A stretch of DNA of 64,000 nt from Hydrogenobacter sp. T-8 (lineage in GTDB: Bacteria; Aquificota; Aquificia; Aquificales; Aquificaceae), in assembly GCF_011006175.1 (NCBI RefSeq), contig NZ_CP048795.1:372001-436000 (forward strand), read 5' to 3'. The notes below the pieces were generated by a model, which searched no databases, was not told where the DNA came from, and saw only the letters and a program-made list of their open reading frames with translations. Positions 1 to 64,000 of this stretch are shown piece by piece (within the stretch, counting starts at the first letter, position 1; every line of letters begins with the position of its first letter). Position numbers and translations under genes: made by a program.

Positions 1-103
1 ACTGATAGAGACCTTCAGGTCTGTCTTCGTATACCCTGAAATTAACTATCTCAAGCTCGTTCGCCCCAGTCCTCAAAACCTCAGGCATCGCATAGGTGTC
101 CAT
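1..103 (-). CDS. CheV/CheW-like chemotaxis coupling protein (N-terminus only)
   Basis: Partial gene: it starts with ATG at 103 and runs off the left edge, leaving about 34 residues. A strong Shine-Dalgarno (AAGGAGGG) precedes the ATG. The visible residues include NELEIVNFRVYE, which resembles the start of the CheW-like domain of CheV proteins. These couple chemoreceptors to the CheA kinase. It is the last visible gene of the chemotaxis/flagellar operon and begins 2 bp after the mini-MCP stop. CheV (CheW plus receiver domain) and plain CheW cannot be told apart from this fragment. Confidence 0.6.
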   Translation of the reverse strand, partial: MDTYAMPEVLRTGANELEIVNFRVYEDRPEGLYQ

Positions 104-105
104 GT

Positions 106-381
106 TTAACCCTCCTTCTTCATGTCCAACACCTCATTTTCTAATTCCCTTACCACAGCCTTCATTTCTCCAGCTATCTTATTGGAGATTTCCGCAAGCT
201 TTCTGAACTCGGCAGCAACAACGGAAAAGCCCTTACCCATCTCTCCTACCCTTGCCGCTTCAATAACCGCATTAAGTGCGAGAAGATTGGTCTGTTTTGC
301 AATGCGTGTGAGGTTGTCAGAAAGCTCCCTTATCTTCTCCATCTGCCCCAAGAGTCTTTCCATGGATTCTACCTTTTCCAT
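106..381 (-). CDS. Mini methyl-accepting protein: a 91-residue receptor hairpin tip
   Basis: The 91 residues consist almost only of the cytoplasmic tip of a chemoreceptor. The motif [19 protein letters not shown] matches the kinase-contact hairpin of MCP family proteins, flanked by short helices. There is no sensor, HAMP domain or membrane segment. The ATG at 381 has its own strong Shine-Dalgarno (GAGGAGGT, 6 nt upstream) inside the end of the preceding MCP gene. It is therefore an independent, translationally coupled gene and not a frameshifted tail. It may modulate coupling of CheA/CheV in mixed arrays; that role is inference. Confidence 0.7.
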
Positions 382-1231
382 AACTTACCTCCTCAATGTT
401 TTTTTCAAGCTCTTCCATATATTCCTTCATTTTTCCCATAAGTTCCTCATAGATTTCCTTTACAGCCTTAAGCCTGTCCTCTATTATTTCCAATATGGTC
501 CGAGTATCGTCTGAGGTATCCTTGAGGGACTTTATATCCTCAAGACCAACCTCTATCTTTTCCGCTATGTTCCTTATTCCATCTCTTATTTCCTTAAGGT
601 TTCTACTTATGTCTTTTGCAGATTCCATGGATTTCTGGGCTAGCCTACGAACTTCATCCGCAACTACCGCAAAGCCTCTTCCTTGCTCTCCAGCTCTTGC
701 CGCCTCTATTGATGCATTGAGGGCAAGGAGATTGGTCTGTTCTGATATACCCTCTATTATCCTCGTTATGTTTTCTATGTATTTGGATTTTTCCCTGAGC
801 TCGTCTGTCAGCTTTTTCATGTTATGCATGTCCTGAGTTTCTTCTTCCAGTTTTTTGAACATATATCCTATAAGCTCAAGCCCATTTATAAGGGTTCTAT
901 AAACATCCTCAAACTCTTTGAGACTTTCCTCAAAGTTTTCCCTTATATATTTAGCTCTTTCAAGAATAGGCTTAAATATTTCCATGAGGTTTGGCGGTGG
1001 AATTTCTTCTGATTCCTCCACCTTTTCTACTTTTCTAAATATGCTAACATTCTCAGAGATTTTTACTTCCTCACCCTCTGGTCTTCTTTCAAAAAGAATC
1101 TCCCCATCAAGCTCTATCCTTACACCTTCAGAGATATTGTTGAGTGCAAGCTCATAGAGGGCTTTTATTCTTTTGAGCCTCTCCAGTTCAGCCCTCAACT
1201 CTTCTTCTTCCTTTTCTTTTTTCCAAAACAT
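317..1231 (-). CDS. Soluble methyl-accepting chemotaxis protein
   Basis: A 304-residue cytoplasmic chemoreceptor with no transmembrane segment. The N-terminal ~30 residues are a charged helix, followed by an ~85-residue region of unknown sensory role and a signalling coiled coil with tip motif [18 protein letters not shown] near residue 165. ADEVRRLAQ follows, as in canonical MCPs. The start at 1231 has Shine-Dalgarno GGAGGG. The last ~20 residues (from about GKGRIHGK) are read out of frame through the start of the next gene, a 65-bp overlap. It lies just after cheY and should signal to CheA, which is not in the window. Confidence 0.85.
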
Positions 1232-1234
1232 CCT

Positions 1235-1627
1235 CTACCCTCCTTTGATAGCAGTCCAAACCTTCTCTATCTTTTCCTTCAAGGTCTCTGGTGTAAAGGG
1301 TTTGACCACATAGTTGTTTGCTCCAGCTTGAATTGCTGCAAGCACGTTCTCCTTTTTTGCCTCTGCGGTAACCATTATTACGGGTATTCCTTTAAGTTTA
1401 TCGTCCGCCCTTATCTGCTTTAAAGTCTCAAGACCATCCATCTCCGGCATATTCCAGTCAAGAAGCACAAAGTCAAAGCCTCCACTTCGTAACTTTGATA
1501 GAGCTTCTTTTCCGTTCTCTGCCTCCTCCACGTTTGTATAACCAAGCTGGTTAAGTATTGTCCTTATTATCTTTCTCATAGTGCTCATGTCGTCAACCAC
1601 AAGAAACTTAGCCTCCTTCGGTGGCAT
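1235..1627 (-). CDS. cheY: Chemotaxis response regulator CheY
   Basis: A 130-residue single receiver domain. Acidic pair Asp-Asp (VVDDMST) near residue 12, phospho-acceptor Asp in [11 protein letters not shown] near 57, Thr in MVTAEAK and Lys in YVVKPF all fit CheY. Phosphorylated CheY binds FliM at the flagellar switch and changes rotation. The gene lies between cheZ and the MCP, downstream of fliM-fliN, so the switch, its ligand and the ligand's phosphatase are co-transcribed. Confidence 0.93.
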
Positions 1628-1637
1628 GCCTTACCTC

Positions 1638-2198
1638 CTAAAGTCCAAGTTCTTCAAGAAGTTTATCCACATCTTCTTGAAATATCCTATCACCGGTGAG
1701 CATTTCTGTAGCCTTACCTACAATTTTCTCCTTCTGTTCAATGGAAAGAGAAGATGCCTCTATGGAAGATAGAACAATTTTCAGTATGGTTTTCTTTATA
1801 TTATCCAGAACTTCTATCACTCTTTTTATCTGCTGGCTGGCAAGGTCTTGGAAGGACATCAGGGTTATCACCTGAAGGAGTAGTTCAGAGAGTTTCTTTG
1901 ACCTTTCCTTTATGCTTTCAAGCCTTGACCTTATACTGCTTACTGGGTTCAGGCTCAGAAGAAAGTCCACATCCTCCTGAACCTTTTCCAACTCTTTCAT
2001 AAGGTCATTTATAATTCCCATTATTTGATGGACGCTCTGCTCTGTGAATTTTATTACATCCTCCAAGCTACCGCTTGCCATAGGAATGGTGCTTGACGTT
2101 TCCTCGAGTGGCTTTACCACCTCATCCAGCTTTGCCTCAAGGCTCTTTACCTCCTCCAGTAACTCCCTAACAAGCTGTTTTACATCTTCCATAGCCAT
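1638..2198 (-). CDS. cheZ: CheY-P phosphatase CheZ
   Basis: A 186-residue, mostly helical protein. The segment FQDLASQQIKRVIEVL (about residues 118-133) matches the CheZ active-site helix, whose Gln and Asp promote CheY-P hydrolysis. The C-terminus DVDKLLEELGL matches the CheZ tail that binds CheY. The start at 2198 is preceded by AAAGGAG. It sits between fliN and cheY. CheZ is best known from Proteobacteria, so its presence here is informative about how this lineage ends the chemotaxis signal. Confidence 0.88.
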   Translation of the reverse strand: MAMEDVKQLVRELLEEVKSLEAKLDEVVKPLEETSSTIPMASGSLEDVIKFTEQSVHQIMGIINDLMKELEKVQEDVDFLLSLNPVSSIRSRLESIKERSKKLSELLLQVITLMSFQDLASQQIKRVIEVLDNIKKTILKIVLSSIEASSLSIEQKEKIVGKATEMLTGDRIFQEDVDKLLEELGL

Positions 2199-2215
2199 TT
2201 TTCTCTCCTTTCCTA

Positions 2216-2593
2216 TTATACAACCTTCTTTATTCTCTCTTCCCTTGCTATTATGTCAATGATCCTAACTCCGAACCTGTCCTCTACTATGACTATTTCT
2301 CCCTTTGCTATCAGCTTCCCGTTTACCTTTATGTCCACAGGTGTTTCCACGTTTTGCTCCAGCTCCACCACAGAGCCGGGGGCAAGATGAAGTAGCTCAC
2401 CGAGGGTCAATGTAGTAGAACCCACCACCACTTCAACCTGAAGAGGAATGTCCAGAAACCTTTTGAGCTTGTCTGACACCTCACTTTCTTTCTCTTCCAC
2501 TTGTTCTTGCTGAGAACCCTTTGAGGCTTCTTCTTGCTCTTTCAGAGCGGATGCCCACATATCCGCAAGGTTTTCTTGCTTTTCCTCTTCCAT
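2216..2593 (-). CDS. fliN: Flagellar switch protein FliN
   Basis: 125 residues: a charged N-terminal ~45 residues followed by a SpoA/SpoC-type C-ring domain (IPLQVEVVVGSTTLTLGEL through FGVRIIDI), which is typical of FliN. FliN forms the bottom of the flagellar C-ring with FliM. It starts 1 bp after fliM ends. In many bacteria this position holds a FliN/FliY with a phosphatase domain; here the phosphatase is instead the separate cheZ immediately downstream. Confidence 0.93.
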   Translation of the reverse strand: MEEEKQENLADMWASALKEQEEASKGSQQEQVEEKESEVSDKLKRFLDIPLQVEVVVGSTTLTLGELLHLAPGSVVELEQNVETPVDIKVNGKLIAKGEIVIVEDRFGVRIIDIIAREERIKKVV

Positions 2594-2594
2594 A

Positions 2595-3554
2595 TCAATC
2601 CTCCTTTTCCACGTGTTTGTATACTTTTATAGCCTTTTTGCCACCAAGCTGACCAAGGAAAGCCAGAAGTTTTGGTCTGTCCTGAACCCTGACTTCCAGA
2701 GATTCTCTAAGGGGTTTGTCAAGATATATAATATCTCCTTCTTTAAGTTCCAATACATCGCTAAAATTCATAGTTGTTTTTCCAAGAACTACTTCAAGCC
2801 TTAATGGTATCCTTTGAAAACTCTTAAGTATTTTCTCCTCAAAGTCCTTGTTTTTCATTTCCGGCGATCCCTTTAACACGTCCTTGTAAGGTGCTATAGC
2901 ACTTTCTGGAATTGCCAATTGAACGTTTCCTTCACTACCTTCTATAACAATCGTCAGCTTTAGAAGTATGAGTTTTTCCTTTGCACGATAAACTGTCAGG
3001 AGAGCAGGATTTGTTTCTATTCCAACAGGGTTTATCTTTACATCCATGACAGTTCCCCATGCTATTTCTAATTCTTGATAACAGATATTCAAAAATCTTT
3101 GAATGAGCTTTGTTTCTATACGGGTGAAGTCCCTTCCTTCTATTTTATAGGGCTTTGCGCTACCACCAAATACGCTACTAACCACTATATATATGAGCTT
3201 AGGGTCTATTGCCAGAAGACATGTTCCTCTCAGGGGTTCAATATTAAACAAACCTATGGCACAAGGCACAGGTAGTTTTGCGGTAAACTCTCCAAACCTG
3301 ACGATGCTAAGGCTTTCCTTGAATATACTTGGAATTGTAACCACAAGTGAGGCAAGCCCCCTTCTGAGCCCATTTATCCATCTTTCAAATATAAGCTCAA
3401 GACCCGGAATTCTCCCTGCGGATATATGTTCAAACAGTGAAAGGTCAAGGGGTCTTACCCTTTCCTCTTCTACCTCAGCCCTTTTCTCCTCCTCCTTGCC
3501 AAGCGTCTTAAGTAGCAGGTTAATCTCTTCTTGGCTCAGAAGTTCGTCCGCCAT
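2595..3554 (-). CDS. fliM: Flagellar switch protein FliM
   Basis: 319 residues. The N-terminus has LLSQEEINLLLKTLG, the peptide that captures phosphorylated CheY. The middle domain (about 45-225) is of the CheC type that contacts FliG, and the C-terminal ~75 residues form a SpoA domain like that of FliN. It follows fliF by 2 bp. fliG, which physically links FliF and FliM and usually lies between them, is absent from this window. Confidence 0.94.
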   Translation of the reverse strand: MADELLSQEEINLLLKTLGKEEEKRAEVEEERVRPLDLSLFEHISAGRIPGLELIFERWINGLRRGLASLVVTIPSIFKESLSIVRFGEFTAKLPVPCAIGLFNIEPLRGTCLLAIDPKLIYIVVSSVFGGSAKPYKIEGRDFTRIETKLIQRFLNICYQELEIAWGTVMDVKINPVGIETNPALLTVYRAKEKLILLKLTIVIEGSEGNVQLAIPESAIAPYKDVLKGSPEMKNKDFEEKILKSFQRIPLRLEVVLGKTTMNFSDVLELKEGDIIYLDKPLRESLEVRVQDRPKLLAFLGQLGGKKAIKVYKHVEKED

Positions 3555-3556
3555 GT

Positions 3557-5062
3557 TTAGCCTTTACTCCTTAACCAGCTCTTGATTATCTTTGCAACCT
3601 TTTCTGGTTCTTCTTTCGCTGTTTTTACTATGGCTTCCACCGCTTCCACCTTTTCCGCCTTTATTCTTATCTCTTCAGCACCCTCTATAACCTCAAGGGT
3701 GGGTGCACCTGGAAGGACTGGAACTGGCACAACTTCCTTTCTTCTAAGAAGCCTTCTTAAGACAAGTAGGGCTATTATGCTTGCGGTAAGCACTAGAAAA
3801 ACAAGAAGACCAAGTTTTACATACTTTTCATAGTCTGGTGTAGGTTTTTCAAAGGGTGGTTTCTGGAAGGGTATGGCTTCTACAGTTAGCACATCGCCTC
3901 GCTGGGGGTTTATTCCTGCTGATGCGGACACTATCCTTTTGACCTTTTCCAAGTCAAGGTTCTTTATGTTTGCATCTACAATAACTCCCACGCTGAGCCT
4001 TTTGACCTTTATCATCGGGTCAACGCTGTAGACCTCCTTCTTACTAACTTCGTAGTTTGTTATGGTTTCGCTCTTTTCAGTGAGAACTTGACCTGCTCCC
4101 ACCACCACACCTGCACCCGGTGGAATATTTGCTTGTGCCCCAGGGACACCTGCACCACCGCCCGTGGTGGTTCTTTCCTTCTTCTTTTGTTGGCTTACCA
4201 CTGCGGTCATGTCTGGGTCATAGATTTCCTCCTTCTGTTCCCTCTTGGTAAAATCAAGGTCTGCAGAAACTTTAACCTTTACAGAGCCAAAACCTATAGC
4301 CTCTTCCAAGGCTCTTTGCACTTCTCTTTCAAGCCTTCTTTCAAACTCCGCCTTCAGCTTTAACTCCTTATCGTGGACAGTGCCTTCTGTTTCCTCTAAC
4401 ATGGCGGTAAGATCCCTACCCTTATCGTCCACCACCACCACATTCTTTGGCTTTAGCCTTGGAACGCTAGCAGAAACAAGGTTTCTTATAGCTTTTACCT
4501 GCTCTGGTGTAAGCTCATAGCCCGGTTTTAGTTTTACAAAAACGCTTGCGGTTGGCTCTTCCTCTTCCCTGAGAAAGATAGATTTTTGTGGCATACCTAT
4601 GCTTACCCTCACATCTTCAATACCAGACATTCTCAAGATTGTCCTGGCAAGCTCGCCTTCTACTGCCCTTTTGAAGTTTACCTGATTCTGAAAGTCGGAG
4701 ACGCCTATACCAGTCTTGTCAAAGATTTCATAGCCTACTATCCCCTTACTGGGAATGCCTTTTGCTGCCAGCTTTAGCCTTATATCCCTAACTTGGGGTT
4801 CTGGGACTAGTATACTTTTTCCATCCTGACCGATTTTATAATTCACACCATCTTTGTCAAGCTCCGACATAACTGCAGACATGTCTTCCTGAGAAAGCCC
4901 AGAATAGAGAACCGTATAATTTGGCTTTGTGGCAAGAAGAGCTACTGCCAAGAGAACGCCGAGGGCAAGAAGAGGCACTGCCACAAGGGCAATCTTCTGG
5001 GTTGTGGATAGAGCCAGGAACCTTTCCTTAAGGTTGTTTAAGGCTTCCCTTATGTCCGCCAT
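3557..5062 (-). CDS. fliF: Flagellar MS-ring protein FliF
   Basis: 501 residues with a transmembrane segment near residues 23-45 (IALVAVPLLALGVLLAVALL) and a second near 415-437. Between them lie the YscJ/FliF periplasmic ring-building motifs (NYTVLYSGLSQEDMSAV, with SIGMPQKSIF downstream). The cytoplasmic tail ends VAKIIKSWLRSKG, the region that binds FliG. It forms the MS ring, the membrane base of the flagellum. Tightly packed between fliE and fliM in the operon. Confidence 0.95.
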   Translation of the reverse strand: MADIREALNNLKERFLALSTTQKIALVAVPLLALGVLLAVALLATKPNYTVLYSGLSQEDMSAVMSELDKDGVNYKIGQDGKSILVPEPQVRDIRLKLAAKGIPSKGIVGYEIFDKTGIGVSDFQNQVNFKRAVEGELARTILRMSGIEDVRVSIGMPQKSIFLREEEEPTASVFVKLKPGYELTPEQVKAIRNLVSASVPRLKPKNVVVVDDKGRDLTAMLEETEGTVHDKELKLKAEFERRLEREVQRALEEAIGFGSVKVKVSADLDFTKREQKEEIYDPDMTAVVSQQKKKERTTTGGGAGVPGAQANIPPGAGVVVGAGQVLTEKSETITNYEVSKKEVYSVDPMIKVKRLSVGVIVDANIKNLDLEKVKRIVSASAGINPQRGDVLTVEAIPFQKPPFEKPTPDYEKYVKLGLLVFLVLTASIIALLVLRRLLRRKEVVPVPVLPGAPTLEVIEGAEEIRIKAEKVEAVEAIVKTAKEEPEKVAKIIKSWLRSKG

Positions 5063-5065
5063 ATT

Positions 5066-5347
5066 TTACACCTGCATCCTGTTAATTTCTTGGAAGGCTT
5101 CAATCAGCTTGTTCCTTATCTGAATAAGAAGGTTCAGTGCAGTCTTCGCCTTTTCAAACTCCACTACCATCTGATGAAGAGGTATCTCAGCACCTTTGAG
5201 AACTGCCTCTTTTATAGCTTCTGCCCTCTGCTGCTCTCTGTTTACCCACTGGACAAACTCACCAAGCTCTTGCAAAAAATCCCCCTTTTCCCTTTTGTTA
5301 AGGCTTAGCTTCTCTTTCAAAAACCCATCTATGATTCTTATCTCCAT
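5066..5347 (-). CDS. fliE: Flagellar hook-basal body protein FliE
   Basis: A 93-residue helical protein with the FliE C-terminal pattern (FEKAKTALNLLIQIRNKL and EAFQEINRMQV). FliE connects the MS ring to the proximal rod. Gene order flgB-flgC-fliE-fliF is the standard one. It overlaps flgC by 10 bp and ends 3 bp before fliF starts. Confidence 0.92.
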   Translation of the reverse strand: MEIRIIDGFLKEKLSLNKREKGDFLQELGEFVQWVNREQQRAEAIKEAVLKGAEIPLHQMVVEFEKAKTALNLLIQIRNKLIEAFQEINRMQV

Positions 5348-5745
5348 AGTTCAAGAACCCTCTGTGCCATCTCTCTTGTGGTCTTAAAGGCGTTGAGATT
5401 TGCCTCGTAGCTCCTCATGGCAGATATCATGTCCGCCATCTCCTTGACCAGCTCTACGTTGGGAAGTCTTACGAAACCTTCCGCATCCGCCCTTGGGTTT
5501 GTAGGGTCAAAAACAAGGCGGAAGGGTTCATTGGATTCCCTTATTTCCCTAACTCTGACGGGCACAAGCCCCTTTTGAATCTGGTCTTCCAAGGCCTCAA
5601 AAACAGGCTCTAACTTCCTAAAGGGCTCACCGGTAGTTCTATAGGATTCAAAGTTTGCCAGATTGCTGGCTATGGTGTTAAACCTTATCCTCTGAGCTTG
5701 CATTCCGCTTGCGGATACATCAAAGGTTCTAAAAAGGTCCATCAT
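5338..5745 (-). CDS. flgC: Flagellar proximal rod protein FlgC
   Basis: 135 residues. The N-terminal rod signature FDVSASGMQAQRIRFNTIA is followed by SNLANFES, and the C-terminal motif MISAMRSYEANLNAFKTTR is shared by axial rod/hook proteins. Shine-Dalgarno GGAGGG precedes the ATG-ATG start, which overlaps the flgB stop by 4 bp. Confidence 0.95.
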   Translation of the reverse strand: MMDLFRTFDVSASGMQAQRIRFNTIASNLANFESYRTTGEPFRKLEPVFEALEDQIQKGLVPVRVREIRESNEPFRLVFDPTNPRADAEGFVRLPNVELVKEMADMISAMRSYEANLNAFKTTREMAQRVLELWR

Positions 5746-6113
5746 TGCCTACCCTCCTTTATTATATTGTTTAGCTTATCAAGGCTTCCAGTGGCAAACC
5801 TCATGTAGACCTCATAGGCTATCCTGTTTTGGTTCAGCTTTGCCATTTCCTCTTCCATGCTTACATCGTTTAAGTCATTACCCAAAAGCCTTTTCCTTAC
5901 CTCAAAGACCTTGAAGTCCTCGGAGCTTGCGGGTTTTATATGTCGCGGTCTTGTGGTTTTTAACTTTCCCCCCTCTTCCAGACTAAAGGCTACATCTTTA
6001 GTTCTATAGTTAGGCGTGTCCGCGTTAGCGATGTTGCTAAGAATTACCTTATGCCTCTTCCAGGCGTAGTTAAGATAGGGCATTACCTTGTCCGCTCCCT
6101 TGAAAATATCCAT
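5742..6113 (-). CDS. flgB: Flagellar proximal rod protein FlgB
   Basis: 123 residues from the chosen ATG at 6113. An in-frame GTG at 6122 is possible, but GGGGGTG lies 6 nt before the ATG and fits a Shine-Dalgarno. The motif SNIANADTPNYRTKDVAF is the conserved N-terminal rod signature. It is the first rod gene of the operon, 5 bp after the TPR protein. Confidence 0.93.
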   Translation of the reverse strand: MDIFKGADKVMPYLNYAWKRHKVILSNIANADTPNYRTKDVAFSLEEGGKLKTTRPRHIKPASSEDFKVFEVRKRLLGNDLNDVSMEEEMAKLNQNRIAYEVYMRFATGSLDKLNNIIKEGRQ

Positions 6114-6118
6114 ATCAT

Positions 6119-7846
6119 TCACCCCCAGAGAACAATTATAACCCTGCTTATAATATTATCTTTCCCTTGAGCTCTTTTTACAACCCATTGTATAGTTTCT
6201 TTGTCCCCAGTTAATTCACCAGACTTTGCCAGTTTATAGGCGGTAAGCCAGTAAAGGTCGCTTTCCTCTGCTATTTCCAAATATTTCCTGTAGTAAAACT
6301 TCGCCTTCTCGTATTGCCCTCTACTATAATAGAAGTCCCCCAACTCTAAGAGGGAAGGCTCTAAGTAAGGTAGAAGCCTTTGCGGAAGGTTCTGTTCAAC
6401 AAGAGCTTCAAGGGGTTTTGTGTCTTTTCTGTATATACCTCTGATAAAAAGAGCTTCCAGCCTATCTTCGCCAGTAAGCCCTGGCAAAGAAGATTCAATC
6501 ATTCTCAACCCCTCCTCTGACCCTTCAAGAAGCAGGAGCTGACCTAAAAGAAAGCCCCTTAGCGGTTCTTCTAACCTTTCAGGTATGCTTTTAAGCGTAG
6601 TGTCTCCAAGGTAAACCACAGCCCTTGCGAGCTTTTCATAGCCAAAGAGAAGAGTATAATTGTCTGGGTTTACCTTGTATAGACTTAGCAGAAAGCCCGC
6701 ATCCTCACCGTAAGGGTTCAATTCAGACATAAGATTTCCCAGTGTGGACATCATAGGTCCAGTTTCTATTCTTATATCTTCAAAAATGATTTCTTTAGGC
6801 AAGCTGAGCCTTTTGAGCCTTAAAAGGTCTGGGTCTTGTATCTTTTTTTCTTTAAGAGTGTAGTAATAAAGTCCGAGTATTGCAGGGTTGGAGTAAACAC
6901 TGTTCAAATAGGTCCAAGAGATGTTTTGCAAAAGCCTTTTATAATCTCCTAACTCCTTAGCATACTTTTCCAAGAATTCTGGATAGAGCCAGAGTTGTGA
7001 GAAAAGTAAGCTCGCCTTTAAGCCCCCAGAGATTGATATATTCATGACCCTTCTCTTTGCATCCGCATAATTTCCGCTCATAAGATATATAAGAGCAAGA
7101 TAGTAGTTGACAGAGTCTGAATATTTTCTGTATATATCCTTTCTATCAAGCTGTTCAAAGTAAAATACTGCAGATCTCCAGTCCTTTTCCATATAGCTAC
7201 TCACCGCATACCTGTATAGAAACTCAGGGTCATCCTCTAAATATCTATTAATAGTGCGAGCTTCAGAGAGTTCTCTTAAAGCCTCGGAATACCTGCTTAC
7301 ATTAAAGGCGTAAAAGCCCTTAACAAGATGGTAAAGATATCTTCTTTCTGCAAGAGTTTCTGGGTCTATCCCGTCAATAAGCTGGCTATTTAACCCTTCT
7401 GAGAGTGAGTCCGCATAGAGAAACTTCAAAAGGTAGTCCTCTCTACTTGTATCTTTGTAGAGGTTCAAAAACACATCCTTTGCCCTGTCGTAAAAGCCAA
7501 GAAGAAGGTATGCGTCACCTATGAACTCTCTTTGAAGGAAAAGGTAAGTAGGTTTTTTATAGTAATAAGGATACATGTTAAGATAGGCTATCGCGGAAAG
7601 AATGCCTTCCCTTTTGCCCATCCTATAAGACTGCTTTGCGTAGGATATACCTATGAAAAGGTAGGAAAGCTCACCATAGTATCCTGACCTATCAGAAAGA
7701 AAAGCCCTACTAAACTCTTCTATTGCATCGGGATAATTTCCCTGTTGATATTCTATATATCCCCTATGAAAGTAAGTTTGAGCGAGCTTTATGTTCTCTC
7801 TCTCCATCTCTGTAGAAAAGGAGAGCAAAAATACCATCATAAACAC
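6119..7846 (-). CDS. Exported TPR-repeat protein of the flagellar operon
   Basis: About 575 residues. Near the N-terminus is a hydrophobic stretch (FMMVFLLSFS) that looks like a signal peptide, followed by TPR-like helical pairs (for example YFHRGYIEYQQGNYPDAIEE, and FYYSRGQYEKAKFYYRKYL near the C-terminus). The start is uncertain: GTG at 7846 is chosen because it just precedes the signal peptide and lies 22 bp after tgt; ATGs at 7840 and 7837 are alternatives. A longer reading from 7918 would run inside tgt. Its place directly before flgB suggests a role in flagellum assembly or envelope passage; I do not recognise a named family. Confidence 0.7.
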   Translation of the reverse strand: MFMMVFLLSFSTEMERENIKLAQTYFHRGYIEYQQGNYPDAIEEFSRAFLSDRSGYYGELSYLFIGISYAKQSYRMGKREGILSAIAYLNMYPYYYKKPTYLFLQREFIGDAYLLLGFYDRAKDVFLNLYKDTSREDYLLKFLYADSLSEGLNSQLIDGIDPETLAERRYLYHLVKGFYAFNVSRYSEALRELSEARTINRYLEDDPEFLYRYAVSSYMEKDWRSAVFYFEQLDRKDIYRKYSDSVNYYLALIYLMSGNYADAKRRVMNISISGGLKASLLFSQLWLYPEFLEKYAKELGDYKRLLQNISWTYLNSVYSNPAILGLYYYTLKEKKIQDPDLLRLKRLSLPKEIIFEDIRIETGPMMSTLGNLMSELNPYGEDAGFLLSLYKVNPDNYTLLFGYEKLARAVVYLGDTTLKSIPERLEEPLRGFLLGQLLLLEGSEEGLRMIESSLPGLTGEDRLEALFIRGIYRKDTKPLEALVEQNLPQRLLPYLEPSLLELGDFYYSRGQYEKAKFYYRKYLEIAEESDLYWLTAYKLAKSGELTGDKETIQWVVKRAQGKDNIISRVIIVLWG

Positions 7847-7868
7847 AAGAATCTTCTTTGCAAGCAGG

Positions 7869-9421
<1,553 letters not shown>

Positions 9422-9440
9422 AAGGGTATATTATAAGCCT

Positions 9441-9818
9441 TTAGGGTTTAAGGAGTAGCTTAAGGAGTTCAAAAAACACAGGGCTATAAAGAGCTATAGC
9501 TATTAGAAATAGAGCAATGAGGACTTTTATGTATGCTTCAACCTTTGAAAGCCTTGAGCTAATCTCTGCGGTTTGACCTCTTAGCTCTGCTATTTGACCT
9601 TCCAACCTTGCTATTTCTTCTCTTATTTTTGCAACCTCTTCTCTTAGGTCTGCTTTTGTAACAAGCTCCTTAGCAAGCTCTTCTTTTAGCTCCAACTTTC
9701 TTTGGAGGCTTAGCTCCTTTATAGCCTCATCCAAAGCCTTTATAAATTCAATAGCTTCTTCTTTTCCTAACTTTTCCTGTAACTTTATAACAACTTCTGG
9801 TGGAAGTGTGCTAACCAT
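9441..9818 (-). CDS. Tandem coiled-coil, tail-anchored protein, copy 2
   Basis: 125 residues with the same three parts as copy 1 but two heptads shorter in the coiled coil (IARLEGQIAELRGQTAEISS). The head and membrane anchor are nearly unchanged. TATAAT sits 8 nt before the ATG, as in copy 1. It differs from copies 3-5 at many bases, so the duplication producing copies 1 and 2 is older. Function unknown. Confidence 0.85.
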   Translation of the reverse strand: MVSTLPPEVVIKLQEKLGKEEAIEFIKALDEAIKELSLQRKLELKEELAKELVTKADLREEVAKIREEIARLEGQIAELRGQTAEISSRLSKVEAYIKVLIALFLIAIALYSPVFFELLKLLLKP

Positions 9819-9837
9819 AAGGGTATATTATAAGCCT

Positions 9838-10194
9838 TTAGGGTTTAAGGAGTAGCTTAAGGAGTTCAAAAAACACTGGGCTATAAAGGGCTATGGCTAT
9901 TAGAAATAAAGCTATGAGAACCTTTACATAAGTTTCAAGTTTTGAAAGCCTCGCTTTAAGCTCAAGCACCTCTCCCCTTACCTTGACTATCTCTTCCATC
10001 AATTTAGCACTTTCTTCCTTCAAGTCTGCTTTTGTAACCAAGTCTTTAGCGAGCTCTTCTTTTAGCTCAATTTTCCTTTGGAGGCTCAGCTCCTTTATAG
10101 CCTCATCCAACGCCTTTATAAACTCAATAGCTTCTTCTTTTCCTAACTTTTCCTGTAGCTTTATAACAACCTCTGGCGGAAGTGTGCTAACCAT
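9838..10194 (-). CDS. Tandem coiled-coil, tail-anchored protein, copy 3
   Basis: 118 residues: conserved head, short coiled coil (KVRGEVLELKARLSKLETYV) and C-terminal membrane anchor. The gene is identical base for base to copy 4 by eye. The upstream TATAAT is 7 nt before the ATG, with no Shine-Dalgarno. Third unit from the left in the array. Function unknown. Confidence 0.85.
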   Translation of the reverse strand: MVSTLPPEVVIKLQEKLGKEEAIEFIKALDEAIKELSLQRKIELKEELAKDLVTKADLKEESAKLMEEIVKVRGEVLELKARLSKLETYVKVLIALFLIAIALYSPVFFELLKLLLKP

Positions 10195-10212
10195 AGGGTA
10201 TATTATAAGCCT

Positions 10213-10569
10213 TTAGGGTTTAAGGAGTAGCTTAAGGAGTTCAAAAAACACTGGGCTATAAAGGGCTATGGCTATTAGAAATAAAGCTATGAGAACCTTT
10301 ACATAAGTTTCAAGTTTTGAAAGCCTCGCTTTAAGCTCAAGCACCTCTCCCCTTACCTTGACTATCTCTTCCATCAATTTAGCACTTTCTTCCTTCAAGT
10401 CTGCTTTTGTAACCAAGTCTTTAGCGAGCTCTTCTTTTAGCTCAATTTTCCTTTGGAGGCTCAGCTCCTTTATAGCCTCATCCAACGCCTTTATAAACTC
10501 AATAGCTTCTTCTTTTCCTAACTTTTCCTGTAGCTTTATAACAACCTCTGGCGGAAGTGTGCTAACCAT
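10213..10569 (-). CDS. Tandem coiled-coil, tail-anchored protein, copy 4
   Basis: 118 residues, same protein as copies 3 and 5. The DNA is identical to copy 3, including the 18-bp spacer carrying TATAAT 7 nt before the start. Such perfect repeats indicate recent duplication or ongoing gene conversion. Function unknown. Confidence 0.85.
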   Translation of the reverse strand: MVSTLPPEVVIKLQEKLGKEEAIEFIKALDEAIKELSLQRKIELKEELAKDLVTKADLKEESAKLMEEIVKVRGEVLELKARLSKLETYVKVLIALFLIAIALYSPVFFELLKLLLKP

Positions 10570-10587
10570 AGGGTATATTATAAGCCT

Positions 10588-10944
10588 TTAGGGTTTAAGG
10601 AGTAGCTTAAGGAGTTCAAAAAACACTGGGCTATAAAGGGCTATGGCTATTAGAAATAAAGCTATGAGAACCTTTACATAAGTTTCAAGTTTTGAAAGCC
10701 TCGCTTTAAGCTCAAGCACCTCTCCCCTTACCTTGACTATCTCTTCCATCAATTTAGCACTTTCTTCCTTCAAGTCTGCTTTTGTAACCAAGTCTTTAGC
10801 GAGCTCTTCTTTTAGCTCAATTTTCCTTTGGAGGCTCAGCTCCTTTATAGCCTCATCCAACGCCTTTATAAACTCAATAGCTTCTTCTTTTCCTAACTTT
10901 TCCTGTAGCTTTATAACAACCTCTGGTGGAAGTGTGCTAACCAT
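10588..10944 (-). CDS. Tandem coiled-coil, tail-anchored protein, copy 5 (promoter-proximal)
   Basis: 118 residues, the same protein as copies 3 and 4. The gene differs from them by a synonymous C/T change near the start (position ~10926). It is the first transcribed copy, divergent from lipA. Its upstream DNA departs from the repeat beyond the TATAAT box and supplies a -35-like TTAGCA 17 bp upstream. Confidence 0.85.
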   Translation of the reverse strand: MVSTLPPEVVIKLQEKLGKEEAIEFIKALDEAIKELSLQRKIELKEELAKDLVTKADLKEESAKLMEEIVKVRGEVLELKARLSKLETYVKVLIALFLIAIALYSPVFFELLKLLLKP

Positions 10945-10980
10945 AGGGTATATTATATGCTTAATGCAGACTCCTGCTAA
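10945..10980 (-). promoter_or_regulatory. Promoter of the coiled-coil array (leaderless type)
   Basis: On the minus strand TTAGCA (10980-10975), a 17-bp spacer and TATAAT (10957-10952) precede the ATG of copy 5 by 7 nt. The -35 matches the sigma-70 consensus at 4 of 6 positions. Transcription would start at or next to the A of ATG. Confidence 0.65.
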
Positions 10981-10991
10981 GATTTTATCCT

Positions 10992-11819
10992 ATGAAACCT
11001 ATATTGGAGCTATCAAAGACCCACGAAATTAAAAAACTGCTGAGAAGTTTAAGACTACACACAGTTTGTGAAGAGTCTCGCTGTCCTAATATAGGAGAGT
11101 GTTTTGGCTCTGGCACCGCAACTTTTATGATAATGGGAGATACATGCACGAGAGCCTGTAGCTTCTGCAACCTTCAAAGAGGCAAGCCCTTAGCTCCCGA
11201 CCCAGAAGAACCCTACAAACTTTTGCATGCGGTCAAAACCCTTAAACTAAGCTACGTGGTGCTAACATCTCCCACAAGGGATGACCTACCAGATGGTGGT
11301 GCAGGTCATTTTGCAAAGTGCGTAAGAGTCTTGAAGGAACACATACCAAGTATAAAGGTAGAAGTGCTTGTGCCAGACTTTAAAGGCGACACTCAAGCCC
11401 TCTCAAAGGTGCTATCCTCTGAACCAGACGTGCTTGCACACAATGTGGAAACCGTGCCAAGGCTGTATAACCGTGTAAGGCTTGGGTCTAAGTATGAAAG
11501 AAGTCTTGCACTGCTAAGATTTTCAAAGGAGCTTGCTCCTCATATACTTACAAAGTCCGCACTGGTGCTTGGCTTTGGAGAAAGTATTGAAGAGATAATC
11601 CAAGTTATGAAAGACCTCAGGTCTGTAGGTTGCGACCTTTTAACCATAGGTCAGTATTACCAACCTTCAAGAGAACATCATCCAGTGGTTAAATACTACA
11701 CAGAGGAAGAGTTCAAAACCCTTGAAGAGCTGGCATATGGTTTAGGTTTTAAAAAGGTGGCAAGCGGACCAAATGTGAGAAGCTCCTACAAAGCTATAGA
11801 ACTATCTTTGTTCTTCTAA
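10992..11819 (+). CDS. lipA: Lipoyl synthase
   Basis: 275 residues. The LipA-specific auxiliary cluster motif CEESRCPNIGEC lies near residue 25, followed by the radical-SAM motif CTRACSFC near 53. The C-terminal SGPNVRSSYKA holds the conserved Arg-Ser-Ser that contacts the auxiliary cluster. It inserts sulfur into octanoyl groups on lipoyl domains. No Shine-Dalgarno is seen before the ATG. It is divergent from the coiled-coil array and converges with the MBL-fold gene, overlapping it by 18 bp. Confidence 0.95.
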   Translation: MKPILELSKTHEIKKLLRSLRLHTVCEESRCPNIGECFGSGTATFMIMGDTCTRACSFCNLQRGKPLAPDPEEPYKLLHAVKTLKLSYVVLTSPTRDDLPDGGAGHFAKCVRVLKEHIPSIKVEVLVPDFKGDTQALSKVLSSEPDVLAHNVETVPRLYNRVRLGSKYERSLALLRFSKELAPHILTKSALVLGFGESIEEIIQVMKDLRSVGCDLLTIGQYYQPSREHHPVVKYYTEEEFKTLEELAYGLGFKKVASGPNVRSSYKAIELSLFF

Positions 11820-12776
11820 AATCTCCCTCTCTATTTCAAAGTAGAGGTAGTAGGCGTTTACTGGATTAACCTCAAAGAATACTGAAAGCTGTGAGTATTC
11901 TGGGTTTATCTTAAGCATCTCCTCGTTAGCTTTGTTCCTTGCTTCCTCCACACTGTAGCCTTCCTCATATAACTTTCTTACCACAGACCTTACGTCTCTT
12001 ATATAATTCATCGTCCAGTCTACCTGTTTAGTTATATCTTCCTTACCATAGAGCGGTTCACCATGTCCCGGAAGTAGTATTTCTGGAGAAAGCTCCTTTA
12101 TCTTCTCAAGGCAAAGTAGCCATGTGCGGGAATTACCAGAGCCTAAGAAGGGGATGCGTCCTCCGAAAACGAGGTCTCCTGCAAAGAGTATCTTTCTCTT
12201 TGGCATCCAAACTACAAGGTCTCCGTCCGTATGAGCCTTACACCAATGGTGTATTTCAAAGAGCTCATCACCTAACTTTATTACCATACTACTGGATGTA
12301 GTTATGTCCGGTCCTATAAGTTTTGTTCCTTTAAGAAGTCTTTTACCTAAGATTTCAAGCCTAGCATTGAACATCCTTTTAGAAGCATCATCCGCAAGAT
12401 AGCTGTAAGACCATGGATGTGCTATTATTACAGCACCCGATTCCCTTAAAGCCTTCACGCCGTAGAAGTGGTCTGTATGATAATGAGTGATAAGGACATA
12501 TTTTATAGGAAGCCTTGTTTTTGTTCTTATGGTCTCCACGAGCTCCCTCCCAAGCATATAAGTGCTTAGGGCATCTATAACGAATACTCCATCCTTGGTT
12601 ACTACGAAATAGGCGTTAGATATAAAGCCCCTGTTTTGCTTGTTTACCTGTTCGTAAACTCCAAAAACTCCAAAAACATTGGGTGCAAGCTCTCGCAAAG
12701 TTTCCCTGACGTGCTTTGGATAAGCATAGGAAAGTAGGGGTAGGGAAAGTATAATTAATGAGATTATCTTACTCAC
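11802..12776 (-). CDS. Exported metallo-beta-lactamase-fold hydrolase (SoxH-like)
   Basis: 324 residues with a signal peptide (IISLIILSLPLLSYA). Metal ligands are visible in THYHTDHFYG (HxHxDH), AHTDGDLVV and PGHGEPLYG. The overall type matches the periplasmic MBL-fold proteins found in sox and quinoprotein clusters (SoxH family). It is the last gene of the sox operon, overlapping the DUF302 gene by 8 bp. Substrate unknown; a thiol-hydrolase or thioester role in sulfur trafficking is a guess from context. Confidence 0.8.
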   Translation of the reverse strand: MSKIISLIILSLPLLSYAYPKHVRETLRELAPNVFGVFGVYEQVNKQNRGFISNAYFVVTKDGVFVIDALSTYMLGRELVETIRTKTRLPIKYVLITHYHTDHFYGVKALRESGAVIIAHPWSYSYLADDASKRMFNARLEILGKRLLKGTKLIGPDITTSSSMVIKLGDELFEIHHWCKAHTDGDLVVWMPKRKILFAGDLVFGGRIPFLGSGNSRTWLLCLEKIKELSPEILLPGHGEPLYGKEDITKQVDWTMNYIRDVRSVVRKLYEEGYSVEEARNKANEEMLKINPEYSQLSVFFEVNPVNAYYLYFEIEREILEEQR

Positions 12777-13644
12777 CCTTTGCCTCTTTCAGAGCCTGCT
12801 TTATGTCTTGGTCCGCCCTGCGAAATATCTCTGCATTTTCCTTGCTAAGGTGTCTTCCGTAGGTTTTAAGCAGGAAGGGTATGTTTATGTAACCAGTAAT
12901 AACTTTTCCATCTCTTTCGTATAGATACACTCTACAGGGTGCAAGAGTTCCAAACTGAGGTATGTCCTTGAGTATGGCTTCACCGTAGCTAAGATTACAA
13001 GCAAGGAATATGGAAAACTTTGGACTGTCCTTTCTTATATCCATTATGTCCAAGATGTTCATGTTTACACCATCAAGGGCTGTTTTGTAGAGGGTTTTGA
13101 AAGTATCAAAGTCAAGACCATCTATTACATCCTCGTGGACGAGGTTTTCCCTAATTGCGGGAGCCTGAGAAATCGCTGGCTTGTTGGTGCTTACAGAAGC
13201 GAGAGCTGAATGAAGTTTGCGATAGAGCTGGCTTATTTCTCTTCTTTCAGATAGGGTTAGGTTATTTCTGTAGCGAGTGAGGAAGACCTGATGATTTACC
13301 ACTGTTGCCCTTACCCTGCCTCCCTCTTCGTAAACCGCCACACTACATGGGACTATATTGCTAAGGGCTGGTGCTTTGAGGAGAATGTCTCCCATACCAT
13401 CAAACTCGCACCCGAAGACAACGTAGTAGTTTCTGAAAGTTTCGTTTCCTCTCGCTCTTATGGCGTCAGATATGGTAAGAGTTCTCAATACCTTTAGACC
13501 TTGAGCCTCCATGCTTTTTCTTACAGACTCTACCCCTGCTTTGAAATCCCTCTCCTTAAGGTTATAGGTAACATACATAACCTTGAGAGGGTCCATAGCA
13601 AAGGTAAAAAGAGGCAGGAGCAGGAAAAGGAGAAACTTCAACAT
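12769..13644 (-). CDS. Exported protein with two DUF302 domains
   Basis: 291 residues from ATG 13644, chosen because GGAGGT lies just upstream and the signal peptide MLKFLLFLLLPLFTFA starts there; an earlier in-frame start at 13686 would overlap soxB. Two repeats share the DUF302 layout: NYYVVFGCEFDGMGDILLKA near 90 and KFSIFLACNLSYGEAILKD near 220, each followed by a PC(S/R)V(A/Y)(V/L)YE strand. DUF302 proteins are periplasmic with unsettled function. It sits between soxB and the MBL-fold gene, so a role in sulfur oxidation or in holding sulfur intermediates is plausible. Confidence 0.8.
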   Translation of the reverse strand: MLKFLLFLLLPLFTFAMDPLKVMYVTYNLKERDFKAGVESVRKSMEAQGLKVLRTLTISDAIRARGNETFRNYYVVFGCEFDGMGDILLKAPALSNIVPCSVAVYEEGGRVRATVVNHQVFLTRYRNNLTLSERREISQLYRKLHSALASVSTNKPAISQAPAIRENLVHEDVIDGLDFDTFKTLYKTALDGVNMNILDIMDIRKDSPKFSIFLACNLSYGEAILKDIPQFGTLAPCRVYLYERDGKVITGYINIPFLLKTYGRHLSKENAEIFRRADQDIKQALKEAKGE

Positions 13645-13648
13645 TTCC

Positions 13649-15391
13649 TTACCTCCAGTAGCAGTCTGTATTGTATGGATGGTCAAGCACTTTCACGTTG
13701 GGTCTTCTGTCTACTTCAATGTTTTTCTTTTTCCTTATGTAGTCTACCACTATGTCCCTTATGTTCTTCTTCTCAGGCTGAACTCCCATAGGAGGTGGTC
13801 CTCCGTAAACCGCAACCACATACTCTTTATCCATCTCTATGGGCTTACCCTTTATCCTCACATTCCTTATCCTCTCACCTTGTTTTGCGTTTATTTTTAG
13901 CTCGTATTCCACGCCATATATCCTTGACATGTCTCCACCTTGCTGATAGAGGGGGTTAGGGTTAAACACGTTGTCCGCCACATCCTCCCAAAGCACAAGT
14001 AGGTCTCTTCCCTTTCTCTTCATAATAAAGACCTCAGGATAGGTCATACCAAGCACATCGTAAACATGCTCCACGGTTATCTTCTGACCTGGGAGGACTG
14101 TAGTTCCCCATCTAAAGCCCGGGGATGTGCCCACATCCAAAGACATAACCGCATCCACCCCATGATAATAGTCCGCAAGAGCTTCACCTATGAGCCTGTC
14201 CCATGTGCTAAAGACAGTATCCCTCTTATAGAGCAAGGTATTAGCTGTGCCTATGACCGTGTTGAACTCCTTCTCATAAGGCTCATACCACTTTTTCACT
14301 AAATCCTTGGCACCCTTATCTTCTGGCACCACATCGGAAAGCACAGGGATGAGCTTAAACCTATATCCTTGAAGTTTTCCATTCCTCACATCCAAGTCCA
14401 TCCTTCCCACAAACTTCCCGTGAGACCCAGGTGATACTATAAGTGTATCTCCCACTTTAACAGGAGTTGGAGTTATATCGTGGGTATGTCCAGATATAAC
14501 TATGTCAATACCTTTGACCATCTTCATCAGTGCTATATCAAGAGGAAGACCATCATGAGAAAGAAGAATTACAAGGTCCACCTTGTGCTTTTCCCTAAGC
14601 TCGTTTACATACTTTTGAAGCTCATCGGGTCTCACGCCAAAACTCCAGCCCTCCGTGTATACCCTTGGGTTTGCAAGAGGGGTAAAGGGGAAGGAGCTTC
14701 CTATTATGCCTACCTTTACTCCATTTTTCTCCACCACATCGTAAGGTGGAAAAACGAGGTCGCCAAAGGGCTCTTCAGTTATGTTGTAGGAGATAAACTT
14801 TGCCTTTAGTTTATTCCTAACTATGTCTAAAAACTTTTCCTTACCTACGGTTACATCCCAGTGAGCGACCATGTAATCAAAGCCCACATAGTTCATCCAA
14901 TCCACTATAGCCATGCCATCAGTTTTAACCGCAATGCCAGAAGTTGCCCACGTGTCTCCGCCGTCAAGCACAAGACATTTATCCTTTCCTCTTTCGTTGA
15001 CTATGGTCTTTATTACAGTAGCAACCTGAGGTCCACCACCAGTCATTCCATACAAACCCGCCAACCTTATAAAGCTCACACAAGAACCCGTATAGGCTTC
15101 CACAGAACCCGGTCTTATGTTATAAAACCTCAAAAAGTCCATGCCTGCAAGATATCCGGGAGTTCCCCTTAGAGGTTCTGGAGCCAACAGGTTCATAGGT
15201 TCTGCAAAATACATAGGTTTGAGATGTCCATGAAGGTCAGAAGTAAACACAAGTGTAAGATTCCCATAGGGCTTGAATTCCATAAGTTTTTCAAAGCTCA
15301 CAGGTCTTCTTGCAAAGGCTTCCGGAGAAAAAGCTAGGGCAGATAGAGCTAATGCTGAATATCCGAGGAAGTCCCTCCTGTTCAAAACCAT
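13649..15391 (-). CDS. soxB: Thiosulfohydrolase SoxB
   Basis: 580 residues. The twin-arginine signal (NRRDFLGYSALALSALAF) implies folded export. Metallophosphoesterase/5'-nucleotidase motifs are visible: FTSDLHGHLKP, DGGDTW, LSHDGLPLD and SGHTHD, the binuclear Mn site of SoxB. It hydrolyses the sulfone group from the SoxY-bound thiosulfonate, releasing sulfate. The start at 15391 has Shine-Dalgarno AAAGGAGGT. It lies 52 bp after soxX, with a hairpin between. Confidence 0.96.
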   Translation of the reverse strand: MVLNRRDFLGYSALALSALAFSPEAFARRPVSFEKLMEFKPYGNLTLVFTSDLHGHLKPMYFAEPMNLLAPEPLRGTPGYLAGMDFLRFYNIRPGSVEAYTGSCVSFIRLAGLYGMTGGGPQVATVIKTIVNERGKDKCLVLDGGDTWATSGIAVKTDGMAIVDWMNYVGFDYMVAHWDVTVGKEKFLDIVRNKLKAKFISYNITEEPFGDLVFPPYDVVEKNGVKVGIIGSSFPFTPLANPRVYTEGWSFGVRPDELQKYVNELREKHKVDLVILLSHDGLPLDIALMKMVKGIDIVISGHTHDITPTPVKVGDTLIVSPGSHGKFVGRMDLDVRNGKLQGYRFKLIPVLSDVVPEDKGAKDLVKKWYEPYEKEFNTVIGTANTLLYKRDTVFSTWDRLIGEALADYYHGVDAVMSLDVGTSPGFRWGTTVLPGQKITVEHVYDVLGMTYPEVFIMKRKGRDLLVLWEDVADNVFNPNPLYQQGGDMSRIYGVEYELKINAKQGERIRNVRIKGKPIEMDKEYVVAVYGGPPPMGVQPEKKNIRDIVVDYIRKKKNIEVDRRPNVKVLDHPYNTDCYWR

Positions 15392-15414
15392 TGTATGACC
15401 TCCTTTGGAAAAAT

Positions 15415-15436
15415 ATTATAAGGGGGCTTAGCCCCC
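15415..15436 (-). terminator. Intra-operon hairpin with a following TATAAT, soxX-soxB
   Basis: GGGGGC-TAA-GCCCCC forms a 6-bp all-GC stem at 15436-15422, followed on the minus strand by CTTATAATATTTTT. It can act as a weak terminator, a 3' protective stem for the soxX mRNA, or both. TATAAT (15420-15415) may also serve as an internal soxB promoter. It lies in the longest spacer of the operon. Confidence 0.55.
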
Positions 15437-15443
15437 AAGAAAA

Positions 15444-16127
15444 TTATTTGTTTACAGGAGATTCTGGATGGAGAAGATAGGCGACTATGTTTGCCACATC
15501 TTCAGGAGAGAGGTTTCCATGATAGCCAAACCTTGGCATGGAAGAGCAAGGAAAAGCAGACCAAGAGTCATAGATTATGTTATAAACAGCCTTTATCTTT
15601 TCAACCGTTTCTGGGCTGTTTAGATTTTCCTTTGTTATACCCCACCTTTTACCATACTGGTAAAGATTAGGTCCCATTGTTCCACCAGGGACACCCTTTT
15701 CTATAAGGTGGCAGGCATAACAGTTCCCACCCTTATCGGTGGGCTTGTCAGAAAAGCCATAGCTTGCATACCTTCCACCTCTGGGAGAATCCACCAGTTT
15801 CTTACCTTCTTTCCAATCACCCATGTATATACCCCATTGAGGATACCTTATCTCCGCTTGGCTTAGTTGGGTAACCTTCTGTATGGCTTGTGCTGGCATC
15901 TGTTCCCTGCTTGGATACTGAGAGCATATCTTCTGGGCTTCGTCCTGCTGTATTTTCCACGCAAACCTTGGGTCACTGGAAAGCCCGGACTTCAAAACCT
16001 TAATAACTTCCTCATACTTCACTGCAGGTTGCTGTTGCCTTTGTGACTGTGCTTTCCTCTGCTGGGCTTCAACTACCGCACCCGTTAAAAGACTTGCAAT
16101 ACCAACGAGAATTAGAGCCTTTTTCAT
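15444..16127 (-). CDS. soxX: Sulfur oxidation c-type cytochrome SoxX
   Basis: 227 residues from the ATG at 16127, chosen because GGGAGG is 8 nt upstream; an in-frame GTG at 16136 sits directly on the Shine-Dalgarno. Signal peptide (ALILVGIASLLTGAVVEA), a Gln/Lys-rich linker, then one heme site CYACH and SMPRFGYHG carrying the likely distal Met. It accepts electrons with SoxA in the SoxAX complex. It starts 5 bp after soxA. Confidence 0.92.
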   Translation of the reverse strand: MKKALILVGIASLLTGAVVEAQQRKAQSQRQQQPAVKYEEVIKVLKSGLSSDPRFAWKIQQDEAQKICSQYPSREQMPAQAIQKVTQLSQAEIRYPQWGIYMGDWKEGKKLVDSPRGGRYASYGFSDKPTDKGGNCYACHLIEKGVPGGTMGPNLYQYGKRWGITKENLNSPETVEKIKAVYNIIYDSWSAFPCSSMPRFGYHGNLSPEDVANIVAYLLHPESPVNK

Positions 16128-16132
16128 CTTTA

Positions 16133-16972
16133 TCACCTCCCTATTCCTGGTGCTTTTATCTCAGTGCCATTAGCAGTGCCGTAAAGGTATGTGGAAAGAG
16201 CCACCCCCAAATCAGAATGGGGTATGAACTCTGGCCATCTCATCTGACGAATGCATTCCGCATACCTGTAATGCATGGTCATAGGAAGACCCCAACGCAC
16301 CAAATATTTGGGGAATATGGAAACTGCCTGACCAGCCTCACCGGGTCTGTCCGCACTCCAAAGTCTTGTTGCCCTTATTCTTACCTCTTGCTTACCCGCA
16401 TGACAGGTGGCACAGTTAAAGTCCCAAGGTCCAAGTCTTGTGTAGTATATTTGCTTGCCTATATCATACATCTTTTTAACGTTTGGGTCTTTGAGGTTTA
16501 CATTTATTTTCTGCCCGTTGGATTCCATAGTAAGATACATGATTATTCCGTCGTATTCGCTCACACAGTTGCCCGATTTGCCCCAGCATTGACGCACAAA
16601 CTTGAGAACCTGTTCCTGTGTCATGCCTGCATGCTTTTGTAGACACCATCCAACTCTTGTTTCAAGGTCCATCACCTTGCCTGCATCCGCAAAGTATCTG
16701 GGAAGTTGTGCTGCAGCGCCTTTGAAAACACCAGGACCAAGACCAAGGTCGCACTTGTCAAGGTTATACTTCTTTATAGCTTCTTTGCCCACCTCATACC
16801 AAACCTCACCGGGGTTTATACCTTCTGCGAGCATTTTGTTGAACTCTTGGACAAGCCTTATTTCTTCTTCAGGAGAAAGCTCCCCTTCAACCTGAGCAAA
16901 AGCCTTTGTAGACAAAAGTCCACCGGCAAGAGCACCGGCTGTAAACACCGCTAAAAGTGCCTTCTTTCTCAT
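16133..16972 (-). CDS. soxA: L-cysteine S-thiosulfotransferase SoxA
   Basis: 279 residues with a signal peptide (LLAVFTAGALAGGLLSTKAFA). One heme motif, CATCH, lies near residue 190, so this is a mono-heme SoxA. The segment YRYAECIRQMRW carries the Cys that in SoxA proteins becomes the heme-ligating persulfide. With SoxX it attaches thiosulfate to SoxY. Extra Cys residues in CLQKHAG and SGNC occupy the N-terminal domain where diheme SoxA has its first heme. Confidence 0.93.
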   Translation of the reverse strand: MRKKALLAVFTAGALAGGLLSTKAFAQVEGELSPEEEIRLVQEFNKMLAEGINPGEVWYEVGKEAIKKYNLDKCDLGLGPGVFKGAAAQLPRYFADAGKVMDLETRVGWCLQKHAGMTQEQVLKFVRQCWGKSGNCVSEYDGIIMYLTMESNGQKINVNLKDPNVKKMYDIGKQIYYTRLGPWDFNCATCHAGKQEVRIRATRLWSADRPGEAGQAVSIFPKYLVRWGLPMTMHYRYAECIRQMRWPEFIPHSDLGVALSTYLYGTANGTEIKAPGIGR

Positions 16973-16985
16973 ATCATAACCTCCC

Positions 16986-17312
16986 TTAAGAAACCTTTAT
17001 CTCTGCAGTTCTCTCCCACTTACCGCCCTTGTTGTCCTCATAGACTATCTTCACAACACCACTTTCATCCGCTTTGAGAGTTAAAGCCATAAAGGGATTG
17101 GCAGACACACCCGCACCCATGTTCACAGTGCTTACCAACTTGTCGTTAAAGAAAAGGTCAAGTTTTGTAAGGTTATAGGCGGGTACCTCCTGTCCTGTCT
17201 GTGGGTCTTTCCTTGGTGGCGTCATGGGGTGGGTTATTACCATCTGCACCCTTATGATTTCCCCCTTCTTTGCCTCCTTTGGCACACGAAGTATACCTGT
17301 TCCTACTGCCAT
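16986..17312 (-). CDS. soxZ: Sulfur carrier complex subunit SoxZ
   Basis: 108 residues with no signal peptide, as expected because SoxZ is exported with SoxY. Ig-like SoxZ fold: VQMVITHPMTPPRKD near residue 25 and NMGAGVSANPFMAL near 72 are typical. It pairs with SoxY to present the Cys arm. AGGAGGTG precedes the start. Confidence 0.94.
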   Translation of the reverse strand: MAVGTGILRVPKEAKKGEIIRVQMVITHPMTPPRKDPQTGQEVPAYNLTKLDLFFNDKLVSTVNMGAGVSANPFMALTLKADESGVVKIVYEDNKGGKWERTAEIKVS

Positions 17313-17357
17313 ATTGCACCTCCTGTATAGAATTTTTGGTATTAGAAACCTATGGAA

Positions 17358-17801
17358 TTATCCGCATCCACCAGCGGTAACTTTGACCTCCTTTGTTGCC
17401 ATTACATAAGAGCCATCCTTTAGCTTGAGTATTGCCCTCACATTAGATGTCTCTCCCATCTTTATCCTTGTGGAGAAAAAGACCTGCCCGTTCATGGGAG
17501 TAAAGGACACATCCGCTATCCAAGGCACGGGGTTTTTGTCAACGAATATCCAGAGCTTTTCTACTCTGTCCACGGGTATGGTAGACTCCACGGTTATTGG
17601 CACATTGGCTCCTGACTCTGCTATGGTAGGAGCGGTTAATTTGATATCCGCCACCTCCTTAATCTGGGAGAGCTTAACTCCCAATCTTTTCTGCACTTCC
17701 TCTTCCAGCTTTGTAGCACCAAAAGCTGGCTGAACTGCTGGGACAAGTGTAAGTCCCATTACAGCTACTGCTGACAGCGCGATAAACTTTCTCCTATCCA
17801 T
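17358..17801 (-). CDS. soxY: Sulfur carrier protein SoxY
   Basis: 147 residues. Twin-arginine signal (DRRKFIALSAVAVMGL) followed by an Ig-like domain. The C-terminus is VTAGGCG, the swinging arm whose Cys carries sulfur intermediates; it lacks one or two of the terminal residues often seen after Gly-Gly-Cys-Gly. It co-exports SoxZ. It is second in the sox operon, 21 bp after the thioredoxin-like gene. Confidence 0.95.
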   Translation of the reverse strand: MDRRKFIALSAVAVMGLTLVPAVQPAFGATKLEEEVQKRLGVKLSQIKEVADIKLTAPTIAESGANVPITVESTIPVDRVEKLWIFVDKNPVPWIADVSFTPMNGQVFFSTRIKMGETSNVRAILKLKDGSYVMATKEVKVTAGGCG

Positions 17802-17822
17802 GGTTTATACCTCCTTAAAAAT

Positions 17823-18230
17823 TTAGCATGCTTTAAGGTTCTGCATCCTGCATATCTTCTGAATGGTGTTTAGAATTTCACCCCTTGGTCTGCTTCCAAA
17901 GAGGACACCAAGCACCTTTTCCTGCTTTGGGTCATAGAATACCATGGTGGGGACACCGGGAACTCCTAGCTTTCTTGCCCACTTACTTCCTTCATCAGAG
18001 GATATATTTAGGTTTATAACCACGAAGTTTTCCAATTTTTTCTGGACATCCTCTTGGTTGAGTACAAACTCTTCCATCTGGGCACAGTAAGGACAATAAT
18101 TGCTATAGAAATAGAAGGCAACGGGTTTGCCTTCCTTCTGAGCGTATTCAAGGCCCTCTGAGACCTTGCCAAACCAAACCGCAAAACTCGTGGAAACCAA
18201 TAAAATTAACCACACCAGTATTTTCTGCAT
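17823..18230 (-). CDS. Exported thioredoxin-fold protein (SoxW-like)
   Basis: 135 residues from ATG 18230. Longer in-frame readings extend into untranslated DNA and lepA. Signal peptide ILVWLILLVSTSFA, active site NYCPYCAQM and cis-Pro in GVPGVPTMVFYD show a thioredoxin fold with a CPYC redox site. As first gene of the sox operon it probably keeps the SoxY Cys or Sox cytochromes reduced, as SoxW/SoxS do elsewhere. No Shine-Dalgarno precedes the start. Confidence 0.85.
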   Translation of the reverse strand: MQKILVWLILLVSTSFAVWFGKVSEGLEYAQKEGKPVAFYFYSNYCPYCAQMEEFVLNQEDVQKKLENFVVINLNISSDEGSKWARKLGVPGVPTMVFYDPKQEKVLGVLFGSRPRGEILNTIQKICRMQNLKAC

Positions 18231-18269
18231 ACTGTTATCTAATATAAAGGTTATGAGAATCTTTAGCAA
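18231..18269 (-). promoter_or_regulatory. Promoter of the sox operon
   Basis: On the minus strand TTGCTA (18269-18264), a 17-bp spacer and TATATT (18246-18241) end 10 nt before the ATG at 18230. The predicted 5' leader is only a few nt and has no Shine-Dalgarno. It is the only clear promoter upstream of the eight-gene run, apart from the possible internal one before soxB. Confidence 0.65.
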
Positions 18270-18368
18270 TAGAAAGTTTTTATAGTGGGTATAAGCATAT
18301 CTTATATAAGAAGATAAGAATTGTGTTAAAAGCATAAAAGCCCACAGCGGGCATAAAATATAAATCTT

Positions 18369-20162
18369 ATGGAAAGGGTAAGAAACTTCTCCATAATAGC
18401 ACATGTGGACCATGGCAAGTCCACCCTTGCGGACAGGCTCTTGGAGTTCACCGGCTCTGTATCCAGAAGGGAAATGAAGGAACAAATGCTGGACACCCTT
18501 GAAATTGAAAGAGAAAGAGGTATAACCATAAAGCTACAAGCGGTTAGGATGTTCTACAAGGCAAAGGATGGAGAAACTTATACCCTACATCTTATAGACA
18601 CGCCCGGGCATGTGGACTTTTCCTACGAGGTTTCAAGGGCTCTTGCCGCCTGCGAAGGTGCACTACTTCTTGTGGATGCAACTCAAGGTATAGAGGCCCA
18701 AACGGTTGCAAACTTTTGGAAGGCAGTTGAGCAAGACTTGACCATAATACCAGTTATAAACAAGATAGACCTGCCTTCAGCAGACCCAGAAAGGGTGAAA
18801 AGACAGATAGAGGAAATCCTGGGACTACCCTCTGGGGATGTTATACTGGCATCCGCAAAGGAGGGTATTGGTATTGAGGAAATCTTAGAGGCTATCGTAA
18901 AAAGGATTCCTCCGCCAAAAGGCGACCCTAAAAAACCTCTCAAGGCTCTAATCTTTGACTCTTACTATGACCCTTACAGGGGTGCAGTAGCCTTTGTTAG
19001 GGTTTTTGACGGTGAGGTAAGACCAAGCACAAGGATAAGGCTTTTTTCCACGGGCAAAGAGTTTGAAGTCACGGAGGTGGGAGCGCAGACGCCAAAGATG
19101 ACCAAGTTTGAAAAGCTATCCGCAGGCGATGTGGGATACCTCGCTGCATCAATAAAGGATGTGAGGGACATAAGGGTGGGTGATACCATAACGGACGCAA
19201 GAAACCCCACACCAGAGCCTGTGCCGGGCTTTAGACCAGCCAAACCCATGGTCTATGCGGGCATATACCCCTCCGAGGGCTACACCTACGAAGAGCTAAG
19301 GGATGCCCTTGAGAAATATTCTATAAACGACGCAGCCATACAGTTTGAGCCAGAAACATCACCCGCACTTGGTCTTGGCTTTAGGGTGGGTTTTCTGGGG
19401 CTTTTGCATATGGAAATAGTCCAAGAGAGGCTTGAGAGGGAATACGGTGTTAGTATTGTCACCACCGCACCAAGTGTGGTTTACAGGGTGAGGTTTAAAA
19501 ATGGTCAGGTAAAGGAAATAAGAAACCCCTCAGAGATTCCAGAAAACTGGGGCATTATTCAAGCCCTTGAAGAACCCTTTGTTCTCCTCACCATAATCAC
19601 ACCCAAGGACTATGTGGGCAGTATAATGAACCTCTGTCAAGAAAAGAGGGGCATTCAAAAGAAGTTTATCTATCTTGACCCCAACACGGTTATGTTGGAG
19701 TATGAGATGCCTTTGAGCGAAGTGATAATGGACTTCCATGACAAGATAAAGGGCGTCTCAAGAGGCTACGCCTCCTACGATTATGAGTTTCTGGGCTTTA
19801 GAGAGGAGGACCTCGTGAGGTTAAACATTTTCATAAACAATGAGCCTGTGGATGCTCTGTCCTTTATCGTCCACAGGGACAAGGCTTACAGAAGAGCGCG
19901 TCAACTTGTGGAAAAACTAAAGGAAGTCATCCCCAGACAACTCTTTGAGGTAAAGGTTCAAGCAGGTATAGGCACAAAGATAATAGCTTCGGAGAGAATA
20001 CCGCCTCTAAGGGCAAACGTGACCGCCAAGTGCTACGGTGGAGACATAACAAGAAAGAAGAAACTTCTTGAAAAGCAAAAGGAAGGCAAGAAGAGACTAA
20101 AGCAGTTTGGAAAAGTGGAGCTACCTCAGGAGGCGTTCCTTACCGTTCTAAAGGTAGATTAA
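18369..20162 (+). CDS. lepA: Translation elongation factor 4 (LepA)
   Basis: 597 residues, the normal LepA length. GTPase motifs [18 protein letters not shown] and NKIDLP are in order, followed by EF-G-like domains and the LepA-specific C-terminus ([19 protein letters not shown]). It acts on stalled or back-slipped ribosomes. TAAAAT and TATAAA boxes lie just upstream and no Shine-Dalgarno is visible. A GCCC-ACAGC-GGGC hairpin sits about 20 nt before the start. It overlaps panE by 23 bp at its end. Confidence 0.97.
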
Positions 20163-21072
20163 AGAGCTCCTTTGCCTTTATGAGCCTTACCACAAGCTCG
20201 TTAACAGGAAGGGTTATACCCTTTGACCTTGCAAGCTCAAGGAGAGCACCATTGAGTGCGTCTATCTCCGTTTTTCCCCTTTTCACATCCGCAAGCATAG
20301 AAGGGTAATGCTCCGCAGTGGGTGGAATGAGCCTTTGGTAGAAATGCCTCTTGTATTCTTCCACATCTTGCCAAAAGGTGGGAATGGCATTCGCCCTTAT
20401 GACCTCAAAGGCTTCCTCCAATATCTTGTCCATGAGCCCCTTTGTGTATACATTGCTTGCAAGATTGCCATAGGTGGTTTCAAAAATAGCACCAAGAGGG
20501 TTCAAGGCACAGTTATAGAGAATTTTGTCCCACAGGTATTTGTAAACTTCTCTTTCGTATCTGGTAGGTATACCAGCACTGCTAAAGGTCTCTGCCAAGT
20601 CCTTTAAAAAGCTCTCTTCTATTATGCCCTCTGGGTCTCCAAGCACCACATCATCACCGCACACGGTAATCCTTACCCTCCCCCACTCTAAAAGCTCCGC
20701 ACCGAATATGACCCTTGAAAGAACTACCCTACCACTGCCAAAAACCTCCACAGCCTTCTCGTAGTTCCCATACCCGTTCTGTGCTACCATGAGAAGGCTT
20801 TTGGTTTCCCTCAAAGCCTGTATGCCCTTAAGAGCCTCCTCTGTGTCGTAGCTCTTTACGGTCAGTATGGTGAGGTCTGGCTCAAAGTCAAGAGACTCCA
20901 AAGCGTCTATGGTTCTTACTTCTTGTTCAAACTCTCCCCATATCCCCTCAACCCTTATCCTTTCAAGCCTCCTGCCCCTTTTTAGAAGACCCACTGCCCT
21001 GTAGCCAGCCCTGCTCAGGAAGGCAAGGTATGTGCTTCCCAAAGCTCCCACGCCTACTATCAAAAACTTCAT
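20140..21072 (-). CDS. panE: 2-dehydropantoate 2-reductase (ketopantoate reductase)
   Basis: 310 residues from ATG 21072 (GAAGGA upstream; earlier in-frame starts run inside the NYN gene). The N-terminal NAD(P)-binding motif [16 protein letters not shown] and the PanE pattern [20 protein letters not shown] (around 178-197) with the catalytic Lys identify it. It reduces ketopantoate to pantoate for coenzyme A. The start overlaps the NYN gene stop (ATGA). Confidence 0.92.
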
Positions 21073-21566
21073 TCCTTCTCTTCCAGCTTTATAAGGGGTA
21101 AGAGGTCTCTTAAGTCTATGTAGCGGTCGCAGGCATTGACCAGCTCCACTGCGGTGGCTTCCCTTGTGGAAACACAGATGATTTCCTTTCCGAAGTTTCT
21201 CAGAGTCCACACAAGCCTTTCAAAGTCACCATCTCCAGTGCAGAGGATGGCGGTCTGGTAGTTGTCTTTTGTGAGCAAGGCATCTATGGTGAGGTTTACA
21301 TCCAGGTCGCCCTTGTAAGTCCCGTCCTTTAGCTGTTTTATGGGCTTTTTTACCACCGTTATACCGCTGAAGGCGAGGAGTTTTATAAAATTCTCCTGCT
21401 TTTCATCCCCTTCTCTGTAAGCAAGGTAAAAGAAGGTGTTGTAGATATCAAATTCTACTCTGAAGTAGTTCAAAAGTTTTACAAGGTCAATCTTTTGATG
21501 GAGTATATCCTTCTGAACAAAGTAGAAATTTGCCCCATCTATGAATATGCATGCCCTTCTTTTCAT
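21069..21566 (-). CDS. NYN-domain (LabA/DUF88-type) putative ribonuclease
   Basis: 165 residues from ATG 21566, chosen because it overlaps the stop of the preceding gene as ATGA. Acidic residues in FIDGANFYF, KGDLDVNLTIDALL and CTGDGDFERLV match the PIN-like active site of NYN proteins. Such proteins are single-strand RNases or RNA-processing factors. Its target is unknown; it lies between a 63-residue protein and panE in a grpE-led operon. Confidence 0.85.
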   Translation of the reverse strand: MKRRACIFIDGANFYFVQKDILHQKIDLVKLLNYFRVEFDIYNTFFYLAYREGDEKQENFIKLLAFSGITVVKKPIKQLKDGTYKGDLDVNLTIDALLTKDNYQTAILCTGDGDFERLVWTLRNFGKEIICVSTREATAVELVNACDRYIDLRDLLPLIKLEEKE

Positions 21567-21754
21567 TCCTGAATATACCATATCCTTATGCCAGCAGAAA
21601 CATGGGAATTCCTCTCCCATATGGTTTCCACGCTTACAATTTTTGGTTTATTCAGCTTTACCCACTGGTTTACTTGCTCTTCCAAGAGTTGTTCCATACT
21701 TTCATCCTTGAAGGGGGTCATTTTGCGATGGAAGTCCTTAAAGCGCAGTTCCAT
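21563..21754 (-). CDS. Small conserved-looking protein, 63 residues
   Basis: It starts at ATG 21754, overlapping the grpE stop by one base (TAATG), with GGAG upstream. Its stop overlaps the NYN start. The protein has an acidic helix (DESMEQLLEEQVNQWVKL) between two strands, the second ending IRIWYIQE. The layout is like the small Cse60/DUF2758-type proteins, but that is only an impression. Tight coupling on both sides argues it is translated. Confidence 0.6.
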   Translation of the reverse strand: MELRFKDFHRKMTPFKDESMEQLLEEQVNQWVKLNKPKIVSVETIWERNSHVSAGIRIWYIQE

Positions 21755-22296
21755 TAGGTAATCTCCTCTTCGTAATAAGATACTACCACTTTGGCAGGTC
21801 TTAGCACCCTGTCGTATAGCCAATAACCCTTTCTTTCTACCCGCACTACCGTGTTGGGTGGTGCATCTTGAGTATATTCCCTGTCTATAGCCTCCGCAAG
21901 GTATGGGTCAAACTCCTTGCCCAAGAGGTCCATCTCCTTTATGCCATACTTTTCCAGTATCCTCAGAAGTTCTCTGTATATAAGTTCAAAGCCCCTTCTG
22001 AGCCCTTCCAGGTCTTGCCCTTCATATTCAAAGGCTCTTTCAAAGTTATCCACCACCTCAAGAAGGTCAAGAGCCAGCTTTTCATGCCCGTATCTTCTTG
22101 CCTCCTCAAGGTCTTTTCTGTATCGCTCTTTAAGATACTCTGCTTCTCTTTGAAGTTCTACATACCTTTGATTTATTACTCTCGCAGTGTTTTCAAGCCT
22201 TGAAACCTTCTCCTCAAGCTCTTTTATTCTTTGGTCCCTTGGGTCTTCCTCTTTTGGTTGCTCTTCTAGAGCCTCTTTTTTCTCCTTTTCCTCCAT
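21754..22296 (-). CDS. grpE: Nucleotide exchange factor GrpE
   Basis: 180 residues: acidic N-terminus, a long coiled coil, then the GrpE core (LALDLLEVVDNFERAFEY, MDLLGKEFDP and the C-terminal RPAKVVVSY). It releases ADP from DnaK. First gene of a four-gene run with the 63-residue protein, the NYN protein and panE. Confidence 0.95.
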   Translation of the reverse strand: MEEKEKKEALEEQPKEEDPRDQRIKELEEKVSRLENTARVINQRYVELQREAEYLKERYRKDLEEARRYGHEKLALDLLEVVDNFERAFEYEGQDLEGLRRGFELIYRELLRILEKYGIKEMDLLGKEFDPYLAEAIDREYTQDAPPNTVVRVERKGYWLYDRVLRPAKVVVSYYEEEIT

Positions 22297-22309
22297 AGGG
22301 TTAATTATA
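22297..22309 (-). promoter_or_regulatory. -10 element of grpE, 7 nt before the ATG
   Basis: TATAAT at 22309-22304 (minus strand) with a 7-nt gap to the start codon and no Shine-Dalgarno. This is one of the clearest members of the leaderless set. Confidence 0.6.
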
Positions 22310-22311
22310 GC

Positions 22312-23493
22312 CTAACTTTGGAGCTCAAGCAGGGCTCTCTTTAGCCTGCCTATGCCTTCCTCTATGGTCTTTTCAGAAACGCAGTAAGATAGTCTTAAAT
22401 ATCCCTCTGCACCAAAGGCAGAACCAGGAACACCTGCAACACGACCCTTTTCTATGAGGTAGTCTGCCAGTTTTAGGTCGGAGCCGAGCTTTTCAGAATA
22501 GTGCCTGAGGTTTGGAAATATGTAAAAAGCCCCTTTGGGCTTTGCCACGCTGACCTTTGGTATCTCTCTCAAAAGATTGTAGGCGAGGTCTCTTCTCTTT
22601 TCAAAGGTTTTTCTCATATTTTCCACAAAGGCTTTGGCTTCTGGATTTTTTAAAGCCTCTAAGGCTCCATACTGGGCAAAAGTGGTGGCGTTGGAAATGC
22701 TTTGACTGTTTAGGTCCGCTATCACCTTTGCGTATTTTTCTGGACAGGCTACATAACCCACACGCCACCCTGTCATAGAATAACTCTTTGAGAAGGCGTT
22801 AACGGTAAAGGTTATCTCTCTTATCTCCTTTGAAAAGCTGGCAGGGCTTACGAAATTTTCTCCATCGTAGAGAAAGGCCTCGTAGCATTCATCTGAAACT
22901 ATCAATATGTTCTTTTCAAGGCAGAGCTCCGCAATCTTTCTTAGTTCTTCTTCTGGAATTACCGCACCGGTAGGGTTAGAAGGTGAGTTAAGTATTAGCA
23001 TTTTTGTCTTTGGTGTTATGTATTCTCTCAAAAGGTCTGCCCTAAGGACAAAGCCCTCTTCTTCTCTTAGTGGCACTTCTACAACCTCTGCATTACAAAG
23101 AAGTATCTGCTCTGGATATGTTACCCAGTAAGGTGTAGGAAGTAGCACCTCATCACCCTCTTCCAAGACCGCAAGCATAACAAGAAAAAGTGCCATCTTG
23201 GCGCCGGCAGTGACCACGATTTCTGAAGGTTTGTATTCAACCTTGTTCTCCCTGTAGAGCTTCTCCGCCAGGGCTTCCCTGAGCTGAGGAATACCTGCAG
23301 AGGGGGCGTATTTGGTTTTTCCTTCCCTTAAGGCTTTTATGCAGGCTTCCTTGATAAAGTCTGGCGTGTCAAAGTCTGGTTCTCCTGCACCAAAGCCCAC
23401 AATGTCCACACCTTGAGCCTTGAGCTGGTTCACCTTGGCTGTAAGGGCAAGCGTGGGTGCGGGCTTTATGTGGGATACTCTCTTTGCTAACAT
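22312..23493 (-). CDS. aspC: Class I aspartate/tyrosine/aromatic aminotransferase
   Basis: 393 residues. The PLP-lysine motif NAFSKSYSMTGWRVGY lies near residue 240, and SPSNPTGAVI and YEAFLYDG are typical of the type-Ib aspartate aminotransferases of thermophiles. It likely interconverts aspartate and oxaloacetate. TATAAT lies 7 nt before the ATG at the end of surE, so it can be transcribed on its own. The name is by family; prephenate aminotransferase activity is possible. Confidence 0.88.
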   Translation of the reverse strand: MLAKRVSHIKPAPTLALTAKVNQLKAQGVDIVGFGAGEPDFDTPDFIKEACIKALREGKTKYAPSAGIPQLREALAEKLYRENKVEYKPSEIVVTAGAKMALFLVMLAVLEEGDEVLLPTPYWVTYPEQILLCNAEVVEVPLREEEGFVLRADLLREYITPKTKMLILNSPSNPTGAVIPEEELRKIAELCLEKNILIVSDECYEAFLYDGENFVSPASFSKEIREITFTVNAFSKSYSMTGWRVGYVACPEKYAKVIADLNSQSISNATTFAQYGALEALKNPEAKAFVENMRKTFEKRRDLAYNLLREIPKVSVAKPKGAFYIFPNLRHYSEKLGSDLKLADYLIEKGRVAGVPGSAFGAEGYLRLSYCVSEKTIEEGIGRLKRALLELQS

Positions 23494-23501
23494 AGGAGCT
23501 A

Positions 23502-24254
23502 TTATAACCCGAAGCTACCTCTAAAGTATTCCATAGCCCTGTAGTTGGTAAGGTCCAGCTGAAGGGGTGTGATAGAGACATATCCATGGTAGACCGCCCA
23601 GTAATCGGTGCCTTCTTCCAAGTGCCAACCGAACTCTTCTGCGGTTATCCAGTAAAGGGGTCTGCCAGAAGGGTCCGAGAGCTTCAGCACTTTTTCTTTG
23701 TAAGCTCTCCTGCCCTGACGGGTAAGCATAAAACCCTTTATCTCCTCCTCCGGCAGGTTTGGTATGTTTACATTTAGGTATGTATCCTCTGGCATACCTC
23801 TTTCAAGAACCTTCAGAACCACTTTCTTCGCCACCTCTGCCATCTGAGAAAAGTCCACATCCTCCCTCCCAAAGGCGGAGAAGGCTATGGATGGTATACC
23901 CAGAATCCGACCCTCCATAGCACCAGAGACTGTTCCCGAATAGGTTATGTCTTCCCCCAGGTTTGGACCCTCGTTTATGCCAGAGCATACGAGGTCTGGC
24001 TTCTTGCCCTCAAGGAAGAGATAATACCCAAAGTGCACGCAGTCCGCTGGCGTGCCACCTATCACAGTCCAGAAGTCCTCATCCACCCTCCTTATCCTAA
24101 GAGGTTGGGTAAAGGTTAGTGAATGTCCCACACCGCTAAGGTTTCTGTCAGGTGCCACCGTTATGACTCTGCCAAGGCTTCTGAGTTTTTCCCTTAGGGC
24201 TTTTATGCCTTCCGAGAAATAGCCGTCATCGTTGGTAAGCAGAAAAAGGGGCAT
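23502..24254 (-). CDS. surE: 5'/3'-nucleotidase SurE
   Basis: 250 residues. The N-terminus LLTNDDGYFSEGIKAL holds the paired Asp metal ligands; SGINEGPNLGEDITYSGTV and GTPADCVHFG are SurE signatures. It dephosphorylates nucleoside monophosphates, likely in stress or stationary phase. TAAAAT lies 7 nt before the ATG. It is divergent from the DnaC-like gene with overlapping promoters. Confidence 0.94.
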   Translation of the reverse strand: MPLFLLTNDDGYFSEGIKALREKLRSLGRVITVAPDRNLSGVGHSLTFTQPLRIRRVDEDFWTVIGGTPADCVHFGYYLFLEGKKPDLVCSGINEGPNLGEDITYSGTVSGAMEGRILGIPSIAFSAFGREDVDFSQMAEVAKKVVLKVLERGMPEDTYLNVNIPNLPEEEIKGFMLTRQGRRAYKEKVLKLSDPSGRPLYWITAEEFGWHLEEGTDYWAVYHGYVSITPLQLDLTNYRAMEYFRGSFGL

Positions 24255-24271
24255 TGACTATATTTTATCTC
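24255..24271. promoter_or_regulatory. Overlapping divergent -10 boxes, surE and DnaC-like gene
   Basis: Only 17 bp separate two start codons. On the plus strand TATATT (24259-24264) is 7 nt before ATG 24272. On the minus strand TAAAAT (24267-24262) is 7 nt before ATG 24254. The boxes share three bases, so both promoters cannot be open at once. Confidence 0.6.
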
Positions 24272-24922
24272 ATGGGCTGTCCCAAGTGTGGTGGAACTGG
24301 CTTTGTAGACAGGGGAGGTGTGCTTGAAATATGCAGTTGCAGGTATGAGGGTGTAAACCTCCAAAAATACCTTAACATACCCCCAAGGTTTGTTGAGGCA
24401 GAGTTTGAAAACTATGTGCCGGTCTCACCATCGCAGAAAGTAGCTTTTGAAGCCTGCCTGCATTACGCCCACACCTTTGAGCCAAAAGAAGGAAAGGGCT
24501 TGTCCCTCGTAGGACCTCCGCAGATGGGGAAGACGCATCTTGTAGTTGCAATCCTCAAAACTATCTACAGAGAAAAAAGAATAAGAGGGCTTTTCTTTGA
24601 CACAAAGGACCTTTTATACAAGCTACAGAGCTATGCAAACACGGAAAAGTATCACAAGCTCATGAACCTCCTTCTAAACGCACCCCTTCTGGTTCTTGAT
24701 GACTTGGGAAGTGAGAGGCTCTCAGACTGGCGCATAGAGGTGCTTTCCTACATAATAAGCCACAGGTATAACTTCCTCAAAAGCACCCTCATAACCACCA
24801 ACTATCCGCTTCTTAAGCAGAGTGAAGAGGAGGTGGCAAGGGCTTTGGAAGAGAGGCTATCGCCCGCCGTAGTGGGAAAAATCCATCAGATGAACGAGGT
24901 TTTATACCTTATGCAATCATAA
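24272..24922 (+). CDS. DnaC/IstB-like AAA+ ATPase with N-terminal zinc finger
   Basis: 216 residues from ATG 24272; a TTG at 24254 would overlap surE. The N-terminus has MGCPKCGGTGFV and CSC, a probable zinc site. Walker A is GPPQMGKTHL near residue 80, Walker B LLVLDDLGSE near 140, and sensor-1 is TLITTNYP. It resembles DnaC/DnaI helicase loaders. No transposase is adjacent, so the chromosomal loader role is favoured over IstB. Confidence 0.85.
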   Translation: MGCPKCGGTGFVDRGGVLEICSCRYEGVNLQKYLNIPPRFVEAEFENYVPVSPSQKVAFEACLHYAHTFEPKEGKGLSLVGPPQMGKTHLVVAILKTIYREKRIRGLFFDTKDLLYKLQSYANTEKYHKLMNLLLNAPLLVLDDLGSERLSDWRIEVLSYIISHRYNFLKSTLITTNYPLLKQSEEEVARALEERLSPAVVGKIHQMNEVLYLMQS

Positions 24923-24936
24923 CCTTGGAAAAAGGG

Positions 24937-25590
24937 CTAAAAGAACAGTGCAAGCACGAGTGCAGGCATAAGGTTAAGGACCCTTACCTGCTTTAAAATA
25001 TCAAGGATTTTCATGGATGTAAGCACCATCAGTCCACCTCCAATAAATAGGGCGTTTGCCATGGATTGTTCCTTCAAAAACTCGCCGTAAAAGTAGGCAA
25101 GCAAGGTTATGGAACCTTGAAAGAAAAGAAGGTAGACCGCAGAAAAAACAACACCCTTACCTAAGGAGGAAGACAGAATTATGGAAGAGAAGCCATCCAT
25201 AAAAGCCTTTGAGAGTATCAGCGAACTGTCTCCCCTTGCACCCTCAAGTATGCATCCCATGAGGGTCATCGGTCCCACCGTAAAAAGCAAGGAAGCGGAG
25301 ATAAAGCCCCTTGCAGTATCTGAGGAGCTTTGGATAAGGTTCTCTAACCTCTCTTCAAGCCTTAGAAAACTGCCTATTAGTGAACCAACCACAAGCAGAA
25401 AAAAGACCTTCAGAAGCTCTGGCTTGTTCTCTGAAATAAGTTTAACACCCAGGGTCAACGTAAAAAGACCTATACCCTGCAGGACAGCCACCTTTAGACG
25501 CTCGGGGACAGCTCTGGATATAAAAAGACCCACAGAAGCACCAGCTACTACAAGCCCAGCGTTTACAAGGGTTCCGAAGGTTGGAAACAT
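24937..25590 (-). CDS. DUF554 family membrane protein
   Basis: 217 residues with about six membrane segments. The N-terminus (GTLVNAGLVVAGASVGLF) and the middle motif TVGPMTLMGCILEGARGD are those of the DUF554/YdfK family, presumed transporters of unknown substrate. It converges with the DnaC-like gene (14-bp gap) and starts at the end of the glycosyltransferase gene. Confidence 0.85.
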   Translation of the reverse strand: MFPTFGTLVNAGLVVAGASVGLFISRAVPERLKVAVLQGIGLFTLTLGVKLISENKPELLKVFFLLVVGSLIGSFLRLEERLENLIQSSSDTARGFISASLLFTVGPMTLMGCILEGARGDSSLILSKAFMDGFSSIILSSSLGKGVVFSAVYLLFFQGSITLLAYFYGEFLKEQSMANALFIGGGLMVLTSMKILDILKQVRVLNLMPALVLALFF

Positions 25591-26798
25591 CAGCCTTCGC
25601 TGTTCCGCCTTGCTTGAGCTTGAGAAAGGATGTCTTCAAACATTTTATAAAGGAACTCCGCCCTGTCCTGTGGTGTGTAGCTTTGCAAGACCTTTTCTCT
25701 TGCCCTTTGACCTATTTCTCTGGCTTCGTGAGGGTTTTCAAGATAGTAGACCACCTTTTCCTCTATATCCGCCCTGTCAAGAGGTAGGTAGCTTATTATC
25801 TCCTGACCGGGTGTAAAAAATCCTGACAGGGTAGCCCTGAAGTCTATAAGGGGTGCACTACCCATAAAGGCAACCTCCAAGGGGACAAAGCCTACGCCAG
25901 TGGGAACCGCATGGGGGTAGCTCAAAAGGGTCATATAGGACCTTCCCATAAGCTCAAGTGCCTGCTCCCAGCTTTCTATTGGAACGTGTTCGTGCCCTTC
26001 CTTCAATTCACCTTCAAAGGCACCCACAATTTTAAGGTTTATTCCCTCAAGAAAGCTCAAAATATACCATCTTTTCCTTGCGGTTGCGTAAAAGCTAATG
26101 TCATTGAGAAGCCTTATGTAGTCCTGGGGGTTTTCCTGACGCCACCTTGTAAACTCTTCTTGAAAGTTCTGGTTGAACATGGAAAGGATGTATTCGCTGG
26201 CATAAAGAAGATGTGCCTCTGGGTTTCTGAAGAGAAACTCGCCCACCTCAAAAAAGTATGGGATAAAATCCTCTCTGAGGTTTTGAGCCACCTGCTGAGC
26301 CATTATGTTGGGGTCTACCACAGGACCAAGAAAGACCAACTCTATGTCCTTCTCTTCTGAAGGTTCTAACATCTGGCTTGGGTCTACAAAGGGAGTTATA
26401 TAAAAGGTGCCCCTCTCATGTCCGAGAAATTTCAGGCTGTCCGCATATTTGAGGTCTGTGACCACTGGAAGGAAGTTGTTTGCCTGCCTAAGGTCAAACA
26501 GCACTGGAAAGTGAAAGAGAGGCTCGTCGGTGAAAAGGCTAACATGCACAAAGCCAAAGGCATCAAATATAGGAACCTTTTGACCTTCTCTTTCTCCAAA
26601 AACCACGCAACTACCGTTGAGGTCAAGGGTAAAGAGGGGTGAGAACTCTAAGAGCCTGTTTACCACCTCCTGAAGGTCTCCCTCTGTGAGGTCAAAGTCT
26701 TGAACCTCTGCACCCCGCTCTCTAAATATCTCAAGAAACGCCAGCACGTGCCTGTTTATCCCCAAGTCCTTTCCCTGTCTTAGTAAAGCTATCCGCAT
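25590..26798 (-). CDS. Putative glycosyltransferase (GT1-like C-terminus)
   Basis: 402 residues with two Rossmann-like halves. The C-terminal part has PTGVGFVPLEVAFMGSAPLI followed by FFTPGQEIISY, as in family 4/CgeB-like glycosyltransferases where the nucleotide sugar binds. The N-terminal half has no clear motif. No signal peptide or membrane segment. It may glycosylate a surface structure such as flagellin, but the acceptor is unknown. It lies 10 bp after the GGDEF/EAL gene. Confidence 0.7.
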   Translation of the reverse strand: MRIALLRQGKDLGINRHVLAFLEIFRERGAEVQDFDLTEGDLQEVVNRLLEFSPLFTLDLNGSCVVFGEREGQKVPIFDAFGFVHVSLFTDEPLFHFPVLFDLRQANNFLPVVTDLKYADSLKFLGHERGTFYITPFVDPSQMLEPSEEKDIELVFLGPVVDPNIMAQQVAQNLREDFIPYFFEVGEFLFRNPEAHLLYASEYILSMFNQNFQEEFTRWRQENPQDYIRLLNDISFYATARKRWYILSFLEGINLKIVGAFEGELKEGHEHVPIESWEQALELMGRSYMTLLSYPHAVPTGVGFVPLEVAFMGSAPLIDFRATLSGFFTPGQEIISYLPLDRADIEEKVVYYLENPHEAREIGQRAREKVLQSYTPQDRAEFLYKMFEDILSQAQARRNSEG

Positions 26799-26808
26799 GG
26801 TCTAAAAA

Positions 26809-29800
26809 TCATACCATAGGAACCAGTTTTATTGCCTCCTCTTCCGGCATGGGCTTTCCAAGAAGGTATCCTTGCACATAAGTGCAGGCCATTTCCTGAA
26901 GAATTTCCAATTGCTGGGCGGTCTCCACGCCTTCCGCAAGGGTCTGGATGCCAAGGTCCCTGGCGAGGTTTACTACATTACGCACTAAAGCCTTTATTTT
27001 CTTGTTTGTTGGAAGCTCTCTTACAAAAGAGATGTCAATCTTTACCACATCCACCGGAATCTCGGATAGGTATGAAAGGGAAGAGTAGCCAGTGCCAAAA
27101 TCGTCAAGGGCTATCTTAATGCCAGCGGTCTTGAGTATATCTATGTGTTTTAAAGCCTTTTCCTTCTCCACCATGAAAACCCTTTCCGTTATCTCAACGG
27201 TTATATCACAGCCCTCCAGCTGTTGGACAAGCATGTCTATAAACTTGCCTTCTTTAAAGCTTCTGGCGGATATGTTTATGGAAAGGGGTATGCGGTGCCT
27301 TTCGTAAAAATCTCTGGCAGACCTAAGCAAGAAGGCTTCAAAGCTTTTTAAATATTTACTGTTTTCAAGGTAGTCTATAAAGTGAACGGGTGTGTATACC
27401 TTTCCTTCCTTGTCCACTATTCTTATAAGGGCTTCAAAGCCCGCAAGGGTTATATCCTTGCTTTTCCAGTAAGGTTGATAGTAAAGCACAAAAAGGTCTT
27501 CTTCCACCGCCCTCTGAACAAGTCTTATGGCAAGGTTTGTAGTCCTTATCCTCTCTTCAAAGTTTGTTTCAAAGAACCTTCTTTCTCCCTCACCTCCTGC
27601 TTTGGCACTTGATAGGGCTATTCCAGCCTTTTCACGAAGTTCTCCAAAGGTAGCTCCGTCAGAAGGATATACAGAAATGCCCATATTAAAGGTGGGCGTA
27701 AGGATATCTCCGTTTATAAGGATCGGTCTTCCCAGAAACTCTTCAAGGACTTCAAGAAGCTCAAGGATATCCTCTTCCTTCTCCACAGGCAAAAGAAGGA
27801 CAAACTCATCGCTCGCAGTTCTTCCAACCATACCCCTGTCTCCAAAAACCTCTAAGAGCCTTTTTGCGGTCTCAACAAGCACTCTATCACCCACAGCCTC
27901 GCCGTAAACCTTGTTTATCATCGAAAAGTTGTATATGTCTACAAGCACCAGAACAGCCATCTGGCTTTTTTTGAGAAGCTCGTTAGCCCTTATTCTCATA
28001 CCATCAATGTTTAGAATGCCTGTGAGTGTATCGTAGAAGGTAAGCCTTTCCACCTCAGAAGACAGATACACCTCCCTTGTTATATCCTTACCTATTTCTA
28101 TAAACCTCAAAGAACCATCGGGAAGCCTTACGGGATATATGCTACTCTCAAGGTAGATAAGCCTTCCATCCTTTGCTTTGTTTACAAACAGAGCGTTGAA
28201 GACCTCACCAGAAAGTATGGTATCCCAAAGCTCCCTGTAGAATTCGCTTGTATGATAACCAGACTTGAATATCCTTGGGTTTTTACCTATAAGCTCCTCC
28301 CTTGAGTAGCCGGAAAGCTCAGAAACTGCTTTGTTTACATACAGTATACTGCCCTTCTCGTCTGTGATAAGAACCCAAGAGTTTGAATTTTCAAGGGCAC
28401 TTGCTATGACAAGGTTCTTATTTTCCTCTTCGAGTCTCTTGAGAACAAACTCCACATCCTGCTTTATTTCCTCCAGGACCTCCCTGTTCTCCTCTGAGAA
28501 AAAATAGGGTTCCTCCGCATATAGGTTTATCACATACTTCACTTCTCCATCCCTTTCTATGGGTATGGCACAAGAGGAGAAGATGCCCATATTTATCTGC
28601 CTTTCCCTCCAAGGTGTCATCATGGGATTTTCCAGGGTATTTTCGTTTATGTGTATCCTGTTTTCCCTGTAGGCTCTTGCGGTTACCCCCTGACCCTCTG
28701 GAAGGTCCTCTCTGGTGGATATAAAAAGGTCTTTAAGATAGTCCACCGCCCTGCCATAGTAATACAAAGGTGCTATAACCTCTTTTTCCATGTCTGGAAC
28801 ACCAATCCACACAAGGGGTAAACCCATACTTTCCACAACCTGCACACATATTTTGTTGAGTAGGTCCTTCTCTGTTTTAGCCTTCAGTATCTGCTGATTT
28901 ATCCCTATCAAGAGCCTGTAGAGGTTCTTCAGCCTTTTCCTTTTGGTAATATCCACAAAATAGACCACACCTGCATAAAAGCCTTCGTATAACACAGTCT
29001 CAGAAGAGGCTATTGTCCAGGCTATAGTGCCATCCCTTTTAAGAAGCGGAAGCTCCTCATAAAACTGGCTAAAGTGCTCGCCCCTTAACCTTCTTTTGAC
29101 AACTTCCGCAGTAAGCTCCCTATGTTTGGGATGGATTATCCTATCTATAGCTTCAAAGATGTCCATACCAATTAGGTTTTCCTGTGGATAACCTACAAGC
29201 TCTGAAAAGCTTCTGTTTACATACTCAATTTTATGAGTGTATAGAAGGACCGCTACATGTTTTGCTCTATCCAGCGTATAGAAAAAGCTTGCCTTTGACC
29301 AGAGCTTCATGAATTTATCAAACTCCCTGAAGAGCTTTACAACCCTTTGTATATCCTCCTCACCTGCGGGTTCAAGCTCATCAATGGAAAGTAGGGCGGT
29401 TTTCACCTTGTGATAGACATGGGGTTTTGACATAAAGAGATGGGAGGTTTCAAAAACATAATCCTCTACAACCTTAAAAGGAGCTTTATCTTCCTCTTCT
29501 ATCTGTTCCCATGTGTCGTTATACATAAGGCAGGCATGCACCTGACCCCTTTTCAAAAGCTCAAAGGCGGAGAGGAAGTTTTCTGTAAAAACTATCCTTA
29601 TCCTCTCTATGTCCAGAGAAAGCAAGGAATAGCCAGCTGGTCTTAAAAAGGGTGTTGCCACAAGTATATTCCCCTCTTCTGGAATCCTGTCCCTTACGAG
29701 CAAAAATAGCTTGTCCCTCTGACCTTTAAACTTCGCCACGGGCAGATAGCCAAGTTCGTAGAGCCTCGGAGAGACAAGAGGACCTGCGTAGTAAAGGTCA

Positions 29801-29961
29801 AAGAACTCACCCCTTTCTATTCTTTCGTATTCCTCTCCATGCCCGCTAAGAACCTCAAAGACCACCTCTTCGCCAAGGAGCCGAGAAAGCCTTAAAGCAA
29901 GCTCTTTCCATCTTCCAAGTCCTTTTTCCGTGTCATGTGGACATACGGAAAATTTTATCAT
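26809..29961 (-). CDS. Cytoplasmic PBP-PAS-GAF-PAS-GGDEF-EAL signalling protein
   Basis: 1050 residues without signal peptide or membrane segment. About 1-215 resembles a PhnD-type periplasmic-binding domain; 225-345 PAS (YVNRSFSELVGYPQENL); 350-510 GAF; 525-640 PAS (LYVNKAVSELSGYSREEL); 650-800 GGDEF; 815-1045 EAL. The cyclase signature is degenerate (RTASDEF), so synthesis of c-di-GMP is unlikely. The EAL motifs EALIRI, DDFGTGYSSL and AEGVET are intact, so it is probably a phosphodiesterase. The sensed ligand must be intracellular. A 16-C run on this strand lies about 50 bp upstream. Confidence 0.88.
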   Translation of the reverse strand: MIKFSVCPHDTEKGLGRWKELALRLSRLLGEEVVFEVLSGHGEEYERIERGEFFDLYYAGPLVSPRLYELGYLPVAKFKGQRDKLFLLVRDRIPEEGNILVATPFLRPAGYSLLSLDIERIRIVFTENFLSAFELLKRGQVHACLMYNDTWEQIEEEDKAPFKVVEDYVFETSHLFMSKPHVYHKVKTALLSIDELEPAGEEDIQRVVKLFREFDKFMKLWSKASFFYTLDRAKHVAVLLYTHKIEYVNRSFSELVGYPQENLIGMDIFEAIDRIIHPKHRELTAEVVKRRLRGEHFSQFYEELPLLKRDGTIAWTIASSETVLYEGFYAGVVYFVDITKRKRLKNLYRLLIGINQQILKAKTEKDLLNKICVQVVESMGLPLVWIGVPDMEKEVIAPLYYYGRAVDYLKDLFISTREDLPEGQGVTARAYRENRIHINENTLENPMMTPWRERQINMGIFSSCAIPIERDGEVKYVINLYAEEPYFFSEENREVLEEIKQDVEFVLKRLEEENKNLVIASALENSNSWVLITDEKGSILYVNKAVSELSGYSREELIGKNPRIFKSGYHTSEFYRELWDTILSGEVFNALFVNKAKDGRLIYLESSIYPVRLPDGSLRFIEIGKDITREVYLSSEVERLTFYDTLTGILNIDGMRIRANELLKKSQMAVLVLVDIYNFSMINKVYGEAVGDRVLVETAKRLLEVFGDRGMVGRTASDEFVLLLPVEKEEDILELLEVLEEFLGRPILINGDILTPTFNMGISVYPSDGATFGELREKAGIALSSAKAGGEGERRFFETNFEERIRTTNLAIRLVQRAVEEDLFVLYYQPYWKSKDITLAGFEALIRIVDKEGKVYTPVHFIDYLENSKYLKSFEAFLLRSARDFYERHRIPLSINISARSFKEGKFIDMLVQQLEGCDITVEITERVFMVEKEKALKHIDILKTAGIKIALDDFGTGYSSLSYLSEIPVDVVKIDISFVRELPTNKKIKALVRNVVNLARDLGIQTLAEGVETAQQLEILQEMACTYVQGYLLGKPMPEEEAIKLVPMV

Positions 29962-30012
29962 GGCTTTTTCTTTTCAATATGCATAAAAGCCTTGATTTTC
30001 CTTGTTTTCAGC

Positions 30013-30028
30013 GGGGGGGGGGGGGGGG
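30013..30028. repeat. 16-nt homopolymeric G tract
   Basis: Sixteen consecutive G residues on the plus strand lie in the 104-bp gap between the divergent EAL-protein and gap genes. No other G or C run near this length was seen in the window. It starts 53 bp before the gap start codon and ends 51 bp from the EAL-gene start. Such tracts change length by slippage; the exact count here may also be uncertain from sequencing. Confidence 0.9.
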
Positions 30029-30050
30029 AAAACACACCTATAAAGCATAG

Positions 30051-31085
<1,035 letters not shown>

Positions 31086-31087
31086 GC

Positions 31088-31093
31088 TATAAT
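31088..31093 (+). promoter_or_regulatory. -10 element of the tRNA-Pro/tRNA-Arg unit
   Basis: TATAAT begins 2 bp after the gap stop and ends 10 nt before the tRNA-Pro 5' end, right for a start just before the tRNA. The -35 region is weak. Confidence 0.55.
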
Positions 31094-31103
31094 TTTATAT
31101 CTA

Positions 31104-31176
31104 CGGGGTGTAGCTCAGGTGGCAGAGCGTTGGCTTTGGGAGCCAAAGGCCGCAGGTTCAAGTCCTGCCACCCCGA
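31104..31176 (+). tRNA. tRNA-Pro (anticodon UGG)
   Basis: A 73-nt cloverleaf: acceptor CGGGGTG pairs with CACCCCG; D-arm GCTC/GAGC; anticodon stem TTGGC/GCCAA with loop TTTGGGA giving UGG; T-arm GCAGG/CCTGC with TTCAAGT. Discriminator A; CCA is not encoded. It abuts tRNA-Arg with no spacer. Confidence 0.95.
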
Positions 31177-31250
31177 GGGCCCGTAGCTCAGCTGGACAGA
31201 GCAAGGGATTTCTAATCCCTAGGTCGGGGGTTCGAGTCCCTCCGGGCCCG
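31177..31250 (+). tRNA. tRNA-Arg (anticodon UCU)
   Basis: A 74-nt cloverleaf: acceptor GGGCCCG pairs with CGGGCCC; D-arm GCTC/GAGC; anticodon stem AGGGA/TCCCT with loop TTTCTAA giving UCU; T-loop TTCGAGT. Discriminator G, CCA not encoded. The bioH reading frame begins at the next base. Confidence 0.95.
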
Positions 31251-31871
31251 CTTTTCTTCTTACATGGCTGGGGTTTTAGTTCAAAGGTCCTAAGGGATAT
31301 TCCTTCCGTAGACCTTCCCTTTCATGGCAAAAGCCAGCTTAGATATAAAAACCTTCAAAGTCTTGCAAGAGAGATAGCATTAGGTGTTCCAGAGAATTCT
31401 ATACTCATAGGCTGGTCTCTTGGTGCAAGCCTTTCTCTGCTTATGGCTTATATGTTTCCACAAAGGTTTAAGGGACTTGTGCTTATAGGTGGTAGTGCGT
31501 GTTTTGGTTGTTTATGGGGCAAGAAAAACCTCAGAGGATTCCTTATAAGGCTTGAAAGAGAAGGAGAAAAATTTCTCAAGGAGTTCAGGAGTTTATCCTA
31601 TCCAAAACCCTTTGAAGACCACATTGACCTACAAGGTGCAAAAAGAATTCTTAAAGATTACATGGAGCTTGACATAAGGCACATACTACCATACATAACA
31701 CAAAGGGTCATTATCCTGCATGGCACGCACGACCCTATAACTCCTCTTTCCTCCGCACTAACTCTTTACAACATGCTCAAAAGGTCTAAATTAATAATCT
31801 TCCCAGGAGGACACTTTCCTAAAAATGAAGGTCTTATCTTTGAGGTTCTCAAGAGCCTGCAGAAGCTATGA
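31251..31871 (+). CDS. bioH: BioH-like pimeloyl-ACP methyl ester esterase, start codon unclear
   Basis: About 206 residues. Alpha/beta-hydrolase motifs are complete: oxyanion LHGWGFSS at the very N-terminus, nucleophile GWSLGAS, Asp in HGTHDPITP and His in PGGHFP. Its overlap with bioC supports BioH, which ends pimeloyl synthesis. No in-frame ATG, GTG or TTG lies between tRNA-Arg and the HGWG motif; the first ATG comes after the nucleophile Ser, and the nearest upstream start (GTG 31119) is inside tRNA-Pro. The coordinate 31251 marks where the frame leaves the tRNA, not a proven start. Confidence 0.7.
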   Translation, partial: LFFLHGWGFSSKVLRDIPSVDLPFHGKSQLRYKNLQSLAREIALGVPENSILIGWSLGASLSLLMAYMFPQRFKGLVLIGGSACFGCLWGKKNLRGFLIRLEREGEKFLKEFRSLSYPKPFEDHIDLQGAKRILKDYMELDIRHILPYITQRVIILHGTHDPITPLSSALTLYNMLKRSKLIIFPGGHFPKNEGLIFEVLKSLQKL

Positions 31872-32481
31872 AGAATGGGCCATTCCCCAACGGTATTGTG
31901 CGGAGAGGCTAAAGGCACTTGAAAAAATAGACGGCTCCCTTCTGGACCTTGGTTGTGGAACAGGGCTTCTCAGCGACGGTCTTGAGGGGGTGGTAGGTGT
32001 AGACATAGCCATAGGTATGGCAAGGGTTTACAAAGAAAGGTTCCAGAAAGCGGTGCTGGGGGATGCTCATGACCTGCCCTTTAAAGACAAGAGCTTTGAT
32101 TTTGTTATAAGCAACTTTGCCCTCCATTGGACTGACCTAAGCAGGAGCATACCAGAAGCCTTGAGGGTGTGCAGGGGGCTCTTTCTCTGTGCAATACCCG
32201 TCAAGGGAAGCCTTCCAGAGCTTGGCTTTCCCTTTCCAGAGGTAGAGAAGGTTCTTGGGCTTCTTGAAGGCAAGACAGTTGTGAGGAGCTTTTTTATTGA
32301 GCATGTCTCCATACCCTTTGGCGGGTGGGATTTGGTGAGGTTTTTCCACTACACGGGGTCTTCCTTCAATCCCCTATCCAAAGGTGGTATAATCTCAAGG
32401 AAGGGGATTGAAAGTATGATTTATAAAATTGACAAGCCCAGTTTTAAGGTTCTATTCTTTTCTTGTGAGGTTAGAAAATGA
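31825..32481 (+). CDS. bioC: Malonyl-ACP O-methyltransferase BioC
   Basis: 218 residues. SAM-binding motif LLDLGCGTGLLS near residue 40, and FSRACRSYEEWAIPQRY at the N-terminus matches the FxRAAxxYxxxAxxQ pattern of BioC. DLVISNFALHW-like and LHWTDLSRSI segments are typical. It methylates malonyl-ACP to start pimelate synthesis for biotin. It overlaps bioH by 47 bp and the protease by 4 bp. Biotin serves the carboxylase at 45856. Confidence 0.88.
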   Translation: MKVLSLRFSRACRSYEEWAIPQRYCAERLKALEKIDGSLLDLGCGTGLLSDGLEGVVGVDIAIGMARVYKERFQKAVLGDAHDLPFKDKSFDFVISNFALHWTDLSRSIPEALRVCRGLFLCAIPVKGSLPELGFPFPEVEKVLGLLEGKTVVRSFFIEHVSIPFGGWDLVRFFHYTGSSFNPLSKGGIISRKGIESMIYKIDKPSFKVLFFSCEVRK

Positions 32482-33887
32482 GGAGGAAGAAGATGGTTCT
32501 ACTTATGACCCTTTTCCTGAGCCTTTCTCTTCTTATAGGCTGTAAGGCAAAGCAGGTTCAGAGTGTTAACCCATCTCTAAAAGAGGAAAGACCAGCACTT
32601 AACTCGGGCATACTCTCCCAGTTTGAGCAGGAGCTTACAAACATAGTGGAGACGGTCTCTCCCTCGGTGGTAACCATATTTGCCACGCAGGAGGTGACAG
32701 GTATTGAAGCTCCTTTTCCTTTTCCCTTTCAGATTCCACCTCAGGAAAGGAGGTCCTTGGGTTCTGGTGTAATAATAGACTACAAAAAGGGTAAGTTTTA
32801 CATACTTACCAACAGCCATGTGGTGCAGAATGCAAGGGCCATAAGGGTTAGGTTTGACAGGCATACAGAGAAGAGGGCAAGGATAGTAGGCACAGACCCA
32901 AAAACGGATGTGGCGGTGATAGAAGTGGACGACAAGGACATACAGAACCCCGAGAGCAGGGTAGCAAAGCTCGGCGACTCGGATAAACTAAAGGTTGGTC
33001 AGCTGGCTATAGCTATTGGAAACCCATACGGGCTTGAAAGAACCGTTACTGTGGGGGTCATATCCGCTCTAAGAAGGGCAATAGGCATAACCCAGTATGA
33101 AAGCTTTATACAAACGGATGCTGCCATAAACCCCGGCAACTCTGGAGGACCCCTTGTGAACATAAAGGGGGAGGTGATAGGTATAAACACAGCCATACTG
33201 GCGGAAGGTCAGGGACTTGGCTTTGCCATACCCATAAACCTCGCCAAATGGGTTGCGGACCAGCTAATCGCCAAAGGCAAAGTTACAAGGGGCTGGCTCG
33301 GTATAGTCATACAGGACATAACCCCAGAGATGACCGAAAGTCTTGGGTTAAAGGAGGGTGTGATAATAGCCCAGATAATGCCTGGAAGCCCTGCAGACAA
33401 GGGAGGTCTCAAGGTTGGAGATGTGGTAGTGGAGGTTGATGGTCAGAAGGTAAGCGAAGTGAGAGAGCTTCAGTTCAAGATAATGAGGACAGAGCCAGGC
33501 AAGGAGATAGATCTGAAGGTAATAAGGGAAGGCAAGGAGGTAGGCTTGAGGATAAAGGTGGGAGAGATGCCAGAGGATAGACAGATTGGAGAGGTGGAGG
33601 AAGGTCAGGCGGACCTTGGACTTGCTCTCAGAGAGCTTACACCTGAAGAGGAGAGAAGGCTCGGCGTCAAGGGAGTTCTTGTGGTAAGGGTTGCTCCCAA
33701 CAGCCTTGCCATGCAAAGCGGTATAGTTCCAGGAGATGTTATACTTCAGGTGGGTAACAAACCTGTCTCTAATGTAAGAGAATTCCAACAAAGCATAGAT
33801 GCCCTCAGACAGGCAGGCAGAGAGAGCGCCCTCCTGCTTATAAGGAGAAGGGGCAACAACCTCTTCCTTGTGCTGAGGTTAAAATGA
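32478..33887 (+). CDS. HtrA/DegP-type periplasmic serine protease, lipoprotein
   Basis: 469 residues. The signal peptide ends LLIGCKA, a lipobox that would lipidate Cys22. Trypsin-like domain with triad His (LTNSHVVQNA), Asp (KTDVAVIE) and Ser (NPGNSGGPLVN), followed by two PDZ domains (about 275-355 and 375-465). It degrades or refolds damaged envelope proteins. DegP, DegQ and DegS cannot be told apart; lipidation suggests membrane-tethered quality control. Its stop overlaps the sigma factor start. Confidence 0.92.
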   Translation: MRRKKMVLLMTLFLSLSLLIGCKAKQVQSVNPSLKEERPALNSGILSQFEQELTNIVETVSPSVVTIFATQEVTGIEAPFPFPFQIPPQERRSLGSGVIIDYKKGKFYILTNSHVVQNARAIRVRFDRHTEKRARIVGTDPKTDVAVIEVDDKDIQNPESRVAKLGDSDKLKVGQLAIAIGNPYGLERTVTVGVISALRRAIGITQYESFIQTDAAINPGNSGGPLVNIKGEVIGINTAILAEGQGLGFAIPINLAKWVADQLIAKGKVTRGWLGIVIQDITPEMTESLGLKEGVIIAQIMPGSPADKGGLKVGDVVVEVDGQKVSEVRELQFKIMRTEPGKEIDLKVIREGKEVGLRIKVGEMPEDRQIGEVEEGQADLGLALRELTPEEERRLGVKGVLVVRVAPNSLAMQSGIVPGDVILQVGNKPVSNVREFQQSIDALRQAGRESALLLIRRRGNNLFLVLRLK

Positions 33888-34819
33888 TGATACCAGACAC
33901 TGAGCAAGAGATAATAAACCAGTATCTCAAGAAGGTTTCCAAGATACCCCTTCTCACACCAGAGGAAGAGAAGGAAATCGCAAGGAAGGCAAAGGAAGGA
34001 GACCAGCAAGCCTTCAGAAGGCTTGTAGAGTCAAACCTCAGGTTTGTCATAAGCATAGCAAAGCAATACCTTGGCTATGGTCTTCCTTTGTCTGAACTCA
34101 TAGCGGCGGGTAATCACGGGTTAATTGAAGCAGCAAAGAGGTTTGACCCAGACAGGGGCGTAAAGTTCATATCCTACGCGGTATGGTGGATAAGGCAGGC
34201 TATAATGCAGGCTCTTTCCCAACAAACCGGTGCGGTCAGGATTCCCATAAAACAGTCTCATTTAATAAACCGAATAAGCAGTCTATACAGCAGGCTTTAC
34301 AGAGAGCTTGAAAGAGAGCCCACCTCCGAAGAGATTGCCTACGAATACACCAAAGAGGTGCTCCAAAAGGAGCTTGAGAAGGAGCTGGGACGCGAGCCAA
34401 CAGAGGAGGAAATAGAGAAAAGGATTAAAAAGGAAGGCTACAAGATTAGCCCCGAGGAGGTGGATAAATGTCTTCAGCTTTGCAGAGTTCCCCTTTCTTT
34501 GGATGCACCGGTTGGTGAGAACGAGGATACCTTCTTTGTGGACTTTCTCAGCCAGCACGGCACCGCAGATGTGGAGGAGAGGATAATAAGCGAGGTGTTA
34601 GAGAAGGAGATAGATGACCTTTTGGACAAACTTCCTGAGAAGGAAAGAAGGGTTATAGAGCTAAGGTTTGGGCTGAGGGGCGAAGAGCCTAGAACTCTTA
34701 GGGAGATAGGGGACATATTGCAGATTTCCAGAGAGAGGGTGCGTCAGCTTGAAACCAGAGCCCTCAGAAAACTCAGAAACATGGCTATGAAAAGACACCT
34801 CAAAGATTTCCTTAGCTGA
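33884..34819 (+). CDS. Group 2 (RpoS-like) sigma-70 family factor
   Basis: 311 residues, too short for the primary RpoD. Region 1.2 (EQEIINQYLKKVSKIPLL), region 2 (RLVESNLRFVISIAKQYLG, WWIRQAIMQAL), region 3 and region 4.2 (LREIGDILQISRERVRQLE) are present; region 1.1 is absent. A charged helix of about 35 residues (ELGREPTEEEIEKRIKK) extends region 3. The region 2.4 residues suggest recognition of TATAAT-like boxes. It is co-transcribed with the HtrA protease and truB, suggesting a stress or growth-phase role. Confidence 0.88.
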   Translation: MMIPDTEQEIINQYLKKVSKIPLLTPEEEKEIARKAKEGDQQAFRRLVESNLRFVISIAKQYLGYGLPLSELIAAGNHGLIEAAKRFDPDRGVKFISYAVWWIRQAIMQALSQQTGAVRIPIKQSHLINRISSLYSRLYRELEREPTSEEIAYEYTKEVLQKELEKELGREPTEEEIEKRIKKEGYKISPEEVDKCLQLCRVPLSLDAPVGENEDTFFVDFLSQHGTADVEERIISEVLEKEIDDLLDKLPEKERRVIELRFGLRGEEPRTLREIGDILQISRERVRQLETRALRKLRNMAMKRHLKDFLS

Positions 34820-35682
34820 TGCTTTCTGGTCTTCTTCTTGTGGATAAACCCAAGGGTCTCACCTCCATGGAGGTGGTTGAGTCTGTAAAAAGTCGTTTTG
34901 GGATAAAGGCAGGGCATGCTGGCACCCTTGACCCCATAGCTACGGGGCTTCTCCTTGTGCTTGTGGGCGAAGCCACCAAGTTCTCCCAGTTTTTTACAGG
35001 GCTTGATAAAGCCTACACCACAGTGGCAAAACTTGGAGAGATAACAGATACCTACGACGCAGAGGGGGAGTTGGTTGAGTCAAGGTCGGTAAAGGTATCT
35101 TGCGAGGATATAAAGGAAGCCCTTGGAAGGTTCACGGGCAAGATACTTCAGAAACCACCGCCCTTCTCAGCAAAACGTCTGGGTGGCAAAAGGGCATACC
35201 AGCTGGCAAGAAGGGGGATAAAGGTTGATATAAAGCCAGTGGAGGTTCATGTCTACAGGGCGGAGCTTTTGAGCTGTAATATGCCCTTTGTGGAGCTCTT
35301 CTTTGAGGTCTCCTCTGGCACATATATAAGAAGCCTTGTTCATGAGCTCGGGTTGGAGCTTTCCTGCGGTGCACATGTGGTGGAGCTAAGGAGGTTGAGG
35401 GTTGGTAATTTCAAAGTGGACATGGCGGTAGCCCTTAGCAGACTGCTCTCCATAGAGGATATAGGTGGGCTTTTAATCCCAGTGGGTGAGGCACTGAGTT
35501 TCATTCCCAAGATAAGCCTTGGGGGTGAGCTTTCAAGAAGGATAAAACATGGCTCTGTGGTCAGGCTCAGAGAAAACCTTGAAAAAACCTTTGTTAGACT
35601 CTATGAAAATGACCATTTTCTTGGTGTAGGCTTGATTGAAGGCAATACCCTCAAACCCTACAGGCTTATGCAAGGGCTTTGA
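34819..35682 (+). CDS. truB: tRNA pseudouridine-55 synthase TruB
   Basis: 287 residues. Catalytic motif [13 protein letters not shown] carries the nucleophile Asp, and [14 protein letters not shown] is the conserved TruB segment; a short C-terminal PUA-like tail follows. It makes pseudouridine-55 in the T-loop of tRNAs. It starts at the stop codon of the sigma gene and overlaps prfA by 17 bp at its end. Confidence 0.95.
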
Positions 35683-36738
35683 GTTTTTCTTCTATATCAT
35701 GCTCCACCAAAGCGTCTATGAGTTCGTCCAATTTACCTTCAAGTACATCTCCAAGTCTGTATAGGGTTAGGTTTATTCTGTGGTCTGTAATTCTATTTTG
35801 TGGGAAGTTGTAGGTTCTTATCTTTTCACTTCTTTCTCCCGTGCCTACTTGTTGTCTTCTTTCTTTTGAAATTTCCTCTTCCTTTTGCTTCTCGTAGAAG
35901 TCTTTTAGCCTTGCATAGAGAATCTTGAGAGCTTTTTGTCTGTTTTGAAACTGAGACCTTTCGTCTTGACAGGATACGGTTATGCCGGTAGGAAGATGGG
36001 TTATTCTTACTGCGGTTTCTGTGGTGTTTACATACTGACCGCCTGCACCGCTTGCTCTAAAGGTTTCTATTTTTAGGTCTTTTGGGTCTATTTGAATCTC
36101 TGTTTCGTCCGTTTCTGGAAGGACTGCCACCGTTGCAGTGGAAGTGTGTATCCTCCCTCCCGCTTCGGTTATTGGCACTCTCTGGACCCTGTGGACTCCG
36201 CTCTCAAACTTAAGCCTTGAATAGGCACCCTCGCCCTCTATGAGGGCAACCACCTCCTTGTACCCACCAAGCCCTGTCCTGTTTGAGGAGAGTATGCTGA
36301 ATTTCCAACCCTTTTCCTCCGCATACTTCTGATACATGTTAAGAAGGTCTGCCACAAAGAGCGCCGCCTCCTCACCACCTACACCTGCTCTTATTTCTAA
36401 TATGACGTTCTTGCTGTCCCTTGGGTCCTTGGGAAGTAGCAGGACTCTTATGTGTTTTTCTATCTTCTCTAACTCCTGCGTGAGCCTTTCTATTTCCTCC
36501 TTTGCCAAATCCTTTAGCTCTTCGCTCCTTAGTAGCTCTTTTGCCTGCTCAAGGTCAGAGAGGAGTTTCTTATAGTTTTTGTAGGCAAGGTAAACTTCTT
36601 CAAGTTCCTTTAGCTCTTTCCCCAGCCTCGTAAGGCTCTCTCTGTCCGATACTACCTCAGGACTGCTCAGCTTATACTGTAGCTCCAAATACCTCTGCTC
36701 TACCGCTTTTAGCCTTTCTTCAAGCTCAGGGCTGAGCA

Positions 36739-36739
<1 letters not shown>
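35666..36739 (-). CDS. prfA: Peptide chain release factor 1
   Basis: 357 residues. The GGQ loop ([18 protein letters not shown]) lies near residue 230, and [18 protein letters not shown] contains the stop-codon recognition segment of the RF1 type. It ends proteins at UAA and UAG. Last gene of the alaS-rpmE-prfA run, starting 1 bp into the rpmE end. Confidence 0.95.
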
Positions 36740-39587
<2,848 letters not shown>

Positions 39588-40364
39588 ATGAGTTATGTTA
39601 TCAACACCATAGAAGACCTTGAGAGGATACTCAGAGAAAACCCCGAGTGGCGCGAGAGGATAAGAATCCTTATACTGGAGGAGGAGCTCAGAAGGCTTCC
39701 TGCGAGGTTTGAAAGGTTTGTAGAAGAAGAGTTCAGACCCCTAAGGGCAGACGTGGAGGTTTTGAAGGAAGATATGAAAGTAGTTAAGGGCGATGTGGAG
39801 GTGCTGAAGAGTGATGTGGAGGTGCTGAAGAGTGATGTGGAGGTGCTGAAGAGTGATGTGGAAGTGCTGAAGAGTGATGTGGAAGTGCTAAAGAGTGATG
39901 TGGGAATTCTCAAGAAAGATGTAGGAGTTCTTAAGGTAGATGTGGCAAAGCTAAGAGGAGAAAGTTTTGAAAGAAAGGTTAGAGAAAACGCACCTGCCTT
40001 CCTTGGCAGAGTTATAAGAAGACTAAGACCTATAGACAAGTTTACCCTTGCAGACATACTGGACGATGCTATAGATAGTGGTCTTATAGAGGAAGACATG
40101 AAAGACTTTGCTCTAAAGGTTGACTTTGCTGGCAAAGGAAGGCTCAAGGAAACTGGAAAGGAGGTTCATATAGCCCTTGAGGCAACTTTGACCCTTTATC
40201 CAGAGGATGTGGAAAAGGTCTTCAAGAGAGCTATGATAATCTCAAAGGCGGTTGGACAAGAAACCATTCCCGTGGTGGTTTATCTAAACGCAAAGGAAGA
40301 AGCCCTTTCCCTTGCGGAGGAAATGGGCGTTTTGGCAGTAAAGACGGTAGCGGAAGAAGCCTAA
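39588..40364 (+). CDS. Coiled-coil DUF3782-like protein (possible PD-(D/E)XK fold)
   Basis: 258 residues from ATG 39588. Residues ~1-50 form a helical head. Residues ~55-125 are a coiled coil built of 7-residue units DVEVLKS, five of them in a row. The C-terminal ~130 residues (from FERKVRENAPAFLGRVIRR) match the DUF3782 type seen in thermophiles, thought to be nuclease-like; EVHIALEATLTL and TIPVVVYLNAKEEAL would be core strands. Catalytic residues are not certain. It converges with the acyltransferase fusion gene (4-bp overlap). Confidence 0.7.
   Translation: MSYVINTIEDLERILRENPEWRERIRILILEEELRRLPARFERFVEEEFRPLRADVEVLKEDMKVVKGDVEVLKSDVEVLKSDVEVLKSDVEVLKSDVEVLKSDVGILKKDVGVLKVDVAKLRGESFERKVRENAPAFLGRVIRRLRPIDKFTLADILDDAIDSGLIEEDMKDFALKVDFAGKGRLKETGKEVHIALEATLTLYPEDVEKVFKRAMIISKAVGQETIPVVVYLNAKEEALSLAEEMGVLAVKTVAEEA
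39792..39896 (+). repeat. Five in-frame 21-bp repeats encoding a heptad
   Basis: Five consecutive 21-bp units, each reading GATGTGGAGGTGCTGAAGAG plus T or a 1-2 base variant, encode DVEVLKS. Units one to three are identical, unit four differs at one base and unit five at two. The coiled coil can lengthen or shorten by whole heptads through slippage without losing frame. Confidence 0.95.
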
Positions 40365-42844
40365 GAAAGCAATCTCTCAATTTCCTTTTTTGTCTCTTCT
40401 ACGATTTCTTCGTAGCTCTTTCCTTGAGGTTTTATGGGCTTTCCAAAGACCACCTCTATCTTCGCAGGCTTTGGAAACTTATCGTATAGAGACAGGGACT
40501 GGTAAGTCCCTTTTATAGCGGTAGGCACCACAGGAACCTCAAGCTCCTTGCTAAGTATGGCAAAGCCCTTTCTAAAGGGTAGAAGTTTTCCGTCCCTCGT
40601 CCTTGCTCCTTCTGGAAAGATAACCACCACCCTACCAAGCCTCAAAGCCCATGCGGTTTTTTGAAGAGACTCTTTTAGCCTTTTGTCTAAGTTAACCGTT
40701 ATCACATGGGCAAGCCTACCAAAAACTGCACTCACAGGATTTCTAAAGTATTCTTCCGCTCCAAGGAAGTAGGTTTTGAGGGCTATATCTTGTGGCAGTG
40801 CACAAGCCAATACAAAACCATCTAAATAGCTGGCATGATTTGGTGCAAGTATAAAGGGTGGTTCAGGCAAGTTTTCAAGCCCATGAACCTCAAGGCGGTT
40901 GTATAGTTTAAAAAAGGTCTTGAGAACTAACCTGCCTGTGCTGAAGGCAAAAGTATATTCTTTTAACTGGTATGGCTCTCCCTTGAGAAGTATATCCTTC
41001 CAATGGACTTCTGAAAGCTCAAGCCTTTCTTTCCTCTCGGATACAAGCCTTACCACATCCTGCACCCTGGGATTGTTTATTAGGTCTTCTTCCCACAGGG
41101 AGACCCCAAAGGTAGATTCAAGAAAGCTCAGAAACTCCACCTTTCCTAAGGAGTCTAATCCAAGGTCAAGCTCAAGATGGTGGTATCCTTTTACTTCTCT
41201 TTGAGTTAGCCCTCGTAAAAAGGACCTTATAGTCTGACCCTCTTGAGTGTTCATTATATGGTCTTCCTGTCCCTCTTTGCTATAGGCTTCTGTGGACTGA
41301 TATATCTGAGGAAGTAAAAATCTCCTTAGTTTTCCAAGTCTTGTCTTTGGAAGCTCTTCCTTCACCACCCTAAACCCTGTTATCCTTTTCCATTCTGGAA
41401 GTTTCTGGTTTACCCGGTCTATGACCTGCCAGCGGACAAACTCCTCTATGTTAACAATACCCTCTTTCCTCAAAGTTTCAAAGTCTGGCAGGACAAGAGC
41501 CTTTACTGTTCCGTCCACCTCAAGCACCGCTACTTCCCTTATAGCCCTTCCCTCTCTCATTATCAGAGCTTCCAGCTCTTCAGGGTTTACCTTCTTCCCA
41601 CCAGAAAGCACAAGAATCTCTTTTTTTCTGCCTGTTATGTATAGATAGCCCTCCTTGTCAAGGTATCCAAGGTCTCCAGTGAGAAGCCAACCGTCCTTGA
41701 AAGCCCTCTGTGTCTCTTCTGGCTTTTTGTAGTAGCCCTGCATTACGTTCACACCACGCACGAGCACCTCACCCTCTTCGCTAATCTTTACATAAACCTC
41801 CTCTATTGGCAGTCCCACAGAGCCAAGTTTTGGCTTCTGAGGCGGATTAAAGGAGACTATTGGAGATGTCTCAGTAAGTCCATAGCCTTCAAGGATAGTG
41901 AAGCCAAGCCTGTTTAGGTCAAAGGCTATTTCAAGAGGAAGTTTTGCCCCTCCGCTTACCATGTATTTTATCTTCCTTCCCAAAGCTCTGTGAGCCTTCA
42001 CAAAGACCAGCTTCCTGAGACCTCTTGTCATGTAGGGTGAGAGCATAAAGAGTAGCCTACCTATAGCGTTGGCTCTTAGACCTTCCATCATTCTTTGATG
42101 TAAGAGCTGATAAAGCCTTGGAACACCTACAAGGATTGTAATCTTGTGTTCTCTTAAGGCTTTGAGGAGTTCTTCTGAGCTTAGTTTTTCTATGAAGACC
42201 ACCGTTGCACCAAGATACAAAGGCACAAGCAAAGTAACCATAAGAGGATAGGAATGATGAAATGGCAAAAGGGCAAGAGTTCTGTCTTCTTTTCCTGCCA
42301 CACCCACCTTCTCTATAGCCCTTATGTTAGAAAGCAGGTTCTTAAAGCTAAGCATAACACCCTTTGGCTGTCCAGTAGTGCCAGAGGTGTAAAGAATTAG
42401 GGCAGTTTCGCTCAAGCTCCTACTCATGGACTTTCCATGAGGTTTTGGAAGTATCAGAGCATCAAAGTTGTAAAAAAGAGGCTCTATTCCAGACCTTTGA
42501 AGGGCTTTTTTGACAGAGCTTTCCGTTTGCTGTGAACAAAAAACTACCGCAGGTTCTGTTTCTTTTAGGATGTATAGTATTTCGTCCACACTTGACATAA
42601 AGTCCACAGGAACTACCACCCCTCCCCTTTGCCAAGCACCGTAGAGGGCATAAACCCACTCAGGTCTGTTTTCGGAGCATACAAGAACCCTCTCACCGGG
42701 TAGGATATCCACAAGGGTTGCGAAGGAAGAGATATTTTCTATAAGCTCGCTGTAGCTTATGCTTTGTTTACCCTTCACAAGAGCGGTTTTGCGGTGGTCT
42801 TCCAACTCTGGAAGAATTACCCCCTCCTCCAGCAACAGCTTCAT
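40361..42844 (-). CDS. Fusion: acyl-activating enzyme, acyl carrier domain, PlsC acyltransferase
   Basis: 827 residues. An AMP-binding (ANL) domain spans about 1-510, with YTSGTTGQPKG near 152. An ACP-like domain around 540-600 has phosphopantetheine motif LGLDSLGK near 560. A PlsC-type acyltransferase covers about 640-827, with NHASYLDG near 671 and FPEGARTRDG near 743. It probably activates free fatty acids and transfers them to a glycerophospholipid, like Aas of enterobacteria, but with its own carrier domain and a different order. Likely substrates are lysophospholipids or glycerol phosphate. Confidence 0.85.
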   Translation of the reverse strand: MKLLLEEGVILPELEDHRKTALVKGKQSISYSELIENISSFATLVDILPGERVLVCSENRPEWVYALYGAWQRGGVVVPVDFMSSVDEILYILKETEPAVVFCSQQTESSVKKALQRSGIEPLFYNFDALILPKPHGKSMSRSLSETALILYTSGTTGQPKGVMLSFKNLLSNIRAIEKVGVAGKEDRTLALLPFHHSYPLMVTLLVPLYLGATVVFIEKLSSEELLKALREHKITILVGVPRLYQLLHQRMMEGLRANAIGRLLFMLSPYMTRGLRKLVFVKAHRALGRKIKYMVSGGAKLPLEIAFDLNRLGFTILEGYGLTETSPIVSFNPPQKPKLGSVGLPIEEVYVKISEEGEVLVRGVNVMQGYYKKPEETQRAFKDGWLLTGDLGYLDKEGYLYITGRKKEILVLSGGKKVNPEELEALIMREGRAIREVAVLEVDGTVKALVLPDFETLRKEGIVNIEEFVRWQVIDRVNQKLPEWKRITGFRVVKEELPKTRLGKLRRFLLPQIYQSTEAYSKEGQEDHIMNTQEGQTIRSFLRGLTQREVKGYHHLELDLGLDSLGKVEFLSFLESTFGVSLWEEDLINNPRVQDVVRLVSERKERLELSEVHWKDILLKGEPYQLKEYTFAFSTGRLVLKTFFKLYNRLEVHGLENLPEPPFILAPNHASYLDGFVLACALPQDIALKTYFLGAEEYFRNPVSAVFGRLAHVITVNLDKRLKESLQKTAWALRLGRVVVIFPEGARTRDGKLLPFRKGFAILSKELEVPVVPTAIKGTYQSLSLYDKFPKPAKIEVVFGKPIKPQGKSYEEIVEETKKEIERLLS

Positions 42845-42854
42845 AGAAAAAAAT

Positions 42855-43196
42855 TTATTCTTCCTTCTCTCTTTCTTCTTTCTTGTAGCCTGGCTGGTAG
42901 TGGGATATGGCTTCCTTTGTGAAGGTTATGCGTGTGTTGGCATCCACTTTGAGAGTGACCGTATCGTCCCCTATCTCCACCACCGTGCCCCATATACCCC
43001 CTGTGGTTACAACCCTATCACCCTTTTTGAGGTTTGCCAAAAACTCCTGATGCCTTTTCCTTGCCTTGTTTTGTGGTCTTATGAGGAGAAAGTAAAAGAG
43101 AGCAAAAAGGGCTATAAAGAATATAAGCTGGAAAAGGAGTGCTCCTACTGGGCTTGAACCGTGTCCTGTTTGCTGTGCAAAGGCTATGTCTATCAT
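42855..43196 (-). CDS. yajC: Preprotein translocase accessory subunit YajC
   Basis: 113 residues with one N-terminal membrane segment (LFQLIFFIALFALFYFLLI) followed by RPQNKARKRHQEFLANLKKG and VVTTGGIWGTVVEI, both diagnostic of YajC. It associates with SecDF. TATAAT lies 8 nt before the ATG. It lies 10 bp before the acyltransferase fusion. Confidence 0.93.
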   Translation of the reverse strand: MIDIAFAQQTGHGSSPVGALLFQLIFFIALFALFYFLLIRPQNKARKRHQEFLANLKKGDRVVTTGGIWGTVVEIGDDTVTLKVDANTRITFTKEAISHYQPGYKKEEREKEE

Positions 43197-43205
43197 GGTA
43201 GCCTA

Positions 43206-43727
43206 TTATATCACAAGCTCAAAGTTTACTGGTCTTCCCTCTTGGTCTCTAATCTCAAAGAGAATACCGCAACTATCCCCAGAGTTCCCTACCCTACCCA
43301 AAGGCTGTCCCCTTCTTACCGTCTCTCCTCTCTTCACCAGCGAACTGCCTGCCCTTGCATACACATACACATACCCGTCTTCCGAGTCCACCATAACCAC
43401 CCAGCCCATATTCCTTATGTCATCTCCCGCATACAGAACTCTACCGTTGCCCACAGACCTAAAAAACTCACCACAGGAAGTGGTAATAAAATATCCTCTT
43501 TCGGTGCGTGCAATTTTACCCCTCACAGGCGTGGCAACTTTGAGAGTTTCTCCTTGAGGTTTTGAAGCTTGTGGAGCTTTATCCTCTTTTTGTGATATAG
43601 CGGGCTTTTTCTCCTGAGGAGTTTGTCCCTTTCTAACCTCAGTTTGAGCCTTTTTATCCCTTACCTCAATTTGCACTATGCTACACGCACTAAGGAATAT
43701 AAGTAAAAGGAAGACTATAGGCTTCAT
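43206..43727 (-). CDS. LytM-domain lipoprotein, metal site lost
   Basis: 173 residues. Lipobox FLSACS would lipidate Cys15. A Lys/Gln-rich linker of about 60 residues follows, then a LytM/M23-like domain (VVMVDSEDGYVYVYARA, VRRGQPLGRVGNSG). The usual HLHFE motif reads CGILFEIRD, so the metal-binding His residues are missing and it should not be a peptidase. Such domains usually activate amidases or act as scaffolds (NlpD/EnvC type). Its start lies inside the nnr gene end. Confidence 0.78.
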   Translation of the reverse strand: MKPIVFLLLIFLSACSIVQIEVRDKKAQTEVRKGQTPQEKKPAISQKEDKAPQASKPQGETLKVATPVRGKIARTERGYFITTSCGEFFRSVGNGRVLYAGDDIRNMGWVVMVDSEDGYVYVYARAGSSLVKRGETVRRGQPLGRVGNSGDSCGILFEIRDQEGRPVNFELVI

Positions 43728-45213
43728 TCTCTATTAGATTATAGGCATTTGGAATCTCTTCCACAAGGTCAAGGGCTCGTAGGCTTTCTCTGTGCCTTTT
43801 GCCTTCCGCTATCTCACCTGCAAGACCGTGCAAGAAAACACCCAACTTCAAAGCTTCCTCTGTGGGCATACCTCTTCCAAGAAGTGCGGTAAGAATCCCC
43901 GAAAGCACATCACCCACACCACCTTTTGCCATGGCAGGCGTGCCTCTTGTGGAAAGGAAAACTCTACCCTCTGGAGTAGCTATAACAGTCCTTGAGGACT
44001 TAAGAACCAGATAGCAGGCATACTTTACCGCAAACTCTTGAGCCACCTCTAAGAAGTTTTCCAAGATGTGGTTTTTTTCAAGACCTGTTAACCTTTGGAA
44101 CTCACCTACATGCGGAGTAAGCACCGTTGTGCCTTCTCTTTCTTTCAAGACTTCTACCCCCAAGTCCGCAAGGTTGTTTAAGGCATCCGCATCCAAAAGC
44201 AAAGGCTTTTTAACATGTAAGAGGAGCTCCTTTATTATCCGTCTTCCCTCTTCATACCTATCCATGCCCATACCCACGCCAATGGCAGAAAACCTCTCTT
44301 GAATTTCTAAGACCTGCTTTATAGCCTCAAGAGAAAGCCTATCTTGACCCTTTAGAGGAATACTCATCTCCTCCACAAGGCTTGTTTCAAAGATGTGGTT
44401 TAGACCCTCTGGCACGCCCACGCTCACAAGCCCAGCACCCGCCCTTGTGGAGGCTTTGGCACTCATAATAACCGCACCCGTCTTTCCTATGCTCCCACCC
44501 ACCAAAAGCACATGACCCATAAGCCCCTTGTGAGCGTTTGCAGGTCTATTAGGCACTTTTACCCTTGTGAGTAGCTCTGTTTTTATGTCCTGTGCAAGCC
44601 ACTGAGGTATGCCAATATTTGCCACATATAGCTTTCCACAGCGTAGGCTAACAGGATGCAAAAGATGACAAGGCTTTGGAAATTGAAAGGTTATGGTAAT
44701 AGTTCCTCTCACTGATGGCTCGTATTCCTTTGGACTATCCGCAGAAAGCCCAGAGGGAATGTCTACACAAACCACAGGAAGCCCGCTCTCGTTTATAAGC
44801 TCTATCCACCTTATGGCTTCACCCCTAACGGGAGGCTCAAAACCCGTGCCAAAGAGAGCATCCACCACAAGGTCAAATTCAGAAAAGTTAACCTCCCTTG
44901 CTGGCTCAAGCCCAAGCCTTCTCAAAATCTCAAGTTGAAGCCTTGCATCCCCCTTTAGGTCTTCACCAAGTGCAAGCACATAAGAAACCCTATAGCCCAA
45001 CAGGTGCAAATGCCTCGCTACCACAAGCCCATCGCCCCCATTGTTTCCCTTGCCTGCAACCACCAAAACCCTCTTGGCACTTGGAAACTCCCTTCTTATG
45101 ACCTCCACCACCGAAAGCCCCGCCTTTTCCATAAGCAAGAGAGAGGGAATACCCAGCCCCTCTATAGCCCTTCTGTCTATCTCCTGCATCTGTTTAGCCT
45201 TTAGGATTTTCAT
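43690..45213 (-). CDS. nnr: Bifunctional NAD(P)HX epimerase/dehydratase
   Basis: 507 residues. The N-terminal YjeF domain (about 1-215) has VVAGKGNNGGDGLVVARHL and LVVDALFGTGF. The C-terminal ADP-dependent dehydratase domain (about 220-500) has TPHVGEFQRLTG and AKGGVGDVLSGILTALL. It repairs heat- or enzyme-damaged NAD(P)H hydrates, of obvious use in a thermophile. GGTGGAAG precedes the start. Confidence 0.94.
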   Translation of the reverse strand: MKILKAKQMQEIDRRAIEGLGIPSLLLMEKAGLSVVEVIRREFPSAKRVLVVAGKGNNGGDGLVVARHLHLLGYRVSYVLALGEDLKGDARLQLEILRRLGLEPAREVNFSEFDLVVDALFGTGFEPPVRGEAIRWIELINESGLPVVCVDIPSGLSADSPKEYEPSVRGTITITFQFPKPCHLLHPVSLRCGKLYVANIGIPQWLAQDIKTELLTRVKVPNRPANAHKGLMGHVLLVGGSIGKTGAVIMSAKASTRAGAGLVSVGVPEGLNHIFETSLVEEMSIPLKGQDRLSLEAIKQVLEIQERFSAIGVGMGMDRYEEGRRIIKELLLHVKKPLLLDADALNNLADLGVEVLKEREGTTVLTPHVGEFQRLTGLEKNHILENFLEVAQEFAVKYACYLVLKSSRTVIATPEGRVFLSTRGTPAMAKGGVGDVLSGILTALLGRGMPTEEALKLGVFLHGLAGEIAEGKRHRESLRALDLVEEIPNAYNLIENEAYSLPFTYIP

Positions 45214-45238
45214 CTTCCACCTTCAAAATATCATACCT

Positions 45239-45817
45239 TTATTCCCTCCACCTTCTGTATAGGTTATGCTCTATTCTCAAACTATCAAGCACTTTACCCA
45301 CTACAAAGTCTACAAGCTCTTGCAGGCTTTTGGGTCTGTGATAAAAGCCTGGGCTTGCGGGCATGACTATTGCACCTGCTCGCGATACCTCCAGCATGTT
45401 TCTGAGATGAACTAAAGAGTAGGGTGCTTCTCTTACCAACAGAAGGAGAGGAACCCTTTCCTTTAGGGCTACTTCGCATACTCTGTGGATAAGGTTTTGG
45501 TTAGTCCCAGAAGCTACATGAGAGAGGGTGCTCATGGAGCAGGGTGCTACCACCACACCCCTATAAAAGATAAGCCTTGAGCCACTGGCTACTGGGTTGG
45601 CTATGTCCTTTTCTGGAATGAGCCTTACCTTTGGAAACTCTCTGAGTATCTCTGGCTTTGTTAGGTCAAGCTCTTGCTTTAAAACCACCCAGCCAGAAGA
45701 GGAAACTATGAGGTCTATCTCAAAGTCCATTGAACTTAGAACCTGTAAGAGCCTATAGCCGTATATGGCACCGCTTGCTCCCGTGATGCATACTACTATC
45801 TTGTTTGAATTTGACAT
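45239..45817 (-). CDS. ubiX: Flavin prenyltransferase UbiX
   Basis: 192 residues. VVCITGASGAIYGYRLLQ, VVAPCSMSTLSHVASGTNQNL and REAPYSLVHLRNML are the UbiX signatures. It makes prenylated FMN for UbiD-type decarboxylases in quinone synthesis. TACAAT lies 6 nt before the ATG; divergent from the biotin carboxylase, with 38 bp between starts. Confidence 0.94.
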   Translation of the reverse strand: MSNSNKIVVCITGASGAIYGYRLLQVLSSMDFEIDLIVSSSGWVVLKQELDLTKPEILREFPKVRLIPEKDIANPVASGSRLIFYRGVVVAPCSMSTLSHVASGTNQNLIHRVCEVALKERVPLLLLVREAPYSLVHLRNMLEVSRAGAIVMPASPGFYHRPKSLQELVDFVVGKVLDSLRIEHNLYRRWRE

Positions 45818-45855
45818 GTGAAAATTGTATAGCCTTTATGTGTAAAATAGTCTTG

Positions 45856-47187
45856 ATGCAAAGCCTTCTTATAGCCAATAGAGGTGAGATAGCGGTTAGG
45901 GTCATAAGAACCGCCAAAGAAATGGGCATAAGGACTATAGCCATATACTCAGAGGCGGATGCAAACAGCATGCATGTAAAACTTGCGGACAGGAGCATAT
46001 GCATAGGACCTCCAGAGCCCTCAAAGAGCTATTTAGACACGCCTAGAATAATGTCCGCCCTTGAGGTCTCAGGTGCAGATGCGGTCCACCCTGGCTACGG
46101 CTTTTTGGCAGAAAACCCCAAGTTTGCAGAGATAGTTATGGCAAGTGGCAAGGTCTTTGTGGGTCCTTCTGCAGAAACCCTTGAACTAATCGGTGATAAA
46201 GTAAAGGCAAAAGAGGTGGCAAAAAAGGTTGGACTTCCCCTTGTGCCGGGAAGCGATGGACCTGTGGACTTTCAGAAGGCTCTTGAGGTGGCAAGCAAGA
46301 TAGGTTATCCGGTGGTCATAAAGGCTGCCGCAGGTGGAGGAGGAAGAGGCATAAGAGTTATAAACAACGAAAGGGAGCTGAGAGAAAAGCTACCTTTAGC
46401 CATGCAAGAGGCACAAGTAGCCTTTGGAGATGGAAGAGTATACATAGAGAAATATCTCATAAACCCCAAACACATAGAAATACAAGTCCTTGCGGACAAA
46501 TATGGAAAGGTGCTTACTCTTGGAGAGAGAGAGTGCTCCATCCAAAGAAGACACCAAAAACTCATAGAAGAGGCTCCGAGTTCTTATCTTACAGAAGAAA
46601 AGAGAAGAGAAATGGAAGAGCTTGTGGCAGATTTCTGCAGAGAGATAGGATATGAGGGTGCTGGCACGGTGGAGTTTCTTATGGACCAAGAGGGCAACTT
46701 TTACTTTATGGAGATGAACGGACGCATACAGGTAGAGCATCCCGTCACGGAGATGGTTTATGGCATAGACTTGGTAGAGTGGCAGATAAGAATAGCAAGG
46801 GGTGAAAAATTAAACATACAAAAACCAGCAAGAAGAGGCTACGCCATAGAGTGTAGGATAAATGCGGAAGACCCAAATACCTTTTTACCCTCTCCAGGCA
46901 CCGTAGAAGAGTTATATCTCCCAGGAGGCTATGGTGTTAGGGTAGACACTCACCTATACTGTGGCTATTCTGTGCCACCCTATTATGACTCTCTCCTTGC
47001 CAAGCTCATATGCTGGGGGCAAACAAGAGAAGAGGCTATAAAGAGGTCTATAAGAGCCCTTGAGGAGTTTAGAATATCTGGCAATGGTCTAAAAACCAAC
47101 ATAGAATTTCATAAGAGGGTTCTCTCCAGTAGAGAGTTCCAACAGGGAAAACATCACATAAGGTTTGTAGAAGAGCTTATGATATGA
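45856..47187 (+). CDS. accC: Biotin carboxylase subunit
   Basis: 443 residues from ATG 45856 (TAAAAT 7 nt upstream). ATP-grasp biotin carboxylase: LIANRGEIAVRVIRTAKEMG, KAAAGGGGRGIRV, the EMNGRIQVEHPVTEM loop and the C-terminal domain are complete. The size fits AccC of acetyl-CoA carboxylase. Aquificaceae also have close paralogues (2-oxoglutarate or pyruvate carboxylase small subunits), so the partner is uncertain. The loop reads NGRIQ where NTRIQ or NARLQ is usual. Confidence 0.85.
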   Translation: MQSLLIANRGEIAVRVIRTAKEMGIRTIAIYSEADANSMHVKLADRSICIGPPEPSKSYLDTPRIMSALEVSGADAVHPGYGFLAENPKFAEIVMASGKVFVGPSAETLELIGDKVKAKEVAKKVGLPLVPGSDGPVDFQKALEVASKIGYPVVIKAAAGGGGRGIRVINNERELREKLPLAMQEAQVAFGDGRVYIEKYLINPKHIEIQVLADKYGKVLTLGERECSIQRRHQKLIEEAPSSYLTEEKRREMEELVADFCREIGYEGAGTVEFLMDQEGNFYFMEMNGRIQVEHPVTEMVYGIDLVEWQIRIARGEKLNIQKPARRGYAIECRINAEDPNTFLPSPGTVEELYLPGGYGVRVDTHLYCGYSVPPYYDSLLAKLICWGQTREEAIKRSIRALEEFRISGNGLKTNIEFHKRVLSSREFQQGKHHIRFVEELMI

Positions 47188-48155
47188 GGGAAAGGTTTAG
47201 ACAATTCTTGAGTAGACTCTTTTACCAAAGACGTGTGCCAGCATCACTTCTACTGTATGGAAAGGAAGGCATAGGAAAAAGGGATATAGCCTTTGAATTT
47301 GCAAGTTCTCTTTTGTGTCTACAAGAAAAATACCCACCCTGTGGAGAGTGTGAGTCGTGCTATCATATGGAGGACTTTAAAAAGAAAAAGGAAGAGGAGT
47401 TAGCCTTCTACGGAGAGGACAAGAGAGGTAAGAAGGTCTATCTCTACCTCCAAGGAGACCATCCAGACTTTATATACCTCAAGCCAGAAAAGGCTGAGAT
47501 AAAGATAGACCAAATAAGAGGCGTTAAAGACTTTGTATATCTTAAACCAGCCCTATCTAAAAGAAAGGTGGTTCTTATAGAACCTGCGGATGCTATGAAT
47601 ATGCAAGCACAGAATGCCCTCTTGAAGGTTCTTGAAGAGCCTCCTGAGGATACCCACTTTCTCTTGGTAGCCAACAAGCTCCAAAAAATCCTACCTACCA
47701 TAAAATCCCGCAGCTTTCTCCTTGAAGTCCCACCCCTGAGCGAAGAAGAATTGAAAGAAAAAACAGGAATAGATGACCCCCTAATCCTTGAACTCTCTGA
47801 AGGAAGCCTTGAGATGGCTCTGAAGTTAAAGGAGGACAAAGAGCTAATAAACACCGCAAAGGCTTTGCTTGAAGGAAATATACTTACCCTATACAAAAAA
47901 GCCCTTGAGGTGGAAAAGTGGGAATACGAAAGACAAGCCCTGCTTCTAAAAGTTATCATAAGCCTGCTTCACAAAAAATATTTGGAAACAAGGCAAGAGG
48001 TCTACCAGCAATCTCTTGACAAAGCGTCTATAGGGTTAGAATATTTAAGCAAGGGCATAAAGTTAAGCCTTTTACTTTTTCAGCTTAGAGGAGGTGTGAA
48101 TAATGTCTTACATAAAGGCAAAGTTTCAGGACACCAACAAGGTGCTTCAGGTTGA
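47184..48155 (+). CDS. holB: DNA polymerase III delta-prime subunit
   Basis: 323 residues. Clamp-loader AAA+ fold with GKEGIGKRDIAFEFA (P-loop-like), zinc Cys cluster CGECESC, and AQNALLKVLEEPPEDTHFLL. About 27 residues after CESC are a charged insert (KKKKEEELAFYGED). The last ~18 residues are read through the start of ricT (53-bp overlap). Neighbour ricT is conserved next to holB in other phyla as well. Confidence 0.88.
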   Translation: MRERFRQFLSRLFYQRRVPASLLLYGKEGIGKRDIAFEFASSLLCLQEKYPPCGECESCYHMEDFKKKKEEELAFYGEDKRGKKVYLYLQGDHPDFIYLKPEKAEIKIDQIRGVKDFVYLKPALSKRKVVLIEPADAMNMQAQNALLKVLEEPPEDTHFLLVANKLQKILPTIKSRSFLLEVPPLSEEELKEKTGIDDPLILELSEGSLEMALKLKEDKELINTAKALLEGNILTLYKKALEVEKWEYERQALLLKVIISLLHKKYLETRQEVYQQSLDKASIGLEYLSKGIKLSLLLFQLRGGVNNVLHKGKVSGHQQGASG

Positions 48156-48972
48156 AGGTGTATGGGAAAGGGATGTGTCTCGGGGTGAGCTTCTTGTAGT
48201 TCAATCAGAAAAGGGAGAGGAGGTGGTAAAGGTGCTTGGCACTTCAAAGGAGCCATCCTCTTACAAGGCTATATTCCTCAGGAAGGCAAAAAGAGAAGAT
48301 ATACAGAGGATGGAAGAAAACGAAGAGAAAGCCAAGGAGGCAATGGAAGTATGCAAAAAGAAGATAATTGAACATGGACTTGACATGAAGCTCATAAAAA
48401 CCTACATACCCTTAGACAAGAGTAAGATATTCTTCTACTATACTTCCGACCATAGAGTGGACTTTAGAAACCTCGTAAAGGACCTTGCAAAGGTCTTCAA
48501 AAAGAGGATAGAGATGAGGCAGGTAGGAGTAAGGGACGCAGTGCAGATGCTCGGGTGGGTAGGTGCATGCGGAGACATGCCTTGCTGTATAAGATTTCAA
48601 GAAGAGTTCCAGTCTGTGTCCTTGCGTGATATAGAGGAGCAGAACCTCCCTCTATCACCCCAGAAGTTTACAGGTCCTTGCGGAAGGCTCATGTGTTGTC
48701 TGGTATTTGAAAGGGAAAACTACCTCATAAAGTCCATACTTCCTGAGGCAGGGAGCGAGCTGTGTTATCAAGGTAAGGTATATAAGGTCTTGCAGGTTGA
48801 CCCCCTAAGGTGGAAGATAAGCCTCGCCTCAGAAGACTCAAAAAGGGAGATAGACCTTCAAAGCATTTTACCAGAGGGCTACGACAGAGCTTTAAAGCAT
48901 TGTCAAGCCTGCGGTGGTTGCTGTAAGAAAGCTCTGGTGGAAAATGAAGCTCTTGCAGGAGTTGAGCAGTAG
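48103..48972 (+). CDS. ricT: PSP1-domain protein RicT (YaaT)
   Basis: 289 residues. PSP1 C-terminal region with CGDMPCCIRFQEEF, LSPQKFTGPCGRLMCCLVFE and a final CQACGGCCKKA, giving many paired Cys that can bind an iron-sulfur cluster. RicT proteins form a complex that affects RNA maturation by RNase Y in Bacillus; the role here is open. Shine-Dalgarno GAGGAGGTG lies inside the holB end. Confidence 0.88.
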   Translation: MSYIKAKFQDTNKVLQVEGVWERDVSRGELLVVQSEKGEEVVKVLGTSKEPSSYKAIFLRKAKREDIQRMEENEEKAKEAMEVCKKKIIEHGLDMKLIKTYIPLDKSKIFFYYTSDHRVDFRNLVKDLAKVFKKRIEMRQVGVRDAVQMLGWVGACGDMPCCIRFQEEFQSVSLRDIEEQNLPLSPQKFTGPCGRLMCCLVFERENYLIKSILPEAGSELCYQGKVYKVLQVDPLRWKISLASEDSKREIDLQSILPEGYDRALKHCQACGGCCKKALVENEALAGVEQ

Positions 48973-49768
48973 CCTTAACAGGCTATTTCTTTTTGAGCTC
49001 TTTGACGGAAAAAGAGTGGAAGCGGTTTACTACAGGGGGGATACCCTCTGTGTATCCACTCAGGCGGGCTGTGCCATAGGTTGTCCCTTCTGCCTTTCTG
49101 GCAAAAGTGGTCTTCTTAGAAACCTCTCTGCGGAAGAGATAATAGGGCAGTATGAACTTTTGAGAGATAGGCTTGAAATAAAGGGTATAGCCCTTGCGGG
49201 CATAGGTGAACCTCTCATGAACTGGGAAGCGGTAGAGGATGCTTTTTGGCACTTCAAAAACTTAGGTTTAAGAGTGAGCTTTTACACTACAGGATACCCA
49301 GTTAAAAAACTCAAAGAACTTCTAAGACTACCTCACAACGGAGTAAGCATATCTGTGCACTCTCTGAGAAAAGAGGTGAGGGAAAGATTGCTTCCTTATG
49401 CTGGTAGCTTAGAAAGTCTCATACAAACCTTAAGAGAAGAGCTTTCCACTATGCCCTTGAGGAAAAGAAAAAAGATAAGCCTTGCCTATTTACTGCTTAA
49501 GGGAGTAAACGACACTGAAGAGGAATTGAAAAACTTTGCCATGCTCGTAAAATCCTTTGGAGTGAGTGCAACTCTGTTGAGGTATAACCAGACAGTAGGA
49601 GACTTTAGAGACGTAGAGGACTGGGAGTATGAGAAAGCCTTTTTGCTTTTGAGGTCTTATGGTATAAGGGTTACGCTCTCCAATAGATTTAGAAAAGACC
49701 CTCTTGGAGGATGCGGGACACTTGTAGCAAACAGAAACCTCACAGAGTGTTTAGAATGTCCTTTATAA
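48944..49768 (+). CDS. RlmN/Cfr-family radical SAM methyltransferase
   Basis: 274 residues from ATG 48944 inside the ricT end. CVSTQAGCAIGCPFC has the CxxxCxxC cluster motif, GIGEPLMN matches the RlmN G-E-P motif, and GGCGTL near the C-terminus supplies the Cys that resolves the methyl transfer. RlmN methylates A2503 of 23S rRNA and A37 of some tRNAs. It is shorter than typical RlmN (~350), lacking most of the N-terminal helical domain, so substrate choice may differ. Confidence 0.82.
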   Translation: MKLLQELSSSLNRLFLFELFDGKRVEAVYYRGDTLCVSTQAGCAIGCPFCLSGKSGLLRNLSAEEIIGQYELLRDRLEIKGIALAGIGEPLMNWEAVEDAFWHFKNLGLRVSFYTTGYPVKKLKELLRLPHNGVSISVHSLRKEVRERLLPYAGSLESLIQTLREELSTMPLRKRKKISLAYLLLKGVNDTEEELKNFAMLVKSFGVSATLLRYNQTVGDFRDVEDWEYEKAFLLLRSYGIRVTLSNRFRKDPLGGCGTLVANRNLTECLECPL

Positions 49769-50162
49769 CCTCTTCGTGAAACTCTTCGCTAAGCTCATCA
49801 CCCCCTGCCGCACAGTAGAGAGGCATTACCTGAACCTTAGCCACACCCTGTTTTAGCATTCCTATCTTTTCAGCTGCGGACTTTGAAAGGTCTATTATTC
49901 TGCTCTTTTTGGCTGGTCCTCTGTCTGTAACTACCACCACCACATCCTCTCCGTTGCTGAGATTCCTAACCAACAGGTATGTTCCAAGAGGGTAATCTCT
50001 TGAGGCAGCGGTAAACTTATGCTTATTGAAAACTTCTCCTGAGCTCGTTTTTCTGCCATGAAACTTTCCGCCATACCAGCTTGCGTAGCCTTCCTGAACC
50101 TTACAATCTTGAGCGAGGGCAAAAGAAAAAAATAGCAAAGATATAAGTATGGCTATTCTCAT
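49740..50162 (-). CDS. rlpA: RlpA-like double-psi beta-barrel protein
   Basis: 140 residues with signal peptide IAILISLLFFSFALA. The RlpA barrel: EGYASWYGGKFHGRKTSSGE, FTAASRDYPLGT and VTDRGPAKKSRIIDLS with the catalytic Asp. No SPOR domain follows. RlpA is a lytic transglycosylase acting on denuded peptidoglycan. Shine-Dalgarno AGGAGGTG, so unlike many neighbours it has a normal leader. It overlaps the RlmN-like gene by 29 bp. Confidence 0.88.
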   Translation of the reverse strand: MRIAILISLLFFSFALAQDCKVQEGYASWYGGKFHGRKTSSGEVFNKHKFTAASRDYPLGTYLLVRNLSNGEDVVVVVTDRGPAKKSRIIDLSKSAAEKIGMLKQGVAKVQVMPLYCAAGGDELSEEFHEEVIKDILNTL

Positions 50163-50238
50163 AGAGACACCTCCTGCGGGTATAACTCCTTAATGATACC
50201 ATATATCATTTTAACTTTTCAACATGGTTTTTCTGATG

Positions 50239-50251
50239 TAAAATTCTATAG
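50239..50251 (+). promoter_or_regulatory. Promoter of acyP-LysM operon (leaderless type)
   Basis: TAAAAT (50239-50244) lies 7 nt before the acyP ATG. TTTTCA lies 17 bp upstream of the box (4 of 6 consensus). No Shine-Dalgarno before acyP, whereas the next gene has a perfect one. Confidence 0.6.
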
Positions 50252-50524
50252 ATGATAGCCCTAAGGATTTATATAAGCGGTATAGTGCAGGGAGTGGGCT
50301 ATAGGGCTTTTACAAAAAGACTGGCTCATAGCTACGCTCTCTCTGGCTGGGTTAGAAACTTACCTGACGGAAGGGTTGAGGTCTTTGTCCAAGGGGACAA
50401 AGATGTGATCTGGGATTTTTTGAAACAACTTTGGGAGGGTCCCACTGCGGGAAGGGTTGACCGCATGGAGATCCTCAAGGAGGTGCCAAGCCATGAAGAA
50501 AGGGATTTTACTATTAGGTATTAG
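50252..50524 (+). CDS. acyP: Acylphosphatase
   Basis: 90 residues. GIVQGVGYRAFTKRLA contains the phosphate-binding loop and catalytic Arg, and GWVRNLPDGRVEV contains the catalytic Asn. It hydrolyses acyl phosphates such as carbamoyl phosphate or 1,3-bisphosphoglycerate. It overlaps the LysM gene by 32 bp. Confidence 0.94.
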   Translation: MIALRIYISGIVQGVGYRAFTKRLAHSYALSGWVRNLPDGRVEVFVQGDKDVIWDFLKQLWEGPTAGRVDRMEILKEVPSHEERDFTIRY

Positions 50525-51914
50525 TCTTAGCCTTTCCTTCGCCTTGGAGTGTAAAAACTACAAGGTGAGGGAAGGGGACACTTTGGAAAAGATAGCCAAG
50601 AAAGAAGGAATAGATGTAAACAGTCTAAAGTCTGCCAACAGAGGTATTGATGAGAGAAAGCTCAGAGCTGGTCAAACCATATGTATACCAACAAAAAACA
50701 CACAGAAAAAAACCACAGAAAAGTATGCTATATATGAGGTAAAGAAAGGAGATAGCCTTCAAAAGATAGCGGACAGCTTTGGCGTGGATGTAAGAAGCCT
50801 AAGGGAGATTAACAACCTAAAGGATGACAGGATAGTGGAGGGTCAGAAGTTAAAGATTCCCGCAAGGGCAGGTGCTTCTGCAAGAGGCGCACAGATTAGA
50901 GAATACGACATCTATACAGTAAGGAGAGGTGGTAGGCTAGAGCATGTTTCAAGGACAACAGGCGTTCCTCTCAGGGAATTAGAGAGGCTAAACCCAGAGC
51001 TGAGAGATGCATGGCTAAAACCAGGAACACAGGTAAAGATGCCAAAGGGTAGTTTGAAGGCAAAGGCTGAAGAAGAAAGGGGAAAACCAAAAGAAAAAGA
51101 AAAATATGAGCTTTATACTGTCAAGAAAGGTGCAAGGCTGGAGCATGTGGCAAAAGCAACCGGTGTTCCGCTTGACGATTTAGAAAGGCTCAATCCAGAG
51201 CTTAAGGGCAAATGGCTTCGAGCTGGGACAAGGGTAAAGGTGCCTGTGAGAGATACTCAAGAAGCGGAAGGAAAGAAAAGAAAAGAAGAATCTTATGAAG
51301 TATACAAAATAAAAAGAGGTGGAAGGCTAAGGGATGTTGCCAAAGCGACAGGTGTCCCACTTAGAGAGTTGGAAAGGCTAAACCCAGACCTAAAGGGTAA
51401 ATTCCTGCAGGCGGGGACAAGGGTAAAGCTACCCAAAAGGGAAACCATAAACGCAGAAAGGCAATCACAAGAAAGAGGACAACAGGTCAGCAGAAGAGAA
51501 GAAAGGGCTGTGTTAGCAGAGCCAGAGAGGGAGACACCCACCACCCCTGCACCAAGGAGCTTGAATATACCGATGCCTGTTGAAGGTAAAGTTATCAAAG
51601 TGCCAAAAGGCGTAGAGATCTCCGCGCCTTGCTCATCACCCGTAAGAGCAGTTGAAGAGGGTAAGGTCATATATAGCGGTGGTGACCTGCAGGCTTATGG
51701 AAACATGGTCATAGTGGAGCATGACAGTTTTATATCCCTTTATGCCCACAATGAGGTTAATCTTGTCAAAAGAGGAGAAAAGGTGAGTAAGGGACAGGTA
51801 ATAGCAAGGGTTGGTAAAAAGAACAACTCCGAAGAGTGTGCACTGAGATTTGAGCTGAGAAATAAAGAAGGTGTTCCCCTTGACCCAACAGAATACATCA
51901 GAGACCTTCAGTGA
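50493..51914 (+). CDS. Five-LysM, LytM-domain envelope protein (metal site lost)
   Basis: 473 residues from ATG 50493, with Shine-Dalgarno AAGGAGGT. Signal peptide ILLLGISLSLSFA. Five LysM modules follow: two canonical (VREGDTLEKIAKKEGID; VKKGDSLQKIADSFGVD) and three of a second type with RGGRLEHV or KGARLEHV in place of the GD motif. A C-terminal LytM/M23 domain reads CALRFELRN where HLHFE is expected, so no zinc site. It probably binds peptidoglycan and activates an amidase, as NlpD/EnvC do. Confidence 0.87.
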   Translation: MKKGILLLGISLSLSFALECKNYKVREGDTLEKIAKKEGIDVNSLKSANRGIDERKLRAGQTICIPTKNTQKKTTEKYAIYEVKKGDSLQKIADSFGVDVRSLREINNLKDDRIVEGQKLKIPARAGASARGAQIREYDIYTVRRGGRLEHVSRTTGVPLRELERLNPELRDAWLKPGTQVKMPKGSLKAKAEEERGKPKEKEKYELYTVKKGARLEHVAKATGVPLDDLERLNPELKGKWLRAGTRVKVPVRDTQEAEGKKRKEESYEVYKIKRGGRLRDVAKATGVPLRELERLNPDLKGKFLQAGTRVKLPKRETINAERQSQERGQQVSRREERAVLAEPERETPTTPAPRSLNIPMPVEGKVIKVPKGVEISAPCSSPVRAVEEGKVIYSGGDLQAYGNMVIVEHDSFISLYAHNEVNLVKRGEKVSKGQVIARVGKKNNSEECALRFELRNKEGVPLDPTEYIRDLQ

Positions 51915-52524
51915 AAAGCCTATCACCTATGTCTCCTACCCCGGGCACTATGTAGCCCGCAGGGCTAAGCCCCTCATCTAAGCTCAGCAGGAAGAAGTCA
52001 ACCTCAGGGTGTGCGGACATAACCCTTTGAAGTCCCTGAGGGGAAGCGACAAGGTTAAAGACAAGGAGCCTTTTGGGTTTCATAGATTTGGTCTCCTTCA
52101 AGGCAAGGTCTAAGGTGCCACCAGTTGCCAGCATGGGGTCAAGCACCACCACATGTCTGTTTTCCAAAGGTGGAAGCCTTCTGTAGAAGATTTCTGGAGT
52201 GAGGGTATGCTCATCCCTCTTTATGGCAAGAAAGCCCGCCCTTGCCTTTGGCAGTGCCCTTAGGGCACCGCTGAGCATGGGAAGACCGGCTCTGAGTATG
52301 CAAACAAAAACAAACCTGTCCTCCTCCACAAACTCAAAGCTACCCACACCCATAGGCGTCTCAACCCTTTCTGTCTTAAGTGGAAGTTCGCTCAAGATAA
52401 AGGGCATAGCCATTAGGGTTATCTCCTCAAGGAGGCTTCTGAGCCTCTCAGAGGGTGTGTGCTTGTCCCTCACAAGGTTTAGTTTATGTCTTAGCAGTGG
52501 ATGGTCAATAATCTCCAAAGCCAT
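51898..52524 (-). CDS. upp: Uracil phosphoribosyltransferase
   Basis: 208 residues from ATG 52524, with GGAGA 7 nt upstream. ILRAGLPMLSGAL, the PRPP loop VVLDPMLATGGTLDLAL and GVGDIGDRLFT are the Upp signatures. It salvages uracil to UMP. Downstream gene of the rusA unit, overlapping rusA by 20 bp. Confidence 0.94.
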   Translation of the reverse strand: MALEIIDHPLLRHKLNLVRDKHTPSERLRSLLEEITLMAMPFILSELPLKTERVETPMGVGSFEFVEEDRFVFVCILRAGLPMLSGALRALPKARAGFLAIKRDEHTLTPEIFYRRLPPLENRHVVVLDPMLATGGTLDLALKETKSMKPKRLLVFNLVASPQGLQRVMSAHPEVDFFLLSLDEGLSPAGYIVPGVGDIGDRLFTEGL

Positions 52525-52879
52525 GTTCAAATTCTCCAAGCCTTATAAGGGTTCCCTGCTGACCCTTCACCACTCTCTTGAGGGTCCTTACCTCGTATAT
52601 CTGGCTGTCATTCTTTATCACACCACCCTTTTCCAACACATCCCACAGGCTTTTGAGCATGTTATCTATGTCCCTTCTTCTGTGGTTAGGAAGTATAAGT
52701 TCTATATAAACAGATAGTTTTCCCTTAAGTGGCTCGCCCGTGTATTGCTCTCTTATCTCCCAAAGGGCTCTTACCTCCCAGTTTTTTACCCTTGGGGGTT
52801 TAAATACCCTGCCACCCTTCCTTCTTATGTATCTGTTGCTCTTTGGCACAGGAAGCATAGAAAGCCTCAGCTCTATCAT
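52505..52879 (-). CDS. rusA: RusA-type Holliday junction resolvase
   Basis: 124 residues from ATG 52879, close to the 120 of E. coli RusA. Start chosen because the ATG overlaps the stop of the interrupted upstream gene (ATGA) and because LPVPKSNRYIRRKG aligns with the RusA N-terminus; a longer in-frame reading crosses the transposon end. Catalytic acids are visible in RRRDIDNMLKSLWD and GVIKNDSQI. RusA is often phage-borne, but a RusA from Aquifex aeolicus is known to resolve junctions, so a chromosomal role is likely. Confidence 0.9.
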   Translation of the reverse strand: MIELRLSMLPVPKSNRYIRRKGGRVFKPPRVKNWEVRALWEIREQYTGEPLKGKLSVYIELILPNHRRRDIDNMLKSLWDVLEKGGVIKNDSQIYEVRTLKRVVKGQQGTLIRLGEFEHGFGDY

Positions 52880-52945
52880 CTTTTTATAAAAATAAGGCAT
52901 AGGAAAAGTGTAAGCAAAAGACCTAAAAGGTTCATACCCATAGAT
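52876..52945 (-). pseudogene. 3' fragment of the interrupted DUF4149 gene
   Basis: The 70 bp encode SMGMNLLGLLLTLFLCLIFI and KR before a stop, a perfect fourth membrane helix. It is the missing end of the DUF4149 gene whose 5' part lies at 54158-54480. Joined at GGTAT/ATCTATG the two give 393 bp, exactly 131 codons. Its stop overlaps the rusA start. Confidence 0.9.
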
Positions 52946-52951
52946 ATAGTT

Positions 52952-52986
52952 CCTCATCCAATAGAAAAACATTCCACAAGATGAGG
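52952..52986 (-). repeat. Right-end hairpin of the TnpB element
   Basis: On the minus strand CCTCATC (52986-52980) and GATGAGG (52958-52952) pair across a 21-nt loop, ending 6 nt from the element edge and overlapping the tnpB stop. It is in the position of the subterminal palindrome bound by TnpA and the 3' part of the omegaRNA scaffold. Confidence 0.7.
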
Positions 52987-54057
52987 TTTCGCAGGCAAGG
53001 GGACTATAAGCTCCCTTGTGAACCGCATAAGAACATTCCTTGCACCTACGATATCTGCATCTTCCTCATATCCACACCGTAGGCACTTGAAATGTTCCCC
53101 ATTACGGTTCAACTTATCCTTATATCCACACTCAGGACAAGTCCTGCTTGTGTATTGTGGTGGAACTATGTAGGGCTGGACGCCAACTACCTCACATAGC
53201 TCCCTTATCCTCTTTAGAACATACCCATACAACCAGTGGTTAAACCTCCTGTTTACCACCCTACTCCATACTCCACTTTTACCCTTCTTCAAATTCTTTA
53301 ATCCTTCAAGCACTGGAGAAAAACTACCATCTATCACCCTCTTGAGTATTCTGTTTATCTCTGTCTTTAAATAGTGCTTTGCCCTTTTCCATCTTTTTGA
53401 ACCTTGCTTTTTAGGTTCTATCCTCTTTTCTATTATCTCTTTCACCTCTTTACCAAATATCTCTCCTTCTGATGTAGCGATTAACTTCTTGTATCCTATG
53501 TCTATACCCTTTGGTTTTTTACTTTCCAGTTTAATTTCCTTCTCAAAAACCAGTTTTAAATACCACTTACCGTTCTTTTCCAAAATCTCTATATCAGAGC
53601 ACAATTTCCAATCTCTAAAGTAATTGTTAGCATACTCATAGCTTTTGAAAGGGAAAGCAATCCATCTTTGATTTTGAGGGTCTCTCAAGAAGAGCCAAAA
53701 GTCAAAGGAGTTTCTACCTTTCTCAATCCTGTAAAACCTACTGTCAAGTTTTAAGGCAGGCTTTTTTATCAAAGGTTTTTGAGGATTTTTACCTTTTTTA
53801 AGTTTTGAAAAGAAACTTTTAAGGATTGCTTTTGCCTGCTGTAAAGCACAACCAAGATATCTCTTACTTAACCAAGTTTGGTATGGGTAGCTTTTAACAT
53901 GTTTATAGGAAGGTAGTGTTTTAGTTTCATAGCCTACATCTACAAAGTATTGACATGCCTTTTGATATTCGTGCCAGAGGTTTTCAAGAAAGCTTAACTT
54001 GCCTGTATTTGAAAAATCCAGAGAGAAGAGCAGACTTCTTTTGATGCTACTTTGCAT
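52954..54057 (-). CDS. tnpB: RNA-guided nuclease TnpB
   Basis: 367 residues, full length. RuvC-like acids: Asp in GIDIGYKKLIATSEG near 188, Glu in VLEGLKNL near 252 and Asp in YEEDADIVGARNVL near 332. Zinc ribbon TCPECGYKDKLNRNG with FKCLRCG lies before the last Asp. TnpB proteins use an omegaRNA from the transposon right end to cut DNA next to a TAM. The stop codon is 8 nt from the element edge, so the omegaRNA must overlap the tnpB 3' end. Confidence 0.95.
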   Translation of the reverse strand: MQSSIKRSLLFSLDFSNTGKLSFLENLWHEYQKACQYFVDVGYETKTLPSYKHVKSYPYQTWLSKRYLGCALQQAKAILKSFFSKLKKGKNPQKPLIKKPALKLDSRFYRIEKGRNSFDFWLFLRDPQNQRWIAFPFKSYEYANNYFRDWKLCSDIEILEKNGKWYLKLVFEKEIKLESKKPKGIDIGYKKLIATSEGEIFGKEVKEIIEKRIEPKKQGSKRWKRAKHYLKTEINRILKRVIDGSFSPVLEGLKNLKKGKSGVWSRVVNRRFNHWLYGYVLKRIRELCEVVGVQPYIVPPQYTSRTCPECGYKDKLNRNGEHFKCLRCGYEEDADIVGARNVLMRFTRELIVPLPAKPHLVECFSIG

Positions 54058-54146
54058 AGCGGGTTAAAATTTTAATGTCAACCTCCATAAGTGTCAAGGG
54101 GTCTTCACGTTTCCAAATTTCTCTATAAATTTCTATACTTTCAGTG

Positions 54147-54159
54147 ATTAGTTTCTAAT
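54147..54159 (-). repeat. Left-end hairpin of the TnpB element
   Basis: ATTAG-AAA-CTAAT, a perfect 5-bp stem with a 3-nt loop at the element's left edge. It also supplies the early stop codon that ends the truncated DUF4149 protein. Because it touches the flank, part of it belongs to the host site. Confidence 0.55.
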
Positions 54160-54480
54160 ACCGTGCCATCTCATAAAAGCGTCATAGTCTGTGAGCTTCA
54201 GGGAATGGGCGGTTGGAAGCACATAAAAGATATGAATGGCATGAATCAGAAGGTTAAAGAAGGCAAGGACAGGGATTAGCCTTCCGTATTTAAATCCAAG
54301 GAACAAGGTGGTCAGAGAAACCACAAGCCCTATGCCAAAGTATACGGGAAATATCCTCTCCACCACCGCACCTGCCTGTTCCTTTTGAAGCACCCTAAAA
54401 AGAGTGGGAGCAATAAAGAAGCTAAAGAAAGAGCCAAGCCCAAGGTATAGGGAGTTTATAAAGAGTAGAAACTTAAGCAT
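54148..54480 (-). pseudogene. 5' part of a DUF4149 membrane-protein gene, interrupted by the TnpB element
   Basis: As it stands the frame gives 110 residues with three membrane helices (LLFINSLYLGLGSFFSFFIA; IGLVVSLTTLFLGF; IPVLAFFNLLIHAIHIFYVL) and stops in the element just after RWHGI. DUF4149 proteins normally have a fourth helix, which is found intact beyond the element at 52876-52945. Host sequence ends at about 54158. The truncated protein may still be made; its start overlaps dapA by 8 bp. DUF4149 function is unknown. Confidence 0.88.
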
Positions 54481-55363
54481 CCCTTACCACAGGAAGTTTA
54501 TATTTTTTAAGAGTTTGTATAAGTTTCTCTTCGTTTTCTGGCTTCATGGGACAAAGGGGAAGTCTGAATTCCTTTTCACACATACCAAGAGCCCAGCAGG
54601 CGGTCTTTACAGGAATGGGGTTTGTCTCTATGAAGAGCACCTTAAAGAGCTCAAAAAGGTAATAGTGCAGTTCCCTTGCCCTATGGAAATCGCCCTTAAG
54701 GGCATGGTCCACGAGGGCTTTAACCTCCCTCGGCATTATGTTATTAGCAACGGATATAACGCCCTTTGCACCCAAAGCCATCATGGGAAGCGTCAAAGAG
54801 TCATCACCCGAAAGGATAGTAAAGTTCTCTCCCAGAAGCCTCGTAAGCTCGGAAATCCTGTCCATGTTGGGCGTAGATTCCTTTGACCCTACTATGTTGG
54901 GGCAGTCCTTGACAAGCCTGTAGATGGTCTCGGGGGCTATCTCCACACCAGTCCTTGAGGGTATGTTGTAGAGGATTATGGGAATATCTACCTCTTCCGC
55001 CACTGTCTTAAAGTGCTGGTATAGTCCCTCCTGAGTGGGCTTGTTGTAGTAGGGGACCACAAGAAGGCAGGCATCCGCACCCACCCTTTTTGCATGAGAT
55101 GTGAGCTCTATGGCTTCATGAGTGGCGTTTGCACCCGTGCCTGCAATTACCTTTATCCTTCCGTTAGCATACTTGACCGCATGCTCCACTACCCTCTCAT
55201 GCTCTTCAAAGGTAAGAGTAGGAGACTCTCCAGTTGTCCCGCACACTAAAATAGCATCCGTGTGGTTGTTCACATGAAAGTCTATTAGGCTCTCAAGGGC
55301 TTTAAAATCAACCTCTCCGTCCTTAAAGGGTGTTATGAGAGCGACGATTGAACCCTGAAACAT
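54473..55363 (-). CDS. dapA: 4-hydroxy-tetrahydrodipicolinate synthase
   Basis: 296 residues. CGTTGESPTLTFEEH, YYNKPTQEGLYQHF and ILYNIPSRTGVEI are DapA signatures, with the Schiff-base Lys in NIVGSKES. It condenses pyruvate with aspartate semialdehyde for lysine and diaminopimelate. lysC, an earlier step, is at 61031. First gene of the run dapA, DUF4149, rusA, upp. Confidence 0.96.
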   Translation of the reverse strand: MFQGSIVALITPFKDGEVDFKALESLIDFHVNNHTDAILVCGTTGESPTLTFEEHERVVEHAVKYANGRIKVIAGTGANATHEAIELTSHAKRVGADACLLVVPYYNKPTQEGLYQHFKTVAEEVDIPIILYNIPSRTGVEIAPETIYRLVKDCPNIVGSKESTPNMDRISELTRLLGENFTILSGDDSLTLPMMALGAKGVISVANNIMPREVKALVDHALKGDFHRARELHYYLFELFKVLFIETNPIPVKTACWALGMCEKEFRLPLCPMKPENEEKLIQTLKKYKLPVVRDA

Positions 55364-55376
55364 AGAAGAGATTATA
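55364..55376 (-). promoter_or_regulatory. -10 element of dapA, 7 nt before the ATG
   Basis: TATAAT at 55376-55371 on the minus strand, gap of 7 nt, no Shine-Dalgarno. It starts about 22 bp after the tRNA-Asp gene. It probably drove the whole dapA-DUF4149-rusA-upp run before the element inserted. Confidence 0.6.
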
Positions 55377-55398
55377 ACACATTGACCTTTTATAAGGG

Positions 55399-55476
55399 TG
55401 GCGGAGCCGACGGGACTTGAACCCGCGCCCTCCGGCTTGACAGGCCGGCGTTCTGACCGGGCTGAACTACGGCTCC
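55399..55476 (-). tRNA. tRNA-Asp (anticodon GUC), CCA encoded
   Basis: Acceptor GGAGCCG pairs with CGGCTCC; D-arm GTTC/GAAC; anticodon stem CCGGC/GCCGG with loop CTGTCAA giving GUC; T-loop TTCAAGT. Discriminator G followed by encoded CCA, unlike the Pro and Arg tRNAs in this window. TATAAT about 13 nt upstream. Confidence 0.95.
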
Positions 55477-55495
55477 TTTAGAGAGGTATATTATA

Positions 55496-55810
55496 TCACC
55501 TTTTTAGCAAAAGGGAAGAGATTTTTTCTATCTCTTTGGCAAGCTCAAAGTCTCTGTCTGTTATACCATTGACTTCATGGGTGGTGAACTTGACCCTCAG
55601 CCTCTTAAAGCTCACCTCTGCGTCTGGATGATGCCAGTGGGCTTCCGCAAGACTTGCAATTGCATTAAAGAGAAAGACAGTCTCCTTCCAGTTCTTGGTT
55701 TCAAAGTCCCTTAATATGCATCCCTTTTCATAACGCCAGAGGGGAAGCTCTTTAAGTTTTTCTTCAATCTCTTGTTGTGAGTAAACTCTCAGTTCTCTTT
55801 CGTCTGACAT
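55496..55810 (-). CDS. Pterin-4a-carbinolamine dehydratase family protein
   Basis: 104 residues. EAHWHHPDAEVSFKRLRV carries the family's active-site His-His-Pro-Asp, and HEVNGITDRDFELA the third His and conserved Asp. It dehydrates 4a-hydroxytetrahydropterin; in bacteria without aromatic hydroxylases it may serve molybdopterin-linked pterin recycling. It overlaps fur by 22 bp. Confidence 0.92.
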   Translation of the reverse strand: MSDERELRVYSQQEIEEKLKELPLWRYEKGCILRDFETKNWKETVFLFNAIASLAEAHWHHPDAEVSFKRLRVKFTTHEVNGITDRDFELAKEIEKISSLLLKR

Positions 55811-56217
55811 TTAGGGCATACTCCGTATATGTGTAGGGAATACTTGTGAACTCTGTAGCCTTCCATGTATGCGGGTGGTGTCCAATCTATGCAAAACTCC
55901 ACATCTCTTATAGCACCACACTGAGTGCATATAAGGTGGTGGTGGTCACTTACATTTGCATCATATCTCACAGAACCACCCCAATAGGCTACCTTTTTAA
56001 CAAACCCAAGTTCCTCAAGGGTTTCCACTGTCCTGTATACAGTAGCAAGGGATACGAAGGGGTATTTTTTCTTTATTTCGTTGTATATCTCCTCAACGGT
56101 GGGGTGGTCATCTCTGTTAAGCAGGACCTCATACACTGCCACCCTCTGGGGTGTGATCTTTAGTCCCATGTTCTTACAAGCCTCTATAAACTCCTGAAGC
56201 CTTTCTTCCTTAAGCAT
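55789..56217 (-). CDS. Fur-family metal/peroxide-sensing repressor
   Basis: 142 residues. Winged-helix region with KITPQRVAVYEVLLN and VSLATVYRTVETLEELG, metal site DHHHLICTQCG and a second Cys pair CPKCQ near the C-terminus (structural zinc). Whether it senses iron, peroxide or zinc cannot be decided. TATTAT lies 6 nt before the ATG; divergent from the DUF192 gene, 20 bp between starts. Confidence 0.9.
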   Translation of the reverse strand: MLKEERLQEFIEACKNMGLKITPQRVAVYEVLLNRDDHPTVEEIYNEIKKKYPFVSLATVYRTVETLEELGFVKKVAYWGGSVRYDANVSDHHHLICTQCGAIRDVEFCIDWTPPAYMEGYRVHKYSLHIYGVCPKCQTKEN

Positions 56218-56237
56218 GGGTATATAATATAAACCAT

Positions 56238-56615
56238 ATGCTAATAATTTTCAATATCATACTCCTTCTGATAGGATGGACCGCTCAGGGACAAGTGCGT
56301 CAATGCAGGCTTCTTGTAGCAGACACCCCAGAAAAGCATGAGAAGGGTCTTATGCATATGAAGTCTCTTGTAGGCTATGACGGTATGGTGTTCCTCTACA
56401 AAGATAGGATGGTGAGGCATTTCTGGAACAAAAACACCCACTTGGAGCTGTATGTTTATTGGATTGATGGAAGCAGGCTTGTGGGAAGGTCCTACCTGCC
56501 CCCTGAGGAGAGGGCTGGCATTGTTATAGTCTCATCGCCAGAGCCAGTGGACACCGTGGTGGAGCTTTTAAAGGGTAGAAGATGTATGTATAAGAACATA
56601 CCGCTTTCACCTTAG
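56238..56615 (+). CDS. DUF192 family exported protein
   Basis: 125 residues with signal peptide [36 protein letters not shown] and [16 protein letters not shown] match DUF192, small secreted proteins of unknown function. TATAAT lies 9 nt before the ATG. It shares its short upstream region with the fur-like gene, which may regulate it. Confidence 0.85.
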
Positions 56616-57686
56616 CTTTAGGGTAGCAAGTGCAAGGATGCCAAGAAGTATTGATATTATCCACATCCTCACCACTATTTTTGGCTCAGGAACGCCAGAA
56701 AGCTCAAGGTGGTGGTGGAAGGGAGCCATCTTAAAGAGCCTTTTGCCCTTTGTGAGCTTAAAGTAGGCAACCTGAAGTATAACAGATAAAGTCTCAAAGA
56801 CAAAGACGCCCCCTGCTATGGGAAGTAAAAGCTCAGACTTGGACACTAAGGCTATCACACCAAGCCCAGCCCCCAAAGCCAAAGCTCCCACATCTCCCAT
56901 AAAAAGCTGAGCTGGAAAGGCATTAAACCACAGAAAGCCAAGCCCTGCACCCACTATAGCAAAGCACAGCACCGTTATATCACCTGCATATGGGACATAG
57001 GGTATGTTTAAATAGCTGGCTATACCCGCATGACCCACCGCATAGGCTACTATACCCATGCTCGCCGCAGTGGTCATCACAGGACCTATAGCAAGCCCAT
57101 CAAGTCCATCCGTGAGGTTAACCGCATTGGAAGTGGCAACTATAATCAACATGGCGAAGGGAATGTATAAAAGCCCAAGGTCTATCTGAAGGTTTTTGAA
57201 AAGAGGAAAGTAGAGCTTTGTATCAACACCACTGTATAGGTATATAAAAGTTGATGTTAGCCCAGCAACAAAAACCTGTGCAAAGAACTTTTGTTTGGCG
57301 GATATGCCTTTTTTGTTTTTTAGCTTAACAAAATCGTCCCAGAAACCTATTAGAGCAAAACCCAGTGCACAAAAAGCAACAATCCAAAAATAGACAAGGT
57401 CAAGCCTCATAAGAAGCAAAGAAGTCAAAAGAACAGAAAGGACTATGATGATGCCACCCATAGTGGGAACATACTTCTTGACGAGATGTCCTTCTGGTGT
57501 GTATTCTCTTATGTATCCCTTGAATAACCTTTGAATGGCTTTCATCTTTCTCATAAAAATAGGTGTTAGGATAAGGGTAATGGAAAAGGCAATAAAGACC
57601 GCCAAAAAGGATCGGAAGGTTATGTATTTAAACACATTGAAAGCAAAGAAATAATCTCTTAGGTATAGGGCTATATGGTAGAGCAT
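56607..57686 (-). CDS. mraY: Phospho-N-acetylmuramoyl-pentapeptide transferase MraY
   Basis: 359 residues with about ten membrane helices. [26 protein letters not shown] (catalytic Asp residues), [15 protein letters not shown] and the His motif [12 protein letters not shown] are all present. It makes lipid I in peptidoglycan synthesis. It starts 1 bp after the SPOUT gene ends and overlaps the DUF192 gene by 9 bp. Confidence 0.96.
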
Positions 57687-57687
57687 G

Positions 57688-58260
57688 TCAGCACCTGTTT
57701 CTACTTAGTAGTCTATCAAGGATTATAGCCACCGCATTCCTCACCGATAGATGATTCCAATCTCCTGCACCATATACGGGTTCAAGGATGTAATCAAAGG
57801 TATTCATAAGAGACGGTGGGATGCCATAACCCGTGCCAAAAACTATAAGAAAATCCTTCTCTCTTTTGTGAATCTCCTCTGAAAGCCAGCGATAAGAAAC
57901 CGTATTAGGATAGGTTCTTGCATCCGTGCCTACTATTATAGGTCTTCTACCCCTTTGTGCTTGCAGGTCTTCAAGGACTTCGTCAAAGGTATAACACAGC
58001 TTTACCAGTTTTACCACCTCATTCCTTGTAGGGTTAGTCCTTAAACCCTCTTGAGAGAGCCAATATTCAATCTGCTTTTTTATTATGTATCTTTGTCCGT
58101 CCACAGGTTGAACTATATAGTAGGTATTTATCTCGTATGCCCTTGCAGGGCGAGCTATATCATGAAGGTCCATGGTGGTAAAGGAAGTAATAATCGTCCT
58201 ACCCTCTCTGTCCATTGCAGGATAGTGAAGAAGTGCTATAAACACATTGTGGTTTATCAT
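57688..58260 (-). CDS. SPOUT-type RNA methyltransferase (PF09936-like)
   Basis: 190 residues from ATG 58260. [31 protein letters not shown] and the C-terminal knot [12 protein letters not shown] with [19 protein letters not shown] are typical of the SAM-dependent SPOUT proteins often found next to trmD. The RNA target is not known. TATAAT lies 9 nt before the ATG. The gene divergent from it starts 17 bp away. Confidence 0.8.
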
Positions 58261-58277
58261 AAGTTTCTTATTATAGC

Positions 58278-59060
58278 ATGTGGCTTTTGTATAGGCGTGG
58301 TGGTCTTGGAGATACACTTCTAACTTTCCCTATCCTTGAACTTCTGAAAAAGTCTGGAAGAAATGTCTGGGCGGTAGGAAATACGGACTATTTTGCCATT
58401 GCCAAAGAGGTGGGATGGGTGGATATGGTAAGTTCAGAAATGCCAGAAACCGAGTTTGAAGGAAAGATTTTGATATCCTATGAGGGAAATGTAAAGCCTT
58501 TTCCAGAGAAGAGAATGTGGATAGTGGAGCACTACTTTCAGAGCTTGTCCTTAAGAGGAGGGTTTTCAAAGGTTTTGCCTCTTGAGCCTGCGGAGAAAAG
58601 CCCCATTAAAGGCTGTGCGGTGCTTCACCCCTCAAGCGGTTCTTGGAAGAAGAACCCACCCCTTGAGCTATTTTTCAGAATTGAAGCCTTTCTCAAGAAG
58701 GAAGGCTATAAGACCATATACCTTGTGGGTGAGGCGGACCAGTGGTTAAAAGACCATGTAAAAGACTACTTTGAAAGCTATTCACCACTTGAGATAGCGA
58801 GAGCTTTGAGGACAGCCAGGTTGTTTGTAGGACTTGATAGTGGGCTTTCACACCTTGCCAGCTACTGTGGAATTCCTACCTTTGTCTTTTATGGACCTAC
58901 AGACCCAGTGGTATGGAAACCCATAGGAGAAAGAGTCTTTCAGATAAGCCTTGAGCTCTCTTGTAGTCCATGCTTTCCAGAAGTTTGCGAAGAAAGGAGC
59001 TGTTTACATGTAGAAAAACTTTTTGCTGAATTTTTGAAAGCCTTTAGTGCCTTGAGTTGA
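58278..59060 (+). CDS. Glycosyltransferase family 9 (heptosyltransferase-like)
   Basis: 260 residues, shorter than typical WaaC/WaaF (~320-350). N-terminus LLYRRGGLGDTLLTFPIL, middle VLHPSSGSWKKN and C-terminal VGLDSGLSHLASYCGIPTFVFYGPTDP are GT9 signatures. It probably adds a heptose or related sugar to lipopolysaccharide core, consistent with the heptose kinase at 60097. Six Cys, four of them near the C-terminus. Confidence 0.87.
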   Translation: MWLLYRRGGLGDTLLTFPILELLKKSGRNVWAVGNTDYFAIAKEVGWVDMVSSEMPETEFEGKILISYEGNVKPFPEKRMWIVEHYFQSLSLRGGFSKVLPLEPAEKSPIKGCAVLHPSSGSWKKNPPLELFFRIEAFLKKEGYKTIYLVGEADQWLKDHVKDYFESYSPLEIARALRTARLFVGLDSGLSHLASYCGIPTFVFYGPTDPVVWKPIGERVFQISLELSCSPCFPEVCEERSCLHVEKLFAEFLKAFSALS

Positions 59061-59085
59061 CTTCTTCCCAAATTGGCTATATGAT
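59057..59085 (+). promoter_or_regulatory. Promoter of the repeat coiled-coil gene
   Basis: TTGACT (59057-59062), a 17-bp spacer and TATGAT (59080-59085) end 6 nt before the ATG at 59092. The -35 overlaps the glycosyltransferase stop. No Shine-Dalgarno. One of the best two-box matches in the window. Confidence 0.65.
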
Positions 59086-59091
59086 TTATCT

Positions 59092-59796
59092 ATGACCCTT
59101 GAGCTTGTTATAGGAATAATAACCGTAGTCGGTGCAGTAGTGGGAGTTGGCGTTTTTCTTATGATGCACATAGACAAGAGGCTTGATGACTTTGCGTTAA
59201 AACTTTCAGAGGTCAAGGAAGATACCGCAAGAAGGTTTGAGGAGTTAAAGGAGAACATAAAATCTGTAAAAGCGGAGGCAGATAGGAAGTTTGAACTTCT
59301 AAGACAAGAGCTTAACGAATACAAAACTGATACCGCAAGAAGGTTTGAAGAGGTAAAGGAAGACATAAAACTTTTAAGACAAGAACTGAATGAACATAAA
59401 GCGGATACCGCAAGAAGATTTGAGGAAGTAAAGGAAGACATAAAACTTTTGAGACAGGAACTTAACGAACATAAGGTGGAAACTGCAAGAAGGTTTGAAG
59501 AGGTAAAAGAAGAGATTAAGTTTGTAAAAGCGGAGGCAGATAAGAAGTTTGAACTTCTAAGACAAGAACTTAGCGAATTCAAGACCGACACCGCAAGAAG
59601 GTTTGAAGAAGTAAGGGAAGAGCTAAGGGACTTGAGGCAGGAAACAAGGTCTCTCAGAAATGAGTTTTCCTTCAAGATTGAAGAGCAAAGGCAGGAAGTA
59701 AGAGAGCTCAAGGCAGATATAAGGGAAGTAAGGCAGGTTCTCTTTAGAGTCCTTGAGGTTCCTTACACTGGAGGTAAAGAAGAAGGACATCAATAA
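59092..59796 (+). CDS. Membrane-anchored repeat coiled-coil protein
   Basis: 234 residues. One N-terminal membrane segment (VIGIITVVGAVVGVGVFLMM) followed by a long coiled coil. The core unit begins DTARRFEEVKEDIKLLRQEL and ends NEHKA (25 residues); two units carry an 11-residue insert (VKAEADRKFEL), giving 36. Both lengths fit mixed heptad/hendecad coils. Topology is opposite to the tail-anchored array proteins. Function unknown; possibly an envelope spacer or scaffold. Confidence 0.75.
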   Translation: MTLELVIGIITVVGAVVGVGVFLMMHIDKRLDDFALKLSEVKEDTARRFEELKENIKSVKAEADRKFELLRQELNEYKTDTARRFEEVKEDIKLLRQELNEHKADTARRFEEVKEDIKLLRQELNEHKVETARRFEEVKEEIKFVKAEADKKFELLRQELSEFKTDTARRFEEVREELRDLRQETRSLRNEFSFKIEEQRQEVRELKADIREVRQVLFRVLEVPYTGGKEEGHQ

Positions 59797-60119
59797 AGCT
59801 CCACACCCTTTATATGCTCAACTTCTTTGTTCCTTATCACTATCACATCAAGCCTGTAGTCTTCCGATGGATATTTATGGAGATAGTGTTCTATGCATCT
59901 AAGTAGTCTCTCCATCTTTTTTCTATCCACTCTCTCCGCTGGGTCTCCAAAGTCTGTGGTTTTACCTCCTTTTACCTCTACAAAGACTACCGTATTACCA
60001 TCAAGGGCAATAATGTCTATTTCACCAACCCTGCAGTGGTAGTTTCTGTGAATAACCTTGTAGCCTATGCCTTCAAGGTATTTTACCGCAAGCTCTTCAA
60101 ACTCTGCACCCTTCCTCAA
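59790..60119 (-). CDS. UPF0102 (YraN) family nuclease-like protein
   Basis: 109 residues. [33 protein letters not shown] and VVFVEVKGG reproduce the Glu-Asp-ExK core of the YraN family, a PD-(D/E)XK-like fold. Function is unproven. It overlaps the hldA start by 23 bp and the coiled-coil gene end by 7 bp. Confidence 0.9.
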   Translation of the reverse strand: MRKGAEFEELAVKYLEGIGYKVIHRNYHCRVGEIDIIALDGNTVVFVEVKGGKTTDFGDPAERVDRKKMERLLRCIEHYLHKYPSEDYRLDVIVIRNKEVEHIKGVELY

Positions 60120-61041
60120 GGCTTTGGAGTATCTCCTCTGGCTTTACTACCGCAGTGCCGAGCTTTCCTACCACTATACCAGCACAGAGATTGGCAAGCT
60201 CGCAAGCACTATCCCAATCCACACCTGCAAGGGCACAGGCACTAAGCACCGCAATCACAGTATCACCCGCACCAGAAACATCATACACCTGCTTAGCCTT
60301 TGCAGGAAAAACCTTAAACTCACTTCCAAAAAGAGCCATACCCCTTGCACCAAGAGTTATCACAAGGGTCTCAAGCCTTAGCTCCCTCTTTAGACCCCAA
60401 CCAAGTCTCTGAAGACTTTCCTCAGAAAACATACTCCTCGCTTCCTTTTCGTTGGGCGTCATTAAATTTGCTCCTATGTATAGCCTCTTGTTTTGAGGTC
60501 TTGGGTCAACAGAGAAGAATACTCCTTTCTCTTTGACTCTATCCATAACATCCTTGCAAACCACCCCCTTAGCGTAATCGGATACCACTATGCCATCCAC
60601 ATTTAAGTCCATCCTTTGAAGAACTTCTTCAAGAGGTTTGCCCTCAAGGACTTTCCTGCTTTCGCTATCTATCCTCAAAAGTTGTTGAGAAAGGGCTACT
60701 ATGCGCGCCTTTTCTGTGGTAGGTCTTTGCGGGTCTTCCACAAGCAAGTCCTCTATGCCCGCTTCTTTTAGCAGTCCCTTTATTATGTGCCTTCCGTAGT
60801 CTTGTCCCACCACCCCAAGTAGGTAAGTTTTTACGCCAAGGCTTGCCAAGTTGTTGGCTACGTTTCCCGCACCACCCAACCTAAATTCTTCCCTCTGGAC
60901 CTCTACCACTGGCACTGGAGCTTCTGGAGATATTCTTTCCACCTTTCCGAACACATATCTGTCAAGTATCACGTCCCCCACCACAAGTATCTTTAAACTT
61001 TTGAACCTCTCAAGAATCTCTCTAACCCTTTCAGGGCTCAT
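60097..61041 (-). CDS. hldA: D-glycero-beta-D-manno-heptose-7-phosphate kinase
   Basis: 314 residues. PfkB-type kinase: [23 protein letters not shown]-type N-terminus (only part quoted by motif: [10 protein letters not shown]), [16 protein letters not shown] and the anion-hole [14 protein letters not shown]. This matches the RfaE/HldE kinase domain; the adenylyltransferase domain of HldE is absent, so a separate HldC is expected elsewhere. It supplies ADP-heptose for lipopolysaccharide. Confidence 0.9.
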
Positions 61042-62269
61042 TGACCACCTTTACTTCTTCGCCTTCTTCTATAAATGCCTGATGTAGCTCTCTAACTGCC
61101 AACTCCCCGTATTTGTCCTCTATAAGGCAGGATATTTTTATCTCAGAGGTAGATATAGCCATTATGTTTATACCATTTTTGTAGAGAACTTCAAACATCT
61201 TTGCAGCGGTCCCATATGAACTCCTCATGCCTATGCCTACCACAGAGACCTTTGCTATTCTGTCATCTCTGACCACTTCCTTTGCTCCTATGCTTTGGGC
61301 AACCTTTCTGACTATCTCTTCTGCCTTCGGTGCATCTGCCTTGTTTACCGTAAAGGACATATCCGTATAACCTTCATGAGATACATTCTGCACTATCATA
61401 TCCACCACAATGTGGGCATCACCAAGGGCTTTAAAGATGCTGTAGGCTATGCCTGGTTTGTCTGGCACTCGCACCACCGTTATCCTTGACTCGTTCCTCT
61501 CAAGGGTTATGGCTCTTACTACACTTTTTTCCATTACTTCCTCCTCCGGCACTATCCATGTTCCTTCATTGTCGGTAAAAGAGCTTCTTACATGTATCCT
61601 TACACCATACTTCATAGCAAATTCTATGCTCCTTGCCTGCATAACCTTTGCGCCCAAAGATGCCATCTCAAGCATCTCTTCGTAGGATATAACGGGTATC
61701 TTTTTGGCATTGGGCACTATCCTTGGGTCTGCAGTGAATACACCTTCCACATCCGTGTATATTTCACAGTCCGCACCAAGGGCGTAGGCAAGTGCAACCG
61801 CAGAGAGGTCTGAGCCACCTCTACCAAGAGTAGTTATCTCCCAATCTTCCGTCACACCCTGAAAGCCAGCTACCACAGGCGTGTAGCCTTCTTGAAGTAG
61901 GTTTTTTAGCCTCTGGACACCTATTTTTTGTATCCTTGCCTTTGTGTGAATCTTGTCGGTGATTATAGGCACTTGCCAACCACAGAGGCTTACCGCAGGG
62001 ACGCCTAATTTCTGCAAGGTCATGGCAAAGAGGGCTATAGCCTGCTGTTCGCCTGTGGATATTAACATATCAAGTTCACGCTCAGAAGGTAGGGGTTCTA
62101 TCTGTTTGGCAAGGTTTATGAGCCTGTCTGTCTCTCCTGCCATAGCAGAGGAGACCACCACCACCTTGTAGCCTTCCTTTAACTTTTCAACCACCCTTTT
62201 TGCTGAGTTGTATATCCTTTCAAGACTTCCCACAGAAGTCCCGCCGAATTTGACTACCAAAAGTCTCAT
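61031..62269 (-). CDS. lysC: Aspartokinase
   Basis: 412 residues. Kinase domain with [15 protein letters not shown] and [15 protein letters not shown]; two C-terminal ACT domains ([20 protein letters not shown] and [20 protein letters not shown]) for feedback control. It phosphorylates aspartate, the first step toward lysine, threonine and methionine. It overlaps hldA by 11 bp. Confidence 0.95.
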
Positions 62270-62278
62270 CTATACTAT
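62250..62278 (+). promoter_or_regulatory. Promoter of the KUP transporter gene
   Basis: TTGACT (62250-62255), a 17-bp spacer and TACTAT (62273-62278) end 6 nt before ATG 62285. No Shine-Dalgarno. The -35 lies inside the divergent lysC gene. Confidence 0.55.
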
Positions 62279-62284
62279 TTTACT

Positions 62285-64000
62285 ATGAAGGCAATAACAG
62301 AACTTTCTCACATGGTAAGAGCTATAGGGGTTGTGTTTGGGGACATAGGCACAAGCCCTCTCTATACATTGTCTGCAATAATTCTTATAGCAAAGCCAAG
62401 CAAAGAGGATATTATAGGGATAGTTTCATTGATAATATGGTCTCTGATACTTATACCAACCATTCAATATGCATGGTTTGCTATGAAGGTTTCTACCAAA
62501 GGAGAAGGCGGAATAATTGTTCTGGGTGAGTATGCATCAAGCATCTCAAAATCACTTAAATTGAGAAGGGTTATAAGAATCCTCACCATATTAGGTATTG
62601 GTTTCCTATTAGGAGATGGCATAATTACACCAGCTATAACAATACTCAGTTCTGTAGAAGGTCTAAGGCTTATAAAGGGTTTGGAAAGTCTATCTCAGGA
62701 TATGGTAATAGTCATCGCCTTTATTATTGCCTTGTTTCTGTTCGCAGTCCAGCGATATGGAACAGGTAATATAGGAATTGCCTTTGGACCGATAATGGTT
62801 ATTTACTTTTCTACCATAGCTGTTATAGGTTTATACTACATATATGAGAATCCTAATGCGCTTAGGGTTATAAACCTAGCGGAAGCTATAAGTTTCATTC
62901 TGAAACACCCCTTCATTGCAATACTTTCCCTTTCGGAAATCATACTTGCAGTAACAGGTAGCGAGGCAATGTATGCGGACATGGGTCATGTTGGTAAAAA
63001 CGCTATAAGAATTGCCTGGGGCTTTGTTTTTATATCTGTATCACTAAGCTACATCGGGCAATGCGGGTTTATTTTAGAAAAAAGCTTAGAAGGCCACATA
63101 AATCCCTTTTTCTATAGTGCAAATGAATTGCTTGGAAACAACATATACATACTATTTCTAATCTTGGTTACAGTTGCTGGTATAATAGCCTCTCAAGCCT
63201 TAATAAGTGGGGTATTCTCTCTTGTATTTCAGTCAATAAATTCGGGGCTGATGCCATTGTTATATGTGAAGCATACATCAACCCACTTCAGCACTCAAAT
63301 ATACATACCTGTGGTAAATTTTCTACTTTTTGTTGGTGTATCTACTATGTTTCTTGTGTTTAAACAATCAGAAAGGATGGCTTCCGCATACGGCTTTGCG
63401 GTAAATATGAACATGGTTATAACTGCAATGTTGCTTATGTATATCTTTCTAATACTTAGAAAAATCCCCTTTTTTCTTGGGTCTATAGGTCTTTTTATTG
63501 TGGACACACTATTTCTATTCTCTGGCATCTTTAAAATTCCCCATGGGGCTTATTGGGCAATAATTTTTGCGATACCCCCTATACTTTTGATATTCTTATA
63601 TACCTCTGGTCAAAGAAGAATCTATGAGAAATCTAAATTTATGGATTTGGAAAAATTTCTGGAGGTTTTCAACAAGGTTTACTCAAAAGGAAGAGTGTTG
63701 AAAGGCACAGCAGTTTTTCTTATAAAGGACGTAAGAAAAATACCACCTTATGTGGTCACTTCCGTGATAAATCATGGCATAGTATACGAACAAAATGTTT
63801 TTCTGTCCCTTAAAAAATTAGAAAAGCCCTTTGGAATAAATGTCACTTTCTACGAAGACTTAGATCCGCATATAAAGTACGTGGTTATAGAATATGGCTA
63901 TCAGGAGATAGTAAATTTAGATGAGGAGCTAAAAAAGTTAAACATAAATGAAAGAGTAATCTTTTATGGTGTAGACAACATTTACTCACACAGCCTTGTA
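62285..64000 (+). CDS. kup: KUP-family potassium uptake transporter (C-terminus beyond the window)
   Basis: The frame is open from ATG 62285 to the right edge, 572 residues so far. KUP signatures are clear: GVVFGDIGTSPLYTL, GDGIITPAITILSSVEGL, LFAVQRYGTGN and GSEAMYADMGH. About 12 membrane helices are followed by a cytoplasmic domain from about residue 450 (SKFMDLEKFLEVF). It imports K+ with protons. Codons are visibly richer in ATA, TTA and AAA than in neighbouring genes, which suggests a different history. Confidence 0.94.
   Translation, partial: MKAITELSHMVRAIGVVFGDIGTSPLYTLSAIILIAKPSKEDIIGIVSLIIWSLILIPTIQYAWFAMKVSTKGEGGIIVLGEYASSISKSLKLRRVIRILTILGIGFLLGDGIITPAITILSSVEGLRLIKGLESLSQDMVIVIAFIIALFLFAVQRYGTGNIGIAFGPIMVIYFSTIAVIGLYYIYENPNALRVINLAEAISFILKHPFIAILSLSEIILAVTGSEAMYADMGHVGKNAIRIAWGFVFISVSLSYIGQCGFILEKSLEGHINPFFYSANELLGNNIYILFLILVTVAGIIASQALISGVFSLVFQSINSGLMPLLYVKHTSTHFSTQIYIPVVNFLLFVGVSTMFLVFKQSERMASAYGFAVNMNMVITAMLLMYIFLILRKIPFFLGSIGLFIVDTLFLFSGIFKIPHGAYWAIIFAIPPILLIFLYTSGQRRIYEKSKFMDLEKFLEVFNKVYSKGRVLKGTAVFLIKDVRKIPPYVVTSVINHGIVYEQNVFLSLKKLEKPFGINVTFYEDLDPHIKYVVIEYGYQEIVNLDEELKKLNINERVIFYGVDNIYSHSLV

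What the first reader, a model, noticed from the sequence alone, without database searches (positions are those of the whole stretch)
52926..52945. Predicted TnpB guide and TAM can be read from the insertion
In this family the omegaRNA runs through the transposon right end, and the guide is the adjacent host DNA; the TAM equals the sequence left of the insertion. Here the guide would begin ATCTATGGGTATGAACC (minus strand from 52945) and the TAM-side sequence is ...CGGTAT. Together they are exactly the empty DUF4149 site, so the nuclease should cut alleles that have lost the element. Only 8 nt separate the tnpB stop from the edge, so most of the omegaRNA must overlap the tnpB 3' end.
Basis: partly seen in the sequence, partly recalled or inferred. 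Interest (0 to 1): 0.75.

Follow-up and report, generated by a model that had tools for sequence, protein, structure and literature searches.

The report
TnpB guide RNA and target motif

Summary
Joining the flanks (CACGGTAT + ATCTATGGG) restores the DUF4149 frame and matches the uninterrupted site in 13 aligned relatives. The guide (52945-52926, minus strand) and left-flank motif are as stated.

Predicted TAM: GTAT.

Related elements with the same left end carry an IS607 serine transposase, so this is a tnpA-less IS607-type element, not IS200/IS605. The last two letters of the apparent right end (AT, 52947-52946) are probably host-derived.

A ~258-nt omegaRNA scaffold (53203-52946, minus) lies almost wholly inside tnpB. 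It folds far better than shuffles (z = -7.8), covaries strongly, and its ACUAU 3' end can pair with an AUAGU loop (pseudoknot), which fixes the guide register.

Relatives also carry ~275-bp tnpB-less mini-elements that keep this RNA behind their own promoter.

No intact Y1 or serine transposase was found in this genome, so likelier targets are incoming or sister empty alleles than alleles that excised the element. No RNA or cleavage data exist.

The parts
   Evidence: Flank join equals empty site in relatives; boundary refined with G080 copies and an empty sister site
54160..54161 (-). GT, left-flank half of the target; with AT at 52947-52946 it makes the GTAT target and predicted TAM
   Evidence: 15 of 18 element left ends follow GTAT, 3 follow GTGT; pre-insertion site of copy C reads GTGTAT and of a G080 copy TAGTAT
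52946..52947 (-). AT after the crossover, inferred host-derived but counted as the last two letters of the omegaRNA scaffold
   Evidence: G080 left junctions read GTGT while right junctions and sister sites read AT; pairs in the pseudoknot
54128..54159 (-). Left end with ACTAATCACTG...ATAG motif, shared with autonomous IS607 elements
54069..54097 (-). Promoter-like TTGACA-17-TAAAAT upstream of tnpB (11 of 12)
   Evidence: the number of promoter-like sites in the region does not exceed shuffles, so only position and quality support it
52954..54057 (-). tnpB, 367 aa; RuvC motifs GIDIG (184), VLEGL (249), DADIV (333) and CPEC/CLRC zinc ribbon present
   Evidence: dN/dS 0.10-0.25 among the three genomic copies, by method
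52946..53203 (-). Predicted omegaRNA scaffold, about 258 nt, almost all inside tnpB
   Evidence: fold z = -7.8, same topology as the tnpB-less RNA; the 5' limit is inferred
53162..53203 (-). 5' stem-loop with GUAGUUGGCGUCCAG
   Evidence: sequence kept in mini-elements
53143..53147 (-). GCAGG, 5' side of the helix closing the multiloop (partner CCUGC 52991-52995)
52991..52995 (-). CCUGC, 3' side of the helix closing the multiloop
52996..53018 (-). Hairpin 1; its loop holds AUAGU
   Evidence: 4 of 6 pairs with double changes, 91% of cells paired
53003..53007 (-). AUAGU loop, pseudoknot partner of the 3'-terminal ACUAU
   Evidence: 93.8% of cells paired in 26 distinct sequences
52952..52986 (-). 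Terminal hairpin 2, up to 15 bp
   Evidence: 8 of 12 outer pairs with double changes, 93.3% of cells paired
52946..52950 (-). ACUAU, 3' end of the scaffold
   Evidence: compare ISDra2 pseudoknot (PMC10097598)
52926..52945 (-). Predicted 20-nt guide AUCUAUGGGUAUGAACCUUU (host DUF4149 sequence)
   Evidence: register set by the pseudoknot, not by RNA data
54160..54480 (-). DUF4149 gene cut by the insertion; loses about its last 22 residues
52505..52879 (-). rusA; relatives start it at the ATG whose first base is near 52879, so the longer 155-aa ORF start inside tnpB is spurious

Best explanation
This is a non-autonomous (tnpA-less) IS607-type insertion. It entered a GTAT site in DUF4149 by crossover between GT and AT. 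Its tnpB transcript is expected to be trimmed to a ~258-nt omegaRNA scaffold ending ...GGAACUAU plus a guide read from the flanking host DNA (AUCUAUGGGUAUGAACC...). TnpB loaded with it should cut DNA carrying GTAT followed by that sequence, which is the element-free DUF4149 allele, and repair from the element-bearing copy would restore the element. Shown by sequence: empty site, recurrent GTAT, RuvC motifs, conserved RNA structure, left end shared with IS607 elements. Inferred: transcription, processing, cleavage, repair.
For: Exact empty site in relatives. GTAT before 15 of 18 element left ends and in two pre-insertion sites. TnpB family and RuvC motifs. dN/dS 0.10-0.25. Covariation: 90.5% of cells paired, 0 of 500 shuffles as high, slid controls 39-52%. 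Fold z = -7.8. Pseudoknot at the scaffold 3' end as in ISDra2 omegaRNA (PMC10097598). Fixed right-flanking letters taken into the scaffold, as in ISXfa1 (PMC10711439). Same left end upstream of an IS607 TnpA and TnpB in L025 and L030; L025 TnpA matches NF033518. IS607 TnpA N-terminus left between left end and tnpB in two G005 relatives.
Against: No RNA, protein or cleavage data. In G080 three left junctions read GTGT, not GTAT, which a simple matching-core IS607 crossover does not explain. No transposase able to move the element was found in this genome. The A3 alignment was fitted to the model, so pair counts lean towards it (though slid controls collapse). Synonymous sites are not significantly depleted in the last 255 nt of tnpB. 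Sister-species empty sites differ from the guide at position 4, so they may escape cleavage.
Confidence: 0.75

Rival explanations
1. Same function but an IS200/IS605-type element moved by a Y1 transposase: the left flank is a fixed target, the right end belongs wholly to the element, and the guide starts at the first base past 52946.
For: It gives the same guide start; a hairpin lies near the right end; the GTGT left junctions in G080 fit a single-strand mechanism that needs no matching core.
Against: Relatives with the same left end carry IS607 TnpA; IS607 TnpA remnant in L091 and L096; the letters after the right end are fixed (AT/GT), a trait described for IS607 and not IS200/IS605 (PMC10711439); the only Y1 hit in this genome is broken.
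Confidence: 0.12
2. A dead relic: the copy is fixed, tnpB is no longer expressed and the guide is a meaningless read-out of the flank.
For: No transposase found in the genome; copy C has lost its left end by deletion; relatives carry decayed tnpB copies.
Against: Three intact ORFs with dN/dS 0.10-0.25; catalytic motifs present; RNA structure kept; promoter-like site.
Confidence: 0.2
3. The conserved right-end hairpins are DNA sites for the transposase or a transcription terminator, not part of a guide RNA.
For: They sit at the transposon end; hairpins act in IS200/IS605 transposition.
Against: IS607 recombinases act on double-stranded DNA; hairpin 2 has no U-run and was not called a terminator; the pairing of a loop with the 3' end and the tnpB-less copies that keep the whole fold behind a promoter fit an RNA.
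Confidence: 0.05

Closest known systems
IS607 TnpB/reRNA of ISXfa1 (PMC10711439)
   Same: IS607 family, fixed right-flanking letter that belongs to the scaffold, pseudoknot at the scaffold 3' end, TAM at the left flank
   Different: ISXfa1 shows a GGG motif and a GG core; here the predicted TAM is GTAT and this copy lacks tnpA. The RuvC-I motif here is DIG, of the canonical D-phi-G kind rather than the DPG of the Fanzor-related lineage
IS607 TnpB with RAGATH-18 reRNA, ISFba1 (PMC11061315)
   Same: IS607-linked RNA-guided nuclease of similar size, TAM next to the left end
   Different: RAGATH-18 reRNA lies outside the coding sequence and the TAM is AGGAG or GAGGG; here the RNA lies inside tnpB and no Rfam family reached its threshold
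ISDra2 TnpB/omegaRNA (PMC10097598, PMC8612924)
   Same: omegaRNA overlaps the tnpB 3' end, guide is the right flank, pseudoknot uses the last scaffold letters
   Different: IS200/IS605 with Y1 TnpA, TAM TTGAT

Membership tests
TnpB RNA-guided nuclease | TnpB profile match over most of the protein | tested here: met
   NF040570 109 bits against cut-off 100, residues 24-343; PF07282
TnpB RNA-guided nuclease | RuvC D-E-D and zinc ribbon | tested here: met
   Motifs present; first and last D aligned to solved TnpB; the E was placed by eye
TnpB RNA-guided nuclease | omegaRNA-dependent DNA cleavage | not testable with these tools
   Needs an experiment
IS607 element | Ends shared with elements carrying an IS607 serine transposase | tested here: met
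   Left end of L025 and L030; L025 TnpA matches NF033518; their right ends were not identified
IS607 element | Own serine transposase tnpA | tested here: not met
   No tnpA in the element and no PF00239 match in the genome; hence filed as a tnpA-less derivative, not an autonomous IS607 element
IS607 element | Matching core dinucleotide at both junctions | tested here: inconclusive
   TA or AT fits copy A and the pre-insertion site of C; G080 copies read TG on the left and TA on the right
IS200/IS605 element | Y1 TnpA in the element or in a related element with the same ends | tested here: not met
   Only Y1 hit in the genome is broken and lies elsewhere; that Y1 as query found no other Y1 gene in the related loci
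RAGATH-18 reRNA | Rfam match above threshold | tested here: not met
   None; only a sub-threshold RAGATH-10 match at 52945-52990, 18.7 bits against 41.2

The most novel reading that the evidence does not exclude
The family has split into nuclease-bearing elements and tnpB-less mini-elements that encode only the guide RNA under their own promoter, so that one TnpB could be served in trans by many dispersed guides, each protecting its own insertion site.
Probability: 0.3. Interest if true: 0.7.

Novelty: new variant of a known kind. Interest (0 to 1): 0.5.

Why it matters
It gives a fully specified, testable guide, TAM and scaffold for an IS607-type TnpB with a predicted GTAT TAM and an omegaRNA embedded in its own coding sequence, so embedding would not be confined to IS200/IS605. 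The tnpB-less copies in relatives offer a natural system for asking whether TnpB guides act in trans.

Tried and rejected
Viral collection: no relative; genome collection: one. Rfam: no family above threshold on the element; RAGATH-10 is sub-threshold and absent from copy B and from a mini-element, so not claimed. Constraint on synonymous sites in the last 255 nt: lower dS but not significant at four-fold sites, so not claimed. MAFFT misplaced one G080 right flank; read again. The 23-residue tnpA remnant gave no NCBIfam match, being too short; the plasmid search and direct comparison were used instead. A TnpB structure prediction was not run. Literature on trans-acting TnpB guides: searches found no paper on tnpB-less guide-RNA mini-elements in the held library; standalone omegaRNAs have, from memory, been described for IscB.

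Full report
Observation. The minus strand from 52945 reads ATCTATGGGTATGAACCTTT, the left flank ends ...CACGGTAT, and 8 nt (GGAACTAT) separate the tnpB TGA from the edge. Uninterrupted DUF4149-rusA neighbours exist in many relatives; in the 13 aligned, the joined flanks fit without a gap and restore the DUF4149 frame. Two further copies in the same genome, 91-92% identical in protein, share the edge and then diverge.

The protein. It matches the guided-TnpB model above cut-off and the Cas12f1-like TNB domain; RuvC and zinc-ribbon motifs are present. The three copies differ with dN/dS of 0.10-0.13 (NG86) or 0.18-0.25 (YN00), so the protein has been under purifying selection, even though copy C has lost its left end and about 45 bp of host flank.

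Target motif. The left-end motif was searched in the fetched loci without requiring GTAT: of 18 element left ends, 15 follow GTAT and 3, all in genome G080, follow GTGT; 4 further hits were unrelated sequence. For copy C the relatives' uninterrupted sequence reads GTAGTGTAT|TAGCTCC. For a G080 copy the sister genome reads TAGTATATTATT while the junctions read TAGT|GTAGGAAC and GGAACT|ATATTATT. The starts of uvrD and mutS2 next to the other two G080 copies are ATG in sister genomes, in line with AT after the crossover. So the target is GTAT, crossed between GT and AT, and the right-hand AT is host-derived. One directly seen empty site carries this inference for G080; the rest is consistent with it.

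Transposon family. Left ends of the same design precede an IS607 TnpA and a ~490-aa TnpB in L025 and L030; the L025 TnpA matches NF033518. Two G005 relatives of this tnpB keep the first ~17 residues of an IS607 TnpA between left end and tnpB. A plasmid search with that peptide gave seven hits, six annotated as IS607 transposase and one unannotated; the hits are individually weak (E 1-5), but the peptide matches the very N-terminus of the Rhodothermus and Thermus TnpAs. The own genome has no PF00239 match and one broken Y1 gene. I therefore call it a tnpA-less IS607-type element. The unequal G080 junctions remain unexplained under a matching-core crossover.

Guide RNA. The last 265 nt up to the right end fold with z = -7.8. 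A covariance model of the last 90 nt found 3 copies in this genome and many more in relatives. In 26 distinct sequences 90.5% of cells pair, no shuffle of 500 is as high, and sliding the partners drops this to 39-52%. The terminal ACUAU pairs with the AUAGU loop in 93.8% of cells, and ISDra2 likewise uses its last scaffold letters in a pseudoknot (PMC10097598). This places the scaffold end at 52946 and the guide start at 52945. ISXfa1 also takes a right-flanking letter into its scaffold (PMC10711439). The alignment was fitted to the model, so the counts lean towards it.

Mini-elements. Several relatives hold copies without tnpB. L175 and L176 (G009) and L178 (G005) have a left end after AGTAT, the RNA, the right end and a variable flank within 270-275 bp; L175 and L176 carry a perfect TTGACA-17-TATAAT. 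The 185-nt RNA of L175 folds with z = -10.7 into the same plan as the window's RNA, and 20 of 53 consensus pairs across 11 such RNAs show double changes. No intact close TnpB was found in G005 or G009, so these may be relics or guides used in trans.

Function. Since no known transposase remains in this genome to excise the element, the practical target would be an element-free allele arriving by gene transfer or on a sister chromosome; a gene drive by TnpB has been shown in plasmids (PMC11870625). The nearest sister-species alleles mismatch the guide at position 4, and IS607 TnpB can be sensitive to single mismatches (PMC11061315). Expression, processing and cleavage are untested.

Noticed in passing
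L175 1612-1888 (-), L176 1297-1573 (+), L178 1443-1714 (+): tnpB-less mini-elements of 270-275 bp that keep left end, full guide-RNA fold and right end; L175 and L176 have a perfect sigma-70 consensus promoter.
   Followed up: partly
L097 (own genome C1:750300-751956): The only Y1 transposase gene found in the genome is split in two, with a tnpB-like stretch on the other strand between the halves.
   Followed up: no
L111 (own genome copy C, tnpB at 2762-3865): Copy C lost its left end and about 45 bp of host flank by deletion but keeps an intact tnpB; it lies in the 3' end of a gene that looks like a flavin reductase.
   Followed up: yes
L086, L087, L088 (genome G080): Left junctions read GTGT while right junctions and the one empty sister site seen read AT; two copies sit directly before the starts of uvrD and mutS2.
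   Followed up: partly
L188, L189, L192, L193, L194 (genome G003): Several contigs end at right ends of the window's own element type, suggesting many collapsed copies in that assembly.
   Followed up: no
L200 1510-1561 (genome G003): A copy of about 50 bp joins the window-type left end (AGTAT|TAGAAACTAA) straight to the terminal hairpin and right end.
   Followed up: no
window 52945-52990, minus strand: Sub-threshold Rfam RAGATH-10 match (18.7 bits, cut-off 41.2) exactly over the terminal hairpin.
   Followed up: partly
window 52505-52972: The mechanical rusA ORF start inside tnpB is spurious; relatives start rusA at the ATG near 52879, overlapping the DUF4149 stop.
   Followed up: yes
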